A model generated the notes under the pieces. That model searched no databases, was not told the DNA's origin, and saw only the letters and a list, made by a program, of their open reading frames with translations. A stretch of DNA of 64,000 nt, from NCBI GenBank assembly GCA_021816895.1, contig JAKAWW010000001.1, forward strand, positions 1 through 64,000, written 5' to 3'. Each line of letters starts with the position of its first letter. Positions within the stretch are counted from its first letter, which is position 1. The position numbers and the translations under genes were made by a program. Source of the stretch: Microcaldota archaeon. Its GTDB lineage: Archaea > Micrarchaeota > Micrarchaeia > Micrarchaeales > Micrarchaeaceae. Positions 1 to 64,000 of the stretch are shown in pieces.

Positions 1-192
1 GAATTTGTAAATGTGGTGAAAAAGTTTCCTAGTATATTGAGCCTTGGGGAGGAAAACATAGAAAGAAAAAGGGCATACTTTGGATTTGCAAAGGAAGAAT
101 TTGTAAATGTGGTGAAAAAGTTTCCTAATATATTGGGCCTTGGAGAGGAAAATATTGAAAGAAGAAGGGAGTTTCTTGGATTAGACATAGAA
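1..192 (+). repeat. 96-bp in-frame tandem duplication
   Basis: Bases 1-96 and 97-192 are two copies of a 96-bp (32-codon) unit. The first about 70 bases of each differ at only a few positions, while the last 25 diverge more. The near-identity at DNA level shows a recent internal duplication of one mTERF-like repeat. More copies may lie upstream of the window. Confidence 0.85.
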
Positions 193-576
193 AGATTTTC
201 CAAACTTGTATTTAGAATACCTTCGATTCTTGGTTTTAGCGAAGATAATCTTGAGAGACGGTTTGATTGGTATAAGAGGCACTTCGGGATAGGAAAAGAG
301 GAGCTTGTTGCTCGGCTTGAAGAAAAGCCGCCGTTGTATTTCAATCTATTTAGCAGTTCTTTTTACACGCGGGTGCTTCTTAGAGCTAAGACCGTGACCG
401 CCAATGGCAAAGTGCTCAACGACGTAAGAGATCTTGCATCAATCCTTTGGTTTAATGAACAGGAGTTCTTGGAGAAGCGCAGCAATGGCATACGCACAGA
501 GGAATACGAGATGCTTAAGCATATCGCAAGGGTAACTGATGAGGCTAACAAACAGAGATCTAAGATAAGGCAATAA
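1..576 (+). CDS. mTERF-like repeat protein (5' end outside window)
   Basis: The frame is open from the first base, so the N-terminus lies upstream; 191 residues are visible. It is built of 32-35-residue repeats. Each has a proline followed by an Ile/Leu-Leu pair, an acidic N-I/L-E-R turn and a Phe/Tyr-x-Gly segment: KKFPSILSLGEENIERKR, KKFPNILGLGEENIERRR, FRIPSILGFSEDNLERR, then a degenerate fourth unit. The register of Pro, Leu, Glu-Asn-Leu and a following Leu-Gly resembles mTERF helical repeats, known from organelle nucleic-acid-binding proteins. The family match is by eye. The C-terminal 60 residues are basic and may be a cap. Function in an archaeon is unknown; nucleic-acid binding is inferred from the fold only. 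Confidence 0.6.
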   Translation, partial: EFVNVVKKFPSILSLGEENIERKRAYFGFAKEEFVNVVKKFPNILGLGEENIERRREFLGLDIERFSKLVFRIPSILGFSEDNLERRFDWYKRHFGIGKEELVARLEEKPPLYFNLFSSSFYTRVLLRAKTVTANGKVLNDVRDLASILWFNEQEFLEKRSNGIRTEEYEMLKHIARVTDEANKQRSKIRQ

Positions 577-612
577 GGCGGGCAAAACAGCAAATCCAAT
601 AGCATCTTTTCA

Positions 613-1785
613 TCATGCGTCGTAGATATCAATTATCGCGCGTGCAACGAACATTTTTGGACGCTTTGCTTTTCCTGATCCAGCTTGCTGCAGAATCCCC
701 AGTCTTACAGCTTCGTATACGGAAGCCTTGGCCGCCGGGTAGCTCACCTTCATTATCCTGGCAGCCATCGGTATTGTGATTATGGGGTGCACGAAAAGCG
801 CATCTGCCAGCTTCATGGCCGTGGCACGGCCTGTTCCTTTAAGCCTGGCGGCAATTTCCTTATGGTATTCGAAAAGCTTTGACGACTTTGAGAGCGCGCT
901 TTCAGACTGCTCTATAACTCCTTTAGTGAAGAATTTTACCCATTCGGCGTACTTGCCTGACGTGCTTGTTTCTAGCAAACGGCGATAGTACTCATTTCTG
1001 TTTCTCTCGAAATATGCACTCATGTACAGCAGCGGCTGCGAAAGCTCGCCGTATTTTATCAGGTAAAGCATTATTAGCAATCTGCCTATCCTTCCGTTGC
1101 CATCAAGGAATGGATGTATCGCCTCGAATTGGTAGTGCATCAGCGCAACCTTCACAAGGCTTGGCATCTCGCCGCTTGACATGTAGTCAAAAAGGTTTTC
1201 GAGCAATTCCTTGACCATGCTTGCTTTTGGCGGAACATAAACTGCTTCATCTATGCCAGGAAAGCCTTCGCGCGACATGTAGTTTTGCACTTCGCGTATC
1301 GTGCCAGGCTTTTCGCGCTCTCCCCTTACGTGCCTAAGAAGCAACGAGTGCAGTTCTGTTACTAAGCCCATGTCTATATCCCTGCCTTGCCTTATCATCT
1401 CTATGCCGTGCTCCTGCGTAGCAATGTAGTTCAGCACTTCAAGCAGGTCGCCCTTGGCTTCGCTCTCCTTAAAGCCAAGTTTGGCTTCAGCTTCAAGCAC
1501 GTCGTGCAGCGTGCTTACTGTGCCCTCGATCTTGGAGCTCAGCACAGCTTCCTTCCTCATGTAAGGGCGTATGAACAAGTAAGGCGAAAAGCCAACGGTT
1601 TCCTCAAACTTGGACCCTAATGCTTTCAGCTCGCCGAGGGCCTCGCTGGCTTGCAGGAGGAGTCCAAGCAGCTCTCTGTCAATATCAATATTTACGGGAA
1701 GCGCTGCAGGTACGAAATAGTAGTAGCCATTGGCTTCGTCTTTCACAAGTCTGCCAAGGGTGCCACTGAAAGATGGCGGATCCAT
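613..1785 (-). CDS. Fic family protein (AMP transferase) with C-terminal winged helix
   Basis: 390 residues. The Fic signature HPFLDGNGRIGRLL lies near residue 225; His is the catalytic base and the GNGR loop binds nucleotide phosphates. An N-terminal S-S-K-I-E-G (residues 83-88) fits the inhibitory helix motif S/T-x-x-x-E-G/N, so the enzyme is probably self-inhibited. The N-terminal part fits the Fic N-terminal domain, and the last 60 residues look like a DNA-binding winged helix. The family usually transfers AMP to protein hydroxyls; the target cannot be told. A TATA-like element (tatttaaac, about 1821-1829) lies 25-30 bases before a probable start of transcription close to the ATG at 1785. 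Confidence 0.9.
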   Translation of the reverse strand: MDPPSFSGTLGRLVKDEANGYYYFVPAALPVNIDIDRELLGLLLQASEALGELKALGSKFEETVGFSPYLFIRPYMRKEAVLSSKIEGTVSTLHDVLEAEAKLGFKESEAKGDLLEVLNYIATQEHGIEMIRQGRDIDMGLVTELHSLLLRHVRGEREKPGTIREVQNYMSREGFPGIDEAVYVPPKASMVKELLENLFDYMSSGEMPSLVKVALMHYQFEAIHPFLDGNGRIGRLLIMLYLIKYGELSQPLLYMSAYFERNRNEYYRRLLETSTSGKYAEWVKFFTKGVIEQSESALSKSSKLFEYHKEIAARLKGTGRATAMKLADALFVHPIITIPMAARIMKVSYPAAKASVYEAVRLGILQQAGSGKAKRPKMFVARAIIDIYDA

Positions 1786-2184
1786 AAATTCATCTCATTA
1801 TTAAATATTACACAGTAAAGTTTAAATACCTTCATTTGAATTAAATAAATATAAAAATAGTTTAATTTAGTAATGCATTATTAAAGGCAATTCAATAGTT
1901 AACTGATCAATTAAACTTTTGGCGTTTTAGTTTAATCAGTTATGCCATACCTTCTCTTTTTGATATTACGCTGTTTTGCGGTTTGAAACACAGACAAACA
2001 GAGAGAATGCAGCGTTCAGCTTGTGTGCCAAAATGAGCATGCAGGCAAGATGGAAATATGCTACTGGAAGGATCCAGCTTCAAGTACATGGGATTGATAA
2101 CTGCAGAGGGAAGAAATTATGTATATCTTTCCATCTATATCACACAATAATTACCTTATTATTTTTTGCCTCTCATTTTGAATT
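1786..2184. other. AT-rich intergenic region with TTTAAT-type repeats
   Basis: About 400 bases without a convincing gene between the divergent Fic and DUF488 genes. It holds the Fic promoter at its left end. Between about 1855 and 1945 the motif TAGTTTAAT occurs twice, with several ATTAAA/TTTAAT elements that could be operators. A possible 70-codon frame at 1976 lacks a ribosome-binding site and family resemblance and is not called. Confidence 0.5.
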
Positions 2185-2736
2185 ATGAAAAGCAGGGAGA
2201 TATTCACAATAGGCTATTCACTGTACAGGCCAAAGGATTTCATAGAGATACTGAAGAACAACAGCGTGAATATGCTTGTTGACATTCGCACAATACCAAG
2301 GTCTAGGCACAGGCCAGAATTCAACAAAGATGCCTTAAGATCCTTGCTCAAGAGGCACAAGATTGGCTACATGCACTTCAAGGAGCTTGGCGGCCTCAGG
2401 AAGCCTAGCAAGGATTCCATAAACACAGCATGGATAAACGAAAGCTTTCGCGGCTTTGCAGACTACATGCAAACCAGGGAATTCAAGGCAGCGCTGAGCA
2501 AGCTAGTCAAGCTTGCCAAAAAGAAGAACATAGTGCTGATGTGCGCTGAGGGCAATCCGTTCAGGTGCCACAGGTCGCTCATTGCTGATGCGCTTACTAT
2601 CAAAGGCTTCAATGTATTTGAGATAAGGAAGAAAAGCAGGACGGAGCACAAGCTTACGGGCTTTGCAAAGGTCAGCAAAGGTGTTATAACTTATCCAAGC
2701 AAAGGCGGCAACGAAAGCCCAAAGCGGGCAGTATAG
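2185..2736 (+). CDS. DUF488 family protein
   Basis: 183 residues with the DUF488 hallmarks. The N-terminus is IFTIGYS, then VDIRTIPRS near residue 33, the FKELGG block near residue 68, and LMCAEGNPFRCHR near residue 120, where the Cys-Ala-Glu and Cys-His-Arg residues are the conserved presumed active-site cluster. Biochemical function of the family is not established. The ATG follows a TTATTATTTTTT stretch with almost no leader. The last 25 codons and 22 bases beyond the stop are duplicated at 3332-3432. Confidence 0.9.
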   Translation: MKSREIFTIGYSLYRPKDFIEILKNNSVNMLVDIRTIPRSRHRPEFNKDALRSLLKRHKIGYMHFKELGGLRKPSKDSINTAWINESFRGFADYMQTREFKAALSKLVKLAKKKNIVLMCAEGNPFRCHRSLIADALTIKGFNVFEIRKKSRTEHKLTGFAKVSKGVITYPSKGGNESPKRAV

Positions 2737-2758
2737 GCATATTTGAGAAAACAGCCCC
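2658..2758 (+). repeat. Tail repeat of the DUF488 gene, first copy
   Basis: This 101-base stretch spans the last 25 codons, the stop and 22 bases beyond. It recurs at 3332-3432 in the same orientation with about nine differences counted by eye. Sequence outside both ends is unrelated. Confidence 0.9.
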
Positions 2759-2822
2759 GTAAATATCCACTGATGCCGGCAAAGTCAGAAGCGTTAAATA
2801 GTTTTTATTTCAAAGGCTTATT

Positions 2823-3072
2823 ATGGAAATTAGGTTTGCAGGAAAAACAATAGTGATGCGCGGCAAGGAGCTTGCTTGGCATTTCAAGCGTTTTCATATC
2901 GCCGCTAGAGCTGCAGATAGCGTATAAGCTTTACCTTGGCAGCGATAAAGACTATGAGGATGCAAGATACCTTTATAAGCTTCTTTTGCAGCATATAGAT
3001 ACTAAGAAATTGAAGCATTTTATAAGCATTCTTGGGGTTGGCAGAGAAGCAAGGAAGGTGCTGGGTGTATAG
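2823..3072 (+). pseudogene. Frameshifted remnant of an archaeal nucleotidyltransferase-type protein
   Basis: An ATG at 2823 opens 16 codons (MEIRFAGKTIVMRGKE). The homologous-looking continuation is in the next frame from about 2872: L-G-I-S-S-V-F-I-S-P-L-E-L-Q-I-A-Y-K-L, then G-S-D-K-D-Y-E-D-A-R. The SPLELQIAYKL and D-x-EDAR-x-LY pattern is the usual C-terminal half of a common archaeal nucleotidyltransferase family, so both a one-base shift and loss of the N-terminal catalytic part are visible. It ends at TAG 3072, one base before the next gene. A TATA-like element (gttaaatag, about 2793) precedes it, so the remnant may still be transcribed as leader for the next gene. Confidence 0.6.
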
Positions 3073-3073
3073 T

Positions 3074-3259
3074 ATGAACAGGAAGCTTGCTGCAATGCTC
3101 AAAGAAGAAAAGAGGCGCAACCTGCTGGGAAACCTTCACTATATCGACTTGTATGCGGAGTATGTAAAGAAAGCGCCAAACAGGGAGTGGAGCCACAGGC
3201 AGAGCGTTTTCATAAACAGCATTTATAGAACCATTCCAAAAAAGGTAAAGATAGTTTAG
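3074..3259 (+). CDS. Small basic protein, partner of the nucleotidyltransferase remnant
   Basis: 61 residues from the ATG at 3074, which directly follows the TAG of the broken upstream gene. It is Lys/Arg rich (KEEKRRNLLGN, then aromatic IDLYAEYVKKAP and NREWSHRQ). I recognise no characterised domain. The one-base spacing implies cotranscription and translational coupling with the nucleotidyltransferase remnant. A toxin-antitoxin-like or regulatory pair would be a guess. Confidence 0.5.
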   Translation: MNRKLAAMLKEEKRRNLLGNLHYIDLYAEYVKKAPNREWSHRQSVFINSIYRTIPKKVKIV

Positions 3260-3331
3260 ATTTGCATTTTTCGGTGCCGCTTGTCGCCTTTTCCAGGTTT
3301 ATGCTTCCCTATGTCACGCGATATTTGAAGC

Positions 3332-3432
3332 GGGCTTTGCAAAGGTCAGCAAAGGCATTATAACTTATCCTGGCAAAGGCGGCAACAGAAGCCCAAAGAA
3401 GACAGTATAGGCATATTTGAGAAAACAGCCCC
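3332..3432 (+). pseudogene. Displaced 3' fragment of a DUF488 gene
   Basis: Second copy of the DUF488 tail. The frame is still open (GFAKVSKGIITYP, ending in the stop at 3408-3410) but has no start or upstream part. Relative to 2658-2758 there are nine base changes and five residue changes, so it came from a diverged homolog rather than a very recent local copy. It lies between the 61-residue gene and the end of the convergent ATPase gene. The repeat pair brackets the nucleotidyltransferase operon. Confidence 0.85.
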
Positions 3433-3526
3433 ATATCTCTCCCCACCAGTTTTCTTCATCGCGATTATTTGAGGCCTTACTCGCTGTATCCTTTTCAAAA
3501 ATTACCCAACTAATCTCAAAATTATC

Positions 3527-4795
3527 TCATTCGAGGAGCCACTTCCACAGGGGAACAAAAGATATCGCGTGGCCGTTTATGCGCTCGTTTGCTTCATAGT
3601 CAAGCGTGATTATGAGCAAATTGTCGCAACGCAGCTCCTTCCCAGCTTCTATGATGTTTGCTATTTCCCTCTCTTTTATCTCTTCCAAAGAAGATGCGTT
3701 AGTAACTTGGATAAGCTGGTTCACCTTTTCACCTGTTTTTATGACGAAATCTACCTCGTGCTGTCTGTGATCTTTCCAATAGTACATATTGAAATTGCGC
3801 CCAGCAGCGCTCCTGCGCTTAATCTCTATAGCAACGCACGTTTCCATCAGCCTCGAAAGGTTATTGTCGCTGCTGAAGCCTAGCAGATTGACAAGCCCGG
3901 TGTCTATTGCAAAGCCCTTTTTAGGCGCAATCGCCATATTTTTAAGCTTGTGGGAAAACCTCTCAGCAGCGAATATTAGATATGCATCTTCCATGTACTT
4001 TACCCAGTTAGTAATGGTTATCTGGTTCTTAACCTGGGTTATTCTTCTCAAAGAAGAGTATGTGAATTCCTGCGAAGAGTTGCTTATCAAGAACCTCGCA
4101 ATCTGCCTTAGCGCTTCTGCATTTTTTATCTTATGCCTCTGTATAATGTCCCTGTTGATTATATCGTTGTAAATGCTCTCCAGGGAAGCCCTTCCATACT
4201 TGAAAAATTCAGGGAAGCCGCCGTTGTTAAGGTATTCAAGCATAAGCCTGTTCATATTTGCGCGCTCCTGCGTAGTGAGCGTGCTTCCAACGCTTACATT
4301 TTTGTACCTGAGGAATTCTGAAAAGCTGAATGGATATAGCGTAAAGTCAATATGCCTGCCAGTAAGCCTTGTTGCGAGCTCGCCGCTGAGCAGCTTGGAG
4401 TTGGAGCCGGTGACTATGACGCGCTTTGTTTCTCTGAGCCTGCCTACAAAGGGCTCCCAGCCTTCTATGTTCTGGATTTCATCTAGTATTAAATTGCCCA
4501 GATCGTTGCCATAGAGCTCGTAGAATGCCTGAAGCACCAAGTTCAGGTCATTGGCCTTCATGCCTAGCAGTCTTTCGTCGTCGAAGTTAATGTAGCCGTG
4601 CTTTTGGCCCTTGAAAAGCTGCATTGCAAGCGTCGACTTGCCGCTGCGCCGCACCCCGAGTATGAATAACGCAACATTAGACTTAAGGTAATCTTCAAGC
4701 TTGGCGTCTCTCTCTATTATGTGCTCATTGCCAAGCCTCTGCTCTATCATCTCCGCCTGCTCTTTTATTATTGTCTTGAGCATCTCCTTATCCAT
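3527..4795 (-). CDS. AAA-family ATPase with DUF4143-type C-terminal domain
   Basis: About 422 residues from the ATG at 4795; an upstream TTG at 4813 is less likely. Walker A is GVRRSGKST (residues 47-55) and Walker B is LILDEIQN near residue 105. The sensor-like segment is VIVTGSNSKLLSGE, followed by the arginine-rich LTGRHIDFTLYPFSFSEFL block typical of the AAA_14/DUF4143 family. The C-terminal part contains a PD-(D/E)xK-like core (HEVDFVIKTG, then IQVTNAS). Members are widespread in archaea and horizontally mobile; the cellular role is unknown. The start is preceded by a long leader carrying the palindrome at 4835-4859. Confidence 0.88.
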   Translation of the reverse strand: MDKEMLKTIIKEQAEMIEQRLGNEHIIERDAKLEDYLKSNVALFILGVRRSGKSTLAMQLFKGQKHGYINFDDERLLGMKANDLNLVLQAFYELYGNDLGNLILDEIQNIEGWEPFVGRLRETKRVIVTGSNSKLLSGELATRLTGRHIDFTLYPFSFSEFLRYKNVSVGSTLTTQERANMNRLMLEYLNNGGFPEFFKYGRASLESIYNDIINRDIIQRHKIKNAEALRQIARFLISNSSQEFTYSSLRRITQVKNQITITNWVKYMEDAYLIFAAERFSHKLKNMAIAPKKGFAIDTGLVNLLGFSSDNNLSRLMETCVAIEIKRRSAAGRNFNMYYWKDHRQHEVDFVIKTGEKVNQLIQVTNASSLEEIKEREIANIIEAGKELRCDNLLIITLDYEANERINGHAISFVPLWKWLLE

Positions 4796-4834
4796 GCAAC
4801 CATCTATTCGCAACTATTCTGGCTTCATTGCAAC

Positions 4835-4859
4835 CTGCTGCATACGTAGTATGCAGCAG
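4835..4859. promoter_or_regulatory. 25-nt perfect inverted repeat upstream of ATPase gene
   Basis: Two 11-base arms (ctgctgcatac / gtatgcagcag) are separated by three bases. The repeat lies 40-65 bases before the ATPase ATG and downstream of a TATA-like ttataaatat near 4935 on the minus strand, so it falls in the probable 5' leader. It is either an operator or an RNA hairpin. Confidence 0.6.
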
Positions 4860-5055
4860 TTACTATCTGGAGCGGTATTTTATGCATTTTGCTAGCATAA
4901 TGCAATTTATTGTTATATAGTATACTATATGATATTTATAAAAAGCTTTGCATTACACTATATATAAGTATTGCAAAGTTGGATTGCGCAAGGTGCGCGA
5001 AGCCCAGAGAAACTTATGATATTATTCCCTTTGCTATCGGGTCACTCTACTATTT

Positions 5056-5208
5056 TTATTTTGAGAATACCCTTTTTGCCTCTTTCCAGACATCCCATGC
5101 GACTGCAAACGTTATTATCTCTTTTTCAGTGCCGTTTGTCGCCTTTTCTATGCCTATATGGTACTTGCGCTGCATATAGTCGAGGAATTCCTTGTCATAG
5201 TCGGCCAT
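5056..5208 (-). CDS. Small hypothetical protein (50 aa)
   Basis: Begins at the ATG at 5208 behind a good ribosome-binding site (GGTGGG, 4-9 bases upstream). A longer frame to 5337 has no such signal and overlaps the next gene's start. The protein is acidic-aromatic at the N-terminus (MADYDKEFLDYMQRKY) and ends in a Trp-rich helix (VAWDVWKEAKRVF). No family recognised. It is divergent from the uracil-DNA glycosylase gene with only 79 bases between starts. Confidence 0.5.
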   Translation of the reverse strand: MADYDKEFLDYMQRKYHIGIEKATNGTEKEIITFAVAWDVWKEAKRVFSK

Positions 5209-5287
5209 TTTCCCACCAATCACCAAATTCAATGTGCAGATATTTAATATTGCTTGAAAATGTGTTATACATTTCAGGAAAGATATT

Positions 5288-5809
5288 ATGATAAGGTACC
5301 TTGTGCCCAACAATGCAAAAATACTTTTCGTCGGCATAAACCCCCATTACGGCTCTTATGCAAGGGGCGTGCCTTTCTCCAACAACAAGACATTTTGGTA
5401 CAATCTTGCAAAATCAGGCATAATAAAAGAGCCGATAGAAAGGCTCAAAAGCGACAATAGCCTTAGGGATTTCTATTACGAAAAATTTGAAAGCTACGGC
5501 CTTGGCTTCACCAACCTTGTCGACAGGCCTTCGCATGATGTATCGCAGCTCAAAAAAGGCGAGGAGGCAAAAGGTATTGAAAGGCTCATAAGGATTGCAA
5601 GGGAAAAGAAGCCAAGGGTGTTGTGCTTTGTCGGCAGGATTACGTATGAGAAGTTCACGCATAAGAAGAAATTCGCCTTTGGCCTGCAACGCGAAAGGCT
5701 TTTCAATTCGTTGATCTTCGTTGCAAGGTTCCCAATAAGGGGGCCTTCAGACATAAGGATAAGGGAACTCAAAAGACTGAAGAAGATTGTGGCAGGCCCA
5801 GATTTATAA
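5288..5809 (+). CDS. Uracil/mismatch-specific DNA glycosylase (MUG/TDG-like)
   Basis: 173 residues. N-terminal ILFVGINPHYGSYARGVPF matches the G-I-N-P loop of the MUG/TDG group, where Asn activates water. N-K-T-F-W follows at the usual spacing, then GFTNLVDRPS. The C-terminal DNA-intercalating loop, usually P-N-P-S, appears as FPIRGPSD. It probably removes uracil or thymine from mispairs in base excision repair. Length fits the family. It overlaps the upstream region of the divergent 50-residue gene. Confidence 0.75.
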   Translation: MIRYLVPNNAKILFVGINPHYGSYARGVPFSNNKTFWYNLAKSGIIKEPIERLKSDNSLRDFYYEKFESYGLGFTNLVDRPSHDVSQLKKGEEAKGIERLIRIAREKKPRVLCFVGRITYEKFTHKKKFAFGLQRERLFNSLIFVARFPIRGPSDIRIRELKRLKKIVAGPDL

Positions 5810-5866
5810 AACATTTCGAAAAATTAGCTAACCTGAAGAACAAATTTTGGCATATGCCATAGCTGT

Positions 5867-7297
5867 CTATGCCTTTTCTTGCAACGCTTTTTCAATTGCT
5901 TCAAGGTCAAAGAGCAGAACATGCTCCTTTTCAGCAATTACCTTCATTTCTCCGGTAAATCCGCTCTTGCTGAAAAGCGCAAAATACTCATGCCTATCAT
6001 CGTTGTGCCACTGCACGAGCTTCGACTTTCTCTTGAGCTCATTATAGGCACTAATGCCAATTTTCTCGCTGCTCCATTTGCATTCCCCGAACAAAATGTC
6101 TTTGCTCTTCTCGTTCAGCGCAACTACGTCTATCTCCTCTTGGTTCATGCCTTTTGCTTTGCTAGGATCCCTTCCCCACCACCTGCCGATCTTTTCTGGC
6201 AAAAATGGGCAAATACCCGTAGTAGCAAGAAGCTCTTCAGCAAAAGATTCAAATCTCCTCTGCGCTAGAGATTCTATCAGTATTTTGCTCTCTTCCACAG
6301 CTTCGCTTAGCCTATTGTTTTGGGCATAGCGCATTACTCTGCTAAGTACATTGGCCCAGAAAATTGCAAAGCTGTTTTTAGCTATATAGCTTATCTTTTT
6401 TGAGCGCAGGCGCTGCTCTTCAGTTACTGGCCACTCTTTTCCAATCATGCCTATGGTTTCCAGCAGGTCGAGATAGTAATAGAGGTTGCTTTGCGCAATA
6501 TGCGCCTTGCTTGCCATCTCGCTCGGCTTGTTTACCCCTTCTGCAATCAAGCCCAGGATTTCCACATATTTTGCATCTTTCTTTACCTCTTCTGAGAGAA
6601 GCAGGGAAGGCTCTGAGTAAAACTGGTCCGATGAAGAAAGAACGTGCATTAGCACATCATCGAAGCTTTTGGTCGATGCAAGCCCAGAGTAATAAGCGGG
6701 CACGCCACCGAAAATAAAATATGTATAAAGCTTATCCAAGAAGCCCAAGCTTGGCAAGAGCTGCGAAATGTGCTTGAAGGCAAGCTGCTTTAGGTTAAAC
6801 ACAAGGCTGGCCCTGCCATAAAGAGGCGCCGAATAGCTCGGCACCTCGCTTCGCATCATGCTTATGCTAGAGCCCGTAATGATTAGCACAAGCTTGCCGT
6901 TTGCGCTTAGGTACTGGTCCCAAGCCGATTGAAGCACAGAGGGCAATGCGGCGTTTAGCCTTGCAAGATAATGAAGCTCGTCTATTGCTACAAATAGCTT
7001 GCCATCGCCTTTGTAATCTGCAAGAAACCTGAAAAGGGCCAGCCAGTCTGTTGCACCATGCTCTGCTAGTATGGCGTTTCCTATTGCATTGCCAATCATC
7101 CTTGAGAAAATGCCAAGCTGCACGCTATCGCTCTCGCTCGTTGCTTGGTAATAAACTGCTTTTTTGCCTTTCAGGAACTCTCTCAAAAGCGAAGACTTTC
7201 CTATGCGCCTTGGCCCATATAAGATTACGAGGCTGCCCTCTTTTCTCTTTGCAACATCTTCAAGGCTTTTAAGCTCATTTTCGCGGTCTACAAACAT
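5867..7297 (-). CDS. Archaeal AAA ATPase with DUF234-type C-terminus
   Basis: 476 residues. The start MFVDRENELKSLE is the standard opening of archaeal Arch_ATPase proteins. Walker A is GPRRIGKSS (28-36), Walker B KLFVAIDELHYL near residue 120, and sensor VLIITGSSISMM near residue 143. A winged-helix segment (NKPSEMASKAHIAQSNLYYYL) follows. The C-terminus has a nuclease-like core (EEIDVVALN, then LFGECKWS) resembling the PD-(D/E)xK fold of DUF234. Role unknown; the family is expanded and mobile in archaea. It ends 57 bases from the stop of the convergent glycosylase gene. Confidence 0.88.
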   Translation of the reverse strand: MFVDRENELKSLEDVAKRKEGSLVILYGPRRIGKSSLLREFLKGKKAVYYQATSESDSVQLGIFSRMIGNAIGNAILAEHGATDWLALFRFLADYKGDGKLFVAIDELHYLARLNAALPSVLQSAWDQYLSANGKLVLIITGSSISMMRSEVPSYSAPLYGRASLVFNLKQLAFKHISQLLPSLGFLDKLYTYFIFGGVPAYYSGLASTKSFDDVLMHVLSSSDQFYSEPSLLLSEEVKKDAKYVEILGLIAEGVNKPSEMASKAHIAQSNLYYYLDLLETIGMIGKEWPVTEEQRLRSKKISYIAKNSFAIFWANVLSRVMRYAQNNRLSEAVEESKILIESLAQRRFESFAEELLATTGICPFLPEKIGRWWGRDPSKAKGMNQEEIDVVALNEKSKDILFGECKWSSEKIGISAYNELKRKSKLVQWHNDDRHEYFALFSKSGFTGEMKVIAEKEHVLLFDLEAIEKALQEKA

Positions 7298-7510
7298 GCA
7301 ATTACCTGCATGATTTAATCTTTATTATTTGTATCTTTATGAATTATTAATAAACATAAGATTAATAATCATTTGCTTAGCATACCATAGTTGCCCATGC
7401 CTTACCTATCTTATTTGTCGTTGAAAATAACATTATTCTCCATGGAATAATCATACACAGAATAATTATCCAACTTTGCCTCAAACCTGCTGGCAGGATC
7501 GGTAGCGTTC

Positions 7511-7849
7511 ATGCTTGCGCATTGGGGGCTTGCAAGCATAAGCCTTGGCACGGTGTTCATAGGCTGGTTCTTCGGATTCGTAATGATGAGGGTATTCGGC
7601 CTGAGCTATATGTTCGTGCCCGGATTCGCGCACGCGCGCTATGCTAGCTACAAGAGGGTTGCAATCGAATATGCATTTCTCAATATAGGCATAGTGGCAT
7701 TCATGGCATTCGGCTTTGCAAGCATGCACAAGGAAGCGCTTTACGGAGCAGCAATAGTCTTCGTTGGCATAGCAATGCACATCTACAACATGGCGGCGAT
7801 GCTCATCAGGAGAAGAAAACAGCAACCAAAGATAGCTTCACGGCCATAG
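7511..7849 (+). CDS. Integral membrane protein fragment or small membrane protein
   Basis: 112 residues with about three to four hydrophobic helices and a basic tail (IRRRKQQPK). The frame is open for 15 more hydrophobic codons before the ATG with no better start, so the first helix begins before the ATG. This suggests a 5'-truncated membrane protein. No family is recognised. Surrounding spacers are AT-rich with no clear promoter. Confidence 0.4.
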   Translation: MLAHWGLASISLGTVFIGWFFGFVMMRVFGLSYMFVPGFAHARYASYKRVAIEYAFLNIGIVAFMAFGFASMHKEALYGAAIVFVGIAMHIYNMAAMLIRRRKQQPKIASRP

Positions 7850-7907
7850 ATTCGATCAATAGACTGGGCAATCCTCTTAATGTAGCCAGGACCATCTGCA
7901 AAATGCA

Positions 7908-8024
7908 TCACAGCCCTTCCATGTTTATGATCCTCGAGTCAAGTGGGTCTAGCTTGAAAGGCTCCTGCTGGAGTTCCAGCGTATCAGCCACTGTTTGTTT
8001 CTTATACCATTTGGATAGATTCAT
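7908..8024 (-). CDS. Possible 38-residue small protein
   Basis: An ATG at 8024 opens MNLSKWYKKQTVADTL and continues to TGA at 7908. A TATA box (atttataaat, 8070-8079) lies about 50 bases upstream, and the same near-palindromic box can serve the FkbM gene on the other strand. The composition looks protein-like (amphipathic, Gln/Leu-rich), but there is no homolog I recognise. Tentative. Confidence 0.3.
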   Translation of the reverse strand: MNLSKWYKKQTVADTLELQQEPFKLDPLDSRIINMEGL

Positions 8025-8096
8025 TTTAGGGCAGTAATAGTACTAATCATCTGGTTAGTCGGAGCATCGCATTTATAAATTGTAATGCAAAAATAA

Positions 8097-8113
8097 CATT
8101 GCATTATGCAATG
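8097..8113. promoter_or_regulatory. Operator-like palindrome before FkbM gene
   Basis: cattgcat-t-atgcaatg has two 8-base arms around one base. It sits between the TATA box (8070-8079) and the GTG at 8122, over the expected transcription start. The half-site CATTGCA recurs in the palindrome at 18800-18813. Confidence 0.55.
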
Positions 8114-8121
8114 GTGTATAT

Positions 8122-9117
8122 GTGAAGTTAGATTTTGATCCAAAAAAGAATATAACTACTTTAGATCACTTTATAATGCCACTTAACATAAATCATAGAA
8201 TAAAGGATTTGTTTGTTGTTAGAAGGATAGTAAAGAATTGGTATGATGTGCTGCTTTTTAGAGTAGGCTTGAAGAAACCTGGATTCGTAATGCAGCTTCG
8301 TAACGGCAAAAAAATAGAAATAAAAAAACCCAAAGATTATTTTTCATTTTGGGAAAGTGGAAAAGGCCAACAAGAGGTACTCAAACGAGGGGGGTTTTAT
8401 CATTCTGTTAAAATAATTGAGAAAAGCAAAATTATAAAATTCAAATTCGGCAATAAATTATTAAGATTTCATTATGATTCCAAAAAGCAATTAAGTAACA
8501 CATTATGGATGATAAGAGAGCAATTTATAGAAGAACAATATAATTGGCTTGATGTAAAAGATAGGGTAATTATTGATATTGGTGCGAATATAGGGGATTC
8601 AGCAATTTACTTTGCTTTAAAGGGAGCAAAACATGTTTATGCGTTTGAACCTTACCCTTATTCGTATGAGCTTGCTACATACAATATTGGATTAAATAGA
8701 TTGGAAGATAAGATAACAATATTGAATGAGGGATGTGGTAGAGAGAAAGGAAAAATAAAAATAGATACCAGCTATAAAAATGTCGGCAGCACAGATTTAA
8801 AGAATTTCAAAAATGGAACTAATATAGATATAACAACCCTAGGTGAACTAGTTAAAAGATTTAACATCAATGATGGAGCGGTATTAAAGATAGACTGCGA
8901 AGGTTGTGAGTATGGAGTTTTACTAGGGGCACGAAATTCAGATCTAAGAAGATTTATACAGATACAGATAGAATACCATTATGGGTACTTGAACTTGAAA
9001 AGAAAACTTGAAGACATAGGATTCAAAGTAAGTAGAACATTACCAGAGCATATCATAGATTCAGAAATAGAAAATAAAAAAATGTTTGTTGGGCTTATTT
9101 ATGCCGAAAGAGGCTAA
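8122..9117 (+). CDS. FkbM-family SAM-dependent methyltransferase
   Basis: 331 residues from a GTG start; no ATG fits the promoter position. The SAM-binding core is VIIDIGANIGDSA (near 153), then VYAFEPYPYS, and VLKIDCEGCEYGVL near residue 255, the FkbM signature. FkbM enzymes O-methylate sugars or small molecules, so in this glycan region it probably methylates a surface sugar. It is paralogous along its whole length to the gene at 20186, sharing L-D-x-x-x-P-x-x-x-R-I near the N-terminus and the EEQYxWLD block. AT-rich compared with flanking core DNA. Confidence 0.88.
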   Translation: MKLDFDPKKNITTLDHFIMPLNINHRIKDLFVVRRIVKNWYDVLLFRVGLKKPGFVMQLRNGKKIEIKKPKDYFSFWESGKGQQEVLKRGGFYHSVKIIEKSKIIKFKFGNKLLRFHYDSKKQLSNTLWMIREQFIEEQYNWLDVKDRVIIDIGANIGDSAIYFALKGAKHVYAFEPYPYSYELATYNIGLNRLEDKITILNEGCGREKGKIKIDTSYKNVGSTDLKNFKNGTNIDITTLGELVKRFNINDGAVLKIDCEGCEYGVLLGARNSDLRRFIQIQIEYHYGYLNLKRKLEDIGFKVSRTLPEHIIDSEIENKKMFVGLIYAERG

Positions 9118-9237
9118 CGGTAATTTAACGCATTTAAACCAATGGCCACTATTTACACATAATATAAGAATGTACATCTTTATAAAAAAGAATTTATATT
9201 TATTACTAAAAGTATTTAATTATAAACACGTGTAACC

Positions 9238-9510
9238 ATGGAAAATTCATTAGTAATATTACCCACAATACGTAATCCCGAATTCATAGAAGCGTACATA
9301 AATAATGCAAAAGGACATTCATTCGATTTGTATAAACTTGAATTTATGGTTTTGACTAAAGATTTCGTTGATAAATTTAAATATAAAAGAATATTTAAAG
9401 AATACAGCATAGAAGCGCAAGTTCTGAATCAGTAAGACATGGACAAAATGCTTAGAGAGGAGAATCTTTCAAAATACGCAGAGTTGATGCTTGGTGGAAA
9501 TTATGATTGA
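9238..9510 (+). pseudogene. Broken glycosyltransferase-like gene with internal TAA
   Basis: ATG at 9238 opens 65 codons (SLVILPTIRNPEFIEAY). They end in TAA at 9433, but the same frame then continues without a shift for 24 more codons (DMDKMLREENLSKYAELML) to TGA at 9508-9510. Both parts read as one protein, so a nonsense change is likely. The opening resembles the N-terminus of nucleotide-sugar-using transferases or mutases, but only about 90 residues remain. The end overlaps the radical SAM start at 9503 (ATG inside the last codons), so the two were coupled. Confidence 0.6.
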
Positions 9511-10696
9511 TACAAAGAAGATAAGAAGAATAATTGGTATGAATTTGTTAAAACGAAATAAGAATCTTGCTGTCCTATCTACAGATATTTATCGAAAAGC
9601 AATACGTTTACGGGAAATTGCCAAATTATATCTAAATAATACAGATGGGGGTAGAATTTCTACCGTCAACCTTGAGCTTTCTGTCCTTTGTAATCTTCGC
9701 TGTCAAATGTGCTGGTGGTGGGGTGAGAACGGAGTTGGCTTCAAGCTTGTCCAAAACAAGGATCCTATGGTAACCAAACAGTTGACTAGGGAAGAAATCT
9801 TTAAAGTAGTGGATGAGCTTGCGGCTACTCATAAGCCGTCTTTCTACCTCTCAGGCGGCGAGCCATTCATAAGGGAAGACACCCTCGAGATTATTGAGTA
9901 TATAGCAAGTAAGGGTTGCTTGGTTTCTTTGACTGATAATGGCACTTTATTAAATGACTCACAATTGAAAAGTCTCTCGGATATTAAAAATTTAGGCATT
10001 ACTTTCTCAATAGACGGACCAAAAGAGATACACGACAAGATAAGAGGTAAGGGTATGTATGAAAGAACAACAAACAATATAAAAAGGCTATTAGAATATA
10101 GGAAGGGTAAACTCTTTCCTTCTGTTTGGACTAATATAACATTATCTCCGTTATTGATTGGACATATAGATCAGCTAATAAGAGAACTACAGGATAATAT
10201 AGGGGTGGATGTTGTACAATTACAGCATCTCTGGTTTACCGACAAAGCGCATGCAGAAGCACACAAGAAAGTGCTGCACGAAGTGCTTGGCACGAACGAA
10301 GGTGCAGGCGTCGACTCGCACATTATTTCTTGGCCTTCCATGGATTATGTGAAGAGCCTTGCCGATGAGATAATGAAAGTAGAGCACACAAGATACAGCA
10401 AGTCAGTCTACTTACACCCAAGGATGAGCAGGGAAGAAATTATAAAATATTATACAGATTTAAACTATGTACGTGCAGATCATTGCACAGTTGCATGGAA
10501 CAATATTTTTATAAGGGCCAACGGTGACGTGATGTTCTGTCCAGATGAGTGGATGACCGATTTCAAGCTTGGCAATGTGCGAGAGCACAGCATAAGCGAG
10601 CTCTGGAACAACGACAAAGCGAAGCTTTTCAGGAGGGAGCTTTGGAAGCACAAGCTTTATCCTAGCTGCGCAAGATGCTGTTACATAAATGATTGA
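9503..10696 (+). CDS. Radical SAM protein with SPASM-like C-terminus
   Basis: 397 residues from the ATG at 9503. The cluster motif is C-N-L-R-C-Q-M-C (Cys63, 67, 70), followed by FYLSGGEPFIRED (the GGE SAM-binding motif) and ITFSIDGPKEIHDKIRG. The C-terminal part has MFCPDEWMTDFKLGNV and PSCARCC, a SPASM/twitch-type auxiliary cluster region. Similar proteins sit in glycan or peptide modification loci; the substrate is unknown. The first two thirds are AT-rich, while from about 10240 the codons turn GC-richer, as if the 3' end came from another source. A 48-base piece of its tail recurs at 21892-21939. It overlaps the next gene by eight bases. Confidence 0.85.
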   Translation: MIDTKKIRRIIGMNLLKRNKNLAVLSTDIYRKAIRLREIAKLYLNNTDGGRISTVNLELSVLCNLRCQMCWWWGENGVGFKLVQNKDPMVTKQLTREEIFKVVDELAATHKPSFYLSGGEPFIREDTLEIIEYIASKGCLVSLTDNGTLLNDSQLKSLSDIKNLGITFSIDGPKEIHDKIRGKGMYERTTNNIKRLLEYRKGKLFPSVWTNITLSPLLIGHIDQLIRELQDNIGVDVVQLQHLWFTDKAHAEAHKKVLHEVLGTNEGAGVDSHIISWPSMDYVKSLADEIMKVEHTRYSKSVYLHPRMSREEIIKYYTDLNYVRADHCTVAWNNIFIRANGDVMFCPDEWMTDFKLGNVREHSISELWNNDKAKLFRRELWKHKLYPSCARCCYIND

Positions 10697-11720
10697 TGGT
10701 AAAATGGTACCATACATCTCAGTGATTATTCAGGCATACAATAGGAAGGAATATGTATTAGATGCTTTTAGATCAGCAAGAAGACAAACCTTAAGTTTTA
10801 AAAATTATGAGATAATAGTAACAAAAAATTTCAAGGACAGAGAGATTGACAATTATATAGAAAGACATGGTGGAAGGCTAATTTTTTTTGAAGGGGGAAG
10901 TGTAGGTGATCAGATAGCAGATGCCGTGCAGCGTGCGAAGGGAAGACTTATTTGTTTTTTGGATGATGATGATCTTTTCCTTAGCACTAAATTAAATTTT
11001 ACATTAAGAACATTTCAAAAGGTGCCATCTTTACTTTACATACATAATAATCTAGTTTATATAAACGAAGAAAAAAAACAACTAAAAAAACCGAATCATT
11101 TTGAAAAAGAAGGCAATTTTATTATAGAACCTAGTAAAGTATCTTTGGCTGATCTAATAAGATTAGAGGATCTTTCTCCTGGTCAAAACATGAGTGCCAT
11201 CTCTATAAAAAAATCAATACTAATCAACATTATTAAAGACATTGATATTATCAAATATGTGAGCACTACTCCGGATTTAATTTTATACTTATTGACTTTG
11301 GATTACGGATCTAAAAACGGGGGCAAGCTTTACATATCAAGGAAAAAATTGACAAAGTATCGCTTCCATGAGTCTACATCAATATCTATTCGGGATTATG
11401 ATTCATTTAGACGTAAACAGTTGCTAATTTCATCCAAAGTAGTCAAGAACTTAAATTTGATATATTCACACATAAATATTAAAACTATTAAACAATATTT
11501 AAAATATACAATTAAAAAAGTCTTGATAGAATATTATTTTTATAAGAGCAATGCATTAAATTTCCGAATCAGAGCATTTGCTGCTTATTTAGAAAATTTT
11601 AAATATAATTTCTATATTAAACCGTTAAGAACATTGGCTCGTGGATTGATACTTTTGTCTTTTATATTAGCCCCAGAATTTACTCGTCGTTCCGTTTTTA
11701 ATTTGCTCTATAAGCAATAA
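10689..11720 (+). CDS. Family 2 glycosyltransferase
   Basis: 343 residues. GT-A fold opening YISVIIQAYNRKEY, GGSVGDQIADAVQRAKG, and the metal/nucleotide-sugar motif LDDDD at residues 91-95. The C-terminal 110 residues are basic and aromatic with a final hydrophobic stretch (LILLSFILAP), suggesting membrane association. The ATG at 10689 overlaps the end of the radical SAM gene; the internal ATG at 10704 is an alternative. It is convergent with the minus-strand glycan operon. Very AT-rich, consistent with transfer. Confidence 0.85.
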   Translation: MIDGKMVPYISVIIQAYNRKEYVLDAFRSARRQTLSFKNYEIIVTKNFKDREIDNYIERHGGRLIFFEGGSVGDQIADAVQRAKGRLICFLDDDDLFLSTKLNFTLRTFQKVPSLLYIHNNLVYINEEKKQLKKPNHFEKEGNFIIEPSKVSLADLIRLEDLSPGQNMSAISIKKSILINIIKDIDIIKYVSTTPDLILYLLTLDYGSKNGGKLYISRKKLTKYRFHESTSISIRDYDSFRRKQLLISSKVVKNLNLIYSHINIKTIKQYLKYTIKKVLIEYYFYKSNALNFRIRAFAAYLENFKYNFYIKPLRTLARGLILLSFILAPEFTRRSVFNLLYKQ

Positions 11721-11742
11721 TATTTCCCTGCTAAATTGCTTC

Positions 11743-12549
11743 TCATTTTAGAACGTACTTGTTGTTTGGAAGTTTGGAGTAGCTGTAAACCCCTTTAATC
11801 TTCGCACAAAAATATGCTATGGCGTATGCAATAAGGGTGTGGTATTTTTTTACTTTTGAGGTGGAATAAAATTCTTTGAGAGATTGATATGCTATTCCCC
11901 GCTCCGTATCGATTAAAATTTTAAATAGCCTTATTGTCAGTTTAAATTTGTTTTTGGCATAACGCACTTCTCTATCTACACCATAACTACCTAACGACGA
12001 TGCATTATCAAATAACAAATTCTTATAACCATTTCTTTTTGTATATTTTAACATATTTTTAATATCTAAAATTTTATAACCAAGTGATTTGGCTCTTGCC
12101 AACCTCTCAAAATCTTCACCAGCATTTAAATCTAACCAAGGCAATTCTTTGTTAGTAAGTGCCAGTGAAATATGATTAAAAATAGATATTTGGTTGGATT
12201 TTATGTTGTTTAGTCTTTTTTTAATTATTCTTAGTCCTAACTTTAATGCCTTAACATCAAAATCCATGTACATCAATACGTCATCATCCCTGGCTTCGGC
12301 CAAAGCCATCTCGAGAGCAATATTTCTTCCAAGCCCTCTTGTGCACTTTGCTTGCGCTGCTTGAATTTTTACCTTTAAATTAAGTTTTGAGTTTCTTATT
12401 ATTTCAAATGTATTATCGTTCGAAAAATTATCCACTATGAATATTTTTAAAGGTTTAAGTGGTATTATGGATTGTATTGCTCGTTCTACAGTTGTGGCGT
12501 TATTAAATACAGTACCATAAATATATATTATTCTCGATTTTTTAGGCAT
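11743..12549 (-). CDS. Family 2 glycosyltransferase (short)
   Basis: 268 residues. IIYIYGTVFNNATTVERAI is a GT2 opening, IFIVDNFSNDNT follows, and YMDFD at about residue 95 is the DxD motif. GLGRNIALEMALAEA is the usual segment before it. It lacks a long C-terminal domain. It starts immediately after the stop of the upstream GT4 gene (TAA 12552-12550, ATG 12549), the last gene of a seven-gene minus-strand operon from 16142. Confidence 0.82.
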   Translation of the reverse strand: MPKKSRIIYIYGTVFNNATTVERAIQSIIPLKPLKIFIVDNFSNDNTFEIIRNSKLNLKVKIQAAQAKCTRGLGRNIALEMALAEARDDDVLMYMDFDVKALKLGLRIIKKRLNNIKSNQISIFNHISLALTNKELPWLDLNAGEDFERLARAKSLGYKILDIKNMLKYTKRNGYKNLLFDNASSLGSYGVDREVRYAKNKFKLTIRLFKILIDTERGIAYQSLKEFYSTSKVKKYHTLIAYAIAYFCAKIKGVYSYSKLPNNKYVLK

Positions 12550-13611
12550 TTAACCCCTCTTGATTATTGTTTCATATGCTCTAAGAGTTTCCTTTGCTGT
12601 CTTCTTCCATGTGAAACTCCTTGCGTATGTTGTTGCCTTATTTCTCGACTTTTCGTTGTAGCCGTTTTCTTTTATGTTTTCTATTATCTGTGCCATGTGC
12701 TCCGGGCTCTCCGCCTCGAAGCAGTATTTCCTTACTTCCTTTGGTATCTTTCCGTATTTATAGATTATTACTGGAAGACCACGTGCTTGAGCTTCAAGAA
12801 TAGGCAAACCAAAGCCTTCGTATAATGTAGGGTGTACAAAAACATCAAAAGAGTCATATATACTAACTATCTTATCTTCTGGCGCAAAACCCATAAAATA
12901 TATGTTTGCTTTGTTCCTAGCTGCAGCTAGAATTTTGTTATAGTTGTATTCTGGTTTGCCCCAGATCTCAAAAATATATTTGCTGTTGTTTAGGCGATTC
13001 ATGGCACTGATGGCAAAACTAACATTTTTGTTTTCCCCAACCAAACCCATATAACCTACTTTAAAATTTGATTTATCTGTCTTTTTAGTTTTTTTAGACC
13101 TCAAAAAACGTTGATCTACTCCAAGATTTGTGACAAATATGTTGCTCTTTTTAAATCCTAATCTTATTGCTTCTTCTTTGGTTTGCGTGGAATTGGTTAG
13201 TATATAATCAGATTTGAGACCCATTCTAATTCCTAATTTAAGTACTAAAAGTAAGCCAAGTATGGTTTGAATGCTTCTAAAGTCGCTTTTTGTAAGTTTT
13301 GGTTCTGTAATTGGTCTAAAATCGTGAAAAGTAGTAACTAACAAAACGTTACCTTTTCGGTATGGCAAAATAGGCTTGGGTTCTATATTATGGATTATAT
13401 CATAATTGCCATAATATTCAAATAAAGAATAAAGGGCCGGAGTAAGCCCATCACGAAAAAATAGTATCGGGTTGTAATTGCTACATTTTATCTTGATTTC
13501 GTCTGTAGCTATTTGTGATAGATTCTTATAAAGTTCATATCCGTACCTTCTTATCCCACTACCTGTTTGGTTGCTGAAATCATTTTTTGTTCCAATTAAA
13601 AGAACTTTCAT
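12550..13611 (-). CDS. GT4-type glycosyltransferase
   Basis: 353 residues from the ATG at 13611, one base after the preceding stop. The N-terminal Rossmann domain opens MKVLLIGTKNDF with a GSGIRRYGYEL loop. The C-terminal GT-B domain has VGYMGLVGENKN and the E-x7-E motif EGFGLPILEA, where Glu contacts the donor sugar ribose/phosphates. A retaining transferase acting on a surface glycan is likely. It belongs to the minus-strand operon. Confidence 0.87.
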   Translation of the reverse strand: MKVLLIGTKNDFSNQTGSGIRRYGYELYKNLSQIATDEIKIKCSNYNPILFFRDGLTPALYSLFEYYGNYDIIHNIEPKPILPYRKGNVLLVTTFHDFRPITEPKLTKSDFRSIQTILGLLLVLKLGIRMGLKSDYILTNSTQTKEEAIRLGFKKSNIFVTNLGVDQRFLRSKKTKKTDKSNFKVGYMGLVGENKNVSFAISAMNRLNNSKYIFEIWGKPEYNYNKILAAARNKANIYFMGFAPEDKIVSIYDSFDVFVHPTLYEGFGLPILEAQARGLPVIIYKYGKIPKEVRKYCFEAESPEHMAQIIENIKENGYNEKSRNKATTYARSFTWKKTAKETLRAYETIIKRG

Positions 13612-13612
13612 A

Positions 13613-14497
13613 TTATACACTAATCTTAACTAGTCCATCCTTAAGTCCTTCGAGGTACGCCTTATAGTATTTGCTCTTATTCTTTGCTTTGAATGGTATA
13701 TAATATAAAAGGTATAATACCACATGCACTGGGACAAAAACAAATAAAAATAGCATGAATTTTGCTTTAGGAGCATATTTTTTCTCTATAAGAAAATTGC
13801 ACATTACTGTGATATACATTCTATATGGAGGTCGATCAATTAAATTTACTGAGTTCTTTCCAATGTCGTGAATCGTAATGGCATTTGTATAGATATAATT
13901 CTTGTATCCAGCAAGCTTAAGGCGTTGAGCCAGATCCAATTCTTCGTGTGTCGGAAAGCTTGGGTCTTCGCCACCTATTTTAAGGTATAGTTCCCTTGAG
14001 ATCATATATGCATTAGGTATTGCATCCGTTTCTATCAGCTCCTTATTTAACTCTGTTTTCGGCACCGGCTTAACATTTGGGTTTATCCAGGTAGCCTTGC
14101 CTCCGTAAAACCATAAATCTCCAGAGGAATCATACATTAAGGGACCGATAAGGCCTATATTTTTTATAGTAATATATTTGGAAACCATGTTTTCTATTGT
14201 ACTTTTATCTATTATGTTGTCATCATCGACAAAAAATAATATTTCTCCTTTTGCCAATCTTGCGCCCTCATTCCGTGATTTTACAACATAGGTCTCTTTT
14301 TTGTGCTGAATCAACAGTATTTTGAATTTTTTTATTACCGCACTTAAGTCGCCCTTTGGATCATCATTTATTACTATTACCTCAATGTTTTCATAAGTGC
14401 TCTTAAAAATGCTTTCTAAGCACCTAACGAGCTTCCCTGACCGCTTGTAAGTCGGGATTATGACGCTTACTAGCGGCTTGTTGTTTTCGCCTTTCAT
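13613..14497 (-). CDS. Family 2 glycosyltransferase with C-terminal membrane segment
   Basis: 294 residues from the ATG at 14497, four bases after the TGA of the upstream gene; a longer frame to 14545 would overlap it. Opening VSVIIPTYKRSGKL, then IVINDDPKGD, and FFVDDDN at about residues 88-94 as the DxD site. FPTHEELDLAQRLKLAGY is the acceptor-side acidic motif (ED/EE box). A hydrophobic stretch (FLFVFVPVHVVLYLLYY) near the C-terminus anchors it in the membrane. It is the paralog of the next gene upstream. Confidence 0.87.
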   Translation of the reverse strand: MKGENNKPLVSVIIPTYKRSGKLVRCLESIFKSTYENIEVIVINDDPKGDLSAVIKKFKILLIQHKKETYVVKSRNEGARLAKGEILFFVDDDNIIDKSTIENMVSKYITIKNIGLIGPLMYDSSGDLWFYGGKATWINPNVKPVPKTELNKELIETDAIPNAYMISRELYLKIGGEDPSFPTHEELDLAQRLKLAGYKNYIYTNAITIHDIGKNSVNLIDRPPYRMYITVMCNFLIEKKYAPKAKFMLFLFVFVPVHVVLYLLYYIPFKAKNKSKYYKAYLEGLKDGLVKISV

Positions 14498-14501
14498 AAT
14501 A

Positions 14502-15464
14502 TCAAAGCCTTTCAATCTCGTTTCTCTTCCTGAATGCATCAGCAAAGCCTTCGCAGGTTCCTTTAAATAATGCTTTTATTAATCTAGACTTTTTGTTTTC
14601 TTTATTTTTATCCTTTATTATAGCCCTTATATAGAATACAATGTAGAGCGGAATCGAAATTGTAAAAGTAAGTTTCTGCAATGTATTGTCATATCTGAAT
14701 ACATAAAGCACCTTGCTATGCATTGAATGATACATTCTGCGCTCGCTTACCCTAAGGAAATATGCCTCTTTCGGATTATATGGAATGTCGTGATATGTTT
14801 TTGCTCGTGGATTGATTATTGCTTTGTACCCTGCTTTCCTTACCCTAGCTTCAAAGTCCCCATCTTCGCCCATGTAAGGTACCAGCAGATCCCACAGCCC
14901 TGCTTTCTTTGCCGCTTCCCTTTTGAACATGAAGGCATTTGCAAAATCCTCGACTTCTTCTCCTTCCTTTATCTGCCCGTTCCATTTTTCATTTTCATGG
15001 ATGTATATTGCTCTTCGCATAAACTTGCTCCTTATAACGCCTGCATGCATTATTATATCCCTGTGAGAGTGATAAAGCGCAAGTGGGCCTACAATGCCAA
15101 TATTCTTATCTTGTGTTATTGAACGTACCATCTCTCCAATGCAATCCTTATCTATTTCGTTGTCATCATCTAAGATAAAAATTAATTCACCTTTCGATTG
15201 CTTTATTGCCCTATTTATTGCGATAGAGATGTTCTTTTCTGTATTGTGTATATATAATATTTTTTGGAACAGATATTTTAGCTTATCAACGACCAATTTG
15301 CTATCATCAGAATCTGAATCGTCAGATACAAGTATCTCTATGTTTTTGTAAGTGCTTAAAATAACCGATTTTATACACCTTTCAAGCATTTCTGGTCTGT
15401 CCATTGTCGGGATTATTACTGATACTAAAGGCCTACTTCTACTATCCTTTGTTTTTGTAAGCAT
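14502..15464 (-). CDS. Family 2 glycosyltransferase with C-terminal membrane segment
   Basis: 320 residues. VSVIIPTMDRPEML, ILVSDDSDSDDS, FILDDDNE near residue 97 (DxD) and YMGEDGDFEARVRKAGY (acidic acceptor motif) place it firmly in GT2. A single C-terminal hydrophobic helix (FTISIPLYIVFYIRAII) anchors it. Its first 23 bases overlap the end of the upstream membrane-protein gene, a sign of tight coupling. Confidence 0.87.
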   Translation of the reverse strand: MLTKTKDSRSRPLVSVIIPTMDRPEMLERCIKSVILSTYKNIEILVSDDSDSDDSKLVVDKLKYLFQKILYIHNTEKNISIAINRAIKQSKGELIFILDDDNEIDKDCIGEMVRSITQDKNIGIVGPLALYHSHRDIIMHAGVIRSKFMRRAIYIHENEKWNGQIKEGEEVEDFANAFMFKREAAKKAGLWDLLVPYMGEDGDFEARVRKAGYKAIINPRAKTYHDIPYNPKEAYFLRVSERRMYHSMHSKVLYVFRYDNTLQKLTFTISIPLYIVFYIRAIIKDKNKENKKSRLIKALFKGTCEGFADAFRKRNEIERL

Positions 15465-15963
15465 TTACTGCACCTGCGGCATCTTCCATTTTACCTTTTA
15501 GAATGTGCCATAAAACAATTAAAATGCCAACCGACGTAGCAAAGATAATTATTGCGGAAGTATCTAATAGTATACCTGACTTTAATTCTAAATTCAGAAT
15601 GTTAATCATTCCAGATGAGAGCAAGGCAAGTATGCCCAAAAAAACCAACAAAACAACAAGCTTATTATGGTTCAAAGATATATTATAGTACTTAATATCT
15701 ACTTGCTTATTTCCTTGCAATTGGGGATCTGTTGCAATTTGGTGAAGTTCTTTATAATGTGTTTCCATTACATAGACATAGAAAATCAACAAAAGACCAG
15801 AATATGTTAAAAGCGCGATACTAATACTAGGTAAATTTGCATTTGTTTGAAAAAAAATAAATAAAACGGATAAAATAGATAATATTGCTGCCCCTATTAT
15901 GATTACTATAATCCTTTCTTTTATACGCCCTAAGAAAAAGTAGAATATGCCATTCTTATTCAT
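15442..15963 (-). CDS. Four-helix membrane protein of glycan operon
   Basis: 173 residues with four predicted membrane helices in two pairs (about residues 18-38, 46-66, 103-121 and 129-150). A polar loop of about 35 residues, METHYKELHQIATDPQLQG, lies between them. No family recognised. It is fourth or later in the minus-strand operon; a role in exporting or anchoring the glycan machinery is a guess from context. It overlaps both neighbours. Confidence 0.65.
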   Translation of the reverse strand: MNKNGIFYFFLGRIKERIIVIIIGAAILSILSVLFIFFQTNANLPSISIALLTYSGLLLIFYVYVMETHYKELHQIATDPQLQGNKQVDIKYYNISLNHNKLVVLLVFLGILALLSSGMINILNLELKSGILLDTSAIIIFATSVGILIVLWHILKGKMEDAAGAVNAYKNKG

Positions 15964-16142
15964 ATAGTTACACCATTAAAATATATAAATTCAATATAAA
16001 ATTGCTTCTCTCCAACTTTAGCTTTGGAGTAAGATAAAAAACCAGCATGCAAAGCCCTTGCTAGCGCAGCGTGGAAGTAGTGTGGATCATAATAAAGAAA
16101 CATAATTTTTGCTTTGGTTTTTTTGTTATTATATACTTTCAT
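15960..16142 (-). CDS. Small ORF at head of glycan operon, probably truncated
   Basis: 60 residues from the ATG at 16142. It opens with a basic stretch (MKVYNNKKTKAK), then IMFLYYDPHYFHAALARAL, which resembles the first strand and loop of a GT-B transferase, and then stops. It overlaps the membrane-protein gene by four bases (ATGA-type), so it is probably translated. Possible remnant of a glycosyltransferase. Confidence 0.4.
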   Translation of the reverse strand: MKVYNNKKTKAKIMFLYYDPHYFHAALARALHAGFLSYSKAKVGEKQFYIEFIYFNGVTI

Positions 16143-16227
16143 TGTTGCACCGGATCATTCAATTAATACTCGCTGCATTGAAATTACTTATCATTGCAGT
16201 TTTAAAACCTTAATGCCTTAATTAATT

Positions 16228-17397
16228 ATGCACAAATGGCTTACAAGGGATGTTCTGCTTATTTCGCTGTCTGCGTTCTTCGCTGATGCAGGCTACCAGG
16301 CGCTCATCGCAGGGTTTCCCATATTCCTTGTTATCTACCTTAAGGCTCCTGCCTATATGCTAGGCATTGCCATGGCCCTTGCATACGGCATAGGCTCCTT
16401 GTTTGCATATGCTGGTGGAAGGCTTGCAGACAGGTATGGGAAGAAAAGGATTGCAATTCTCGGCAACCTTCTAATACCTATATTATCCTTTACTGGCCTC
16501 TCTTCCACGCCTGCAGAGGCTACTGCACTTTTCTCCACTGGCTGGTGGGCAAGGAACTTTCGCACTCCTGCGCGCAGGGCGATGATTGGCGACATATCAA
16601 GCAGGCTTGACAAAGGCAAGGTTTACGGCTTCCTCAATGCGCTTGATGTAGGCGGCGGCATAATAGCAGTAACATATCTTTCCGTTGGAATATACATGGG
16701 AATTGCGCTCAGGCTTCTCTTCCTTGTCACTATTGTGCCTCTTCTCATATCATCGCTCTGTCTTGCCCTTGTAAGGTACAAAGGCTTGGCAAAGAATAGC
16801 AGCAGTGGCAAAATCAATGAAAAGGCGAAAAGCCCTGCTTTTGCCGCAAGCAAGAGGAAAACCTATAGATCTGTGCTTATCGCTACTGCCCTCTTTGGGC
16901 TCAGCTTCTACAGCATGAGCTTCCCCGTGCTCACAATTGCGCAGCAATCTACAAGCCTTTACGGCGTTGCCTCTTATGCCTTGTTCCTGCTGCTTTCTGC
17001 TGTGTTCGGCTATGTCTCTGGAGCAGTTGTAAAGAAGCGCGTCTCAGGGCTCGCGCTCTACGGCTACATGCTTGCCGGCATAGGCTCGCTCGTAATTGGG
17101 CTTTCCTACTATCTTGGCATTGGAGCCCTTGGCTCTTATCTTGGCGTTGCGCTCATGGGCATCGCGCTAGGAAGCATAGAGACACTTGAGCCGACGATAA
17201 TATCTCTAGTAAAGAGCAGGCTTCATTCTGGAAGTGGCATGGGCGCTCTTACTGCTTCGAGAAGCATCGGCCTGTTCTTTGCAAACCTTGTGCTTGGCGT
17301 GCTCTATACGCTTGGCCCGCTTTACGCATATTCGTTTGCAGCGCTTATGGCGATGCTTGCTAGCATAGTCTTGCTTTCTGCAAGGTCTGGGCTATAA
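16228..17397 (+). CDS. Major facilitator superfamily transporter
   Basis: 389 residues with about 12 membrane helices in two halves and a basic middle loop (AASKRKTYRSV). The 2-3 loop GGRLADRYGKKR is the MFS signature (G-x-x-x-D-R-x-G-R/K-K/R). Substrate unknown; the sequence resembles drug or metabolite exporters. An AT-rich promoter region (ttaatgccttaattaatt) lies directly before the ATG. The 3' end is duplicated at 18967-19044, beyond the inserted ATPase gene. Confidence 0.88.
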   Translation: MHKWLTRDVLLISLSAFFADAGYQALIAGFPIFLVIYLKAPAYMLGIAMALAYGIGSLFAYAGGRLADRYGKKRIAILGNLLIPILSFTGLSSTPAEATALFSTGWWARNFRTPARRAMIGDISSRLDKGKVYGFLNALDVGGGIIAVTYLSVGIYMGIALRLLFLVTIVPLLISSLCLALVRYKGLAKNSSSGKINEKAKSPAFAASKRKTYRSVLIATALFGLSFYSMSFPVLTIAQQSTSLYGVASYALFLLLSAVFGYVSGAVVKKRVSGLALYGYMLAGIGSLVIGLSYYLGIGALGSYLGVALMGIALGSIETLEPTIISLVKSRLHSGSGMGALTASRSIGLFFANLVLGVLYTLGPLYAYSFAALMAMLASIVLLSARSGL

Positions 17398-17518
17398 GTA
17401 GATGCAGGATTTGTTAACGGTGTGAGTTTAGCACTAACGTTGTTTGGGAGTTCATAAGCAAATTGACTAATTTATGCATAACTGCACATCTTAGTTTACT
17501 GCGCTTGAGCATTGGGTA

Positions 17519-18796
17519 TCATAGTTCCTGATTCTGCCCTAAGAGCCACTTCCATGCAGGCACAAGCTTTATGCTTCTGCCCTTATGCTTGACTATGCGC
17601 TCGTCGTTTTTGGTAACCATGACGCCTTCCTTCACGCCGAATTTATTCATGAATTCCAGAATCTGCCTAAAATCGTTGTCGCCTATTGATTCCTGGTACT
17701 TTATCTCTATTGGGATGCCATTGCTTACTATATCGACCTCGTACCTGCCTTTCCAGAAAAACTTCGCACCCATGCCGCTTACTACTGCGCTCTCGACGAT
17801 TTTGCCTGAAAAGCTGTCGTCAGGGTTTGGCTTGTAAAGATATATCAAGGCGGTGTCTGTTGGGTAAGCCCTTTTCAGCTTCCTCAGCGCTGCCTCTGTG
17901 CTGCGCCTGTAATTGCCCAGCATTGTTATTAGGAAGCTCTTCATCAGGTAATCCAAATAGGATTTTACAACCCTGCGATCCTTGCCAAACTGCTTTGCAA
18001 GGGATTGGTAATCTATGTACATGCCTGGGTTAGATGCAACAAGCTCCAAAAGCGTTGCAAGGAATTCAGGATCCTTTACTTTGAATGTCTTTGGGATATC
18101 CTTGTAGATTATCTTGTCTATCACTATTGAGCGTATGTACTCCTTGAACTCCCTGTCGTTTTGCATTGTAAACGTCTCAGGGAAGCCGCCTTTTGCGACA
18201 AACTTCGCGAACAAAGGCTTTACTACCGTTTCGTATGCCATCTGGCTTTTGGTCACGCCATTGAACCTCAAGTATTCAGAGAGGCTGAATGTTGCGATGC
18301 GGAATTCTAGAAGCCTTCCTGCCAAGGCCTCTTTTGTCCTTTTCCTTATGAAAAGCGATTCTGAGCCGCTTATCACAAATTTTAGCCTCGGGTAGAGATC
18401 GTAGTACTTCTTAATCTCGTTGATCCAGTTGCCGCCGCATTTCTGTACCTCGTCAAGAAAGATGTAAGACCGCGTGGCCCTGAAGTCCTTGTTATGCATT
18501 TCCTTGTAACTTTCCATTACTTCGTCAAGCCCTGAGGGCTGCTCGTCGAAGGAGAAGAAAAAGATGTCTGTTGGGTTTACCTTGCTTTGTATAAGCCACT
18601 GTATAAGCTGGTACATTAGTGTTGTCTTGCCCGTCCTTCTTAGTCCTGTCAATGCTATGATAAACCTGTTTTGCATGCTCTCAATTAGCGTTGGATAGAC
18701 ATCTCTCTTGAAAGACAGCGCAAGCTCTGGATCAACAAAGCCTTTTATCCACCAGTGATTGAATTCCTCCAATACCGATCTTTCCATAATTATCAT
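17519..18796 (-). CDS. AAA-family ATPase with DUF4143-type C-terminal domain
   Basis: 425 residues. Walker A is GLRRTGKTT (51-59), Walker B YIFLDEVQKCGG, and sensor FVISGSESLFIRK, then LAGRLLEFRIATFSLSEYL. The C-terminus has a PD-(D/E)xK-like core (RYEVDIVSNGIPIEIKYQ). It is related to the ATPase at 3527. The TATA box (atatttataaatat, about 18815-18828) puts transcription start at about 18796, so the ATG there is probably leaderless. The palindrome at 18800-18813 lies between TATA and start. The gene is bracketed by two copies of the MFS gene tail, which marks it as an insertion. Confidence 0.88.
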   Translation of the reverse strand: MIIMERSVLEEFNHWWIKGFVDPELALSFKRDVYPTLIESMQNRFIIALTGLRRTGKTTLMYQLIQWLIQSKVNPTDIFFFSFDEQPSGLDEVMESYKEMHNKDFRATRSYIFLDEVQKCGGNWINEIKKYYDLYPRLKFVISGSESLFIRKRTKEALAGRLLEFRIATFSLSEYLRFNGVTKSQMAYETVVKPLFAKFVAKGGFPETFTMQNDREFKEYIRSIVIDKIIYKDIPKTFKVKDPEFLATLLELVASNPGMYIDYQSLAKQFGKDRRVVKSYLDYLMKSFLITMLGNYRRSTEAALRKLKRAYPTDTALIYLYKPNPDDSFSGKIVESAVVSGMGAKFFWKGRYEVDIVSNGIPIEIKYQESIGDNDFRQILEFMNKFGVKEGVMVTKNDERIVKHKGRSIKLVPAWKWLLGQNQEL

Positions 18797-18799
18797 TTA

Positions 18800-18813
18800 T
18801 ACATTGCAATGTA
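18800..18813. promoter_or_regulatory. Perfect 14-nt palindrome in ATPase promoter
   Basis: tacattgcaatgta lies between the TATA box and the leaderless ATG at 18796. A protein bound here would block transcription. The half-site CATTGCA also forms the palindrome at 8097-8113. Confidence 0.6.
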
Positions 18814-18966
18814 CATATTTATAAATATTGTGTTCATTTTAGTGCACATATTTTATGATGCCCAGTAAAAAGTCTTGCACCTTATTCCATTACGGCATAT
18901 CCCTAAAATTGCCACGCTATGCAACTGGTTGCGTGGCACGTGCCGGTGCCTTCCATACGCTGGCAG

Positions 18967-19044
18967 CTTTATGCATATTCGTTTGCAGCGTTTATGGCGA
19001 TGCTTGCTGGCATCGTGCTCCTTAGCGCAAGGTCTAGCCTGTAG
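18967..19044 (+). pseudogene. Displaced 3' fragment of an MFS transporter gene
   Basis: 26 codons (LYAYSFAAFMAMLAG, then IVLLSARSSL and stop) match the last 26 codons of the transporter at 17320-17397. About 14 bases differ but only three residues, so most differences are silent. The copy therefore comes from a diverged functional homolog, not a fresh local duplication. No start or upstream part is present. Weak similarity extends some 15 bases further upstream. Confidence 0.85.
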
Positions 19045-19093
19045 CTATGCCAATATTATAAAACCTTGGGATAAAATACTTTAAAGTGAATTT

Positions 19094-20167
19094 ATGCTTT
19101 CCTTGCTTATATTTTCAAGAAACGACACTGAGAACGCGCTTGATCTAGCAGCGTCTCTGCTCCGTGTTGCAGACCAGGTTGTCATTATAGACTCGAGCGA
19201 CGGGAAGGAGCACAAAGAGCTTGTTGAAAAGGCAAAGCGTTACCGTAAGATTGAAGTTTATTATGCCCTGCCGTTTGGATATGCCGACCCTTTACGCCCA
19301 TATGGCATAAGCAAGTGCAAGAATGAGTGGATCCTTTATATTGACACTGATGAAAGGCTAAATGATGAATTAGCTAAAGATATTAGGCACGTAATTAGCA
19401 AAGCCAAATGCGATGTATTTGCAATAAAGCGCTACGAAGAGGCAACATCTGCTTCGCACACCCAATTCTTTACATGGCAGTTCAGGCTCTTTAGGAAAAA
19501 CAAGGCACTTTTCAAGGGTATTATACATGAGCAGCCAGAAGTGCATGGCAGGCTCTGCACTCTTGGTGATGAATATTTCATAGCGCATAGGACAGACCTT
19601 ATGCACCACGAGAAGAACGATTATAACAAGATGATGCTTTTCGAGATGCTTTCCTATAATGACTACAAGAGCATAATGGTTGATTACGCAAGGAAATTCC
19701 TTGCGCTTGACACAAATTCTGCAAAAGGCAGGTTTGTTATCGGCAGCACAAAAGCGTTGCTTGGTTTTTATGCAAGGATAACATTGAAAAAGCCAGGCTC
19801 AGAGATAAGAAGGAGCGATTATTTGTGGTTTTACTTTTTGAGGAGCATTGCGTATGCCCACAGGCAGGGAAGCATAGGCAGCATTTCACGAATCTGGAAA
19901 GATCAGGCCAACTACTTGAATTTTATTGAAAACGAAAGAGACAAAGCGTGCAACGAATTCGGCATAACAAGAAAGGACCTGTTTGATATATCTAAGAAAC
20001 TCAATGAAGTTGGAGTAATAAAATACCTTGGATTTGATAACCCTGAGAATGTAGACAAGCTGACAAAAGATTATTTGGAAGGCAGGATAAATGACAAAGG
20101 CATTGGCCTTACAATAAGGCTCATTGTGGAAAAGTATAAAAAAGACAAAAGCAAAAGGGAAAAATGA
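19094..20167 (+). CDS. Family 2 glycosyltransferase (lipopolysaccharide-type)
   Basis: 357 residues. LSLLIFSRNDTENALDLA, VVIIDSSDGKE and ILYIDTDERL (DxD, near residue 80) mark the GT-A domain. FTWQFRLFRKNKALFKGIIHEQPEV is the conserved block of the WaaE/KdtX-like subgroup that adds sugars to lipid-linked glycans. The basic C-terminus ends IRLIVEKYKKDKSKREK; a homologous tail remnant lies at 21126-21200. It is followed after 18 bases by an FkbM gene in a likely operon. Confidence 0.87.
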   Translation: MLSLLIFSRNDTENALDLAASLLRVADQVVIIDSSDGKEHKELVEKAKRYRKIEVYYALPFGYADPLRPYGISKCKNEWILYIDTDERLNDELAKDIRHVISKAKCDVFAIKRYEEATSASHTQFFTWQFRLFRKNKALFKGIIHEQPEVHGRLCTLGDEYFIAHRTDLMHHEKNDYNKMMLFEMLSYNDYKSIMVDYARKFLALDTNSAKGRFVIGSTKALLGFYARITLKKPGSEIRRSDYLWFYFLRSIAYAHRQGSIGSISRIWKDQANYLNFIENERDKACNEFGITRKDLFDISKKLNEVGVIKYLGFDNPENVDKLTKDYLEGRINDKGIGLTIRLIVEKYKKDKSKREK

Positions 20168-20185
20168 ATTTACAAAGAGGCATGA

Positions 20186-21118
20186 ATGATGGAAAATATT
20201 GACTTTCGTAGGAACATAGCGCTTCTTGACAGGCTTTTTCCCTCACAGCAGCGCATACGGCACTTTCTAACGGTAAAGCGCCTGATAAAAAACTGGCATG
20301 TTCTTGTAAAGATGGCTGCCATGCCAGATCAGAGCACAACAATCGTGCTCATGAGCGGCAAGCGAGTGAAGGTTAAAAACTTTAATGGCTTCCTTGATTT
20401 TTGGCACTCCGAAGCAGGCCAGATGGAGCTGCTTGAAGGATTGAATGCTGCTAAAAGCATCAAGATAGACAGGAGCAGGCACATTATAAGCTTCACGTAT
20501 AAAAAGCGGAGATTGCGTTTCAAATATGCGGGCTTGGATGGCATGCTCGAAGCTACATTGGAGTGGATACGCACGCAGTTCTTCGAGGAGCAATACGCAT
20601 GGCTTGACGCAAAAGGCACTACAGTTGTGGACATAGGAGCGAGTGTTGGCGATACTGCCATGTTCTTTGCGTTGAATGGGGCAAAAGAGGTTTATGGATT
20701 TGAAATAGACAATTCAAGGGCGAGACTGGCAGCGCAAAATGCCAAGCTTAACGGTTTTGGCAACATTCACATAATAAATGCAGGCTGCGGCAAGCAGGGT
20801 TTCATCACATTTGGCAATGACCACCGCAAGGTCAAGATAGAGTCTCTTGCAAGCATAGTGAAGAGGTATATGCTTAAAGACGCGGTGCTCAAGATGGACT
20901 GCGAGGGCTGCGAGTACTATTCCATTCTCAATTCGGATGACAAGACACTGCGCTCTTTTGCGCAGATAATGCTCGAATACCATCACGGCTACAGGAACAT
21001 AGAAAAAAGGCTCAGAGATGCAGGCTTTAGGGTAAAGCATACCCGCCCTGAGATATTTAGGACAGAAAACAATGATGGTTACTTGGGATACCTCTACGCG
21101 GAACGCATGCGTCCTTAG
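20186..21118 (+). CDS. FkbM-family SAM-dependent methyltransferase
   Basis: 310 residues. TTVVDIGASVGDTAMFFALNG is the SAM-binding glycine loop, then VYGFEIDNS, and VLKMDCEGCEYYSIL near residue 235 is the FkbM signature. A paralog of the gene at 8122, with the same N-terminal layout, but GC-richer and shorter. It probably O-methylates a sugar added by the neighbouring glycosyltransferase. Tandem ATGs at 20186 and 20189; either may be used. Confidence 0.88.
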   Translation: MMENIDFRRNIALLDRLFPSQQRIRHFLTVKRLIKNWHVLVKMAAMPDQSTTIVLMSGKRVKVKNFNGFLDFWHSEAGQMELLEGLNAAKSIKIDRSRHIISFTYKKRRLRFKYAGLDGMLEATLEWIRTQFFEEQYAWLDAKGTTVVDIGASVGDTAMFFALNGAKEVYGFEIDNSRARLAAQNAKLNGFGNIHIINAGCGKQGFITFGNDHRKVKIESLASIVKRYMLKDAVLKMDCEGCEYYSILNSDDKTLRSFAQIMLEYHHGYRNIEKRLRDAGFRVKHTRPEIFRTENNDGYLGYLYAERMRP

Positions 21119-21125
21119 GCGATAC

Positions 21126-21200
21126 ATGATTGTGCCATTGGTTATAAGATTCGTTGTAGAAAAGTATAAAATGTGGAATAAAAAATCAGCTAGTTGGTGA
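21126..21200 (+). pseudogene. Remnant tail of a second WaaE-like glycosyltransferase
   Basis: 24 codons and a stop encode MIVPLVIRFVVEKYKMW. The core LVIRFVVEKYK corresponds to LTIRLIVEKYK at the C-terminus of the glycosyltransferase at 19094. The stretch has no room for the rest of a gene, since the FkbM gene stops at 21118, so this is the tail of a lost homolog. It points to an ancestral repeat of glycosyltransferase plus methyltransferase modules. Confidence 0.55.
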
Positions 21201-21204
21201 ATGT

Positions 21205-21883
21205 ATGGTATCTGCCAATTTCATAAAAAGAGGGTTGCAGAATCCTATTTTTTCTATGAACACTGCAATTTCATACTTGATGCAAAGGAGTGACATTGAA
21301 TATATAAGGAAAAGCCTATGCTTATTATAATAAAAATGAATTTGATAGATTTGCGATAGGCGCAAGCGCAGGCATGAAGGAGATAGCGATATATTTGATA
21401 ATAAAAAAATATAGGCCTTCATTAATGGTAGAGACAGGAGTTGCTAACGGCATCTCAACTTACTTCATACTTAAAGCAATGCATGAGAACAAGATTGGAA
21501 AGCTGATATCCATAGATTATCCTAATTATAACAAAAAAGGTTATGTAAACGAAGATGGAAAACCAGATATGGTGTTTATACCCGCAGGAAAGGAACCCGG
21601 ATGGATAGTGCCAATTGAATTAGGGGATAGATTTTCGGTTATGATAGGCAAATCGGCTGATATTTTGCCCAAACTTGACGTTATTCCAGATATCTTTTAC
21701 CACGATTCGGATCATTCATACACGAACATGAAATTTGAGCTCGAGTGGGCATACACGCATGTAAAGAAAAGAGGTCTGATAATGGCAGATGATACAAATA
21801 CAAACAACGCATGGGCCGAGTTTGTAGCCTCTAAAAATGTAAAAAGGCTGAGATTACCAATAAGTGCTGCAATAAAGCAATAA
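21205..21883 (+). pseudogene. Class I SAM methyltransferase, frameshifted near residue 38
   Basis: An ATG at 21205 opens MVSANFIKRGLQNPIF, reading to about 21325 before a stop. The protein continues in the +1 frame (YYNKNEFDRFAIGASAGMKE) through the SAM-binding domain to 21883. The second part contains SLMVETGVANGIST (the glycine loop), LISIDYP and DIFYHDSDHSYTNM, resembling the Methyltransf_24 group found in glycan loci. The shift lies in or near an A/T-rich run (ttattataataaaaatg). An ATG at 21374 could still yield a 169-residue product lacking the N-terminus. A sequencing error is possible. Confidence 0.65.
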
Positions 21884-21891
21884 AAATGGCA

Positions 21892-21962
21892 CGCACAACA
21901 TAAGCGAGCTCCGGAACAACGACAAGGCGAAGCTTTTCAGAAGTAGGAAACAAAATGTATGA
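21892..21962 (+). pseudogene. Displaced 3' fragment of radical SAM gene
   Basis: Bases 21892-21939 match 10585-10632 of the radical SAM gene with three differences. In frame they read H-N-I-S-E-L-R-N-N-D-K-A-K-L-F-R, continuing to a TGA near 21960. There is no start. It lies directly behind the frameshifted methyltransferase, the third case in this window of a gene tail parked behind another gene. A short direct repeat (gtaggaaacaaa) follows. Confidence 0.7.
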
Positions 21963-22197
21963 TTTTTGTTTACTGTAGGAAACAAATGTTATTATTGATT
22001 GGCGATAAGCTGCGCCAGGAAAAATATTTTGCAAGAAGAGCCAAATGCCTAATTGTCACATTTTGCACTAATGCCAAGGGCATAGGCGAAAGGTATTCTG
22101 TTCAAATTATAGTCTCAGGTTTGCAAAATTTCCAATTCGCTTTGAATTTTTGCAAAATAAAACAGCATTTAAATATCAAGAAATGCATTATATTTTT

Positions 22198-22821
22198 ATG
22201 GTTATTATGCAAACGCTTGAAAGCATTACAACCACACCACATGAAAAGACATTGCTGCGAAAAGATTACACATTGACTTCTAGAGACCTAGAGTATGGAC
22301 TGAGCCTGAAAATTTCCAGTTTCTATGATCCTGCAGTAAAGAAGTTTTCCAATTTGGCTGAGGAATATGTGAGGAGTTCTGACTCTCATCTTAGATACTT
22401 CATGTTCAAGGATTTCGAAAAATATAGTGATGAGGAACTCATGATTGTAGTTGAAAAGCTTACCTCATTTGTCAGGCAGTATTTTTACAATAACAGAACC
22501 ATAGGCGGCGAGCACTCTTTGAACGAGATGATTGAAGCGCACACAGGGGAATGCAAGGTAGTGGCCGCTTCATTGCAGGTTTTGCTGCAACGAATGCAGC
22601 CAAGGATTAAAAGCTGGTACAGAAGCGGAAACGTGATCGACAGCGAAGGCACATTCGGGCATGCGTGGTTAGAAGTGCAAATAGGCGAAAAAAGGCATCT
22701 TGCAGATCCTGCACTAAGTCCTGGAGAACTAAACGAATATGATATGGCAAAGAAAAAAGGGAATTACCTTGAATTACCATTCTCAGTGAAGGTTCCCCGG
22801 CAATACCTCAGGGTAAAATGA
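22198..22821 (+). CDS. Transglutaminase-like cysteine protease-fold protein
   Basis: 207 residues from the ATG at 22198. A TATA-like catttaaatat about 28 bases upstream supports a leaderless start there rather than at 22150. The catalytic triad can be placed as Cys in HTGECKVVAASLQ, His in FGHAWLEV and Asp in LADPAL, the order found in transglutaminase-like domains. No signal peptide. Substrate unknown; such proteins may be proteases, amidases or inactive binding proteins. Confidence 0.7.
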   Translation: MVIMQTLESITTTPHEKTLLRKDYTLTSRDLEYGLSLKISSFYDPAVKKFSNLAEEYVRSSDSHLRYFMFKDFEKYSDEELMIVVEKLTSFVRQYFYNNRTIGGEHSLNEMIEAHTGECKVVAASLQVLLQRMQPRIKSWYRSGNVIDSEGTFGHAWLEVQIGEKRHLADPALSPGELNEYDMAKKKGNYLELPFSVKVPRQYLRVK

Positions 22822-23055
22822 TTGATTATTGATGATGCCTGATGCATAGAATTTACTGTCTTTCTTTTCCAATATTCATTTAAGCATGGTTCATGCTGCG
22901 CTTCCTCAAGAGGTGGAATTAAACATGGAGAATGTTAAATGCTGACCGAACTTTTGGATATGTTAAATCTTGTTTCTTGATAATTATCAAAAATGATAAT
23001 TAAACTAAAACGCTTATGAAGCAGGTGGCCGGCTTGCACCCATCGATGCTATTTG

Positions 23056-23799
23056 TCATGCGGCTTTGAGCTTGAAGACGCTTAGCTCGGGGATCATTTG
23101 CATCTTGTTGTACGTGCGCTTGTCCAATTTTTTCAGCGCTGGGATTGGCTTTGGCTCTGCATAATCCATAATTTCAAAGCCGCTTTTTATCGCTGTCCTT
23201 ATGTGTGTCTGCAGTGTGCGGTGCACGAAAGAAATGCTTATTTCGCTCGTGGTGCCTTTGAACCATACATGGCTCTGCATGCCTTCCTTGAAGTAGTTTC
23301 CAAACTTCCTGATGTAATACGGCCTTCCAGGGATGCGGTGTGTCACCTCATTTAAGGGATTGCTTCTGGAGAAGGCGAAAATGCCGCCCTTTTTGAGCAC
23401 GCGCCTTATTTCCTTGAACGCACTTGCAAGGCGCGTAAAATGCTCTACAGAATATGATGCAAATGCGATATCGAAAAAGCCGCTCTTGTATGGCATGCTA
23501 TAAACGCTGCCCACGGTGAAATTAGCCTTTTTTATGTTTGCCTTTGCTATCTCTATCATGCTTTCCGATATGTCAATCCCATACACTATGGCGCCGCGCT
23601 TCAGCAAGGCTTCTGCATTAATTCCAGGCCCGCAGCCGATATCAAGCACTTTCTTTTTCCTTACGTCTCCGAGCATTGAGAGCATTGCCGGCATCTCAAG
23701 GTAGTTGTTGTAGACAGCCCTGCCTGTAGCCCTGAACTCGAAGAACTTGCCCGCTATGCTGTTGTATGCGCTTTTAACTCCATCATCTGGGCTTTCCAT
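23056..23799 (-). CDS. SAM-dependent methyltransferase (Methyltransf_11 type)
   Basis: 247 residues. VLDIGCGPGINAEAL is motif I, IVYGIDISESMI motif II, FDIAFASYSVEHF motif IV and FKEIRRVLKKGGIFAFS motif V. It resembles ubiquinone/menaquinone-type and sugar methyltransferases, but the substrate is not identifiable. A TATA-like cttttaaac about 25 bases upstream makes the ATG at 23799 leaderless. Confidence 0.85.
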   Translation of the reverse strand: MESPDDGVKSAYNSIAGKFFEFRATGRAVYNNYLEMPAMLSMLGDVRKKKVLDIGCGPGINAEALLKRGAIVYGIDISESMIEIAKANIKKANFTVGSVYSMPYKSGFFDIAFASYSVEHFTRLASAFKEIRRVLKKGGIFAFSRSNPLNEVTHRIPGRPYYIRKFGNYFKEGMQSHVWFKGTTSEISISFVHRTLQTHIRTAIKSGFEIMDYAEPKPIPALKKLDKRTYNKMQMIPELSVFKLKAA

Positions 23800-23899
23800 A
23801 ACTTTACTTTATGCGTAAGAGTTTAAAAGGCTTGCATCGGATTTGGCAGAAGGGCTCGGTTTTAGGGCGTTACTGCTGCAAATGGGCGCAACTTTTGGA

Positions 23900-24457
23900 T
23901 TATTGCCCAAGGAGCTGGATCATCGGTATGAAAGTTTTCCCTATCTTGATGCCATTCTTCGATATTGCTATTGTTGGCGCCTCCTCCTTCAGGAATTCAA
24001 AATCAGAGAATTTATTGGCGGCGGCTTTTGCCGGCTCTAAGAGCAGATCTTCTCCTTGAGTTATAAGCTTCGAAGGATACCTGAATGTGTCTGCATCATA
24101 CCCCTGGTAGCCCTCTGTCAGAGTCTCAACTTCTATCTCGCCGCTCTTGGCCACGGTTATTTCTGCACCGTATTCGTCGCGTGCGCCGTAGCCGCCATAG
24201 AAATTGACAGTTATCTTACCCAAAAGCTTGCCGTCGGGGTTTTCGTAGCCGTATGTCAGCAAGGTTTCGCCGTGTATTGTTACGTTCGGAAATGTATACG
24301 TGTCTTCTTTTCCTTCCTGATCTTCTACTTTCCTAAAGTAGAGCTTCAAATTGGTTTCGTACTCCCTGGCCACAACCTCTTTACCTGTCCTGGCCAAACT
24401 CCTCAATAGCTCTAGTTCCTCTTTATTCATTCCGTTGATTTTTTCTTTTTCGGTCAT
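23900..24457 (-). CDS. Hypothetical acidic protein (185 aa)
   Basis: The N-terminus is helical and charged (MTEKEKINGMNKEELELLR). The middle is beta-rich with a Gly-Tyr stretch (NFYGGYGARDEYGAE). A short hydrophobic end (IKIGKTFIPMIQLLG) follows. No family recognised. A ribosome-binding site GGTGAT lies just before the ATG, and a TATA box (catatataaag) about 35 bases upstream faces away from the PhoU-like gene. The divergent promoter region holds overlapping catatg repeats. Confidence 0.55.
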   Translation of the reverse strand: MTEKEKINGMNKEELELLRSLARTGKEVVAREYETNLKLYFRKVEDQEGKEDTYTFPNVTIHGETLLTYGYENPDGKLLGKITVNFYGGYGARDEYGAEITVAKSGEIEVETLTEGYQGYDADTFRYPSKLITQGEDLLLEPAKAAANKFSDFEFLKEEAPTIAISKNGIKIGKTFIPMIQLLGQ

Positions 24458-24540
24458 TTTATCACCAATATGTATGTGTTGCAGGCTTTATATATGGCTT
24501 TACCATAAAGCATATATATCTGCATATGGCATATGGTATC

Positions 24541-25410
24541 ATGGAAAGGCGTATTTTCAAGTTTGGAAAAAACAGCGTTGCGCTTATAATACCGAAGAAG
24601 TGGAGCGACAAGACAGGGCTAATGCCAGGCAATTTGGTGTCCTTAGAAGAGGATTCTTATGGAAATCTTATTGTATCCAAAAGCGCATATGCGAAAAAGG
24701 AGTTTGAGATAGACATAAGCAAAGGCACGAAGCCGGAACTGCTTGGCAGGTGGATAGGGCTAAGCTACATGTACGGCATGCAGAAGCTTAGGGTTTATTC
24801 AAGCGATGGCATTGCTGCGGAGCAGGTCAAGGCAGTAGCCGACAAGGTGCGTGACGAATGCTCAGGCTTTGAGATAACAAGCCAGTCTAACAATGACATG
24901 ATAATAGAAGGCTTCACCGACATAAAGGATGTCGACATAGAAAGGGTAATGTCGAGGATCATGGCGCTCGTGTCGCAGGAGTATGTGGAGCTTGGGCAGA
25001 ACACAGTAGAGGCTGTGCACGGCATAGAAAAGCTTGTCAACAGGTTCTACATGCTCGGCATAAGGTACATAAATATCACCCAGGCCAAGGATTCAACAAC
25101 ATATTTTGCTGCGTTGAACCTCCTTGAAGACATATCGGACAAGCTCGACGAGATGAGCGCGAAAAACCTTAAAGGGGCAAGCGGGGCGATTTCGCAGCTT
25201 GGCGAAGCCTTCGCGCTCTGCCACAAGGCTTTTGATGGGGATATGGATTCCATAGACAAGGTATTTGCAATAAAGGATAAGATATTGAAAGGCCTGCAGC
25301 ACTCAAGCATAGGCGGCGAAGCGTCCGCGCTGATCGCATCAGTTGCATACAGCATATCAAACATAGCAGAATTCGGCCTCATGAAAGAGAGGAACATCTT
25401 GCAAGGCTAG
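24541..25410 (+). CDS. PhoU-like protein with N-terminal AbrB/SpoVT DNA-binding domain
   Basis: 289 residues from the ATG at 24541. The first 45 residues are swapped-hairpin AbrB type (IFKFGKNSVALIIPKKWSDK, then GNLVSLEEDSYGNLIV). The rest is two PhoU-like helical bundles with the E-x-x-x-D-type acidic repeats that bind metal (YFAALNLLEDISDKLDEM). Archaeal proteins of this layout are thought to regulate phosphate uptake. No Pst transporter is nearby. The TATA box catatatatc is 27 bases upstream, so the start is leaderless. Confidence 0.82.
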   Translation: MERRIFKFGKNSVALIIPKKWSDKTGLMPGNLVSLEEDSYGNLIVSKSAYAKKEFEIDISKGTKPELLGRWIGLSYMYGMQKLRVYSSDGIAAEQVKAVADKVRDECSGFEITSQSNNDMIIEGFTDIKDVDIERVMSRIMALVSQEYVELGQNTVEAVHGIEKLVNRFYMLGIRYINITQAKDSTTYFAALNLLEDISDKLDEMSAKNLKGASGAISQLGEAFALCHKAFDGDMDSIDKVFAIKDKILKGLQHSSIGGEASALIASVAYSISNIAEFGLMKERNILQG

Positions 25411-25426
25411 CGCCGCCTGCCCTGCA

Positions 25427-25921
25427 CTATTTGAGCTTGTAGCCCAGATCCCTTAGAAGCTTCTTCCTTGCCGACCTGTCTTTTTTGCCCTCTATGCCTT
25501 TCGAAGCGCTGCCGTCAACAATGCCGGCTATGCCCCTGCCCTGCTTCGTATTTGCTATTATCACCTGCACAGGATTAGAGGTTGCGCAGTATATCCTTGA
25601 AACCTCGTTGATTGCCTTTATGGCATTGAGCACGTTTATCGGGTATGCTCCTTTGAATAGTATCAGGAAGGTGTGGCCCGCACCTATGCCGAGCACGTTC
25701 TTCTCCGCTTGCCCTACGAGAGCTTTGTCGTTCCCCTCGCTTCTCACTAGGCACTGACCGCTCGCTTCTGCGAATGCAATTCCGAACTTGGCGTTCGGAA
25801 CAGTGTTCACCATCACTTCGTAAAGGTCCTCTATCGTTTTTATGAACCCGGCATGGCCCAGGATGAGCTGCACGTCCTGCTGCTTTTCTATGCTTACAAC
25901 CTCAAAGCCCAATTGCTCCAT
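25427..25921 (-). CDS. Adenosine-specific kinase family protein (DUF355)
   Basis: 164 residues with the family's conserved blocks: LILGHAGFIKTIEDLYEVMV, KFGIAFAEASGQCLVR, IGAGHTFLILFKGAYPINVL, and IYCATSNPVQVIIA followed by G-R-G-I-A-G-I-V-D-G. The archaeal family binds or phosphorylates adenosine according to structural work on homologs; the in vivo role is uncertain. Length is typical. Convergent with the PhoU-like gene, 17 bases apart. Confidence 0.85.
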   Translation of the reverse strand: MEQLGFEVVSIEKQQDVQLILGHAGFIKTIEDLYEVMVNTVPNAKFGIAFAEASGQCLVRSEGNDKALVGQAEKNVLGIGAGHTFLILFKGAYPINVLNAIKAINEVSRIYCATSNPVQVIIANTKQGRGIAGIVDGSASKGIEGKKDRSARKKLLRDLGYKLK

Positions 25922-26071
25922 AGTTTTTCAATATCATAATATGCTTAAATATCTTTACAATTTTCACTGCCCATATAGGGCATGGATGTCATGGCAGATG
26001 CTTCACATGCAGTCAAACCGAAAGAAAAGATTAATATATGAAATGAGGCAGCAGTATATATTGAAGATTCA

Positions 26072-26359
26072 ATGTACAGCCTTAAGATACGCATTGCGGC
26101 GCAGGTAATGGAAGATCCTGTGATAGAGTATAGCGACCATGCGAAGATCAGGTGCATTGAAAGGCAGATAAGCCCTGACGATGTAAAGAGCGTAATAAAA
26201 AACCCTGAGGGCGCATGGATCTCGCCAAATGGCGCTTTAATCGAAAGCGCTGTAGTGTCAGGCAGGAAGATCAAAGTGATATTTACGATGAAAGGAAACA
26301 GTGTTTTCGTCATAACCGCAGAGGACCGCAACATGAACAGGCTCAGGCGCGTATCCTAA
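26072..26359 (+). CDS. DUF4258 family protein
   Basis: 95 residues. IEYSDHAKIRCIERQISPDDV is the H-A-x-x-R-x-x-x-R pattern of DUF4258, a small RelE/BrnT-like fold, and IKVIFTMKGNSVFVITAE is the second half. ATG at 26072, with a second candidate at 26108. A TATA-like taatatatg near 26030. There is no antitoxin partner directly adjacent. The ribbon-helix-helix gene 114 bases downstream has its own promoter, although a BrnT/BrnA-like pairing is conceivable. Confidence 0.7.
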   Translation: MYSLKIRIAAQVMEDPVIEYSDHAKIRCIERQISPDDVKSVIKNPEGAWISPNGALIESAVVSGRKIKVIFTMKGNSVFVITAEDRNMNRLRRVS

Positions 26360-26425
26360 TCCTTGCATTGGCAAGTGCCAAATATCGATCCTGCTTGCTA
26401 TTGATCAACAGGGAAACCTTTTTAT

Positions 26426-26455
26426 ATGTTAATGTTATATAATGTTATAACATTA
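26426..26455. promoter_or_regulatory. ATGTTA repeats and TAATGTTATAACATTA palindrome
   Basis: A perfect 16-base palindrome at 26440-26455 is preceded by two further direct ATGTTA copies (26426 and 26432). A TATA-like ttatataa lies within. The array sits 18 bases before the ribbon-helix-helix gene, which is the typical place for an autoregulatory operator of that protein class. Confidence 0.65.
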
Positions 26456-26472
26456 AATTGCAAAGTGGTATT

Positions 26473-26700
26473 ATGGGTATAGCAGAGAGGAAGTATACGA
26501 CCATAACGATACCAAAGCCCATGTACGAGAAGCTCTCAAGGATAATAGAGCACACGGGCTTTTCTTCAGTATCGGATTATGTGACATACGTGATAAGGGA
26601 GACAATAGCGGAGATAGAGGAGAGCAAGGAAAAGGGCAAAAGCAGCACAAAGGAGAAGAGCGAAGTGCTGAAGAAGCTCCATGCTCTGGGGTACATATGA
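26473..26700 (+). CDS. Ribbon-helix-helix (CopG-like) regulator
   Basis: 75 residues from the ATG at 26473. The N-terminal strand RKYTTITIPKPMYEKLSRII, then GFSSVSDYVTYVIRETIAEI, is a ribbon-helix-helix fold. A charged, Ser/Lys-rich tail follows. It is the first gene of an operon with the 103-residue protein, cysD and cysN, and its probable operator is the palindromic array just upstream. It likely represses its own operon; the signal is unknown. Confidence 0.8.
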   Translation: MGIAERKYTTITIPKPMYEKLSRIIEHTGFSSVSDYVTYVIRETIAEIEESKEKGKSSTKEKSEVLKKLHALGYI

Positions 26701-26709
26701 GGTGTTTGC

Positions 26710-27021
26710 ATGGCAACTGCAAAAAATGCGAAAAGCGCTAAAAAAAGCCTTGATGCGATTGCATCTGCGCTATGGAGCAATCCAAGCGATGATAACTGGA
26801 AGCTGCTCTACAATGCGCTGAAGGGCAGCAATGCCAAATATTACAAGATCTTCTATGAAAGCCTGAAGAACAAGGAGGACCTTACCAAATCGTTCGCAAG
26901 GCTCTACGATTCAAGGCTTAGGCCCATTGCAAGGATACCGATAATAAGGCGCAAGGGCAAGGGCGTTGAAGGCGCTACAATATACCTGAAGGACTTGAAG
27001 AATGCAAACATTTTCGATTGA
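26710..27021 (+). CDS. Small hypothetical protein linked to CysDN
   Basis: 103 residues, basic, all-helical in appearance (KKSLDAIASALWSNPSDDN, then YYKIFYESLKNKEDLTKSF). Good ribosome-binding site (GAGGTG) eight bases before the ATG and nine bases after the previous stop. The end lies just before cysD. No family recognised. Position suggests an accessory of sulfate activation, which is inference only. Confidence 0.6.
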   Translation: MATAKNAKSAKKSLDAIASALWSNPSDDNWKLLYNALKGSNAKYYKIFYESLKNKEDLTKSFARLYDSRLRPIARIPIIRRKGKGVEGATIYLKDLKNANIFD

Positions 27022-27032
27022 ATGGTGTTGCT

Positions 27033-27821
27033 ATGATGGAGCAGAACCTTGACGAGCTTGAGGAGAAGAGCATTTACATAATGCGCGAGGCGCAGATGAA
27101 GTTCAAGAGGCTTGGGGCACTGTGGAGCATGGGCAAGGACAGCACAACAATGCTTGCGATTGCGAGAAAAGCCTTCATGGGCAAGGTGCCTTTTCCGGTG
27201 ATACACATAGACAACGGCATAGACTTCCCGGAAACATACAAGTTCAGGGAGGAGCTTGCAAAGAGGTGGCACCTTGACCTTGTTGTCGCAAAGAGCGAGA
27301 TAAAGCCAGAGATAAGCGGCTTCAGCTGCTGCGGCGCAAACAAGACCATAGCGCTGAAGAAGCTCATGAAGGAGATGAAGCTCGATGCGCTCATCGTATC
27401 GATACGCAGGGACGAGCACGCGATAAGGGCTAAGGAGCGCTACGTGTCGCCGCGCGACAAAAACTTCAAGTGGAACTACAAAAACCAGCCCGCAGAGCTT
27501 TGGGACGACTATTCTTCGAAGATAGACAACGGCGGCCATGTGCGCGTGCACCCTTTGCTTGACTGGAACGAGATAGACATATGGAACTACATAAAGAGGG
27601 AGCGCGTGCCTATGAACCCGCTTTACTTCGCGAGGAACGGCTACAGGTACAGGAGCCTTGGCTGCACGCACTGCACTGTGCCGATAAAATCAAACGCAAA
27701 GAGCCTTGACGACATAATAAAGGAGCTGAAGACCACAAATGTCGAGGAACGCGCCGGGAGGGAGCAGGACAAGGAAAAGGAATACATAATGCAGAGGCTT
27801 AGGAGCCTCGGCTACATGTAA
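27033..27821 (+). CDS. cysD: Sulfate adenylyltransferase subunit 2 (CysD)
   Basis: 262 residues. PP-loop SMGKDS (32-37) binds ATP; canonical CysD has SGGKDS, so the second Gly is Met here. FPVIHIDNGIDFPETYKF and WNEIDIWNYIKRERVPMNPLYFA are CysD blocks. The ending LGCTHCTVPIKS, DDIIKEL and ERAGREQD is the CysD signature rather than PAPS reductase. It makes adenylylsulfate from ATP and sulfate together with CysN. ATG at 27033 has a GGTG ribosome site; an earlier TTG at 27018 is unlikely. Confidence 0.85.
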   Translation: MMEQNLDELEEKSIYIMREAQMKFKRLGALWSMGKDSTTMLAIARKAFMGKVPFPVIHIDNGIDFPETYKFREELAKRWHLDLVVAKSEIKPEISGFSCCGANKTIALKKLMKEMKLDALIVSIRRDEHAIRAKERYVSPRDKNFKWNYKNQPAELWDDYSSKIDNGGHVRVHPLLDWNEIDIWNYIKRERVPMNPLYFARNGYRYRSLGCTHCTVPIKSNAKSLDDIIKELKTTNVEERAGREQDKEKEYIMQRLRSLGYM

Positions 27822-27833
27822 CGGGTGCATTTC

Positions 27834-29042
27834 ATGGATATACACAGGATAGCGCTGCTCGGCGACAAGGATCACGGCAAGTCAACGTTCATAGGCAGCA
27901 TGCTGATGCTCACAAAAAGCGTCAGCGATGCGCGGATAGGCGAAGCCAAGCGCATGAGCAAGGAGCTTGGAAGGCCGTTCGAGCCGGGATTCATACTGGA
28001 CAGCTTCTCTGAGGAGCGCGAGGACGCAATGACAATCGATACCACGAGGGCGCAGCTGCGCTACAAGGGCTTCGGCTTTGAATTCATAGACGTCCCGGGC
28101 CACGAGGAGCTCATTGCAAACATGCTTACAGGGGCATCGAGCGCTGGCACTGCCGTGCTCATGGTGTCAGCGAAGAAAGGCGAGGGCATAAGCAGCCAGA
28201 CAAAGAGGCACCTGCTTCTTGCCAGAATGCTAGGGATTGACAGGATTGTTGTAGCGGTGAACAAGATGGATACCGTGGGCTACAGCAAGGCTGCATTTGA
28301 AGCAATAGCTGGGCCAATTGAAAGCTTCATAAGCAACTCGTCAAAGGCTTTCGGCGGCATTGACGCTGAAATAGTGCCGATATCTGCTTACAAAGGGGAC
28401 AACCTCATAAGCAGGTCAAAGAGCATGAAGTGGTACAAAGGCATGCTGCTCGTTGAGGCGATGCAGGCTTATGCGTCAAAGCGAACCGGCATTGCGAAAA
28501 CAGGCCTGAGAGCAATTGTGCAGGGCCCAATAGGCAGCAACCAAGTAGCATGCAAGGTGCTTTCCGGCAAGATATCAAAAGGCAGCACCGTGATTGCGCT
28601 GCCCAACAATTCGAGGCACGTTGTCGAGAGGGTGGTAAAAGCTGGCAGGAGCGTTGCAAGCGCAGCTGCAGGAGACGCGCCCATGGTGGCAATGGGCGGC
28701 GCGCAAGGCGTGCAAAGAGGCAGCGTGCTATGCTATGAAGATGACAAGCCGCTCGTTGGGAGCAGCGTGCAGTCGATTGTGTTCCTTGTGAAAAAGCCCA
28801 CCATGCCGGTGCTCAAGCTTGCGACGCAGGAGCGGAGGTGCAGGCTCTCAATAAGCAGAAGTATAGACATAGACAAGGGCACGCTTGAAAAAGCTGGGAG
28901 GTTTGTGCAGCTCGGCATATACAAAGCCATCGTCAATACAGGCAAGCCCATCGCTTATGAGCGATTCAGCAAGCTGAGGGAGCTAGGGCGATTCACGCTC
29001 CACGAAGGTGGCAAGTTCGTGGGGGTAGGCATTATGGCATAA
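27834..29042 (+). CDS. cysN: Sulfate adenylyltransferase subunit 1, GTPase (CysN)
   Basis: 402 residues. G1 is GDKDHGKS (10-17), switch region TIDTTRAQL, G3 DVPGHEEL and G4 NKMD. Two EF-Tu-like beta-barrels follow. The combination of a CysN-type G1, a C-terminal barrel and an adjacent cysD argues against an elongation factor or SelB. CysN couples GTP hydrolysis to adenylylsulfate formation by CysD. No CysC or CysH is visible nearby, so the use of adenylylsulfate is open. ATG at 27834, 12 bases after cysD. Confidence 0.8.
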   Translation: MDIHRIALLGDKDHGKSTFIGSMLMLTKSVSDARIGEAKRMSKELGRPFEPGFILDSFSEEREDAMTIDTTRAQLRYKGFGFEFIDVPGHEELIANMLTGASSAGTAVLMVSAKKGEGISSQTKRHLLLARMLGIDRIVVAVNKMDTVGYSKAAFEAIAGPIESFISNSSKAFGGIDAEIVPISAYKGDNLISRSKSMKWYKGMLLVEAMQAYASKRTGIAKTGLRAIVQGPIGSNQVACKVLSGKISKGSTVIALPNNSRHVVERVVKAGRSVASAAAGDAPMVAMGGAQGVQRGSVLCYEDDKPLVGSSVQSIVFLVKKPTMPVLKLATQERRCRLSISRSIDIDKGTLEKAGRFVQLGIYKAIVNTGKPIAYERFSKLRELGRFTLHEGGKFVGVGIMA

Positions 29043-29099
29043 AGCGCAGCAAAACCAACAAATAAATATTTTGTATGCCTGAATGGTATTTGTGGCTTT

Positions 29100-29597
29100 A
29101 TGGTTAATTGGCTTCATTTTAGGGGCAATAGCAAAGGCATAGCAGATAGCTATGCTTCCCTCGAACGCACTGACGACAAAGAGAAAAGCCCAGGCATCTC
29201 TATAATAGACCATGTTGCAAGGGCATTGGTTGCAACCTACAATGTGCTTTCCATCGTAGGCATGATAAAGTACAAAGGCAATGAGATGTACTATGGTGAA
29301 GCTTTGAATGCTATTAATAGGGTATTAAGGCAGGAGCAGTTCAGGGTGGAGATGAAGAGCATGGATCCGTTGGAACTGGCACGAAGGGAGCTAAAAGAAG
29401 CCATCGAAGAACTGGGCAAGAGGGCGGACAATGCGGAATTGGCCGAAGATAAAAGGATGTGCGCGGCAATCTTGGACAAGCTTAAAAATAATGGAGAGAG
29501 ATGGCCTGATCTCCATACGTTGATGCTCGCTTACGTGATGCTCAAGGTGGAGATAAACAATTCGCTAGGGCGAAAGATATGGTTTGGAACCTTATAG
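29100..29597 (+). CDS. Hypothetical protein (165 aa)
   Basis: Mostly alpha-helical: DHVARALVATYNVLSIVGM in the first third, then a strongly charged coiled-coil-like middle (ELARRELKEAIEELGKRAD) and LDKLKNNGERWPDLHTLML. No signal peptide. No family recognised. The stop is 42 bases from the 3' end of the convergent 5S rRNA gene. Confidence 0.5.
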   Translation: MVNWLHFRGNSKGIADSYASLERTDDKEKSPGISIIDHVARALVATYNVLSIVGMIKYKGNEMYYGEALNAINRVLRQEQFRVEMKSMDPLELARRELKEAIEELGKRADNAELAEDKRMCAAILDKLKNNGERWPDLHTLMLAYVMLKVEINNSLGRKIWFGTL

Positions 29598-29639
29598 AAA
29601 GGCTCGCGCTGCGGGCCGTGTATCAAGCATAAAAAAGGA

Positions 29640-29755
29640 TGCCAAACAGCAACATGCTTTCCCGCCCGAGGGCAGTACACACATATCGTGGACAGGCTTA
29701 GCTTCCGAGTTCGGAATGGGATCGGGCGTTTCCCTGCCCCTATTACCGTTTGGCA
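29640..29755 (-). rRNA. rrf: 5S ribosomal RNA (stand-alone)
   Basis: About 116 bases. The conserved internal core GATCCCATTCCGAACTCGGA with GAAGCTAAGC is present. The ends TGCCAAAC and GTTTGGCA pair as helix I, which fixes the boundaries. A TATA box (29774-29782) lies about 25 bases before the 5' end, and a U6 run (29631-29636) follows the 3' end, fitting archaeal termination. No 16S or 23S gene is present in the window, so 5S is transcribed on its own. Confidence 0.93.
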
Positions 29756-29773
29756 TAGGCTTTATGCACAAAT

Positions 29774-29782
29774 AAATTTATA
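29774..29782. promoter_or_regulatory. Bidirectional TATA box for 5S rRNA and HIT gene
   Basis: atttataaa reads as a TATA box on both strands. On minus it is about 23 bases upstream of the 5S 5' end. On plus it puts transcription start near 29803, which rules out the longer HIT start at 29789 and favours 29816. Confidence 0.7.
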
Positions 29783-29815
29783 AAGCTTTTGAGAGATATC
29801 TCAGCAAGCGATTGC

Positions 29816-30205
29816 ATGGCTGCATACGACCCCAACTGCGCTTTCTGCAAGATAGTGAACAAAGAGCTGGCCAGCGCTATCATATATAGCGACCAATACG
29901 CAATAGCGTTCAGGGACATTAACCCAGCATCGAAGGGCCATACGCTCGTGGTGCCTAAGAAGCATTACGCCAGCATAGCAGATATGCCTCCTGACATACT
30001 GGGCAAAACCATCGAAGCCGTGAGAAAGGTAACCGAGATGCTGAGGAACGAAGACTACAGCGTCACTGGCTTCAACATACTGAACTGCAGCGGCAAGGAT
30101 TCGGGGCAGTCGGTGGACCACTTCCACATGCATGTGATACCAAGGAGGAAAGGCGACGCTGATGAAGTGGTGCCTAAGATAGACGCGCTCCTCAGGCCGA
30201 AATAG
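29816..30205 (+). CDS. HIT family nucleotide hydrolase
   Basis: 129 residues from the ATG at 29816. An N-terminal NCAFCKIV is usual for HIT proteins, with the first part of a possible zinc site. Then YAIAFRDINPASKGHTLVVPKKH, and the histidine triad QSVDHFHMHVIPRR (H-x-H-x-H) near the C-terminus. Hydrolyses AMP or dinucleoside polyphosphate substrates in related proteins. Length fits the Hint branch. Confidence 0.92.
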   Translation: MAAYDPNCAFCKIVNKELASAIIYSDQYAIAFRDINPASKGHTLVVPKKHYASIADMPPDILGKTIEAVRKVTEMLRNEDYSVTGFNILNCSGKDSGQSVDHFHMHVIPRRKGDADEVVPKIDALLRPK

Positions 30206-30287
30206 GCTGCTGCGCTTTGCAAGTCATCTGCTGTTCGCAAGACTGTGTTTTCTGCAGGCTTTTATGGCCGCAATGCGTGGTTCAATT

Positions 30288-30851
30288 ATGGATTTGGAAG
30301 GCATAAAGATAAAGGCGTGCAGCGGCGTGTACGAGCCGAGGGAGGATTCATACTTGCTTGCACAGATGGTAGAAAAATACGCGTTTGGAAGCGTGCTTGA
30401 TCTTGGCACGGGCAGCGGCATACAAGGCATTGTGGCTGCGAAAAAAGGCTGCAACGTCGTGTTCTCTGACATAGATGAAAAGGCGCTGGAATGCGCCAAG
30501 GAGAATGCTGTGCTGAATGGCGTGACAGGCACGTTTGTGGAAAGCGACATGTTCTCCAGCATAAAAGGCGCGTTCAATACAATTATTTTCAACCCGCCTT
30601 ACCTGCCAGAAGATGGCAGCAGCAAAGGCTCTGAAGACATCGCGCTTGACGGCGGTTATGATGGCAGAAAGTACATAGACATTTTCTTGAAGGAATACAA
30701 AAACCACATTGCAAATGAATATGCTGCGCTGTGGCTTGAAAGCTCGCTAAACAGTTATGAAAATGATGTTGCAGGAAATGCCAAAATTGTGGCTTCGTCA
30801 AGGCTCTTCTTTGAAGAGCTTGTTGTGGTAATGGCAAGCAATAGGTTCTAA
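30288..30851 (+). CDS. HemK2/N6AMT1-like methyltransferase
   Basis: 187 residues from the ATG at 30288. GVYEPREDSYLLA is the N-terminal hallmark of the HemK2/Mtq2 group. VLDLGTGSGIQGIVA is motif I, VVFSDIDEKALE motif II, and NPPYLPE the catalytic motif that positions a glutamine side chain. Archaeal/eukaryotic homologs methylate the Gln of release factor GGQ with Trm112. No Trm112 gene is nearby. The end DGGYDGRKYIDIFL is also typical. Confidence 0.85.
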   Translation: MDLEGIKIKACSGVYEPREDSYLLAQMVEKYAFGSVLDLGTGSGIQGIVAAKKGCNVVFSDIDEKALECAKENAVLNGVTGTFVESDMFSSIKGAFNTIIFNPPYLPEDGSSKGSEDIALDGGYDGRKYIDIFLKEYKNHIANEYAALWLESSLNSYENDVAGNAKIVASSRLFFEELVVVMASNRF

Positions 30852-30890
30852 TTCATTAGCTGTGCTATATAATGCGTATAAGGTGATGGT

Positions 30891-31436
30891 ATGGAACCAG
30901 GAGAGCAGATAGATGAATTCATAGCTAAGAACGGGATGCGCTTCACGTTAAAGGCTCCTGACATAACATATGCCAAGGAATACCTTTCGTTTATAAACGG
31001 GCTTATTGAAGAAGATGCTCCAATAGAGATGAATTTCAGGCAGAATTATATCTCTGAAGTTAACTATGTCGCAAGCAAGATAAGGAACATGCTGGAAGGC
31101 GAGGAGATACCTGTAATGGCCGATTTTGAAGGGCGCGTTGCGGGCGATGCGAGCATAGTGAGGAAAAGCGGAAGGGCGCGCCATTATGGGGTTCTTGGCA
31201 TAGCGATATCAAAGGATTTCAGGAACATAGGCTTGGGCAGCAAGCTCATTTCTATGCTGCTTGACATGGCCAAGAAGGACGGGCTTAAGCTTGTAGAGCT
31301 CAGCGTTTATGCAAACAATCCAGGAGCGCTGCGCCTATACAAGAAGCTTGGCTTTGCGGAAGTCGGAAAGGTGCCCAAGGGAGGCCAGTTTGGCAACAGC
31401 TATGTGGATGAGATATTGATGGTAAAGGAGCTATAA
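30891..31436 (+). CDS. GNAT family N-acetyltransferase
   Basis: 181 residues. Motif A LGIAISKDFRNIGLGSKLI contains the R/N-x-x-G-x-G/A acetyl-CoA loop, followed by LVELSVYANNPGALRLYKKLGF (motif B). An N-terminal extension of about 60 residues precedes the core. Substrate not identifiable; family members include protein N-terminal and small-molecule acetylases. A ribosome site GGTG lies before the ATG. Confidence 0.88.
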   Translation: MEPGEQIDEFIAKNGMRFTLKAPDITYAKEYLSFINGLIEEDAPIEMNFRQNYISEVNYVASKIRNMLEGEEIPVMADFEGRVAGDASIVRKSGRARHYGVLGIAISKDFRNIGLGSKLISMLLDMAKKDGLKLVELSVYANNPGALRLYKKLGFAEVGKVPKGGQFGNSYVDEILMVKEL

Positions 31437-31472
31437 GCGGTTTGGCACGCCCAATATCGGCATGGTAGTGCA

Positions 31473-32153
31473 ATGGAATGCTATGTAGGCACATCAGGAT
31501 GGATGTACCAATGGAACAAGGAAGGCACATTGGATTGGTATATTGGCAATAGCGGCCTCAACGCCATAGAGCTCAATGCCAGCTTTTACAGATTCCCGTT
31601 TCCAAACCAGGTCAAGGGCTGGAGCGCAAAGGGCGGCTCGCTCACGTGGGTAGTAAAGGTAAACAGGCTCGTAACGCACATACACATGCTCAACGACAAG
31701 GCAACTGATCTTTTCGATAGGTTCCTTGAGCTCTTCAAGCCATTGGATCCGCACATCGCTTTGTACTTGCTGCAGATGCCGCCAAAGTTTACTGCGAACA
31801 TGGAGCACAGGCTTATGGACTTCACAAAAAGCTTCAACGAAAAGAAGCTTGCTGTAGAGTTCAGGCATGAAAGCTGGTATTCCTTCGACTTCTCAAAGCT
31901 GCCTTTTAAAGGAGTGATAGTATCTCCTGATTCCCCTGATATTAACGGCACTGTTTTCTCCAAGAATAATTCTGTGTACCTGCGGTTTCATGGAAGAGGC
32001 TCCTGGTATTCTTACAAGTACAGCGCGAGGGAGCTTAAGGGCATGGCCGAAAAAGCTGAAGCGGCAAATCCCACTAGGATATTCGCTTTCTTCAACAATA
32101 ACCATGACATGCTCGCCAACGCGAAGGAATTCTTGAAGATATTGGAATGCTGA
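31473..32153 (+). CDS. DUF72 family protein
   Basis: 226 residues. CYVGTSGWMYQWNKEG is the standard N-terminus, then IELNASFYRFP and WVVKVNRLVTH (usually F-x-V-K-x-x-x-x-I-T-H). LAVEFRHESWY is the conserved F-R-H-x-S-W block, and VYLRFHGRGSWYSYKYS the C-terminal signature. A TIM-barrel of unknown activity. Length is near the family mean. Confidence 0.92.
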   Translation: MECYVGTSGWMYQWNKEGTLDWYIGNSGLNAIELNASFYRFPFPNQVKGWSAKGGSLTWVVKVNRLVTHIHMLNDKATDLFDRFLELFKPLDPHIALYLLQMPPKFTANMEHRLMDFTKSFNEKKLAVEFRHESWYSFDFSKLPFKGVIVSPDSPDINGTVFSKNNSVYLRFHGRGSWYSYKYSARELKGMAEKAEAANPTRIFAFFNNNHDMLANAKEFLKILEC

Positions 32154-32253
32154 ATTTTTATAGCTGGCTTATTCACACATGTGTGACCGCTTTTATGGGC
32201 AAGCCAGCATCAGTACCTGAAAGTAATTTATTGCTTTTATGCCAAATAGCATT

Positions 32254-32649
32254 ATGCACAAAATAGGCTTTGCACAAGCTGCTTCAATTGTTTTTTACAT
32301 AGCAATAATGCTTGCCCTTTATTTTACAGAGCATCTTGACAACATTGCTGTTGAATCTGCCATTTATTTAATGATCTTTTTGTTCCTTGCATTTGCAATT
32401 ATAGCAATAAGCAACATCCAGAGAACCAGCGACGACACCAAATTCACACTGTTCATAGCGCTTGGAGCAGCGCTCATTGCGCTTGCAATTGCTTCATATC
32501 TTGTCTTGGGCAACAATTCACCAGGGCGTATAAGAGATACCGCCATGGCATTCTTCGCATCAATGCTAATTGCATCAATATACGCATTCAGCAGGGCGAA
32601 ACGAAAGATAGACATGACAGACAAAACTTCATTTGGGTATGTTGAGTAA
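32254..32649 (+). CDS. Four-helix membrane protein
   Basis: 131 residues from the ATG at 32254, with an alternative at 32239. Four hydrophobic segments: QAASIVFYIAIMLALYF, ESAIYLMIFLFLAFAIIAI, LFIALGAALIALAIASYLV and AMAFFASMLIASIYAF. A short basic segment (RAKRKID) leads into the tail. No family recognised. Confidence 0.6.
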   Translation: MHKIGFAQAASIVFYIAIMLALYFTEHLDNIAVESAIYLMIFLFLAFAIIAISNIQRTSDDTKFTLFIALGAALIALAIASYLVLGNNSPGRIRDTAMAFFASMLIASIYAFSRAKRKIDMTDKTSFGYVE

Positions 32650-32741
32650 CGCTTTGTAAGGCGTTGCAGGTTTTTGATTATTGCACCTATGGCTTGCTAT
32701 CTCATTCTTAAAAACAGGTGCAATACATTGCGGCATACTGA

Positions 32742-32760
32742 TTTGGGGTTGCTTGGATAT
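32742..32760. repeat. att-like scar matching tRNA-Trp 3' end
   Basis: tttggggttgcttggatat matches 38706-38724 (the tRNA 3' end plus two flanking bases, same orientation) at 17 of 19 positions. The next bases differ. A match this close is unlikely by chance in 64 kb. It is read as the outer end of an old integration that brought in the kinase-like gene at 32830. Confidence 0.5.
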
Positions 32761-32829
32761 GGTCTTTACGCGGGAATTGGGGGTTGTATGCTTAAATATA
32801 CATTATGATGTATGCAGACAAACAAAAAT

Positions 32830-33906
32830 CTAAAGCTTTTCAGCAAAATGGTTAAACACCTGTTGATATATACGCAGCATATGTTTAAAGTATTTCTTGC
32901 CTTCAGAACTACCCCAATATTGACCGCTGCCAAGATCGCCTACTATAATACCTATCGCTCTCTCAGTCAGAAGGAAATTCATTTTTCGTTCGAAATCCTC
33001 ATCTCTTTTGACAATCGGTATCATTTTATAGATGTTAACCCATTTTTCAGTATAATCTATCACTTCATCAGCAGTATAGCTATTTCCCTTTATGTTTAGC
33101 AAATTAAACCATATATTGTATGCTAAATCAGACCACTGCAATCTATACCCCCAAAGTATGTTTGAGGATAGTTTGTACGTTCCATCATCTAGTTTGAAGA
33201 TGTGCTGCTGCGTCAATTCCCTGTGCATAAACTCGATTTTCATTCCTGGTACGTATCTTGCTGCAATTGGGTAGAATCTAATCAAATAAGGTGCATAATC
33301 TTCAAATCGAAGTCTTCCTTTAGCCTCTGCATTTTTACGCCATTTTTCAACTGCATTAATTACGGCAGATAAAAGACTAGCATCATTTAATTGAGCATTA
33401 GAGTATATGTTGAACTTCTCTAGTTTTATCCATGGTTTGGTGATCGCCTTTGTCTTATACTCTTGATAAAATCTAGCAAAATCTTTCATTTGTGCGCTAG
33501 TGGCAAAAGGTAGGCTGTATATGTGTGGCGCATTAACAAACTCCATTATAAAGAAACCGTAGCCTCTTTTTGCATTCCATTCTTCAGATTGATAGATTGT
33601 TGGCGCATGAATGATCCTACTTTTATTTTGTTGCTCGAATCTTTTTATGATTTCAACTTCTGAAGACTCTAGCCTTAAACCTTGTATCTTCAAGACTGCG
33701 GGTTTTGCTTTATAGGTACCTTTAAGTAATATACTTCCAGTTACAGGTTTTGCTCCATTGGTATAGATTATTTCTCCTCTGAATATTTCCTTTTCTCGTT
33801 TGAAGCCAGTTTTGTTTAAAATTTCATTAAGCGTTTCTTTCTCATCATATGCGAGAGCATTTGGGTGTTTCTTTTCTTCAATTTTTATGCTGCTAAGCAT
33901 CTCCAT
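32830..33906 (-). CDS. Phosphotransferase/kinase-like protein with altered active site
   Basis: 358 residues from the ATG at 33906. The TATA box (tttatatat, 33925-33933) puts the transcription start there, ruling out 33972. A kinase-like N-lobe has KPAVLKIQGLRL (Lys) and FFIMEFVNAPHIY (hinge). The catalytic loop position reads FMHRELTQQHIF, where H-x-D-x-x-x-x-N is expected (Asp to Glu, Asn to His). The metal-binding Asp position reads KLSSNILWGYRLQWSDLAYN. So the fold is recognisable, but catalysis is doubtful. Flanked by att-like sites at 32742 and 34014; its AT-rich composition fits imported DNA. Confidence 0.55.
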   Translation of the reverse strand: MEMLSSIKIEEKKHPNALAYDEKETLNEILNKTGFKREKEIFRGEIIYTNGAKPVTGSILLKGTYKAKPAVLKIQGLRLESSEVEIIKRFEQQNKSRIIHAPTIYQSEEWNAKRGYGFFIMEFVNAPHIYSLPFATSAQMKDFARFYQEYKTKAITKPWIKLEKFNIYSNAQLNDASLLSAVINAVEKWRKNAEAKGRLRFEDYAPYLIRFYPIAARYVPGMKIEFMHRELTQQHIFKLDDGTYKLSSNILWGYRLQWSDLAYNIWFNLLNIKGNSYTADEVIDYTEKWVNIYKMIPIVKRDEDFERKMNFLLTERAIGIIVGDLGSGQYWGSSEGKKYFKHMLRIYQQVFNHFAEKL

Positions 33907-34013
33907 AATAAGAGTAGAAAAGAGATATATAAATAGTTTATTGGGTGCCCTATTGAAAGGTTCATATCTCATACAGTCGACAGACTACTCCAATCATCGA
34001 CAAATTTACTGTC

Positions 34014-34033
34014 TGGGGTTGCTGGGATTTGAA
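34014..34033. repeat. attR: 20-bp copy of tRNA-Trp 3' end
   Basis: Identical to 38708-38727 over 20 bases in the same orientation (minus-strand reading TTCAAATCCCAGCAACCCCA: T-loop, T-stem and acceptor 3' strands plus discriminator). Sequence on both sides then diverges. On the minus strand it is preceded by ATGCAGGCAGCGA (34046-34034), the start codon and first codons of a gene whose remainder lies beside the tRNA at 38438-38707. Confidence 0.88.
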
Positions 34034-34111
34034 TCGCTGCCTGCATGGAAACACCGCTTTTGGTTCAATAATAATTAGGGTTTAAGGTATTTAATAAGGT
34101 GGGTTCAGGGG
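34014..34111. repeat. att-proximal repeat, copy 1 (with 35037-35133)
   Basis: About 98 bases here and at 35037-35133 are strongly similar, including cttttggYtcaataat and a 23-base run from 34077 identical in both. Read on the minus strand, the repeat carries a TATA-like ttattaaata about 48 bases before the ATG at 34046, so it looks like a promoter-start-codon unit joined to an att core. Two related elements, or two rounds of integration, would leave such a pair. Confidence 0.8.
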
Positions 34112-34145
34112 AAATACTCCAGTTATTAAAAATTAAATCGATAAA

Positions 34146-34715
34146 TCAAAATGGTTTATCTCCAATTCTTTCTTTTACCATGTTGCAGATTATAGGATAC
34201 TTATCTTCTAAGAATTTCCTAGCTTCATTGTAAGTGAGTGTTCTAAATGGTATTACCGTAAATCTCTCTTTTAAGGTCGTTCTATAAAACTTCTCTGCTT
34301 TCTCAATAAAATTATCTCGTGCTGATTTATTTATTACCAAAATTGGTTCATATTCAGATGAAGTAGAATATATCTTGTCAGCTATAGTTATCACACCCTC
34401 ATCTAAATCCAGTTTGCTTAGATTTTCTGTATCTAGTATTAAAATTAGCTTCTCCAATATCTTTACGAACTTATAAGCACCAGCAGTTTTATCACTCAAG
34501 TTAAATTTCTCAATGAACTTATTGTAGCCTGTTTTAGAACATATAGCAACGTCTAAAGAGGGGTTATCTGTTTTCTTTTCTATTATGAATCGCATTAAAA
34601 ATCTACAATCTTTTATCTCTTTAAATCTATCTAGTGTGAATTTTGGATACGATCTAAAGGTGTCATGGAAAAAAGTATGATGAAGTACTAACAACACCTC
34701 CTTTTGATTTGACAT
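34146..34715 (-). CDS. Hypothetical protein of element gene pair
   Basis: 189 residues, Lys/Phe/Ile rich. KEVLLVLHHTFFHDTFRSYP at the start, LDVAICSKTGYNKFIEKF in the middle and RTLTYNEARKFLEDKYP near the end. No Walker, PIN or PD-(D/E)xK set that I can place with confidence. It lies 36 bases after the 69-residue gene in the same direction, so the two form a two-gene operon filling the 1-kb unit between att copies at 34014 and 35037. A toxin-antitoxin or defence pair is possible from context alone. Confidence 0.5.
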   Translation of the reverse strand: MSNQKEVLLVLHHTFFHDTFRSYPKFTLDRFKEIKDCRFLMRFIIEKKTDNPSLDVAICSKTGYNKFIEKFNLSDKTAGAYKFVKILEKLILILDTENLSKLDLDEGVITIADKIYSTSSEYEPILVINKSARDNFIEKAEKFYRTTLKERFTVIPFRTLTYNEARKFLEDKYPIICNMVKERIGDKPF

Positions 34716-34751
34716 TAAATCCCGTAACCCAAATAGAATTTTGATAGAAAT

Positions 34752-34961
34752 TTAGCTCTTTTTACCCAAATTAAAGAGGTACTTTAATGGATCGCCATCT
34801 ATCTTTTCTATTTCATAAACAGGTAATGAATTTACCCTTGTGGTAATTACAATTAAGTCATTATCCTTAATGTCTTTATATTTTTCAAGGGCAGCTTCTC
34901 TAGCTCTGCCCTGTAAGCTCTTGAACTTCTTTATTTCACAATCAGTATTTTTATAAGCCAT
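34752..34961 (-). CDS. Small hypothetical protein, first gene of element pair
   Basis: 69 residues, charged (MAYKNTDCEIKKFKSLQGRA, then KYKDIKDNDLIVITTRVNSL). Start supported by GGTGAT six to eleven bases before the ATG and a TATA-like agatttaaatag near 35020. Repeated agatatct/atatct motifs lie between TATA and start and could be an operator. Size and position before a larger partner resemble an antitoxin or immunity gene; no family recognised. Confidence 0.5.
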   Translation of the reverse strand: MAYKNTDCEIKKFKSLQGRAREAALEKYKDIKDNDLIVITTRVNSLPVYEIEKIDGDPLKYLFNLGKKS

Positions 34962-35036
34962 TTTATATCACCATAATATCTATAATATCATTAAACCATT
35001 TAGATATAAAAAGATATCTATTTAAATCTTAATCTT

Positions 35037-35056
35037 TAGGGCTGCCGAGATTTGAT
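35037..35056. repeat. Degenerate internal att copy
   Basis: tagggctgccgagatttgat aligns without gaps to the 20-bp core at 15 of 20 positions. On the minus strand it is preceded by ATGCAAGCGAGCA (35069-35057), the same distance and frame as at 34014, giving MQASNQISAALKIKI and a stop. The flank out to 35133 matches the flank of 34014. It therefore marks the boundary between two tandemly integrated units. Confidence 0.7.
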
Positions 35057-35309
35057 TGCTCGCTTGCATAAAAACACGCTTTTGGCTCAATAATGCTTAG
35101 GGTTTAAGGTATTTAATAAGGGTGGGTTCGGGGATTTTTAGTTTAACAGCCTTATAGTAAAGTATATATTATTTTATTCTGATAATATCTTTACAAAATG
35201 CGAATGGCTATACGCTATACAAAATTAGCTGCGTTTTCTGGGTGCAAGGTTTAAAGGCTTAATCTGCTTATGTATTGTTAGCGTAGACTATAATCTATGG
35301 TGGTTGATT

Positions 35310-36767
35310 ATGGAAAATACACTCTATTATGGAGATAATTTAGAGATACTTAGAAAATATATTAAGGACGAAAGCGTTGATTTGATTTATTTAGATCCAC
35401 CTTTCAATTCTAAAGCAAACTATAATGTACTTTTCAAAGATGAAAGTGGCGAATCGAAGGCCCAAATACAAGCCTTTACAGATTTCTGGCATTGGGACGA
35501 AGAATCAGCAAAGACTTATGATTACTTAGTAACAAATCCGAATGTACCTGCTAAAGTATCTAACTTAATTTCTGCTTTGCATAGTTTTCTAGGACAAAAT
35601 CAAATGAGTGCATACCTGGTAATGATGACAGCCAGATTAATAGAGTTACATAGGGTGCTTAAGAATACAGGCTCCTTATACCTTCATTGCAACCCAACTG
35701 CAAGCCATTACCTTAAGATAGTCTTGGATGCTATATTCGGAGAAAAGAATTTTAGAAACGAAATCGTTTGGTGCTATACAGGACCAAGAAAATCTACAAG
35801 AGCGTTTGCAAAAAAGCACGATATAATATTTTTTTATACAAAATCTGATAGCTATTTCTTCAAAGAACAAAGAATATCTCATAAAAGTGGTGTTCACAAT
35901 ACTGGTCAGGTATTTGATTCAGATAAAATACGAGACATACGTATAAAAGAAGATTTAGAAAAGAAAGGTAAAGTTTTAGAGGATTGGTGGGTCGATATTT
36001 GGGCAACAGAAAGATATAGAAAAGAGTTATTAGGATATGATACACAAAAGCCTGTCGCATTATTAAAACGTATTATCCAGGCCTCAAGCGGTGATGGTGC
36101 AGTAATTTTAGATCCATTTTGCGGTTGTGGAACTGCGATAGATGCTGCCGAGAATCTGGGACGCAAGTGGATAGGTATAGATATAACACACCTAGCAATA
36201 AATCTAATAAAAAGAAGGATAAAAGAAAAATACCCTAATTGCAAGTTTGAAGTTATCGGTGAGCCAAAAGATCTTGAAGGTGCCAAAGATTTAGCATTAA
36301 AAGATAGGTATCAATTTGAATGGTGGGCATTGTCTCTTATAGACGCGAGGCCTGCAAATGATAAAAAGAAAGGAGCAGATCAGGGAGTTGATGGCATTAT
36401 ATTGCTGCAAAATCCTAATATGAAAGAACCGATAAAAGCGTTGGTGCAGGTAAAAAGCGGGCATGTAAAATCTGATATGATAACTGCACTTAAAGGGGCT
36501 ATGGAAAGAGATAAAGCAAAATATGGGATATTTATAACGTTGGAAGAACCTACACAACCAATGGTAAAAGAAGCTTTAGAGAAAGGATTTGAGACCGAAC
36601 CATTAACAAAAGAAAAGATACCTAAAGTTGAAATAATAACAATAAAAGCATTGTTAGACGGAAAAATTCCTAAATTACAGCAAGTTTATAATAAAATAAA
36701 TATAACATACCAAAAAGCTGAAAAGGATAAAACCGAGGAGGAAAAAGGTTATTATAAAAGGTTTTAG
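35310..36767 (+). CDS. DNA methyltransferase fused to Mrr-like nuclease domain
   Basis: 485 residues from the ATG at 35310 (ribosome site GGTGG). The N-terminal beta-class N4/N6 methyltransferase has catalytic LIYLDPPFNSKANYN near residue 28, and the SAM motif ILDPFCGCGTAIDAAENLG with WIGIDIT near 267-293. After about residue 335, YQFEWWALSLIDARP leads to KKGADQGVDGIILL and ALVQVKSGHVKSD. That is a PD-(D/E)xK pattern (D, then Q-x-K) as in Mrr-type endonucleases. One polypeptide may thus both methylate and cut DNA, as in type IIG-like systems. No separate specificity subunit is near. AT-rich; the only long plus-strand cargo gene of the element. Confidence 0.85.
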   Translation: MENTLYYGDNLEILRKYIKDESVDLIYLDPPFNSKANYNVLFKDESGESKAQIQAFTDFWHWDEESAKTYDYLVTNPNVPAKVSNLISALHSFLGQNQMSAYLVMMTARLIELHRVLKNTGSLYLHCNPTASHYLKIVLDAIFGEKNFRNEIVWCYTGPRKSTRAFAKKHDIIFFYTKSDSYFFKEQRISHKSGVHNTGQVFDSDKIRDIRIKEDLEKKGKVLEDWWVDIWATERYRKELLGYDTQKPVALLKRIIQASSGDGAVILDPFCGCGTAIDAAENLGRKWIGIDITHLAINLIKRRIKEKYPNCKFEVIGEPKDLEGAKDLALKDRYQFEWWALSLIDARPANDKKKGADQGVDGIILLQNPNMKEPIKALVQVKSGHVKSDMITALKGAMERDKAKYGIFITLEEPTQPMVKEALEKGFETEPLTKEKIPKVEIITIKALLDGKIPKLQQVYNKINITYQKAEKDKTEEEKGYYKRF

Positions 36768-36796
36768 CATAACTAAGATATGAAGGCGAGAAAATT

Positions 36797-37009
36797 ATGC
36801 CAAATAAAGAAAATTCTTCTATTGAAGAAATTATAGGTACTGCTATTGCAATTATCGTTTTAGCTATATTAGTGTACGCGTTTTATATAATACCATCTCC
36901 CATACAACCCTATTTTCAAAGCATTATAAATGAGATATTAATAGGTTTTGCTATAGTGGGGGCTGTCGGCTTGGCTTTATTAATTTTAAAATTGCTTGAT
37001 TTCTTCTGA
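36797..37009 (+). CDS. Small two-helix membrane protein
   Basis: 70 residues. A charged start (MPNKENSSIEE) and two hydrophobic helices (IIGTAIAIIVLAILVYAFYII and ILIGFAIVGAVGLALLILKLL). It follows the methyltransferase-nuclease after 29 bases and is probably cotranscribed. No family recognised. It ends seven bases from the convergent integrase operon. Confidence 0.6.
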   Translation: MPNKENSSIEEIIGTAIAIIVLAILVYAFYIIPSPIQPYFQSIINEILIGFAIVGAVGLALLILKLLDFF

Positions 37010-37015
37010 AGGTGA

Positions 37016-37582
37016 TTAAAAATCCATATTAACCTCTTCCAATTTCTTCTCTTTATCTATGCTTTCAATCATTATATTTTGGATTTTTCTAAGCTCCTTT
37101 AGATTTTTACCTAAATAATATCCAAATAAGAATAGTGGTACAAAAAATAGCGTTATACCACCTAAAATTATAAGTAAAAAGTTTTGTGGAATTTTAGCAT
37201 TAAATACTGCATAAAGGAATCCATAAAACAATAAGATTGTCAAATCAAGGGCGAGCAAAGAAACCCCACTCCAAACAAATTTGTTCGCTCTAATATTAAT
37301 GTGCAATTTTAATATTTCTAATTTCTTCTCTAAATTTTCTTCCTTATGTTGTTCTTTTGTTTTGTTTATAAGCTCAAACAGTTTTGGCACCCTTGATTCA
37401 ATATATTTATCAAAGAAATTAAGTAGAAATATAATCACCATTGTAAAGATAGAGAGTGCACCAACTATTAATGTAGTTAAGATTGTTAAATTTAGGAGCA
37501 TAAACACCACATTAAATGCCAATATCTCAATTAATATGAATGTGCTAAACTTTATTTTATTTCTTTGTTTTATTGGCTTCAT
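37016..37582 (-). CDS. Membrane protein with central coiled coil, downstream of integrase
   Basis: 188 residues from the ATG at 37582, immediately after the integrase stop (37587-37585); a GTG at 37588 overlaps it. Two N-terminal helices (LIEILAFNVVFMLLNLTIL, IVGALSIFTMVIIFLLNFF) are followed by a charged coiled-coil stretch (KTKEQHKEENLEKKLEILKL). Two more helices and a charged tail follow. Together with the att-split ORF and the integrase it forms a three-gene operon. Function unknown. Confidence 0.62.
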   Translation of the reverse strand: MKPIKQRNKIKFSTFILIEILAFNVVFMLLNLTILTTLIVGALSIFTMVIIFLLNFFDKYIESRVPKLFELINKTKEQHKEENLEKKLEILKLHINIRANKFVWSGVSLLALDLTILLFYGFLYAVFNAKIPQNFLLIILGGITLFFVPLFLFGYYLGKNLKELRKIQNIMIESIDKEKKLEEVNMDF

Positions 37583-37584
37583 TT

Positions 37585-38457
37585 TCACACCCTTTTCTTC
37601 AATGAAGCTAACTCGCTCAAGGCCATGCTGTCTATTACGTCATAGACCTCCTGCTTGCTGGTGCTTATGTAAATGCTGGTTGTGCTAGGATCAACGTGCC
37701 TTGCAAACCTGCTGGTAAGGATGAGATTACCATTAGCCTGCTTTGCAAACCTAGTTATCGCATAATGCCTTAGGCTGTGCGTTGTGAGCCTGTGCAGCCT
37801 TCTAGGCCTCCTGCCCTGCTGCTCATTGCTAGTGTCATAAACCTCATCCAAGCCTGCAAGCTCAAGATAGTGCCTGAACCTGTTCCTTACATAGTTAGGC
37901 TCAAGGTAAGGCTCGATTCTGCGGCTCTTTGCAGCATCCCTAAAGAATATGTAGCCCTTAGCCTGCTCTATCTGGCTGGAATTGGCCTGAGCGAACTCCA
38001 CTAGCTCCTTGAACAATGGCAAAGGTATCCTTAGGCTGTCCAACAGCCTTGTTTTCTCTGTCCTTACTGTAAGTTCCCTTGTCTCAAAATCTATATCTTT
38101 TACATTCACTCTTATCACCTCTCCTATTCTTAGGCCAAGCTGAGCCTGAAAATTGAAAAGAAGCCTGAATTTTGGATCGTTTATAGCTCTGAAGAACCTC
38201 TGAAGCTGCTCCTCTGTGAAGCCTTTATTTATAGTTCCGTACTTAGGGTTTCTCCTTCTGTGGAATTTTGTTATATAATACTGTCTTATCATGTGGGTAA
38301 GGTCTTCTATTTCATGCTTTGCCAGATGCGGCAATAAGCCCTGTATGTACCTCTTTGCCTCTGTGGGTGCAGTTTTGTGTGCAGATTCGTGTTCGGATTC
38401 CTGCAAATATCCGAACCCAGCTTTCGCTAACCTCTGGTTATTCTTCATGGCTACCAC
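37585..38457 (-). CDS. Tyrosine recombinase (integrase)
   Basis: 290 residues from GTG at 38457, or 287 from ATG at 38448. Catalytic residues can be placed: Arg in LGLRIGEVIRV, Lys in RTEKTRLLDSLRIPL, His-x-x-Arg in HSLRHYAITRF, His in SRFARHVDPSTT, and Tyr in SIYIS. All core residues appear present, so it may be active. N-terminal helical DNA-binding domain (RYIQGLLPHLAKHEIEDL). Its start overlaps the end of the att-split ORF, implying coupled translation. It lies 250 bases from the tRNA it presumably targets. Confidence 0.9.
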   Translation of the reverse strand: MVAMKNNQRLAKAGFGYLQESEHESAHKTAPTEAKRYIQGLLPHLAKHEIEDLTHMIRQYYITKFHRRRNPKYGTINKGFTEEQLQRFFRAINDPKFRLLFNFQAQLGLRIGEVIRVNVKDIDFETRELTVRTEKTRLLDSLRIPLPLFKELVEFAQANSSQIEQAKGYIFFRDAAKSRRIEPYLEPNYVRNRFRHYLELAGLDEVYDTSNEQQGRRPRRLHRLTTHSLRHYAITRFAKQANGNLILTSRFARHVDPSTTSIYISTSKQEVYDVIDSMALSELASLKKRV

Positions 38458-38707
38458 TCTTGTACTTATTTTGAGCCTCTGAGCGTGTATCCGAATCCTT
38501 AAAATCGTTGAGCTTCATCTGGCTTAGTACTCTGTCTAATTTATCTAAAACCTTATTGAGCTTCACTATCGCCTTTGCGTGGGCCTCTATTTGCTTGGAG
38601 TAGTAGTTGAGCTGGTTCTGGGTGGTGAGCTGGGAGTCCGCTATGCAGCTAGAATTAGCGTATATGCCTTGTATCCGAACCCTTTCTACTTTCTCTAAAG
38701 CAAAGTT
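38438..38707 (-). CDS. att-split ORF, codons 12-100 (start codon is at the other end of the element)
   Basis: Open frame running from the tRNA boundary to TAA 38440-38438, encoding N-F-A-L-E-K-V-E-R-V-R, then a helical AKAIVKLNKVLDKLDRVL and a charged tail. Read back through the tRNA it meets a stop without any ATG, GTG or TTG. If 34034 is joined to 38707 through the 20-bp core, the frame gains MQAAIQIPATP and becomes a complete 100-codon gene whose end overlaps the integrase start. Codons 5-11 are the att core itself. The helical, charged product might be a recombination directionality factor or small regulator (inference). In the integrated state it is probably silent. Confidence 0.72.
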   Translation of the reverse strand, partial: NFALEKVERVRIQGIYANSSCIADSQLTTQNQLNYYSKQIEAHAKAIVKLNKVLDKLDRVLSQMKLNDFKDSDTRSEAQNKYKSGSHEE

Positions 38708-38841
38708 TGGGGTTGCTGGGATTTGAACCCAGATTTGCAGGTTACTTCATTGCTCAAACTTCCAGATCCTCATCATCGCTATTGCTCAATTAAGGTTAAA
38801 CATCTGGAGCCTGCCGCGCTGCCAGGTTACGCAACAACCCC
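38708..38841 (-). tRNA. tRNA-Trp (CCA anticodon) with 61-nt intron
   Basis: Acceptor GGGGTTG pairs with CAACCCC, discriminator A at 38708, CCA not encoded. D-arm GCG/CGC, anticodon stem GCAGG/CCTGC, loop C-U-C-C-A-G then intron. T-arm CTGGG-TTCAAAT-CCCAG. Exon 1 is 38804-38841 and exon 2 is 38708-38742, giving a 73-nt mature tRNA. The intron is at the usual position 37/38. The 3' 20 bases are duplicated at 34014 by element integration, and the tRNA stays complete. Confidence 0.93.
38743..38803 (-). ncRNA. Box C/D guide RNA within tRNA-Trp intron
   Basis: The intron holds a perfect box C (GATGATGA, 38777-38770), a guide GGATCTGGAAGT (38769-38758) and a D'-like TTGA (38757-38754). ATCTGGA pairs with UCCAGAU of the pre-tRNA anticodon region. 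Counting five bases upstream of TTGA lands on the G opposite C34, the known 2'-O-methylation site in archaeal tRNA-Trp. A second TTGAGCAAT (38789-38781) gives a candidate box D eight bases before box C if the intron circularises. Box C' is weak (ATGAAG). The arrangement is known from euryarchaeal tRNA-Trp introns. Confidence 0.72.
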
Positions 38842-38867
38842 TAGCGCTTTGCTATTTGTTATATCGT

Positions 38868-38882
38868 TGCTATATTTATAAA
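38868..38882. promoter_or_regulatory. Shared TATA element for tRNA-Trp and Nudix gene
   Basis: tatatttataaatcc reads as a TATA box both ways. It is about 30 bases before the tRNA 5' end on the minus strand, and about 27 bases before the Nudix ATG (38902) on the plus strand. Confidence 0.6.
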
Positions 38883-38901
38883 TCCTTTCTTCAAAAGGAT
38901 A

Positions 38902-39444
38902 ATGAACTGCATGAAAACACACCGCAATGGCAGGGCCATGACATATTATAAAGGCAAGATATTTTCCCTTGCTGAGGAAAACGCAACCATAAAGGGCAGG
39001 CATGTCAGGGTTGCCGTGATAAGGGAGAACGACGCTGTGGTGGTGCTGCCACTTCTAGGCAAAGGCACGCTCGTTCTTGAAGAACAATACCGACCAGTGG
39101 TGCGAAAACGAATTTACGAGCTGCCTGCAGGGCACATTGAAAAAGGCGAAACTCCGGAACATGCTGGCAGGCGTGAGCTCAAAGAGGAGCTTGGATACAG
39201 GATAGCATCGATGAAATTCATGTTCAAGGCGTACCCACAGCCGGGCACAGTAACATCGATGCACTATTTCTATTATGCAAAGTGCAGCAAAAGCGGAAAG
39301 CCTGCGCCCGAAGAAAATGAGGATATAATAGCAAAAAGGGTAACGCTTGGCAAAGCGCTCGAAATGATAAAAGCTAATAAGATAATAGACACAAAAAGCA
39401 TTGCTGCAATCCTGTATTACGTGAATTTTGCAAAGCAGAAATGA
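38902..39444 (+). CDS. Nudix hydrolase (ADP-ribose pyrophosphatase-like)
   Basis: 180 residues from the ATG at 38902, near the expected transcription start; ATGs at 38911 and 38938 are alternatives. Nudix box G-H-I-E-K-G-E-T-P-E-H-A-G-R-R-E-L-K-E-E-L-G is complete. LEEQYRPVVRKRIYELPAGHIE before it is typical for ADP-sugar pyrophosphatases (E-x-x-Q-Y-R, E-x-P-A-G). Probably cleaves ADP-ribose or related nucleotide sugars. The PAP2 gene follows after seven bases. Confidence 0.9.
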   Translation: MNCMKTHRNGRAMTYYKGKIFSLAEENATIKGRHVRVAVIRENDAVVVLPLLGKGTLVLEEQYRPVVRKRIYELPAGHIEKGETPEHAGRRELKEELGYRIASMKFMFKAYPQPGTVTSMHYFYYAKCSKSGKPAPEENEDIIAKRVTLGKALEMIKANKIIDTKSIAAILYYVNFAKQK

Positions 39445-39451
39445 TGGTTTT

Positions 39452-40051
39452 ATGCTCACGTTGCTTGCCATAGTGCCCTATCAGATAGGGATAAACATAG
39501 CCGTGCTCCAGTTCATGAAGAGCATTGCGAGCCCTGGGCTCGACCAGGTAATGGCAGCAATAACGCAGAGCTACCTGCTTGTGCTGCCGCTCATTGCACT
39601 GTACATGCTCGCAAAAAGGGACAAGAACGTATATGTGTTTGTTGTGGCAGTGGTGCTTTTTTATATCATAAACGACGCGATAAAGCTCATTGTCAAGGAG
39701 CCAAGGCCGTGCAATACGCCTGCCTCTGATTTTCCAAGCATAAGCGGGGGCATAAATGCATATAGCTGCGAGGCAAACTACTCGTTCCCGAGCAGCCATG
39801 CCGCTGTGCTTACAGGATTGCCTGCATTCATGGGCAAATACAGGTACATAAGGCCGTTGTACATTGTATGGCTGCTCGTTGTGCTCTTCGGAAAGATGTA
39901 TATAGGGGCGCATTACTTTACCGACATAGTGGCTGGCGCTGTACTTAGCATAGTGATGGCATATATTTTATACAGGTATAAAGACAGCATAAATAGCATT
40001 ATAAATAGTATTCTGAAAAAGATAATACCGTTCCTTTCAATAAAGGAGTGA
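39452..40051 (+). CDS. PAP2-family membrane phosphatase
   Basis: 199 residues, about six membrane helices. The three PAP2 motifs are present: KLIVKEPRP (K-x6-R-P), SFPSSHAAV (P-S-G/S-H) and [15 protein letters not shown] (R/K-x5-H-x3-D). It probably dephosphorylates undecaprenyl/dolichyl-type or phosphatidate lipids, recycling the lipid carrier for surface glycans. ATG at 39452. Confidence 0.9.
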
Positions 40052-40056
40052 TTGTT

Positions 40057-40863
40057 GTGAAAAAGAAAATCATGTACGCCGCAATAGGAATCATAATAGC
40101 TATAGTAGTCATTTCTGTGGCTTTGATTCAGGCTACAAGCGGAGGCGCCAATCCTGCCTTAGATAATGTAGCCGTGCCTCAGCAGACTCTTTCGACCTTG
40201 TACGGCATAGCGAACAACTACCAGATGGCAAACCTTATAGGGGTTGGAGCGGCAGGCAACCCGCCATTGAAGACAGGTGACACCACTGTATTGAAGGTAA
40301 ACGGCAAGCCTGCAGTCATATATGTTGGCGCTGACTACTGCCCGTATTGTGCGGCAACAAGGTGGGCGCTGATACTAGCGCTTGACAGGTTTGGCAATTT
40401 CAGCTCGCTGCACTACATGACAAGCAGCTCGTCAGACTTCGCGCAGAACACAGCAACTTTCACATTTTTCAACTCCTCATATTCAAGCCCGTATATAACG
40501 TTCGAAAGCGTTGAAGAGCTGACAAACGTCTACCCTTACAAGGTGCTCCAAGTGCCTAACCAATTAGAGAACAGCACCTTCGATGCGTTCGACCTGAATT
40601 TCTCTGCGCTGCCTGCGGATGAGCGCGGCGGCATACCGTTCATAGATTTCGGCAACATAACGGTGCAGGATGGCGCCGAATACAGCCCGCTGCTCATCAA
40701 CAAGTACAGCTGGGACACGATAATAGGGTACCTCAAGAACGAGAACAGCACGGTTGCCCAGAGCATAATAGGCAATGCGAACGAATTCACGGCGCAGATC
40801 TGCAAGGCAATAAATAACAGCGCAAGCGTGTGCAAGCAGCAGTTTGTGAAGAACCTTGAATGA
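40057..40863 (+). CDS. DUF929 family, membrane-anchored thioredoxin-like protein
   Basis: 268 residues from the GTG at 40057, nine bases after GGAG; a GTG at 40048 is less likely. An N-terminal signal anchor ([19 protein letters not shown]) leads to an outward-facing domain. [21 protein letters not shown] carries a C-P-Y-C redox motif (Cys95, Cys98). Several N-x-S/T sequons and a later Cys pair fit an extracytoplasmic protein. DUF929 proteins occur in thermoacidophilic archaea; a role in disulfide exchange outside the membrane is inferred. Confidence 0.85.
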
Positions 40864-42294
40864 TCATAGGGCCTTGTAGCTGTTGAGCATCGCAAGCGCA
40901 AGCTGCCTGTTGCTTGCAACCATGTTTTCCGTTTCTCCAGGATCGCGCTCGACATCGTACAGCTCGTCATGCCTTGCCCCGAAGAAGTGGATAAGCTTCA
41001 TGCTGCCTTTGTAGACTGCCACGGCAGGCTTGTTCATCTCGTATTTTGCGCTGTATATCATGCGCGCATACGATGAGCGCGGCTTGAGCTGCCTTAGGAG
41101 CTGCTCGTCCCAGCCCTCGCTTATGCCGCTGTGCTCGCTGAACATATACCTGTCTCGCCTAAGGTTGCCGTTCAGGTATTCCTCCTTGCCAGAGGCAAGA
41201 TCCAGCAAGGCGTTGTGCAAAGAAAGCATGCTCACGGGGGTGCTCACCATTTCATTTGATGCTATTTGCTTGCCGTTTTCATAGTTGGCTGCAACAAGGG
41301 GCACCTTCGTTATGGGCTCGTAAGGCGGCAGCGAGTGGTAAAGCATGCCATGCTCGCCGAAGGCTTGGCCGTGATCTGATGTTATCACTATTGTGGAATA
41401 ATCGAGCATTCCCTTTGTTTTGAGCACTGCAATAAGCCTGCCTATCCGGGAATCAAGGTACTCTATGCGCCTTTCGTAAGCGCGGTGCAGCTTTTTCATT
41501 GTGTAGCTGTCCATCGGCTCTATCCCACTCAGGTAAAGCCACTTGTCCTGCAATGCCTTGCGTACAGGATAGTTCTCGTGCGCCTCTATGTAGTTGAGGA
41601 ACATGAACTGCGGCGAGTAGTCATAGTTATAGTCCAGATACCTTGAAAGCACCTTTTCAGTATATGCTGCACCCCTGTCAAGGCAGTACGTGCCGTCCGC
41701 TTCTGCAACGCCGCTGTCGAGCTTCCTGCGCAGATAAAGGTAAAGCCTGTCGAGCGCCTGGCGCGGCAAAATCCTTGTCAGGCCATAGCTGGCGTTCATC
41801 ATCGCTGCCCGTGCCTTGGCGCCGCCGTTTATTATGAAAGAAAGCCTTTCGGCAAGGCCCTTGTTCCCTTTGGCGTTCGTTTCGAGCCATGCATCGTAAA
41901 CCTTGCTGAACCCTATGGCCAGGTTCGTATAGCTGGACAGGAAAGGGTTGTTCGATATGAGCACTGACTTGTAGCCAAGAGAGCCCATCTTGCCTGCAAG
42001 CGTGCTTGCACTGGCAGGCAGGAACTTTGTTTTTACCAGCCAAGGGTCTATCTTCATTGTGCCGTTCGTAAAGAAATCCCTTGACACATTCCTTATGCTT
42101 GAAACGCGCTTGTTCACAAACAGCGCCGCATGCGTAGGCGCAGTCCATGTTCCAGGAGCAACAGCATTCTCATAGACAACGCCTTTGTGGGCGATGCGCC
42201 TGATGTTCGGCATTTTCTGCCCATAGGCATCGCTAGCCCTTACAGTGTCGACAAGCAGAAAGATTATGTTCCTCTTCGGTTTTGCTTCTGCCAT
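40864..42294 (-). CDS. Sulfatase/alkaline phosphatase superfamily hydrolase
   Basis: 476 residues from the ATG at 42294. IIFLLVDTVRASD (first metal Asp), APGTWTAPTHAALF (nucleophile region), and IVITSDHGQAFGEHG (D-H-G-x-x-x-G-E-H) are superfamily motifs. The nucleophile position is Thr, where true sulfatases have Cys/Ser for formylglycine (C/S-x-P-S/A-R). A phosphodiesterase, phosphoglycerol transferase or ethanolamine-phosphate type activity is therefore more likely. No signal peptide is evident. Convergent with DUF929, divergent from the glycosyltransferase. Confidence 0.85.
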   Translation of the reverse strand: MAEAKPKRNIIFLLVDTVRASDAYGQKMPNIRRIAHKGVVYENAVAPGTWTAPTHAALFVNKRVSSIRNVSRDFFTNGTMKIDPWLVKTKFLPASASTLAGKMGSLGYKSVLISNNPFLSSYTNLAIGFSKVYDAWLETNAKGNKGLAERLSFIINGGAKARAAMMNASYGLTRILPRQALDRLYLYLRRKLDSGVAEADGTYCLDRGAAYTEKVLSRYLDYNYDYSPQFMFLNYIEAHENYPVRKALQDKWLYLSGIEPMDSYTMKKLHRAYERRIEYLDSRIGRLIAVLKTKGMLDYSTIVITSDHGQAFGEHGMLYHSLPPYEPITKVPLVAANYENGKQIASNEMVSTPVSMLSLHNALLDLASGKEEYLNGNLRRDRYMFSEHSGISEGWDEQLLRQLKPRSSYARMIYSAKYEMNKPAVAVYKGSMKLIHFFGARHDELYDVERDPGETENMVASNRQLALAMLNSYKAL

Positions 42295-42439
42295 CAATGC
42301 ACCTGCTCGCCAGGCTGAACTGAATTCCCGGCGCTTTTACCTAGGCGCTGAAACCCTATTTATATATTGCTATGAAACCGTTTCACGGCACGCTCATGTA
42401 TTTAAGGATTGCTGTAAAAATACTTTTTACCGTGATGCC

Positions 42440-43576
42440 ATGGACATATGCGTGCTCAACCCCTACTTCTATCCATACCATGGGGGCACAGAGAAGGTCC
42501 TGCTTCAGATATACGGCAGGCTTGCCAGGAAGCACAACATATGCGTCATAGCATCTGCCCCGCAAGGCCAGAAGAGGAAGAGCGTCGATTACATAAAAGG
42601 CATCAGAGTTGTAAGGCTTCCTGCACGGTACATTAACGCATACGGGCTGCCGCTGCCTTTTGCTGACATGCAGGGCCTTAATGACGCGATAAAGGACGAG
42701 CATGCAGAGCTTTGCCATATCAACAACAGGTACCAATACTTCGCAAGCAACATAAAGGCGATAAAAGAGAGCGGCGCAAAGCTTGCCCTTACCATACACA
42801 ACTCCCTGCCAAAGGGCATCGACCCTTTCATAGATGCAGGCGCGCTGCTTTATGACATGCTCATCGGAAGGAAAACCATGCATGCTGCTGATGTGATAAC
42901 TGCCGTATCGCGCAACACATTGCAGGTGACGGTGCCTGCCAGGGACCTTTGGAAGGGCCATGTCATATACAACGGCGTTGATTACATGCTTTTCAGGCAC
43001 ATGGGCAAGGATTTCCGCCTTGGCATTGCGGAAAAAGGCGCCAATGTCGTTCTTAACAACGGCAGACTGGTGAAGCAGAAAGGGCAGGATGTGCTGATAA
43101 GGGCATTCGCGGAGCTGGAAAAGGAATACGACGCTGAGCTTGTCATAGTAGGCAAGGGCCCAAGGAAGGACAGGCTCACATCGCTAGCAGAAAGGCTTGG
43201 TGTTTCAAAAAGGCTGCACTTCGTTACAGGCATAGGCGAAAAGGCGCTGCCGAAATATTACAACATTGCCGACATGTTCGTGATGCCCTCGCTTTACGAG
43301 CCTGCGGGGCTTGCGCTCATGGAAGCCATGGCTTGCGAGATACCGCCAATTGCTTCCCGTGTTGGAGGCATACCAGAAGTGATGGGCAGGTGCGGCATAT
43401 ATATAAAGCCCAGGGATTCAAATATGATTTACTCAAAGATGAAGTTTGCAATTGAAAACAGGCGCAGCATGAGGGCGCTTGCCGCATGCGCAAGGAAGAG
43501 GGTAATGATGAACAACGACTGGGACAAGATAGCAAAGCGCTACGAGAGCCTGTTTTTGGACACGATAAAAGGGTAA
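42440..43576 (+). CDS. GT4-type glycosyltransferase
   Basis: 378 residues from the ATG at 42440. MDICVLNPYFYPYHGGTEKV is the classic GT4 opening (H-G-G-x-E). VLNNGRLVKQKGQDVLIRA is the donor-domain start and SLYEPAGLALMEAMACEIPPI the E-x7-E motif. Probably adds a hexose to a lipid or lipid-linked glycan. Six bases before the flippase-like gene, hence an operon. A longer frame reaching 42245 overlaps the divergent gene and lacks signals. Confidence 0.9.
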   Translation: MDICVLNPYFYPYHGGTEKVLLQIYGRLARKHNICVIASAPQGQKRKSVDYIKGIRVVRLPARYINAYGLPLPFADMQGLNDAIKDEHAELCHINNRYQYFASNIKAIKESGAKLALTIHNSLPKGIDPFIDAGALLYDMLIGRKTMHAADVITAVSRNTLQVTVPARDLWKGHVIYNGVDYMLFRHMGKDFRLGIAEKGANVVLNNGRLVKQKGQDVLIRAFAELEKEYDAELVIVGKGPRKDRLTSLAERLGVSKRLHFVTGIGEKALPKYYNIADMFVMPSLYEPAGLALMEAMACEIPPIASRVGGIPEVMGRCGIYIKPRDSNMIYSKMKFAIENRRSMRALAACARKRVMMNNDWDKIAKRYESLFLDTIKG

Positions 43577-43582
43577 TGCACG

Positions 43583-44641
43583 ATGCATATGCGAAAGCGG
43601 AAGGAAAAGCAGAAATCCATATGGTACACAATAACGCACATATCGAGGCTCGATAAAAAGGAGTACGTGCGTCTTGTCAGGAGGATAATGCTCTTCATCA
43701 TAATAGGCTTTGTTGCAAGCTTCCTGGTGTTTTTCGGCATTGCGTGGTTCGGGGGCATAAGCAAGGTGCTAGACATCATTGCGACGGCAAACCTCTATGT
43801 CTATGCGCTTGCCTTCCTGTCGGTTTTCGCAGGCTACCTGCTCAGGTTCGTGAAATGGAACTATTACCTCAAGAAGCTAGGCCTCAAGGTGCCGCTGAAG
43901 AAGAACCTTATCGTGTATTTGTCGCTTTACTCTATGAACATAACGCCAGGCAAGGTGGGCAGGGTCCTCGTTGCATATACGCTCAACAGAGTAACAAAGA
44001 AGAAGACAACGAACCTGCTGCCTGTGGTCATGCTTGACATATTCACCGATTTCATAGGCGTCGGCACACTGGCGCTTATTGCTGCCATATACTTCCATAC
44101 TTACGTGCTTTACATAATAGCAATAGACATCGTGCTCATGATACCGTTTCTGTTCCTGGTAAGCGACTGGTTCTACAACATCGTTAAAAGGCTCATAAGG
44201 AGCGAACATGTGCTCAAGCTCTTCACGCTTTATGGAGATGAGTATTTTGCAAGCCAGAGCACGCTGAACAAGCCAAGGGTATACGCGGTGTCGCTAGCTG
44301 TTTCGCTGCCCGCAGCATTCCTCAACGCCATGGCGCTCTATTTTGCGCTGATAGCGATAGGCTTTGCGCCGCACATTGCAGGAAGCGCGTTCATAGAGTC
44401 TTCTTCTATGATCCTTGGCATGGTCACTGCTGTGCCTGGAAACATAGGAGTGACCGATGGCGCTCTTGTTGCGTTCATAGGCAGCGCATTCCACGCAAGC
44501 TCAGCGATAAGCTCAGCCGTCACGATAATGACAAGGCTGGCGACACTCTGGTTCGGGGTCATACTTGGCGGGGTGCTGCTCATATACAGCATGCGCTACT
44601 GGAACACTGGAGCGCGCAGGAGAAAGAGGCATGCAGCATAG
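43583..44641 (+). CDS. UPF0104/LPG-synthase-TM (AglD-like) membrane protein
   Basis: 352 residues, about eight membrane helices, with basic ends (MHMRKRKEKQKS, ARRRKRHAA). FVKWNYYLKKLGLKVPLKK, NITPGKVGR and AVPGNIGVTDGA are the conserved UPF0104 segments. The family includes C-terminal domains of lysylphosphatidylglycerol synthases and the archaeal AglD type; flippase-like roles are suggested. Coupled to the glycosyltransferase upstream. Confidence 0.85.
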   Translation: MHMRKRKEKQKSIWYTITHISRLDKKEYVRLVRRIMLFIIIGFVASFLVFFGIAWFGGISKVLDIIATANLYVYALAFLSVFAGYLLRFVKWNYYLKKLGLKVPLKKNLIVYLSLYSMNITPGKVGRVLVAYTLNRVTKKKTTNLLPVVMLDIFTDFIGVGTLALIAAIYFHTYVLYIIAIDIVLMIPFLFLVSDWFYNIVKRLIRSEHVLKLFTLYGDEYFASQSTLNKPRVYAVSLAVSLPAAFLNAMALYFALIAIGFAPHIAGSAFIESSSMILGMVTAVPGNIGVTDGALVAFIGSAFHASSAISSAVTIMTRLATLWFGVILGGVLLIYSMRYWNTGARRRKRHAA

Positions 44642-44702
44642 CAGCAAGGCGCCGCATCAGCTTGCTTCACTTGCTATAAAAGTAATAAAAAGATTGAAAG
44701 GA

Positions 44703-45080
44703 TCAGGCGTCCTCTATGTCTGAATCGGAAGGCATGTCGTCGCTCTTGTCTTCATCCTCGGTGTCGGTAAGCTCTTCAGAGCCACCGCCCTTCTCCACAA
44801 CCTTTACCTTCCCGAATTTACCTGTTGACAGTTGCGGCGTGCCCCTGAATTCGTTCACGTAGCCGTTTGATACCTCTATCATGTCCCCGACATTGACAGA
44901 ATCAATGTCATTGCCCCACAGGGACATTGCTATTGTGCCCGTATCATCCTGCACGGTTATGTTAGCCACGCTGAGCCTCTTTCCATATTTTGTAACAACC
45001 TCACGCGGTTCGTCCTTGTTGACTACCTTTCCCTGTATGGTTACGTTGCTTGTACCTACTTTCAATTCGCTTATTTTCAT
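44703..45080 (-). CDS. ssb: Single-stranded DNA-binding protein (OB fold)
   Basis: 125 residues from the ATG at 45080 (ribosome site GGTG). KISELKVGTSNVTIQGKVV opens the OB fold, then VANITVQDDTGTIAMSLWGND and VGDMIEVSNGYVNEFRGTPQ, as in crenarchaeal-type SSB. The last 35 residues are acidic (TDTEDEDKSDD, SDSDIEDA), the bacterial-like protein-interaction tail. Binds ssDNA in replication and repair. Confidence 0.85.
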   Translation of the reverse strand: MKISELKVGTSNVTIQGKVVNKDEPREVVTKYGKRLSVANITVQDDTGTIAMSLWGNDIDSVNVGDMIEVSNGYVNEFRGTPQLSTGKFGKVKVVEKGGGSEELTDTEDEDKSDDMPSDSDIEDA

Positions 45081-45293
45081 TTTCACACCTTGCTACAGAT
45101 TCGCAAATCAGTGAGTTTATTATGATTAGAAAATTATTTAACACTTCGCCACGTTTTTAAGCAGTGGCTGGAGCTGACGCTATTGGCATTGTGCAAAGGG
45201 TTAGACACTTGTTTAACATGATGGAAAACCTTTATTCTGCTTTGCAAACATATAAATATAAGGGTGCAGAAGTGCTTTATGCGGGGCGATAAG

Positions 45294-45794
45294 ATGAGCA
45301 ATGCTTCAGTCAGAAAGGACGAACATGGCAGCATCAGCGATGCGCAAAAAAAGGATTACCTGGTAAAGGAGATAGTGCGCGCATTTACGCAGAGCGGCTT
45401 TGATGATAATGATCCGATATACAGCCATAGGGACAGGGTTGGAAAAAGCATTGATATGGTATTTGCTGGAAAAGTTTCGGTTGAAGAGCTGAGAAATACT
45501 GTCATAAATGAATTCAACAAGAACTATTTGAGGGCGCTGAGGGAGAGCATGTATGGCTTGAGCGCCGGTTTATATACCACCACGGGAGCGGCATTAGACC
45601 CGTACATTGATGTAAATTATCATGGCAGCTATCGTGCACTGCGCGATTCGCTTGATAGGCTTGACAGTGAAGGCCTGGCAAGGCTTTATGAAAGCATCAT
45701 GGAAGAGGAGGATAAGTTCAATAAAGAAGAGAAGGCATTCATGGAGAGCAAGCATCCGTACATATCCAAAATCTTGCTATTTTTGCGCGAATAG
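45294..45794 (+). CDS. Hypothetical helical protein (166 aa)
   Basis: From the ATG at 45294. Charged and helical (KKDYLVKEIVRAFTQSGFDD, GKVSVEELRNTVINEFNKN, EEEDKFNKEEKAFMESK), with a Gly/Thr-rich centre (GLSAGLYTTTGAALDPYIDV). No family recognised. TATA box catataaatata near 45250 supports independent transcription. It precedes the thermosome gene by 156 bases, which has its own promoter. Confidence 0.5.
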   Translation: MSNASVRKDEHGSISDAQKKDYLVKEIVRAFTQSGFDDNDPIYSHRDRVGKSIDMVFAGKVSVEELRNTVINEFNKNYLRALRESMYGLSAGLYTTTGAALDPYIDVNYHGSYRALRDSLDRLDSEGLARLYESIMEEEDKFNKEEKAFMESKHPYISKILLFLRE

Positions 45795-45838
45795 TACTTA
45801 AAACGCATGCTAAAGTTTTAATAAGCAGGCTAATTTTT

Positions 45839-45892
45839 ACTTATATAAATAAATATCTTTCGATAGTAAATATAATTAATTGCACTGCAGTG
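45839..45892 (+). promoter_or_regulatory. Thermosome promoter region with palindrome
   Basis: A TATA-rich stretch (cttatataaataaatat, from about 45840) is followed by the perfect palindrome CACTGCAGTG at 45883-45892. The thermosome ATG is at 45951 behind AGGTGA, so the leader is about 80 bases. The palindrome lies just downstream of the expected start of transcription. Confidence 0.5.
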
Positions 45893-45950
45893 ATATGCAT
45901 AAAGTCAATGTATCTTTTTGTTGCGATCAATAATCAAAAAAGGTGAAATT

Positions 45951-47606
45951 ATGGCTGAGAATCAACTTGGTGGACAACAGGTATTGTTCCTTCCGGAAGG
46001 AGCTACAAGAGTGTTAGGCAGGGATGTGCAGAGAACGAACATTGCCGTTGCTGTGGCGGTAGCAAACGCAGTAAAGACTACTTTAGGCCCCAAAGGCATG
46101 GACAAGATGATGGTAAGCGACCTGGGGGACATTGTGATAACAAACGACGGAGCTACGATACTCAGCGAGATGAACGTTGAGCACCCTGTCGCAAAGATAA
46201 TGGTCGATATAGCAAAGACGCAGGAGAAGGAAGTCGGCGACGGAACCACTACAGTGGTTATAATGGCAGGGGAGCTGCTGAAGGGCGCCGGGGAGCTGCT
46301 CGAGCAGGGCATACACCCAACAACAATAATAAGGGGCCTTAAGACTGCAGCGGACAGGGCGTCGAAGATACTTGACGAAAAGTCAATAAAAATTGACATT
46401 GACGACGACAAGACGCTGCAGAAGATCGCACTTGTGTCGATGGGATCGAAGAACATTGGCGACGACGCAGCGAAGACGCACCTCTCTAACCTGATCATAA
46501 AGGCAGTGAAGCAGGTAATGGTAAAAGACCCCAGCGGGAAGCTCGTGGTAGACCATGACTTCATTAAGCTTGAGAAGAAAACCGGCGGCAGCGTATCTGA
46601 CACAGAGCTCATAAACGGAGTTCTTGTGGACAAGGAAGTTGCACATCCAGGCATGCCGAAGAATATAACAAACGCAAAGATTGCATTGCTTGACGTAGCA
46701 CTTGAGATAGAGAAGACTGAGACAGATGCAAGGATAGAGATAACCTCGCCTGACCAGATGCAGGCATTCATACAGCAGGAAGAGACAATACTCAAGGAGC
46801 GCGTGGAGAAGATAAGGAAGAGCGGCGCGAATGTGGTATTCACGCAGAAGGGCATCGACGATGTGGCACTGCATTTCATGGCAAAGGCAGGCATACTGGC
46901 AGCAAGGAGGATAAAGAAGAGCGACATGGAGAAGCTGTCAAGGGCCACAGGAGGCAAGATAGTTACAAGCCTAGACGACCTGGGAAGCAACGACCTGGGC
47001 TTTGCAGGCATGGTAGAGGAGAAGAAGATAGCAGGAGAAAGCATGATATTCGTTGAAAAGTGCAAGGACCCAAAAAGCGTAACGATATTCATACGCGGCG
47101 GCACGCAGCAGGTCATAGACGAAGTAGAAAGGTCAACTGACGATGTCATAGGCGCGGTATCAGGCACCATAGAGGAAGGCAGGTATGTGATAGGCGGCGG
47201 CGCAATAGAGATAGAGCTTGCAAAAGGCCTCAGGGAGTTCGCGAGCGAAGTCGGAGGCAAGGAGCAGCTTGCAATACAGAAATTCGCAGATGCTCTGGAG
47301 GTAGTTCCAAAGACACTTGCGGAAAGCGCCGGGATGGACACCGTCGATACGCTCGTGCAGCTTAGGAGCAAGCACAATGCAAAGGACGGTGCGAACTACG
47401 GCGTCGAGATATTCAGGAACACTGTTGCCGACATGGGCAAGCTCGGAGTGTTTGAGCCCAAGAAGGTAAAGCAGCAGGAGATATACAGCGCAAGCGAAGC
47501 CGCACAGATAATACTGCGCATCGACGACATGATAAGCTCAAGGGCAAAGAGCGGAGGCGCCGGCGCGCCGCCAGGAGGCGGCATGCCCGGAGGAGAGATG
47601 GAGTGA
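45951..47606 (+). CDS. thsA: Thermosome (group II chaperonin) subunit
   Basis: 551 residues. RTNIAVAVAVANAVKTTLGPKGMDKMM, DIVITNDGATIL and VGDGTTTVVIMAGELL are the ATP-binding signatures of the equatorial domain. The central apical region and GGGAIEIELAKGLREFA are typical. The Gly/Pro/Met-rich tail (GAPPGGGMPGGEME) projects into the cavity. Folds cytosolic proteins with prefoldin, whose beta subunit is at 52961. Strong ribosome site AGGTGA. Only one chaperonin gene is in the window. Followed by a T-rich terminator. Confidence 0.97.
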   Translation: MAENQLGGQQVLFLPEGATRVLGRDVQRTNIAVAVAVANAVKTTLGPKGMDKMMVSDLGDIVITNDGATILSEMNVEHPVAKIMVDIAKTQEKEVGDGTTTVVIMAGELLKGAGELLEQGIHPTTIIRGLKTAADRASKILDEKSIKIDIDDDKTLQKIALVSMGSKNIGDDAAKTHLSNLIIKAVKQVMVKDPSGKLVVDHDFIKLEKKTGGSVSDTELINGVLVDKEVAHPGMPKNITNAKIALLDVALEIEKTETDARIEITSPDQMQAFIQQEETILKERVEKIRKSGANVVFTQKGIDDVALHFMAKAGILAARRIKKSDMEKLSRATGGKIVTSLDDLGSNDLGFAGMVEEKKIAGESMIFVEKCKDPKSVTIFIRGGTQQVIDEVERSTDDVIGAVSGTIEEGRYVIGGGAIEIELAKGLREFASEVGGKEQLAIQKFADALEVVPKTLAESAGMDTVDTLVQLRSKHNAKDGANYGVEIFRNTVADMGKLGVFEPKKVKQQEIYSASEAAQIILRIDDMISSRAKSGGAGAPPGGGMPGGEME

Positions 47607-47613
47607 TTGCCCC

Positions 47614-47660
47614 ATCTTTTTATTTTTTCCTTCTTTTCCTGCTTTTTTATTCTGCTTTTA
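47614..47660 (+). terminator. Pyrimidine-rich terminator after thermosome
   Basis: Several T runs in succession (ctttttattttttcc, ttcttttcc, gcttttttatt, gcttttac) begin eight bases after the stop. Runs of five or more T on the coding strand are the usual intrinsic termination signal in archaea. Confidence 0.7.
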
Positions 47661-47758
47661 CAAGAGTCTTATTTTCTGATTACACTGCAAACCCCCATAC
47701 TAGAAATGAATAAATATTTGAAATAAAGAGGTTATTAAGGATAAAACGCCATAACAGT

Positions 47759-48274
47759 ATGGCAAAACCTAGGGCAGACTGCATGCCTACCAAAATGAAG
47801 CTGCATGACACTGTTGAGAAAAATGGATCGGAAGAGCCAACAGTCGATGATACGGGAAAGTTTGCAAACAGGAGGATAAGGATGCTTATTGCGAAGCCGG
47901 CCCTTGACGGGCATGACAGGGGTGTTCTTGTACTTGCCAAAGCCTTTAGGGATGCGGGAATGGAAGTGCTCTATGCAGGGCTTCTGCCCACTCCGGAGGA
48001 TGTTGCAAGGATTGCTGTTGACGAGGATGTAGATGTGGTCGCGCTCAGCCTGCACAATGATGCTCATCTGACTATATTCCCAAAGGTGAAGAGACTGCTG
48101 GAGCAACTTGGCGCAAAAGACATACGAGTAGTAGGCGGCGGAATCATACCACCTGAAGACAAGGCGAAGCTTGAGAAGGAGGGCATATCAGGGAACTTTG
48201 GGCCTGGTACTCGTCTCGACGTCATAATAAACCACATCAGAAAAGAGGCCATGAAGAAGTGGAAGATGGAGTAG
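47759..48274 (+). CDS. Methylmalonyl-CoA mutase B12-binding subunit
   Basis: 171 residues. KPALDGHDRGVLVLAKAFRDAG has the D-x-H-x-x-G cobalamin motif. VVALSLHNDAHLTIFP (normally S-x-L) and VVGGGIIPPEDKAKL (G-G) bind the nucleotide tail of B12. N-terminal 40 residues are extra and charged. In archaea this small subunit is often separate from the catalytic subunit, which is not in this window. Role in methylmalonyl/succinyl-CoA conversion is inferred. Confidence 0.85.
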   Translation: MAKPRADCMPTKMKLHDTVEKNGSEEPTVDDTGKFANRRIRMLIAKPALDGHDRGVLVLAKAFRDAGMEVLYAGLLPTPEDVARIAVDEDVDVVALSLHNDAHLTIFPKVKRLLEQLGAKDIRVVGGGIIPPEDKAKLEKEGISGNFGPGTRLDVIINHIRKEAMKKWKME

Positions 48275-48385
48275 ACTTATTTGCATGCAGCTTCACCGCT
48301 TATTGCAGGCTGCGAAAATTCAGCCTTCATTGGATTTGCATATGGTGATAAAGTATTAAATATTTCAAAAATACAGGGTAAGATT

Positions 48386-48958
48386 ATGCCATCAATAGCC
48401 ATCGTGGCGGGAGCACCTGGCTCTGGGAAAAGCACCCTGCTTAAGGGCATAAAAGGCTACAAGGTTGTGAACCTTGGGGACATGATGATCAAGCATGCTA
48501 TAAGCAAGGGCTATACAAATGACAGGGACAAGCTCAGAGCCTTGAGCACCAAGAAGATAGGATTGCTGAAAAGGCTTACCTTCAGTGAGATAAATGCCAT
48601 GAAGGGCAACATCATAATTGACACGCACGCGAGCGTGGAGCACAAAGGCCGCTTTGTGCCAGGGCTTCCAAGGAACGAGATCGCGCTCCTGAAAGGCAGT
48701 CCAATAAAGGCGCTCATATACGTTGACGCGCCCACAGGGGAGGTGCTTAAGAGGCGCAAGGCCGATGCAGCAAGGGAGCGCGAAATTGAGCCGGCATGGG
48801 TGATAGACACGCAGCGCACCATAAGCATAGCAAGCTTGGCTATGTATTCGTCAGATTTAAATATTCCTATGTATATAATAGTAAACAGGCAAGGCGCTGT
48901 TGACGAGAGTACGGCCCTGCTTGAATCCTATTTAAAGGAGGCATTCGGTAGATCATGA
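48386..48958 (+). CDS. adkA: Archaeal adenylate kinase
   Basis: 190 residues from the ATG at 48386; TATA-like gtattaaatat about 30 bases upstream. P-loop GAPGSGKS (9-16). YKVVNLGDMMIKHAISKGY, DRDKLRALS and IIIDTHASVEHKGRFVPGLP are the archaeal AdkA blocks, distinct from bacterial Adk. Interconverts AMP, ATP and ADP. First gene of the conserved archaeal adk - DUF106 - L34e - cmk - L14e cluster. Confidence 0.92.
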   Translation: MPSIAIVAGAPGSGKSTLLKGIKGYKVVNLGDMMIKHAISKGYTNDRDKLRALSTKKIGLLKRLTFSEINAMKGNIIIDTHASVEHKGRFVPGLPRNEIALLKGSPIKALIYVDAPTGEVLKRRKADAAREREIEPAWVIDTQRTISIASLAMYSSDLNIPMYIIVNRQGAVDESTALLESYLKEAFGRS

Positions 48959-49461
48959 TGTTCGTAATATTCTTGCCGTCACTTGCTGACGAGCTCATAA
49001 TTGTGGTGATAGCGCTGCTTTACACGCTGCTGTCTGTTGGACTGCAGCGCAAGCTGTCCAACCCGGTGCGCCAGCAGGAGGTGCAGCTCAAGATGAATGC
49101 AATATCGAAGGAGCTCAACGCAATGATAAAAAGCAATGCGCCAAAGGAGCAGATAGCGGCCAAGCAGAAGGAGATAATGCCTTTAATGAGCGAGAGCATG
49201 CGCGCGCAGTTCAAGCCGATGCTCATAATATTGCCGCTCTTCTTCGTCGTGTATTACGCTCTGGTGCCCATGATACCGCTAGGTGTTAAAAGCGCGAGCA
49301 TGCAGAATGCGTTCTTTGTGGCGGTGCTGATATTCGGGCTTGTTACAAGCATGGTGTTTCTTGTAAAGGACAGGAAGAAGGCGAAGAACAGGATAAGCCA
49401 GCAAAGCAGCAATGCATCTGAAGATCCTGCCAACGCTGTCCAGTTTTCTAAAAAGGTGTGA
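48955..49461 (+). CDS. DUF106/EMC3-family membrane insertase
   Basis: 168 residues with three membrane helices. ELIIVVIALLYTLLSVGLQRKL, then a basic cytosolic coiled coil (NAMIKSNAPKEQIAAKQKE), MRAQFKPMLIILPLFFVVYY and FFVAVLIFGLVTSMVFLV. This is the archaeal Oxa1-superfamily protein (Ylp1/EMC3-like) placed next to adk in many archaea, thought to insert membrane proteins. The start overlaps the adk stop (ATGA). Confidence 0.9.
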   Translation: MMFVIFLPSLADELIIVVIALLYTLLSVGLQRKLSNPVRQQEVQLKMNAISKELNAMIKSNAPKEQIAAKQKEIMPLMSESMRAQFKPMLIILPLFFVVYYALVPMIPLGVKSASMQNAFFVAVLIFGLVTSMVFLVKDRKKAKNRISQQSSNASEDPANAVQFSKKV

Positions 49462-49464
49462 TAG

Positions 49465-49782
49465 ATGCCAAAACCAATGCACAGATCCAGAAGCTTTAGG
49501 CGTGTTCAGAGGGTAACGAAGGCGCACAGGAACGTAACGCACTACAGGCGCGCGAAAAACAGCATGCCGCACTGCGCGATATGCGGCGCTGAGCTAAACG
49601 GCATAAGCTCCAAAGGGGGCAGCACAAGGCGCACCAATAGCAGGCTGTTCGGCGGAGTGCTGTGCGCAGCCTGCACGGCTGAAGTGATAAAGCTGGGCAG
49701 CCGTGTTGAAGAGGGCAACATGAAGCTCGACAGCGTAGGCATAAAATACAGGACGTATGTCCTGCAGCTGGTTGCCCATTAA
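49465..49782 (+). CDS. rpl34e: Ribosomal protein L34e
   Basis: 105 residues, basic N-terminus (MPKPMHRSRSFRRVQRV), then a zinc-ribbon pair C-A-I-C-G and C-A-A-C (Cys-x-x-Cys twice). Position three bases after DUF106 in the archaeal cluster confirms identity. Slightly longer than many L34e (about 90), with a short extra C-terminal segment. Confidence 0.93.
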   Translation: MPKPMHRSRSFRRVQRVTKAHRNVTHYRRAKNSMPHCAICGAELNGISSKGGSTRRTNSRLFGGVLCAACTAEVIKLGSRVEEGNMKLDSVGIKYRTYVLQLVAH

Positions 49783-49792
49783 GCTTGATTGC

Positions 49793-50338
49793 ATGCTTAG
49801 GATATGCATAAGCGGGCTTACTGGAAGCGGAAAGACCTCTTTGGGAGAGATGCTCGCGCGCGAGCTCAAGATAATGCACGTTACGAAGGAGCTCGCGAAA
49901 AGCTATCTGGCATTCAAGGGCGAGCGCGGCAAGCTGGGCAAAAAAGCGGCAATAATAGAAACCGCCAACGCGCACTATGCAAAAAGCTTTGACAGTGAGA
50001 TAGAAGAGCTAGCAAGGCGCAACGACTGCGTTGTCACCACCTGGCTGGGGCCTTGGGTCGTGAAAAGCCCTACCCTGCGCGTATGGCTCAATGCAAGCCT
50101 GAAGGAGCGCGTGCGCAGGAAGGCTAGGCAGCGCGGCACATCTGAGAAGAGCGCCGAACGATACGTGAAACTCAAGGACAAAGAAACCATAGCCAGCTTC
50201 AAGAAGGTATACGGCATTGATGTCATGGACCACTCAATGTTTGACATTGAGATCAACACAGAGCGACTAAGCAGGAACGATTCCATCGCCATCATAGCAA
50301 TGCTTGCCGCAATGAAGAGCGGCAAAAGATTCAAGTGA
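49793..50338 (+). CDS. cmk: Cytidylate kinase (archaeal type)
   Basis: 181 residues from the ATG at 49793, ten bases after L34e. P-loop GLTGSGKT (8-15). VTTWLGPWVVKSPTLRVWLNAS corresponds to the W-L-x-A-S-P block of Cmk. RVRRKARQRG (lid arginines) and YVKLKDKETIASFKKVYGID follow. Phosphorylates CMP and dCMP. Cluster context agrees. Confidence 0.9.
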   Translation: MLRICISGLTGSGKTSLGEMLARELKIMHVTKELAKSYLAFKGERGKLGKKAAIIETANAHYAKSFDSEIEELARRNDCVVTTWLGPWVVKSPTLRVWLNASLKERVRRKARQRGTSEKSAERYVKLKDKETIASFKKVYGIDVMDHSMFDIEINTERLSRNDSIAIIAMLAAMKSGKRFK

Positions 50339-50351
50339 AGCACTGCTTCGC

Positions 50352-50374
50352 AAAATTCGCAGCAGCTGAATTTT
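50352..50374. terminator. Weak hairpin after cmk
   Basis: AAAATTC and GAATTTT form a 7-base stem with a 9-base loop, 14 bases past the cmk stop, and end in a T4 run. A fresh TATA box (catatatatac, about 50394) for L14e follows, so the cluster may be split into two transcripts here. Confidence 0.35.
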
Positions 50375-50475
50375 GACGCAATTCCGTATACAAACATATA
50401 TATACTTTTTTCTACATATCTCCATAGCCAGCTTCGATTTATTGCAAAACGAGCTTATTGGCAAGAGGTATTACT

Positions 50476-50694
50476 ATGTTGCTTGAACCAGGAAGGGTGT
50501 GCATAAAGAAATACGGCAGGGATGCGGGGAGCAGGGCGGTCGTCACAAAGGTGCTAGACAACGGGTTTGTCAACATAATCACTGCGAAAAGGAAGAAGGA
50601 GCGCCGGTGCAACACAAAGCACCTTGAATTTCTAAACAAGACTATAGACATCAGCAACAAGGAGCTTGTAAACAAGGAATTGGGCTCTTCCTAA
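50476..50694 (+). CDS. rpl14e: Ribosomal protein L14e
   Basis: 72 residues from the ATG at 50476. MLLEPGRVCIKKYGRDAGSR is the KOW-like L14e opening, then VVTKVLDNGFVNII and KKERRCNTKHLEFL. Completes the archaeal cluster after cmk; the usual next gene, cbf5/truB, is absent. Own TATA box catatatatac at about 50394-50404. Confidence 0.93.
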   Translation: MLLEPGRVCIKKYGRDAGSRAVVTKVLDNGFVNIITAKRKKERRCNTKHLEFLNKTIDISNKELVNKELGSS

Positions 50695-50715
50695 TTTTCA
50701 CAACGCGGAAAGCAT

Positions 50716-51933
50716 CTATTCTTTTTCTTCAAGGAGCTTTTCTGCTTCCTTGAGTATCTTATCCTTGCTGCCTTCAGCGCTCAGTATAGCGAAAAGCTCT
50801 GATGCTACTTTGCCCCCATATCCGAGCTCCTTAAGCCGCTTTGCGAACATCTCCATGCCAAGCTCCCTCGTGGTCATGCTTCCTGCTTTGCCACCCCGCA
50901 CGGCTTCCATGCTCATCGCAATGTCTGGGCTTTCGAGCCTCGAAGTATCAATGCTAAGCGTCACCTTGCTCGCATAGCGCTTTGCAAGAGCATTGAGCAG
51001 AAGATCTGAAGCCCCAAGGCCTTTGGCAGCTGTGCCTTCTATGACAAGCCTTACCACAGGCGGCCTGCCGCGCTTGTCGCTGCTGCTTGAAAGCGCTTCC
51101 TGTATCGCAGATTCGCACTTGCCCTCTATTTCTGAAGGCGGCGCGCCGTCGAACTTCATGTGCAGCGATATGAAAGGCCTCGAATCTATGGCCACGAATT
51201 CCTCCGTGTAGGCTTGCGTGTCAAATATAAAGAAACCCTTTTTATCTTGCTCGTCATCTTTAAGCTGCGTGAGCACAGTGCTGCCTGGTATGATCAGCTT
51301 CTTGCCGTGCGCGTTGGCTATGAGCCTGTGGTGTATGTGCCCGTCAACGTAAAGGTCGAATCCTTTCGGCAGCTCTTCCATGCGGATGAAGTCGTCGCTG
51401 AAGGGCAGCAATTCGTATATTGACTGGTGGAACATGAATATGTTGAATGATCCAGGCACGGGCTTCGGAGCGAGCTCGGCAAGCTTCTGCCTTACCAGCT
51501 CTTCAGAGAGGCCGCCGAGGCCGAAAACCGACACGCGCTCGTCGCCTTTTGCTATTGTGACTGTAGCCTCGCTCGCATCTACAAGCAGGCCTGCGAGGCC
51601 CAGGAGATTAAGCGGATTCTCCTTGCCGATTGCGGTCCTCTCGTGCGTCCCGGGTATGGCTATTACAGGCACATCGGTAAACGCCTTGCCGCTCTTCGAT
51701 TCGAAGCTTATGACCTTTGCGCCCCATTCGCACCTTGATATATCGCGGAATATGTTGAATGCTTGCGCAAGCACTTCGGGCCTTGGAAAGCGCTTGTCGA
51801 ATATGTCTCCTGGTATTATCATTGCATCGGCCATTGAACTGGCGCGCTCGAGCGCTTCCCTTGCTTGCGAATTTGCGTCTTCGGCAAAGCGCTCGTAGCC
51901 GAAGTGCATATCCGATACTATAGCTATCTTCAT
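50716..51933 (-). CDS. mre11: Mre11-like DNA repair nuclease
   Basis: 405 residues. Phosphoesterase motifs in order: SDMHFG (D-x-H), PGDIFD (G-D), PGTHER (normally G-N-H-D/E, here Thr for Asn), MFHQS (H) and VDGHIHHR (G-H-x-H). A C-terminal capping domain and charged tail follow. Processes double-strand ends, normally with Rad50; rad50 is not adjacent, which is unusual. Seven bases after the DHH gene, with prefoldin beta at the head of the same run. Confidence 0.86.
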   Translation of the reverse strand: MKIAIVSDMHFGYERFAEDANSQAREALERASSMADAMIIPGDIFDKRFPRPEVLAQAFNIFRDISRCEWGAKVISFESKSGKAFTDVPVIAIPGTHERTAIGKENPLNLLGLAGLLVDASEATVTIAKGDERVSVFGLGGLSEELVRQKLAELAPKPVPGSFNIFMFHQSIYELLPFSDDFIRMEELPKGFDLYVDGHIHHRLIANAHGKKLIIPGSTVLTQLKDDEQDKKGFFIFDTQAYTEEFVAIDSRPFISLHMKFDGAPPSEIEGKCESAIQEALSSSSDKRGRPPVVRLVIEGTAAKGLGASDLLLNALAKRYASKVTLSIDTSRLESPDIAMSMEAVRGGKAGSMTTRELGMEMFAKRLKELGYGGKVASELFAILSAEGSKDKILKEAEKLLEEKE

Positions 51934-51940
51934 GCCAACA

Positions 51941-52930
51941 CTATTTTTCGACGCGCTCCCTTACGCTTTCCATGAAGCGCTCGATGAAGCTTTCCTTGCC
52001 TTCCGTATTTGGGCCGTATGCGCCTGCCGCGCATGGGTGCCCGCCTCCAGTGCCACCAATCAAAGGCGCAAGCTTCTTCATTATGTAGCCTGCATGCAGG
52101 CCAAATTCCTTGTCAAGCGGCGGCCTGAGCCTTGCAGAAAACGTGATCTCTCCCCTTGAGATGCCGTAAAAAAGGGCGACATCCGCGCCTATCTTTATTG
52201 AATTGTCGGCCATCACGTTAGCGTTGTGCTCCGCGAAGCCGACCACGAACACCAATCCGTACATGACATTTACGCTTGCCTTGAACATGCTGGTGAGCAA
52301 TGATGCACGGTCCTCTGCGCTTGCGATGTGCTGCATGTATCTGAGCAGCTCAGGGTAGCTGATGTGCGCGATGGCCAAGAGCCTGCCCATCTGCTCGAAC
52401 GTGAGAGGGCTTGAATTTTTGAATTCGGCAGAATCAGAGAGTATGCCTAGCGCAAGAAGTATGGCAGTGACCTTATCGACGGCAAAGCCGAGCCCTTCCA
52501 TAGCTGCAAACACTATGCTCGAGGTTGCCGTATATTCCTCATTGTCAAATATGTATATGTTGTCCCCTTCAAGCTCTTTCATGAGGTGGTGGTCTATGAT
52601 TAATATGTCGCGCTTGAAGCCCTTGAGCTTTTCTTCGAACGGGCCGCAGTCCTCGAAGTTGTTCACGTCGAGCATCACCACAAGCGAGCTGCCATCGGCA
52701 AACTTAGAGCTTATCTGACTTTCAAGGCCTAGCTTGTCAAGCGTGCTTCTTGCATTTGATGTTATCCTGTCAGGAGTGGCAATCGTTGCGCCTGGAAGAA
52801 GGGCCTTGAGCGCGTATGCAGAAGCAATGGCATCAGTATCTCCGATAGAATGGAATGTAAGCATCACATCTTTTGCGCTCCTGCTGCGTGAGAGCAATTC
52901 CTGCAGGCCTGCAAAATCCAGAACATGCAT
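51941..52930 (-). CDS. DHH/DHHA1 phosphoesterase (archaeal RecJ-like or nanoRNase-like)
   Basis: 329 residues. TFHSIGDTDAIASAYALK (first metal Asp), VVMLDVNNF, LIIDHHLM (the DHH motif) and LGILSDSAEF form the catalytic domain. GGTGGGHPCAAGAYG is the DHHA1 substrate-binding loop. The short two-domain layout is shared by GAN/RecJ-like nucleases and oligoribonucleases. Coupling with mre11 favours a DNA repair/replication role (inference). Confidence 0.85.
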   Translation of the reverse strand: MHVLDFAGLQELLSRSRSAKDVMLTFHSIGDTDAIASAYALKALLPGATIATPDRITSNARSTLDKLGLESQISSKFADGSSLVVMLDVNNFEDCGPFEEKLKGFKRDILIIDHHLMKELEGDNIYIFDNEEYTATSSIVFAAMEGLGFAVDKVTAILLALGILSDSAEFKNSSPLTFEQMGRLLAIAHISYPELLRYMQHIASAEDRASLLTSMFKASVNVMYGLVFVVGFAEHNANVMADNSIKIGADVALFYGISRGEITFSARLRPPLDKEFGLHAGYIMKKLAPLIGGTGGGHPCAAGAYGPNTEGKESFIERFMESVRERVEK

Positions 52931-52960
52931 TTGAAGGCACCATGATGCATTAATGCATCG

Positions 52961-53299
52961 TTACTGCTTGAGATCCTTGAGCAAGGCGTTTATCTGGCTG
53001 CGCATTTCCTGCTCCTTCTTGGCTAGGTCGGTGTACTGCTTGCCTACTATTTCAAGGCGCATGTCCAGCAAGCTTTGCTTCTCCTCTATGTCCTTCTTCG
53101 CCTCTTCTTTTGACACCTCGACCATTATGCCTCCGAGAGCCTTGTATATCTTGCCTGAAGCCTTCTCAAGCTCTGCAAGCGCCTCTTTGTATTCTTCCTT
53201 CTGCATCTTGTACTGCTCGCGCTGCAGCGCCTGCGATTGCAGCTGCTCCTGCAGCAACTGGTATTCGGTAGTAAGTTTTTCAAGCTGCTCTTGCTCCAC
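52961..53299 (-). CDS. pfdB: Prefoldin beta subunit
   Basis: 112 residues from GTG at 53299, eight bases behind GGAG. Two long coiled-coil helices (EQEQLEKLTTEYQLLQEQL and DIEEKQSLLDMRLEIVGKQY) joined by the short beta hairpin KIYKALGGIMVEVSKEEA. This is the prefoldin beta pattern. Delivers unfolded proteins to the thermosome. The alpha subunit is not in the window. Confidence 0.92.
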   Translation of the reverse strand: MEQEQLEKLTTEYQLLQEQLQSQALQREQYKMQKEEYKEALAELEKASGKIYKALGGIMVEVSKEEAKKDIEEKQSLLDMRLEIVGKQYTDLAKKEQEMRSQINALLKDLKQ

Positions 53300-53407
53300 G
53301 TTGATCACTCCTATGTACTATATTCAGCTATGAATGTTTTTAGCAGTTTCTGAAAGCAGACGGCTTAACTACTAGCAATTATAATGCCTCTTTGGTTTTG
53401 GCCGTAT

Positions 53408-53752
53408 CTAGCCTTTTGAGCTGTTGAAGAGCAGATAGCCGTGGCGGAGAAGCATCAAGCCCGCAATGCCATCGGCAACTATTGCGGAAAGGTCTATTGC
53501 AGCAGCACTAAACGGCAGCTGCCCTATGACCGCTACAGAAGCGGCTGCCCCGAACATGCCAGCAGCAACAAGCACTGTGCCTGCTTTCATGTAGCTCTTT
53601 GCCTTGAAGATATATGGATTGCCATGCACGACATTTTCTGCGCTCTTCCCAGTGGTAGATTCCTGCTTTGCTTCTGTTTTTAGCATGCTTGCTACTTTTG
53701 CTGCTTCGCCTTGTTGCGCCTGTGCATACTGTGACTTCTCTATTGTTGGCAT
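53408..53752 (-). CDS. Small two-helix membrane protein
   Basis: 114 residues from the ATG at 53752 (ribosome site GGTGGTG). A polar N-terminal 50 residues (MPTIEKSQYAQAQQGEAAK) and two hydrophobic segments (AGTVLVAAGMFGAAASVAVIG and LSAIVADGIAGLMLLRHGYLL). No family recognised. It lies 93 bases after nuoD in the same direction and might be a late gene of the nuo operon. Confidence 0.5.
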   Translation of the reverse strand: MPTIEKSQYAQAQQGEAAKVASMLKTEAKQESTTGKSAENVVHGNPYIFKAKSYMKAGTVLVAAGMFGAAASVAVIGQLPFSAAAIDLSAIVADGIAGLMLLRHGYLLFNSSKG

Positions 53753-53845
53753 GCACACCACCATACTTCAAACGTTGCCCAGATATAATAAATTTCGCAA
53801 ATATTTTGTTTACGCAATTCGCCATGCGCTGCAATCATTGCATGC

Positions 53846-54943
53846 TCATCTGTCTATCTCGGCCATCACAACGTCGAGGCTGCCCAGTATTGAAAATAAG
53901 TCGGCAAACTTCTCCCCAACTGCAAGGCGAGAAAGCACCGAGAGGTTTATGAACGTCGGGGCCCTGAGCGATATGCGGTAGGGCTTCTGCTTGTCAGGCA
54001 CCATGTATATTATGCCTTCTCCCCTTGGAAGCTCCCTCCTTACCACGACCTCGTCGGGCTTTGCCGCGGGGCCTATTAGCCTTATTGGCATGCCTAGTGC
54101 ATCGCCAGTTTCAGGCAGCGATGCCAGCACTTGCCGTATTATAGATATGCTTTCAAGCATCTCGTTGAACCTTACCATGTAGCGGTCATATGCATCGCCA
54201 TTGCTACCTACAGGCACATCAAAGCTCACCTTGCCGTATGAATAGTATGGTGCGGACACGCGCACATCGTATCTTACCCCAGAGCCGCGCAGCACGGGCC
54301 CGGAAACGCCGTATTCTATTGCATCGCTCCTACTGAGCACGCCTACGCCTTTTGTGCGCTCCATGAACAACGGATTTGCATCGAGTACCTTCCTGTACGA
54401 TTTTATGTTCTTGTCGAGATAGTCTGTGACTTCGTATGCGCGCTTCTTGAAATCCGGGGCAATGTTCCTGTTGAGGCCCCCTATGCGCCTGTTCACATAA
54501 AACATGCGGCTGCCGGTGTAGTCTTCGAGGAACTTCATTACCTTGGCCCTTTCCCGGAATGTCCACATGAACATTGTGTAGAACTGCCCCAGGTCATTGC
54601 AGAAGGTGCCGAGCCAGAGAAGGTGGCTTGCTATGCGCTGGAATTCGAGCAGCACCGTCATTATCTGGCCGGCATACTCCTTCGTTTCCACGCCAAGCGC
54701 TTTCTCTACAGCTGCAACATACAAGTCCTCCCACCCAAGAGGGGCAGCATAGTCAAGCTTTTCCACATATGATGGGCTCTGCATGTACATCCTGTTCTCC
54801 ATAAGCTTCTCCACGCCCCTGTGCAGGAAGCCTATGTGAGGCTCGACGCCCTTTATGGTGTCGCCGTCAACCTCCACCACCAGCCTTAGCACGCCATGAG
54901 TGCTTGGATGTATCGGGCCTACGTTTATCCTTGTTATTGCCAA
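53846..54943 (-). CDS. nuoD: NADH-quinone oxidoreductase subunit D
   Basis: 365 residues. INVGPIHPSTHGVLRLVVE and GVEPHIGFLHRGVEKLMENR are the opening signatures. FYVNRRIGGLNRNI and PRGEGIIYMVPD follow, and YRISLRAPTFINLS with DVVMAEIDR near the end. Part of the quinone-binding module with NuoB. Starts directly at the nuoC stop. The usual length is 370-410, so it is compact but complete. Confidence 0.95.
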   Translation of the reverse strand: MAITRINVGPIHPSTHGVLRLVVEVDGDTIKGVEPHIGFLHRGVEKLMENRMYMQSPSYVEKLDYAAPLGWEDLYVAAVEKALGVETKEYAGQIMTVLLEFQRIASHLLWLGTFCNDLGQFYTMFMWTFRERAKVMKFLEDYTGSRMFYVNRRIGGLNRNIAPDFKKRAYEVTDYLDKNIKSYRKVLDANPLFMERTKGVGVLSRSDAIEYGVSGPVLRGSGVRYDVRVSAPYYSYGKVSFDVPVGSNGDAYDRYMVRFNEMLESISIIRQVLASLPETGDALGMPIRLIGPAAKPDEVVVRRELPRGEGIIYMVPDKQKPYRISLRAPTFINLSVLSRLAVGEKFADLFSILGSLDVVMAEIDR

Positions 54944-55315
54944 TCAATCACGCTTCTTGTAATCTTTGCCCCACTGGAAGCTTTTCAGCAACGGCGGCTC
55001 AGAGCCGTTCCACTCTTCAAGGAGCAGCTTTTTCACGTGCCTGCCCAGTATTGATATGCCGAACATCTCCGCAAGCTCGCGCTCGTACCAGTCGGCAGCC
55101 TTGAAAACGCCTGTTATGGTAGGCAGTGAGGGATTTGGGACTTGAAGCTTCACTTTGACAATCTCCTCGTCGCCTTTGGAGAGGTTATGCAGCATGTAAA
55201 CTGCCTCTATATAAGTGGAATAGTCTACCGCGGTTATCTTGTCCAGGTAGTCGAAGCCCTCTCCCTTAAGGTCTTCCAATGTTTCCACTAATCGTTCTTT
55301 CAGAACTTCCTGCAT
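54944..55315 (-). CDS. nuoC: NADH-quinone oxidoreductase subunit C
   Basis: 123 residues from the ATG at 55315. VFKAADWYERELAEMFGISILGR is the NuoC signature (W-x-E-R-E-x-x-D/E-x-F-G), and KLLLEEWNGSEPPLLKSFQW the end (normally R-I-L-x-x-x-D-W-x-G-x-P-L-R-K). Short compared with the bacterial 150-200. Its first 50 bases overlap the end of nuoB in another frame. Confidence 0.92.
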   Translation of the reverse strand: MQEVLKERLVETLEDLKGEGFDYLDKITAVDYSTYIEAVYMLHNLSKGDEEIVKVKLQVPNPSLPTITGVFKAADWYERELAEMFGISILGRHVKKLLLEEWNGSEPPLLKSFQWGKDYKKRD

Positions 55316-55907
55316 TTTTACCACTTATCTTTTCCTGCAGCTTCATTATCGCAGCAAACAGGTTTTCAGGCTTCGGCGGGCACCCTGCTACATACACATC
55401 TACGGGCAAAACCTGGTCTATGCCTTGAATTATGTTGTAGCTCTCCCACCACGGGCCTCCGCTTGTGGCGCATTCGCCGTATGCTATGACATAGCGCGGC
55501 TCCGCCATCTGCTCGTAGAGCCTCTTTACCCTTGGAGCCATGGATTTCGTGACCCATCCAGCAACGATCATTAAATCTGCCTGCCTCGGAGTTCCCCTGA
55601 AAAGCAGGTAGCCCTTGCGCTCCGCATCGATCCTTGCCGCGCCGAAATCCATAAGCTCCATCGCGCAGCAGGCAAGGCCAAAAAGGAGCGGCCAAACCGA
55701 ATTTGACCTGCCCCATGTCAGGATGCCCTTGCTCGCCGCTTTTGTCACGTCGCTGAGCTTTGCGAAAAGCACATTTGTCTTCGTCTCGTACCGCTTCATG
55801 GAATCCATGAGCAGCTTTGTCATCTCCTTTTCGGAGTTTACTAACTCTTCTTCAGTATATGGCCTTGCTGCATTCGCAGCGCTGCCCTTGCTAAGCTGAT
55901 CAGCCAT
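55266..55907 (-). CDS. nuoB: NADH-quinone oxidoreductase subunit B
   Basis: 213 residues. Ligands of cluster N2 are visible: the tandem Cys pair in FGLACCAMEL, Cys in YGECATSGG and Cys in YVAGCPPKPE. DLMIVAGWVTKSMAPRVKRLYEQM is the conserved middle. A 60-residue N-terminal extension (residues 1-60, charged) and a C-terminal extension overlapping nuoC make it longer than usual. It passes electrons to quinone. Confidence 0.95.
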   Translation of the reverse strand: MADQLSKGSAANAARPYTEEELVNSEKEMTKLLMDSMKRYETKTNVLFAKLSDVTKAASKGILTWGRSNSVWPLLFGLACCAMELMDFGAARIDAERKGYLLFRGTPRQADLMIVAGWVTKSMAPRVKRLYEQMAEPRYVIAYGECATSGGPWWESYNIIQGIDQVLPVDVYVAGCPPKPENLFAAIMKLQEKISGKNAGSSERTISGNIGRP

Positions 55908-56256
55908 TCTTCACACCGATTAATTTATAGCCAACTAGGGCCATGACCATCGAGATAACAGCAAGCACCAGAACATAAATGCTCTGCGTGTAACTGAACA
56001 GGCGCGCCGCATAAGACCAAAGCAGCACCACAACGATTACTATTTCGAATGGTATGAAAAGCATGAAATAAGGGAGGTATTCGTTGTACAAGTCGTAGCC
56101 TGTGCCTATTGTCAATTCGCCGCTCTCATAAGGCGCGTTCTTCACGGCGTTGCCTGGCTTTGACAGCCTGATAAGCTTTGCAACAAGAAGCAGCAGCACT
56201 GGCACCGCTATACTGAAAGCAGCGAAGAATACCAGGGCCACGTAGTTGTAAAGCAT
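55900..56256 (-). CDS. nuoA: NADH-quinone oxidoreductase subunit A
   Basis: 118 residues from the ATG at 56256, made leaderless by a TATA box (cttatatac) about 26 bases upstream. Three membrane helices. KNAPYESGELTIGTGYDLYNEYLPYFMLF contains the Y-E-S-G motif with Glu in the loop and the Y-x-x-x-x-x-F block. An apparent frame to 56664 runs antisense to the next gene and is spurious. First gene of nuoABCD; no other nuo gene is in the window. Confidence 0.92.
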   Translation of the reverse strand: MLYNYVALVFFAAFSIAVPVLLLLVAKLIRLSKPGNAVKNAPYESGELTIGTGYDLYNEYLPYFMLFIPFEIVIVVVLLWSYAARLFSYTQSIYVLVLAVISMVMALVGYKLIGVKNG

Positions 56257-56275
56257 GCAATCCACAGCATGTAAT

Positions 56276-56290
56276 AAAAGTATATAAGCA
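56276..56290. promoter_or_regulatory. Divergent promoter of nuoABCD and DTD2
   Basis: aaaagtatataagca contains a TATA element readable both ways. It is about 26 bases before the leaderless nuoA ATG (56256) on minus, and about 35 bases before the DTD2 start (56321) on plus. Confidence 0.6.
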
Positions 56291-56320
56291 CGAAACGTTA
56301 TTATACAATTTGGTGCTGCT

Positions 56321-57115
56321 TTGCCGTGCATTGTATACAGCGAGCTTGACAGCGTATCAGTGGGCATCGGAAATGCGCTCATTGGCATTGGCGAATTTGA
56401 AAAAAGCGCGGCGTTTGGCAAGCTGCCTGATGCACTGCATTTCACGAGCGGAAGCGTTGGCGCAGATATGATTGCGGTAAGAACGCCCCTAATCGAAGCC
56501 GAATATCTTGACAGGATAAATGCAGATGTGCTTGTGTTTCTGAGCAGGCACAGCAGCGAGAAGGGAGTACCTTCGTTCACTGTGCATGCAACAGGCAACT
56601 GGTCAGGAGAGGCAAAGCTTGGCGGCAAGCCTGGGGAGCTCAGCGTCGCTGCGCCGTTGTACATGCGCGCAGTGCTTTACGCTTTGAGCACCACCAACAA
56701 TGACGCTGCCATGACAGTTACATACGAAGCGACGCATCACGGGCCGCTGCTTAACACGCCGTCGCTCTTTGTCGAGATAGAGAAAAACAGCTATACAAAA
56801 GAGCGCGCTGAGACCGTCGCAAATGCTGTTGTGGCGGCAATGCGCAACATTGAGAGCATGCAGGTCGCGATAGGCATAGGTGGAATGCACTATTCGCAGA
56901 AATTTACGGCGCTTGCATTATCTGGAAAGTACGCCTTCGGCCACATCATGTCGAAATATTACATTGACAACACGGACATGCTCATAAAAGCGGCAGAGCG
57001 CTCCGAGCCGAAAGCAACAAAAGCCGTAATAGAGTGGAAAAGTATTAATAGTATCAAGCGCACAAATGTATTGGATGCACTGGAAAAAGCAGGTATTCAA
57101 TATGAGAAAGCTTGA
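56321..57115 (+). CDS. dtdA: Archaeal D-aminoacyl-tRNA deacylase (DTD2)
   Basis: 264 residues. FLSRHSSEKGVPSFTVHATGNW and TYEATHHGPLLNTPSLFVEIE are the DTD2/GEK1 signatures; GIGGMHYSQKFTALAL is the third. Removes D-amino acids wrongly attached to tRNA. The start is a TTG at 56321 behind GGTG; no ATG or GTG fits. The end overlaps the next gene by 14 bases. Confidence 0.9.
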   Translation: MPCIVYSELDSVSVGIGNALIGIGEFEKSAAFGKLPDALHFTSGSVGADMIAVRTPLIEAEYLDRINADVLVFLSRHSSEKGVPSFTVHATGNWSGEAKLGGKPGELSVAAPLYMRAVLYALSTTNNDAAMTVTYEATHHGPLLNTPSLFVEIEKNSYTKERAETVANAVVAAMRNIESMQVAIGIGGMHYSQKFTALALSGKYAFGHIMSKYYIDNTDMLIKAAERSEPKATKAVIEWKSINSIKRTNVLDALEKAGIQYEKA

Positions 57116-59096
57116 AATGCTGCCTGTTGCGCTTTTGCTCTTTGCTATTGCAAGCTCAACGGCAAGCGCCCAGTACTGGTTCCAAACAGGAGCAAGGGGC
57201 TCAGACAGCGCGGCATTCAACAGCGGAGCGAGCGTTGCGATAAATACAGTGTACCAGAACGTGACATACGGCTCGCTGGGCTTCTGGGTGGGCGAAACCC
57301 TCGAAAACGGGGCATTTGTGCAGATAGGATACGAGATAACAAATCAAAGCGGGGAATACCCCACAAACTGCTCGCCTTCCGGTTGTACCAACAACACATA
57401 CATACAAGCAGGCGTGCCCACATGGTTCTGGGAGTATTTTCCTGCAGGATACAACGGCGGAAACTTTTACGGAGGCATAGGCCCGAATGCATCTGCAGGA
57501 GCGAACGGATCGTTCAACACGTATTCGTTTAAATCTTCTGGAAACACATGGAATTTTTACTTCAACGGGCAGCTAGTCGGCAGCACAGATCTTGGCACGT
57601 CAAGCTCCGGAGCCAATCCGCCAGTGGCTTTCGGCGAGTATGCAGGCGCAGAGAGCAACACAACACCCATCGAAAAAGTCACATTCAGGAACCTTGAGTT
57701 CTACAATGGGAATTCTTTCTTGCTTGTGCCAGAAGCATATTCTTACATAGGCTACGGCAAGGGCAGCGAAACGCTTTTGTCCAACATGTATGGCATAAGC
57801 GAAGTGAACAACAGGGTAGATTATTTTGAAGTAGGGAGCAGTCTGCCATTGCTTAACCACACCACGCTGTGGAAGCTAGGTTATACGCTGAAAATAAGCT
57901 CGCAGTACGGCAACCTCACAGGGGAAAACGGAAATTACAGCGCAGACCTGCCTGTCGAGATAAGCGCGCCGCAATACGTATACATAAGCAACGGCACCCG
58001 CGAAGCCTTTGAAGGTTGGGCAGGCTCAGGCATGGGCTCTTATACAGGCTCCAATGAGAATGCGACGATTTTCATGTATGACAATATAACAGAGCGCGCG
58101 CTTTGGCAGACGCAGTACCTTGTAAGCATAAGCAACGGCAATGGCGTTGCAACAGGATCCGGATGGTATGATGCTGGATCTGCAGCACACGTAAGCGCCG
58201 GAGCCGCATACGTAAACACTGGAGCAGGATCGCGCATAAAGTTTGAAGGATGGAGCAACGGCCTCAGCAGCATGAACTTGACCGTCAACGTAGCAGGCCC
58301 GATTGAATTGTCACCGATATGGCAGCAGCAGTACCTTGTCAACGCAAGCAGCACTTACGGCAGTGTAAAAGGCGGCGGCTGGTATAACAGCGGCGCAACG
58401 GCAACGCTGTCTCTCAGCGTTGTCAACATAAGCGAGGGCAGCTCTGAAAAGATAGGGTTCTATTCATGGAGCAACGGCAGCAATGAGGAGCCGCTGACTT
58501 TTGCAGTAAGCAAGCCAGTATTCATAACTGCATTTTACAAGCCCATGTACCTGACGGAGCTTGTGCCTGTTGACGCGTATAATGCAAGCCTGAGCGGCGT
58601 TGCATATAACATCAATGGCAACAATTACAGCACCAATTACATATACATGTTTGCAGGCAGGCAGTACAGCATAGCGTATGCAGTCTACAAAGGCGCCGTG
58701 ATGGGCATCAACAAGCAGATAGCTGTGAGCTCGCCTGAATCTGCAACGGTAAAGCTGCCTGTATATGATGTGCGCATAAGCACAAAAAGCCTTTTTGGCA
58801 CTCCCGCAAACGCGAAGCTTGAATTGGCATTCAAAAACGGCACGCACATTGAAACCACGACTGGAGCAAACGGCACGCTGATGCTTTATGACGTTCCTTA
58901 CGGATATGTTAATGGTAGCGTATATGAGATGGGGGTGCCAATGCACATCAAGACGGAATTCGGCTCTGGCGTGCAGCTTACGGTACTTACTCCGCTCGCA
59001 ATTGAGGTCATTGCAATAGGCATAGTCGCGGTATTCTCTTCTGTGGTTGTAGGGGAGATGATAGAGAGAAGGCGCAAGGCTGCTCCGAAAAGCTAG
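57102..59096 (+). CDS. Large secreted, membrane-anchored surface protein with InlB-type repeats
   Basis: 664 residues from the ATG at 57102. Signal peptide (MRKLEMLPVALLLFAIASST, cleavage after ASA). The first 200 residues are Gly/Asn/Tyr-rich, perhaps a lectin/glucanase-like beta-sandwich (FNTYSFKSSGNTWNFYFNGQ). From about residue 265, three to four repeats of the Q-Y-x-V-x-x-S-x-x-x-G-x-x-x-G-x-G-W-Y type with F-x-G-W-x-N-G, a Listeria-Bacteroides-like beta-repeat. More than twenty N-x-S/T sequons suggest heavy N-glycosylation. A C-terminal helix (EVIAIGIVAVFSSVVVG) and basic tail anchor it. Likely a cell-surface adhesin or structural protein. Confidence 0.8.
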   Translation: MRKLEMLPVALLLFAIASSTASAQYWFQTGARGSDSAAFNSGASVAINTVYQNVTYGSLGFWVGETLENGAFVQIGYEITNQSGEYPTNCSPSGCTNNTYIQAGVPTWFWEYFPAGYNGGNFYGGIGPNASAGANGSFNTYSFKSSGNTWNFYFNGQLVGSTDLGTSSSGANPPVAFGEYAGAESNTTPIEKVTFRNLEFYNGNSFLLVPEAYSYIGYGKGSETLLSNMYGISEVNNRVDYFEVGSSLPLLNHTTLWKLGYTLKISSQYGNLTGENGNYSADLPVEISAPQYVYISNGTREAFEGWAGSGMGSYTGSNENATIFMYDNITERALWQTQYLVSISNGNGVATGSGWYDAGSAAHVSAGAAYVNTGAGSRIKFEGWSNGLSSMNLTVNVAGPIELSPIWQQQYLVNASSTYGSVKGGGWYNSGATATLSLSVVNISEGSSEKIGFYSWSNGSNEEPLTFAVSKPVFITAFYKPMYLTELVPVDAYNASLSGVAYNINGNNYSTNYIYMFAGRQYSIAYAVYKGAVMGINKQIAVSSPESATVKLPVYDVRISTKSLFGTPANAKLELAFKNGTHIETTTGANGTLMLYDVPYGYVNGSVYEMGVPMHIKTEFGSGVQLTVLTPLAIEVIAIGIVAVFSSVVVGEMIERRRKAAPKS

Positions 59097-59104
59097 GTTT
59101 CTTT

Positions 59105-61807
59105 ATGTCTGTTTACGCTGCCTTTCTGGGCAGGTATGGAAAGTATACAAGGATACAAGAGGCAGCAATGCCCATAATAGAAAGCGGCAAGAACTGCATC
59201 ATAACCGCGCCGACCGGCGCGGGCAAGACCGAGGCTGCTGTGCTGCCGCTCATTTCAAGGGCAAGCAGGGCAGGCAACGAAGGGATAAAGATAATTTATA
59301 TAACACCGCTAAGGGCATTGAACAGGGACATGATATCCAGGCTTGAATGGCTATGCAACGAAGCGGACATAACAATAGGAGTAAGGCACAGCGACACAAC
59401 ACCAAAGGAGAGGGCCAGGCAGGCGAGGCATGCACCCACGCTGCTTGTTACAACGCCAGAAACGCTACAGAGCATCTTGCCCACGAAGTCATTCAACAGT
59501 GCGCTCAGGAACGTAGAGGCTGTCGTGGTTGATGAGCTGCACGAGCTGTATTACAGCAAGCGCGGCGCACAGCTTTCTGTAGGGCTTGAAAGGCTTGAGG
59601 AGCTCGCAAAAGGCTTCCAGCGCATAGGGCTGAGCGCCACCATAGGCGATGTAGAACTGGCAAAGGGCTTCCTCTGCAACGGCAGGGAGTGCAGCGTTGC
59701 AAGCACTTCGCTGGAAAGGAAGACGGACATAAGCATAAGCATTCCAGGCACGATTGACAAGAAGCTCGAGCCATTGAGCGAGAAGTTCGGCCTGGACAAA
59801 AAGGCGCTCGCAAGGCTGAGCGAGCTTGTCAGGCTGATAAAGAGCTCAAAATCAACGCTCATTTTCGCAAATACAAGGCAGGTTGTGGAAGCAGTGGGCA
59901 GCAGGCTCATGTACATAAACGGCATCGAGCCTTTCGGCGGCATCGGCGTGCACCACGGCTCGCTCGACAGAGAAGAGCGCATAAGGATGGAGCAGGATTT
60001 CAAGGCTGGAAAGATAAAGGCGCTTATCGCAACAAGCTCCCTTGAGCTCGGCATAGACATAGGCAATATAGACCTGGTGGTGCAGTACGGCTCGCCAAAG
60101 CAGGCGCTAAGGCTTGTGCAGAGGGTAGGCAGGAGCGGCCACACACAATCGCGTGCGCCGCACGGGGTGATAATACCTACAGGAGACATAGATGCGCTTG
60201 AATCGATGGCTATCGCAAAGAACGCGCTTGAAGGTAAGCTCGAAAAACTTGCCCCAAACAGCGGCGCGCTTGACGTGCTTGCCAACCAGGCATGCGGCAT
60301 CGCGCTAGACAAAGGTTCAATTGGCATTAACGAGCTGCATGCAATAATAAGCAGGTCATACCTATATAGGGAGCTTGGTGCTGAAAGCCTGAAAGGGCTT
60401 TTGGAGTTCATGGGCAAGCAGCGGCTCATAGGATTTGACGGGGCAACTGTCACAAGCGGGCGCAGGACGCGCATGTACTATTATGAGCACCTGAGCGTCA
60501 TACCTGATGTAAGGAGGTTTGCCGTTAAGAATATCATAGACAATCGCATAATATCAACGCTTGACGAGAAGTTCGTAGCATCTGACATAGACGAAGGCAC
60601 CATATTCATAACGAAGGGCCTGCCGTGGAAGGTTGTGAGCATCGATGAAGAGACGGTAAGCGTCGAGCCTAGCACAGACATGGACGCGGCAGTGCCTGAT
60701 TGGAGTGGAGAAGACATACCAGTAAGCAAAGGGGTTGTGGGCGAGGCCTTTGGCATTATCGCGCGCCAAGGCAGCAAGCTGTTATCAGGCCAAAATGAAT
60801 TCTTCATTCCTGGCGAAGAAAACATATACATAGAGGAGCTTGGCAATACATGCGCTGTGTACACAGGGCTGGGCACGCAGGCAAATGAGGCGCTTTCTAG
60901 GCTTGTGTCATATCTCATAAGCGCAAGATACAACAGGGAGGTGCTGTCGCGCTCATCGCCGTACATGGTGCTGATAGAGGCGATGCCCGACCAGATAGCG
61001 GTAGCGCTAAAGAGCATAAGCAGCAGGAACTTGAGGGCGTTGCTTGAAGAAGTGGTGAAAGGCAGCGAGTTGTTCAGGTACAGGTTTATAACAGTGGCAA
61101 AACTTTTCGGGATAGTAGATAAAGAAGCTGCAGTATCAAAATCGATAGCAAACCGCATAATAAGGGTGCTCCGCGATTCGCCGGTATATGCCGAGACGAT
61201 GAGGGAGCTCCTGGACAACTATTTTGACCTTGACGCGCTGGGCGAATTTGCAAGCAGGCTGGAAAAAGGCGCAGTCAAGGTTGTCATCATCAGGAAGGAC
61301 AAAATGTCCCCGCTAACTGATTCAATAGTGAACTCTGCCTATTACACCAGGGAGCTCATAGCGCCGCAGATGCCCAGCGATGCGCTGATAAGCTCTTTCA
61401 CTGAATCGCTGCTCTCGAAAAGCATGAAGTTCATATGCACCTACTGCGGCTTTGTGTTTGAGAGGAAGCTTTCAGATATAAAAGATGCAGAGATAAGGTG
61501 CCCCAGCTGCGGCAGCCCGATGATCGCTCCGTACAGCGATGCATTTGCAGATATAATGGCCAAGAGGCTCAAGAGGAAAAAACTTGCCAGGAGCGAAGCG
61601 AAACTGCTTGGGGAGATGCTCAGCTATGCCGATTTACTGAGCAGCTATGGAGGCAGGGCCGCAGTGGCGCTTTCCGTCTACGGGATAGGGCTCAGGACTG
61701 CATCGCGAGTGCTCTTGATGCTCAAGCACGAGGAGAAATCATTCTTCCTTGACCTGATCGACGCCCAGAAGACATTCGTGCGCACAAAGAAGTACTGGTC
61801 CGCCTAG
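59105..61807 (+). CDS. lhr: Lhr-type superfamily 2 DNA helicase
   Basis: 900 residues. Walker A TAPTGAGKTEAAVLP (near 36), TPLRALNRDM (Ia), TPETLQSIL, Walker B VVVDELHEL, LSATIGD (III). The second RecA domain has GVHHGSLDREERIRME, ATSSLELGIDIGNIDLVVQYG and QRVGRSGHT (VI). After the winged helix comes an Lhr-specific domain. A zinc ribbon C-T-Y-C-G / C-P-S-C-G lies near residue 780. 3'-5' helicase of repair/replication restart. ATG nine bases after the surface-protein stop. Confidence 0.9.
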   Translation: MSVYAAFLGRYGKYTRIQEAAMPIIESGKNCIITAPTGAGKTEAAVLPLISRASRAGNEGIKIIYITPLRALNRDMISRLEWLCNEADITIGVRHSDTTPKERARQARHAPTLLVTTPETLQSILPTKSFNSALRNVEAVVVDELHELYYSKRGAQLSVGLERLEELAKGFQRIGLSATIGDVELAKGFLCNGRECSVASTSLERKTDISISIPGTIDKKLEPLSEKFGLDKKALARLSELVRLIKSSKSTLIFANTRQVVEAVGSRLMYINGIEPFGGIGVHHGSLDREERIRMEQDFKAGKIKALIATSSLELGIDIGNIDLVVQYGSPKQALRLVQRVGRSGHTQSRAPHGVIIPTGDIDALESMAIAKNALEGKLEKLAPNSGALDVLANQACGIALDKGSIGINELHAIISRSYLYRELGAESLKGLLEFMGKQRLIGFDGATVTSGRRTRMYYYEHLSVIPDVRRFAVKNIIDNRIISTLDEKFVASDIDEGTIFITKGLPWKVVSIDEETVSVEPSTDMDAAVPDWSGEDIPVSKGVVGEAFGIIARQGSKLLSGQNEFFIPGEENIYIEELGNTCAVYTGLGTQANEALSRLVSYLISARYNREVLSRSSPYMVLIEAMPDQIAVALKSISSRNLRALLEEVVKGSELFRYRFITVAKLFGIVDKEAAVSKSIANRIIRVLRDSPVYAETMRELLDNYFDLDALGEFASRLEKGAVKVVIIRKDKMSPLTDSIVNSAYYTRELIAPQMPSDALISSFTESLLSKSMKFICTYCGFVFERKLSDIKDAEIRCPSCGSPMIAPYSDAFADIMAKRLKRKKLARSEAKLLGEMLSYADLLSSYGGRAAVALSVYGIGLRTASRVLLMLKHEEKSFFLDLIDAQKTFVRTKKYWSA

Positions 61808-61811
61808 CCCA

Positions 61812-62309
61812 TTAGCCCTGCCAGTTTGGCTTTATCTTGTATTTCGCGTTCTCGAAATGCATGGCAAGCTCCCTGCCCTCGTAGAACATGTGCAGGAAAA
61901 CCGCAAGCGCAGAAGAGCCGCTGTGAGGCTGTGTCGTTATGCCGACTGTAAAGTCAGCAATGCGCACTATATGCTTCTGCGATTCTTTCATCGTTATTAT
62001 AACAAGAAGGTTCTTGTATGTCTTGAGTGCATATAGTGATTTTGATATCGGCGAGCCGTATCTTGTCAGGTATACTTTTTTGTAGGGCACCTTGGATTTT
62101 ATGTAGTTCATGTAGTTTCTGGTGAAGTTTACTGTAAACCTGCCTCCCCATTTTGAGTTAAGCGATGCTATCATGCGCTTTATGTGCTTGTCCTCAGCGC
62201 TTGCGAATGTTATTTCAGAGGCACCGAATGCGCGCGCTGTCTCTGCAAGGTTCTCCTTGCATTCGCTGTTGCAGCTTCCTATTACTAGCACGCTTATCAA
62301 TCTGCCCAC
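61812..62309 (-). CDS. tRNA (cytidine-56) 2'-O-methyltransferase aTrm56
   Basis: 165 residues. TARAFGASEITFASAEDK, then KWGGRFTVNFTRNYMNYI and a SPOUT-fold end with DFTVGITTQPHSGSSALAVFL and FYEGRELAMHFENAKYKI. This matches the aTrm56 C-terminal block (Q-P-H-S-x-x-A-A-L-A-x-F-L). The knot residues normally read V-G-N-Q-P-H-S, here V-G-I-T-T-Q-P-H-S. Methylates C56 in the T-loop of tRNAs. Convergent with the helicase. Confidence 0.85.
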   Translation of the reverse strand: MGRLISVLVIGSCNSECKENLAETARAFGASEITFASAEDKHIKRMIASLNSKWGGRFTVNFTRNYMNYIKSKVPYKKVYLTRYGSPISKSLYALKTYKNLLVIITMKESQKHIVRIADFTVGITTQPHSGSSALAVFLHMFYEGRELAMHFENAKYKIKPNWQG

Positions 62310-62336
62310 CCACTAAGATAAATTTGAAAGATAATG

Positions 62337-64000
62337 CTATATTGCTTGCGGAGCTTCTTGTGTATCTGCTTTCTTTCCCTGCACTATGTGCGCATCAACC
62401 ACTTTTGAGCTGCCTTCGAGCTTCATAAGCCTGACGCCGCTCGCACTGCGCCCAGTCTGCCTTACGGACTGCGCCGAGAACGTTATTGACATGCCGTCAG
62501 AGCTCATCAATGACAGCCATTCTTCAGGCTTTACCGCAAGCACGCTTACCACCTTGCCTGTCTTTTCGGTTATCTTTATGTTCAGCACGCCCTTCCCGCC
62601 GCGCCTCTGAAGCCTATACCTGCTTGCATATGTAATTTTGCCCATTCCCTTCTCTGTTATTGTTGCCACAAGGCTATCTTCATGAACAGGTATTATGTTG
62701 ACTACGTAATCGTCGTTTGACAGCCTGACGCCGCGCACGCCGATCGCGCTCCTTCCGGTGGGCCGCAGGTCTGATTCCTTGAACCTGAGCGCCTTGCCGT
62801 TCCTTGTGCCTATGAACAGCTGTGAACTGCCATCAGTAAGGCATGCATCTGCAAGCTCGTCGCCCTGCATTGTTATGAAACGCACTCCTGTAGAGCGCGG
62901 CCTTGAGAACTTCTCTGCCCTTACCCTCTTTGCAACGCCCTTCCTTGTTATGAAGGTTATGAAAGCGCCGGAGAAGAACGACGTGTTTACAATCTTCTCT
63001 ATCTTCTCCCCTTCTGAGAGCTTTAGCATGTTGACAAGGGCCTTGCCTGCGCTGTACCTGTCGCCCATTGGCACCTCGTATGCCTTGAGCCAGTATGCCC
63101 TGCCCTTGCTTGAAAGAAGCAGCAGGTAATCCTTGAGCATGCATGAGAGAGTTTGCTTTACGTAGTCGCCCTCCTTGAGGCTTATTGATATTACGCCTCG
63201 GCCGCCGCGGTCCTGCTGCCTGTAAAGCGCGGTCTGCGTCCTCTTTATGTAGTTGCTGCCCGTCAATATTATCGTCACTTCCTCGTTCGCTATTAGGCTT
63301 TCGTCGGTCTGCACCTCTGCAGGCGCTGCTTCGATGCGCGTGCGCCTCTCCCGTGCATATGGCTCCTTGAGCGCTTTCGTATCGCTTGCGACGATCTTGT
63401 ATATCTGCTCATCGCTCGCAAGCAGGGAATTGAGCCTTTCTATGCTCTTGCTTAGCTCTTCCGCCTCGCTCTTGAGCGCCCCCACTTCAAGGCTTGTAAG
63501 CTTGCTTAGCTTCATGTCCAGTATGGCGTTGGCCTGCTTTTCGGAAAGCGCATAGGCGCGCATGAGCGCCTGCCTCGCCGCTTTTACGTCTTCGCTCCCT
63601 TTTATGATTGCTATCGCATTGTCTATGTCAGTGACAGCCTTCATCAATCCTTCAACTATGTGCTGCCTCGCCGACGCAACTTCAAGCTCATACTTTGTCC
63701 TGTTCCTTATCACTTCGACCCTGTGGTCTACAAATATCTTTATGAGCTGCCGCAGGTCCATTGTCATGAGCCTGTTGCCCATTACAGCTATGTTCATCAC
63801 GGGCAGCGATACCTGCAGCTTCGTGTGCCTGAAGAGCTTGTTCCTTATTATCTCTGCGTCGGATTCCTGCTTGAGCTCTATCACTATCCTTATGCCTTCC
63901 TTGCCGCTTTCGTCCCTAAGATCATATATGTCTATGACCTTTTCCTTGGCGAGATTAGCAATTTCTGCAACAAGCATTGCCTTGTTTACCCCGTAAGGTA
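62337..64000 (-). CDS. gyrA: DNA gyrase subunit A, C-terminal part (5' end outside window)
   Basis: 554 codons are visible and the frame is still open at the window end (P-Y-G-V-N-K-A precedes the first Met). The visible protein covers the end of the breakage-reunion domain (IDIYDLRDESGKEGIRIVIEL), the coiled coil (DMKLSKLTSLEVGALKSEAEEL) and the beta-pinwheel of six repeats. QRRGGKG is the GyrA box that wraps DNA, with QDRGGRG in another blade. The catalytic Tyr lies upstream. With GyrB it introduces negative supercoils; gyrase in archaea is of bacterial origin. Confidence 0.95.
   Translation of the reverse strand, partial: PYGVNKAMLVAEIANLAKEKVIDIYDLRDESGKEGIRIVIELKQESDAEIIRNKLFRHTKLQVSLPVMNIAVMGNRLMTMDLRQLIKIFVDHRVEVIRNRTKYELEVASARQHIVEGLMKAVTDIDNAIAIIKGSEDVKAARQALMRAYALSEKQANAILDMKLSKLTSLEVGALKSEAEELSKSIERLNSLLASDEQIYKIVASDTKALKEPYARERRTRIEAAPAEVQTDESLIANEEVTIILTGSNYIKRTQTALYRQQDRGGRGVISISLKEGDYVKQTLSCMLKDYLLLLSSKGRAYWLKAYEVPMGDRYSAGKALVNMLKLSEGEKIEKIVNTSFFSGAFITFITRKGVAKRVRAEKFSRPRSTGVRFITMQGDELADACLTDGSSQLFIGTRNGKALRFKESDLRPTGRSAIGVRGVRLSNDDYVVNIIPVHEDSLVATITEKGMGKITYASRYRLQRRGGKGVLNIKITEKTGKVVSVLAVKPEEWLSLMSSDGMSITFSAQSVRQTGRSASGVRLMKLEGSSKVVDAHIVQGKKADTQEAPQAI

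Follow-up and report, generated by a model that had tools for sequence, protein, structure and literature searches.

The window, a 64,000-nucleotide stretch of a 0.93-Mb Micrarchaeota genome (928,770 bp, 35 tRNA genes), carries an intron-bearing tRNA-Trp(CCA) gene behind which small accessory units are stacked. The features of this region are as follows.

32743..32762, minus strand: degenerate tRNA-Trp-type 3' end, armless, possibly the oldest att site
32830..33972, minus strand: kinase-like gene (assigned by inspection), 380 aa as called, no confident family match
34014..34033, minus strand: outer att core, Trp type, exact, identical to the last 20 nt of tRNA-Trp
34034..34115, minus strand: P' arm of unit A, a diverged copy (82% to the arm at 35037), with an ATG at 34046-34044
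34146..34715, minus strand: unit A gene 2, 189 aa, homologs in G017 and G048 only
34752..34961, minus strand: unit A gene 1, 69 aa, 62% homolog in L139; accompanies the 189-aa gene in G017
35037..35055, minus strand: inner att core, tRNA-Pro(CGG) type, one mutation
35057..35134, minus strand: P' arm of unit B, with TATA-like CTTATTAAATACCTTAA (by inspection) and an ATG at 35069-35067
35304..36767, plus strand: unit B cargo, N6/N4 DNA methyltransferase-Mrr-type nuclease fusion (PF01555, 2.4e-42; PF04471, 8e-10)
36797..37009, plus strand: unit B cargo, 70-aa protein, distant homolog (34%) in the G004 tRNA-Pro element
37016..37588, minus strand: unit B cargo, 190-aa protein without a family match
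37585..38457, minus strand: tyrosine integrase, 290 aa, PF00589, XerA-like (Pfam 1.4e-14; NCBIfam XerA_Arch 6.9e-17, below cutoff)
38438..38708, minus strand: P arm and element-borne part of a small ORF (...SGSHEE*) overlapping the integrase start
38708..38727, minus strand: att core at the tRNA, Trp type, the tRNA-Trp 3' end; 20-nt exact pair with 34014-34033
38708..38841, minus strand: intact tRNA-Trp(CCA), the integration target (Rfam RF00005, 48 bits; ARAGORN -i, same span, intron misplaced)

ARAGORN missed the tRNA-Trp gene without introns and called it Arg(cct) with introns; its identity rests on Rfam. The last 20 nt of the gene are TTCAAATCCCAGCAACCCCA, and the second copy at 34014 matched at 20/20 positions and 3/3 diagnostic bases. 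It was the sole displaced tRNA 3' end found in a survey of the 35 tRNA genes of this genome. The intact tRNA and its displaced 3' fragment bracket an integrase-bearing segment, as expected of a tRNA-targeted integrative element. The earlier note had described this exact pair, a common orientation of all fragments, and similar flanks of approximately 98 bases at 34014 and 35037. The pair (20 identical bp) and the orientation were both borne out, and the flanks were similar over approximately 110 bp (82% identity, E 4e-21). Its description of three stacked tRNA-Trp 3' fragments needs revision: the fragment at 34014 is an exact Trp end, that at 35037 derives from tRNA-Pro(CGG), and that at 32742 is weaker, with 3 mismatches in 20. 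The tRNA-Trp 3' flank was not conserved among the relatives compared, and neither the kinase-like gene nor unit A was found at tRNA-Trp in any of 60 relatives.

The 3' ends of tRNA-Trp and tRNA-Pro(CGG) are identical at 16 of 19 positions. The tRNA-Pro(CGG) end, TGGGGCTGCCGAGATTTGA, matched at 35037 with 1 mismatch in 19 (chance expectation in the window, 0.01 matches). Over 20 nt, this core differed from Trp at 5 positions and from Pro at 2, and it carried the Pro base at all three positions that distinguish the two; we therefore rejected its assignment as a degenerate tRNA-Trp end. The distal cores thus differ in origin, Pro(CGG) at 35037 and Trp at 34014. A single arm that was duplicated could not carry cores of two origins, so the Pro identity strengthens the case for repeated integration and adds a target switch to the history. 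A single element spanning 34014-38708, integrated once and carrying an internal segmental duplication of its arm, would agree with the exact outer pair enclosing both units and with the 82% similarity of the arms. However, we consider it very unlikely because duplication and drift do not yield the cores of two tRNAs (Trp, 20/20 and 3/3 diagnostic; Pro, 3/3 diagnostic), or an arm at 35037 that is nearer to the arms of tRNA-Pro elements (90-95%) than to its neighbour.

Element B (35.06-38.71 kb) bears the integrase and restriction-modification cargo and lies directly behind tRNA-Trp. Its integrase scored 54.7 bits against PF00589 (Pfam gathering cutoff, 27.1), and R, HSLRH, RHVDP, and Y of the catalytic pattern R..HxxR..Y were recognised by inspection; its 61.9 bits for XerA_Arch (NCBIfam) lie below the equivalog cutoff of 220. 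The protein was 94-97% identical to the integrases of four relatives, all at tRNA-Pro(CGG), and the window Trp copy and these four formed one clade (support 100/100). Apart from B, the clade to which its integrase and arm belong was found at tRNA-Pro(CGG) only. The fusion protein, combining a DNA methyltransferase and a nuclease, is a predicted single-chain restriction-modification enzyme with a 58% homolog in the G004 tRNA-Pro element; a methyltransferase with an HNH protein occurs in G033 and G011. Unit A (34.03-35.04 kb) sits behind B, lacks an integrase, and ends with a separate copy of the element arm. No integrase remnant was found within it, and a single-sequence fold of its 189-aa protein gave no usable model (pLDDT 41). 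The cargo GC of units A and B is 30-32% versus 46% for the genome.

The Pro core at 35037, together with integrase kin that all lie at tRNA-Pro(CGG), points to a Pro-type element that switched to tRNA-Trp beside an older unit. We consider it likely that the region arose through the accretion of small tRNA-targeting integrative elements, with Pro-type B switching to tRNA-Trp and integration disconnecting the integrase start. An A-type element would have entered tRNA-Trp first. B, with its tRNA-Pro-type attP, would then have taken tRNA-Trp as a near-cognate target, and its Pro core would have stayed as a fossil between B and A. A may later have lost its integrase or have been moved in trans. Both the insertion order and the crossover point are inferred; for a Pro core to stay between B and A, the strands must have been exchanged close to the CCCCA end of the tRNA. 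Had A been Pro-type and B Trp-type, exchange in the T-loop would have led to the same sequence, but this alternative is a poorer fit to the integrase tree.

The genome's own tRNA-Pro retains 18 nt of P-arm sequence (ATGCTTTGTTTCAGAGAG), probably a scar left by a Pro element that was lost. Several positions distinguish this remnant from the P arm at tRNA-Trp, so a direct jump within the genome is at most a possibility. The scar would also suit a chimera produced by homologous recombination of tRNA-Pro and tRNA-Trp elements instead of near-cognate integration, a model that has a precedent in the suicidal integrases of Thermococcales (PMC8371274). However, recombination would need a long-range exchange and loss at tRNA-Pro, where the neighbourhood of the tRNA and a primase-like gene is intact, and we regard it as unlikely.

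Among approximately 45 integrase homologs examined, most immediately followed a tRNA 3' end and shared its strand. The tRNA-Pro site of the clade was empty in G005 and occupied in G103, which belong to the same genus and share the same flank (ATGCTTAGGTTTTT). At the tRNA-Pro of G033, a second P arm is joined to the P' arm of the first element; judged by this junction, the arrangement is a real natural tandem. Repeated site-specific integration at one tRNA, as previously proposed, is well supported by the exact attL/attR and by two arm copies that each have their own tRNA core. The arms and integrase at other tRNAs in relatives, the pair of empty and occupied sites, and the G033 tandem provide further evidence. 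Three integrases without an annotated tRNA were rejected as intact attP forms: L084 adjoins a tRNA-Glu fragment, and both L091 and L113 lie at genes or fragments of tRNA-Leu. No free circle of the element was found in IMG/VR viral contigs (by protein or arm pattern) or in PLSDB plasmids.

The P arm contains two GGNTTCGGATACA direct repeats. The P arm/small-ORF stretch is 271 nt long and free of stops in 6/6 copies. Differing codons were 57% synonymous in the frame of the small ORF versus 15% in the other two, and the differences by codon position were 58/69/182; on these counts, the small ORF overlapping the integrase start is under coding selection. The distal arms have a Met at exactly -32 in all six cases, with the frame open through Pro or Trp cores. 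The arm common to 34014 and 35037, approximately 100 bp, has a TATA-like box and an ATG; once the element ends are joined, the ATG in the P' arm of unit B opens a frame that continues across the core into the small ORF, and G033 has an intact 107-aa att-spanning ORF (L060:18-341). In the clade of the window, integration splits this small upstream overlapping ORF, and the integrase ORF itself is whole. Ten elements with an att pair represent other subfamilies. When their ends are joined, the integrase frame (often MKLE-like) starts at an in-frame ATG of the far arm, and nine of the ten lack this start on the integrated side. The reading frames suggest that the far arm holds a promoter-like box, putative and TATA-like by inspection, and the first codons of the integrase operon. 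These would meet the operon only in the circular or tandem form; integration would thus disconnect the integrase from its own start and favour the trapping and build-up of units.

The earlier division of the region into three units holds for A and B, and is suggestive for the kinase-like unit (32.8-34.0 kb), whose outer att is degenerate and armless. The true start of the kinase-like gene is probably near 33906 because homology begins at residue 22-23. Its coupling (ATGA) to a leader peptide of the 34014 arm was dropped because homologs start at these residues and a TATA-like box precedes that start. The fragment at 32743 may be an old att site. No P' arm was found beside it, either by eye or in a BLAST search with the arm, and in this it differs from 34014 and 35037; its membership of this element family therefore cannot be established. 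We see a substantial possibility, somewhat below an even chance, that the fragment and gene are ordinary chromosome unrelated to the array, in agreement with the armless, mismatched fragment, the gene's own TATA-like box, and the lack of a displaced tRNA copy near the homologs in G020. However, the match did not recur in unrelated places, as the earlier note had asked: it was the only one with up to 3 mismatches beyond the tRNA and the vicinity of 34014 on both strands of all 928,770 bp, and it has the correct place and orientation. The unit also has a GC content that looks foreign (35.5%, lowest 3%), and the gene was found in 1 of 60 relatives, G020, in which both copies lie within 35 bp of tRNA 3' ends. 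Membership of the kinase-like unit in the array is plausible.

The tRNA-Leu array of G003 consists of an integrase unit, a one-gene unit (ATPase), and an AbiE-like operon, with exact tRNA 3' ends at the boundaries of each. The layout of this array and of the window resembles integron arrays, in which attC-bearing cassettes without an integrase are served by one integrase in trans. Unit A and the kinase unit, each one gene or operon, might have been mobilised in this manner by the integrase of the tRNA-proximal unit, stacking as cassettes. We hold this to be rather doubtful: integrase loss after insertion accounts for an identical layout, the G003 units have no common arms, and no cassette was seen moving between arrays.

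Similar to SSV-type (type I) suicidal integrases (SSV1, pTN3, and pT26-2), the Micrarchaeota elements target tRNA 3' ends. Their att appears to fall in the 5' coding portion of the integrase operon, so that integration would part the start from the catalytic portion; how the att core is translated depends on the target, and targets switch within the family. SSV-type integrases have the PF16795 (Phage_integr_3) catalytic domain of superfamily 25_02 (PMC8371274). In contrast, PF16795 gave no match in the window integrase or nine relatives at the thresholds used; these proteins have PF00589 only and are XerA-like, and we therefore do not class them as SSV-type members. Furthermore, the Micrarchaeota elements lose a putative promoter and a few to approximately 22 codons, not a whole N-terminal domain. 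An att within the integrase gene is present in other subfamilies, whose integrase ORF starts in the far arm, whereas the clade of the window splits only a separate small ORF overlapping the integrase. As in pNOB8-type (type II) elements, this clade has a tRNA 3' core and an intact catalytic integrase ORF after integration; it differs in that an upstream overlapping ORF and a promoter-like arm are split off. In ICEclc, the integrase promoter Pcirc is restored in the circle. The far-end promoter-like box of the present elements likewise would meet the integrase only in the circle, but the far arm also gives the start codon and the coding frame crosses the att core. Krupovic et al. (2019, PMC6563490) described archaeal tandem arrays in which elements have integrated at a single site. 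The window similarly shows one site reused to give stacked units; however, its internal core comes from another tRNA, recording a target switch.

Recorded changes of integration target are rare, and here an old tRNA core adjoins a new one. Because the integrase and its kin at Pro sites are up to 97% identical, site switching becomes testable. A 2021 review that covers archaeal tyrosine recombinases (PMC8371274) assigns self-splitting integrases a single origin, within the PF16795 superfamily. The PF00589/XerA-like identity suggests an independent origin, and if Micrarchaeota do have a PF00589 family of this layout, self-splitting integrases would have originated a second time. We lean slightly towards a family of tiny tRNA-targeting elements, widespread in Micrarchaeota, with self-disconnecting integrases that evolved independently of PF16795. 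Their attP would lie at the first codons of the operon, each insertion would take away promoter and start, and their nearly one-way insertions would accumulate as arrays of defence genes behind tRNAs, with the Pro and Trp 3' ends serving as stepping stones for target switches that are kept as core fossils. Units stacked behind tRNAs appear to supply these small genomes with restriction-modification and other defence-type genes.

The 5S-MT195 neighbourhood was dropped as proof of an inversion between tRNA-Pro and tRNA-Trp because its 5'-side position is unexplained by att exchange. MT195 lies near tRNA-Pro, on its 5' side, in G033, G103, and G005.

The tRNA-Trp gene was detected by ARAGORN solely in intron mode and under the wrong label. 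The two tRNA genes considered here are:

38708-38841, minus strand, intron-containing tRNA-Trp
G000:C1:97996-98068, tRNA-Pro(CGG) of the same genome (G000)

A displaced, same-strand 3' fragment was seen for only one of the 35 tRNA genes found in the genome, tRNA-Trp. Its last 20 nt are repeated without change at 34014, which confirms the exact pair (34014/38708) described in the earlier note; the similar flanks reported for 34014 and 35037 were also recovered (~110 bp, 82% identity). The copy at 32742 has 3 mismatches in 20, but a search of both strands over all 928,770 bp gave no further match of this quality. In contrast, the proposal that 35037 is a tRNA-Trp end was not borne out. Its core, TAGGGCTGCCGAGATTTGA, is unlike Trp at all three diagnostic positions and differs by one change from tRNA-Pro(CGG). 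Judged by these positions, the 35037 core is a tRNA-Pro(CGG) 3' end. Since the 34014 core matches tRNA-Trp perfectly, the neighbouring arms record two different target tRNAs. The tRNA-Trp intron (38745-38805) contains a box C-like TGATGA; such a box is known from archaeal tRNA-Trp introns that guide 2'-O-methylation.

Integrases 94-97% identical to that of the window are located at tRNA-Pro(CGG) in four relatives (G004, G011, G033, and G103, a further Micrarchaeota MAG and the same record as locus L132). These and the window integrase form a clade with 100/100 support, and the integrase tree requires four separate origins for Trp targeting. Identity to the arms of the tRNA-Pro elements was 90-95% for 35037 and about 79-83% for 34014. 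In G103 and G005, which share a genus and an identical flank, the tRNA-Pro site is occupied in G103 and empty in G005. At a contig edge in G033, the P' (distal) arm of one element is joined to the P arm (the tRNA end) of a second, a natural tandem at tRNA-Pro. Assembly errors are possible in MAG-based relatives; nonetheless, the pattern was repeated across several independent records. Directly 3' of the window genome's own tRNA-Pro, ATGCTTTGTTTCAGAGAG matches exactly the opening 18 nt of the P arm in the G004 Pro element, but no element follows. This sequence was not found at the empty tRNA-Pro sites of most relatives, and is probably the scar of a lost Pro element.

In the Pro/Trp clade, the core end is preceded, at a distance of exactly 32 nt (tRNA sense), by a Met codon in all six distal arms. 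Once joined to the P arm, this Met is in frame through the Pro or Trp core with an att-spanning ORF of ~100 aa, which ends in SGSHEE and overlaps the integrase start. Synonymous changes (57% vs 15% in other frames) and differences by codon position (58/69/182) show that this ORF is under coding selection. The joined form occurs naturally in the G033 tandem (L060:18-341), and inspection revealed a TATA-like box upstream of the distal-arm ATG. For ten elements from other subfamilies, it is the frame of the integrase itself that runs open across the tRNA core to a far-arm ATG (often MKLE/MELE, about -65), and no ATG was available on the integrated side in 9 of the 10; with random arms, 9-20% of cases yielded such an ATG within 30 nt. 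Since the start is split off in the integrated form, integration probably silences the integrase operon.

Suicidal integrases are described as archaeal, characterized by PF16795, derived from one origin, and capable of changing their target tRNA (PMC8371274); tandem integration is already known (PMC6563490). The Micrarchaeota elements resemble them in layout; however, at the thresholds used, the window integrase and nine relatives match PF00589 only, and the nearest named family of the window integrase is XerA, with a score below the cutoff. On this comparison, the window integrase is suicidal-like in its predicted working, yet is not assigned to that class.

Cargo varies across elements, whereas the integrase is constant. 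Unit B (35.06-38.71 kb) carries an MTase-Mrr fusion with a 58% homolog within the G004 Pro element, while the G033 and G011 elements carry an MTase and an HNH nuclease. Unit A (34.03-35.04 kb) is a pair of short genes that also occur together in G017. The kinase-like gene is present in 1 of 60 relatives (G020), in two copies, both ≤35 bp from a tRNA 3' end. GC content was 35.5% in the kinase unit, 30.1% in unit A, and 31.9% in the unit B cargo vs 46.4% for the genome. We infer the insertion order of the units, the crossover position, a candidate promoter in the distal arm, and integrase loss from unit A.

Other loci were also noted. In G003 (L117), tRNA-Leu(tag) (8878-8965) is followed by exact 3'-end copies at +1815, +3047, and +4611, which bound three units (one with the integrase, one with a single ATPase gene, and one that is an AbiE-like operon); this array is more cleanly cassette-like than that of the window. 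A 40-nt arm (TCAAATCCCGTCATGCCCG...TACTGCAATGACGG...) is nearly the same in L114 (G037), L179 (G104), and L180 (G068), and is followed by a Trp core in G037 but by a Pro core in the other two genomes, which likely marks a second switch between Pro and Trp targets, this time in a different integrase subfamily. The MT195 gene, at 30.3 kb in the window, is 3-5 kb from tRNA-Pro in L060 (G033), L132 (G103), and L177 (G005), accompanied in G033 by 5S rRNA; therefore, the chromosome has been rearranged between the tRNA-Pro and tRNA-Trp neighbourhoods. In the window's genome, an integrase C-terminal fragment (G000:C1:667502-667755; 51% to the window integrase) directly behind tRNA-Leu(tag) is a decayed element, and two tRNA-Gln(ctg) genes with identical 3' cores, spaced by 1.4 kb (G000:C1:411556-413015), may be the outcome of an insertion.
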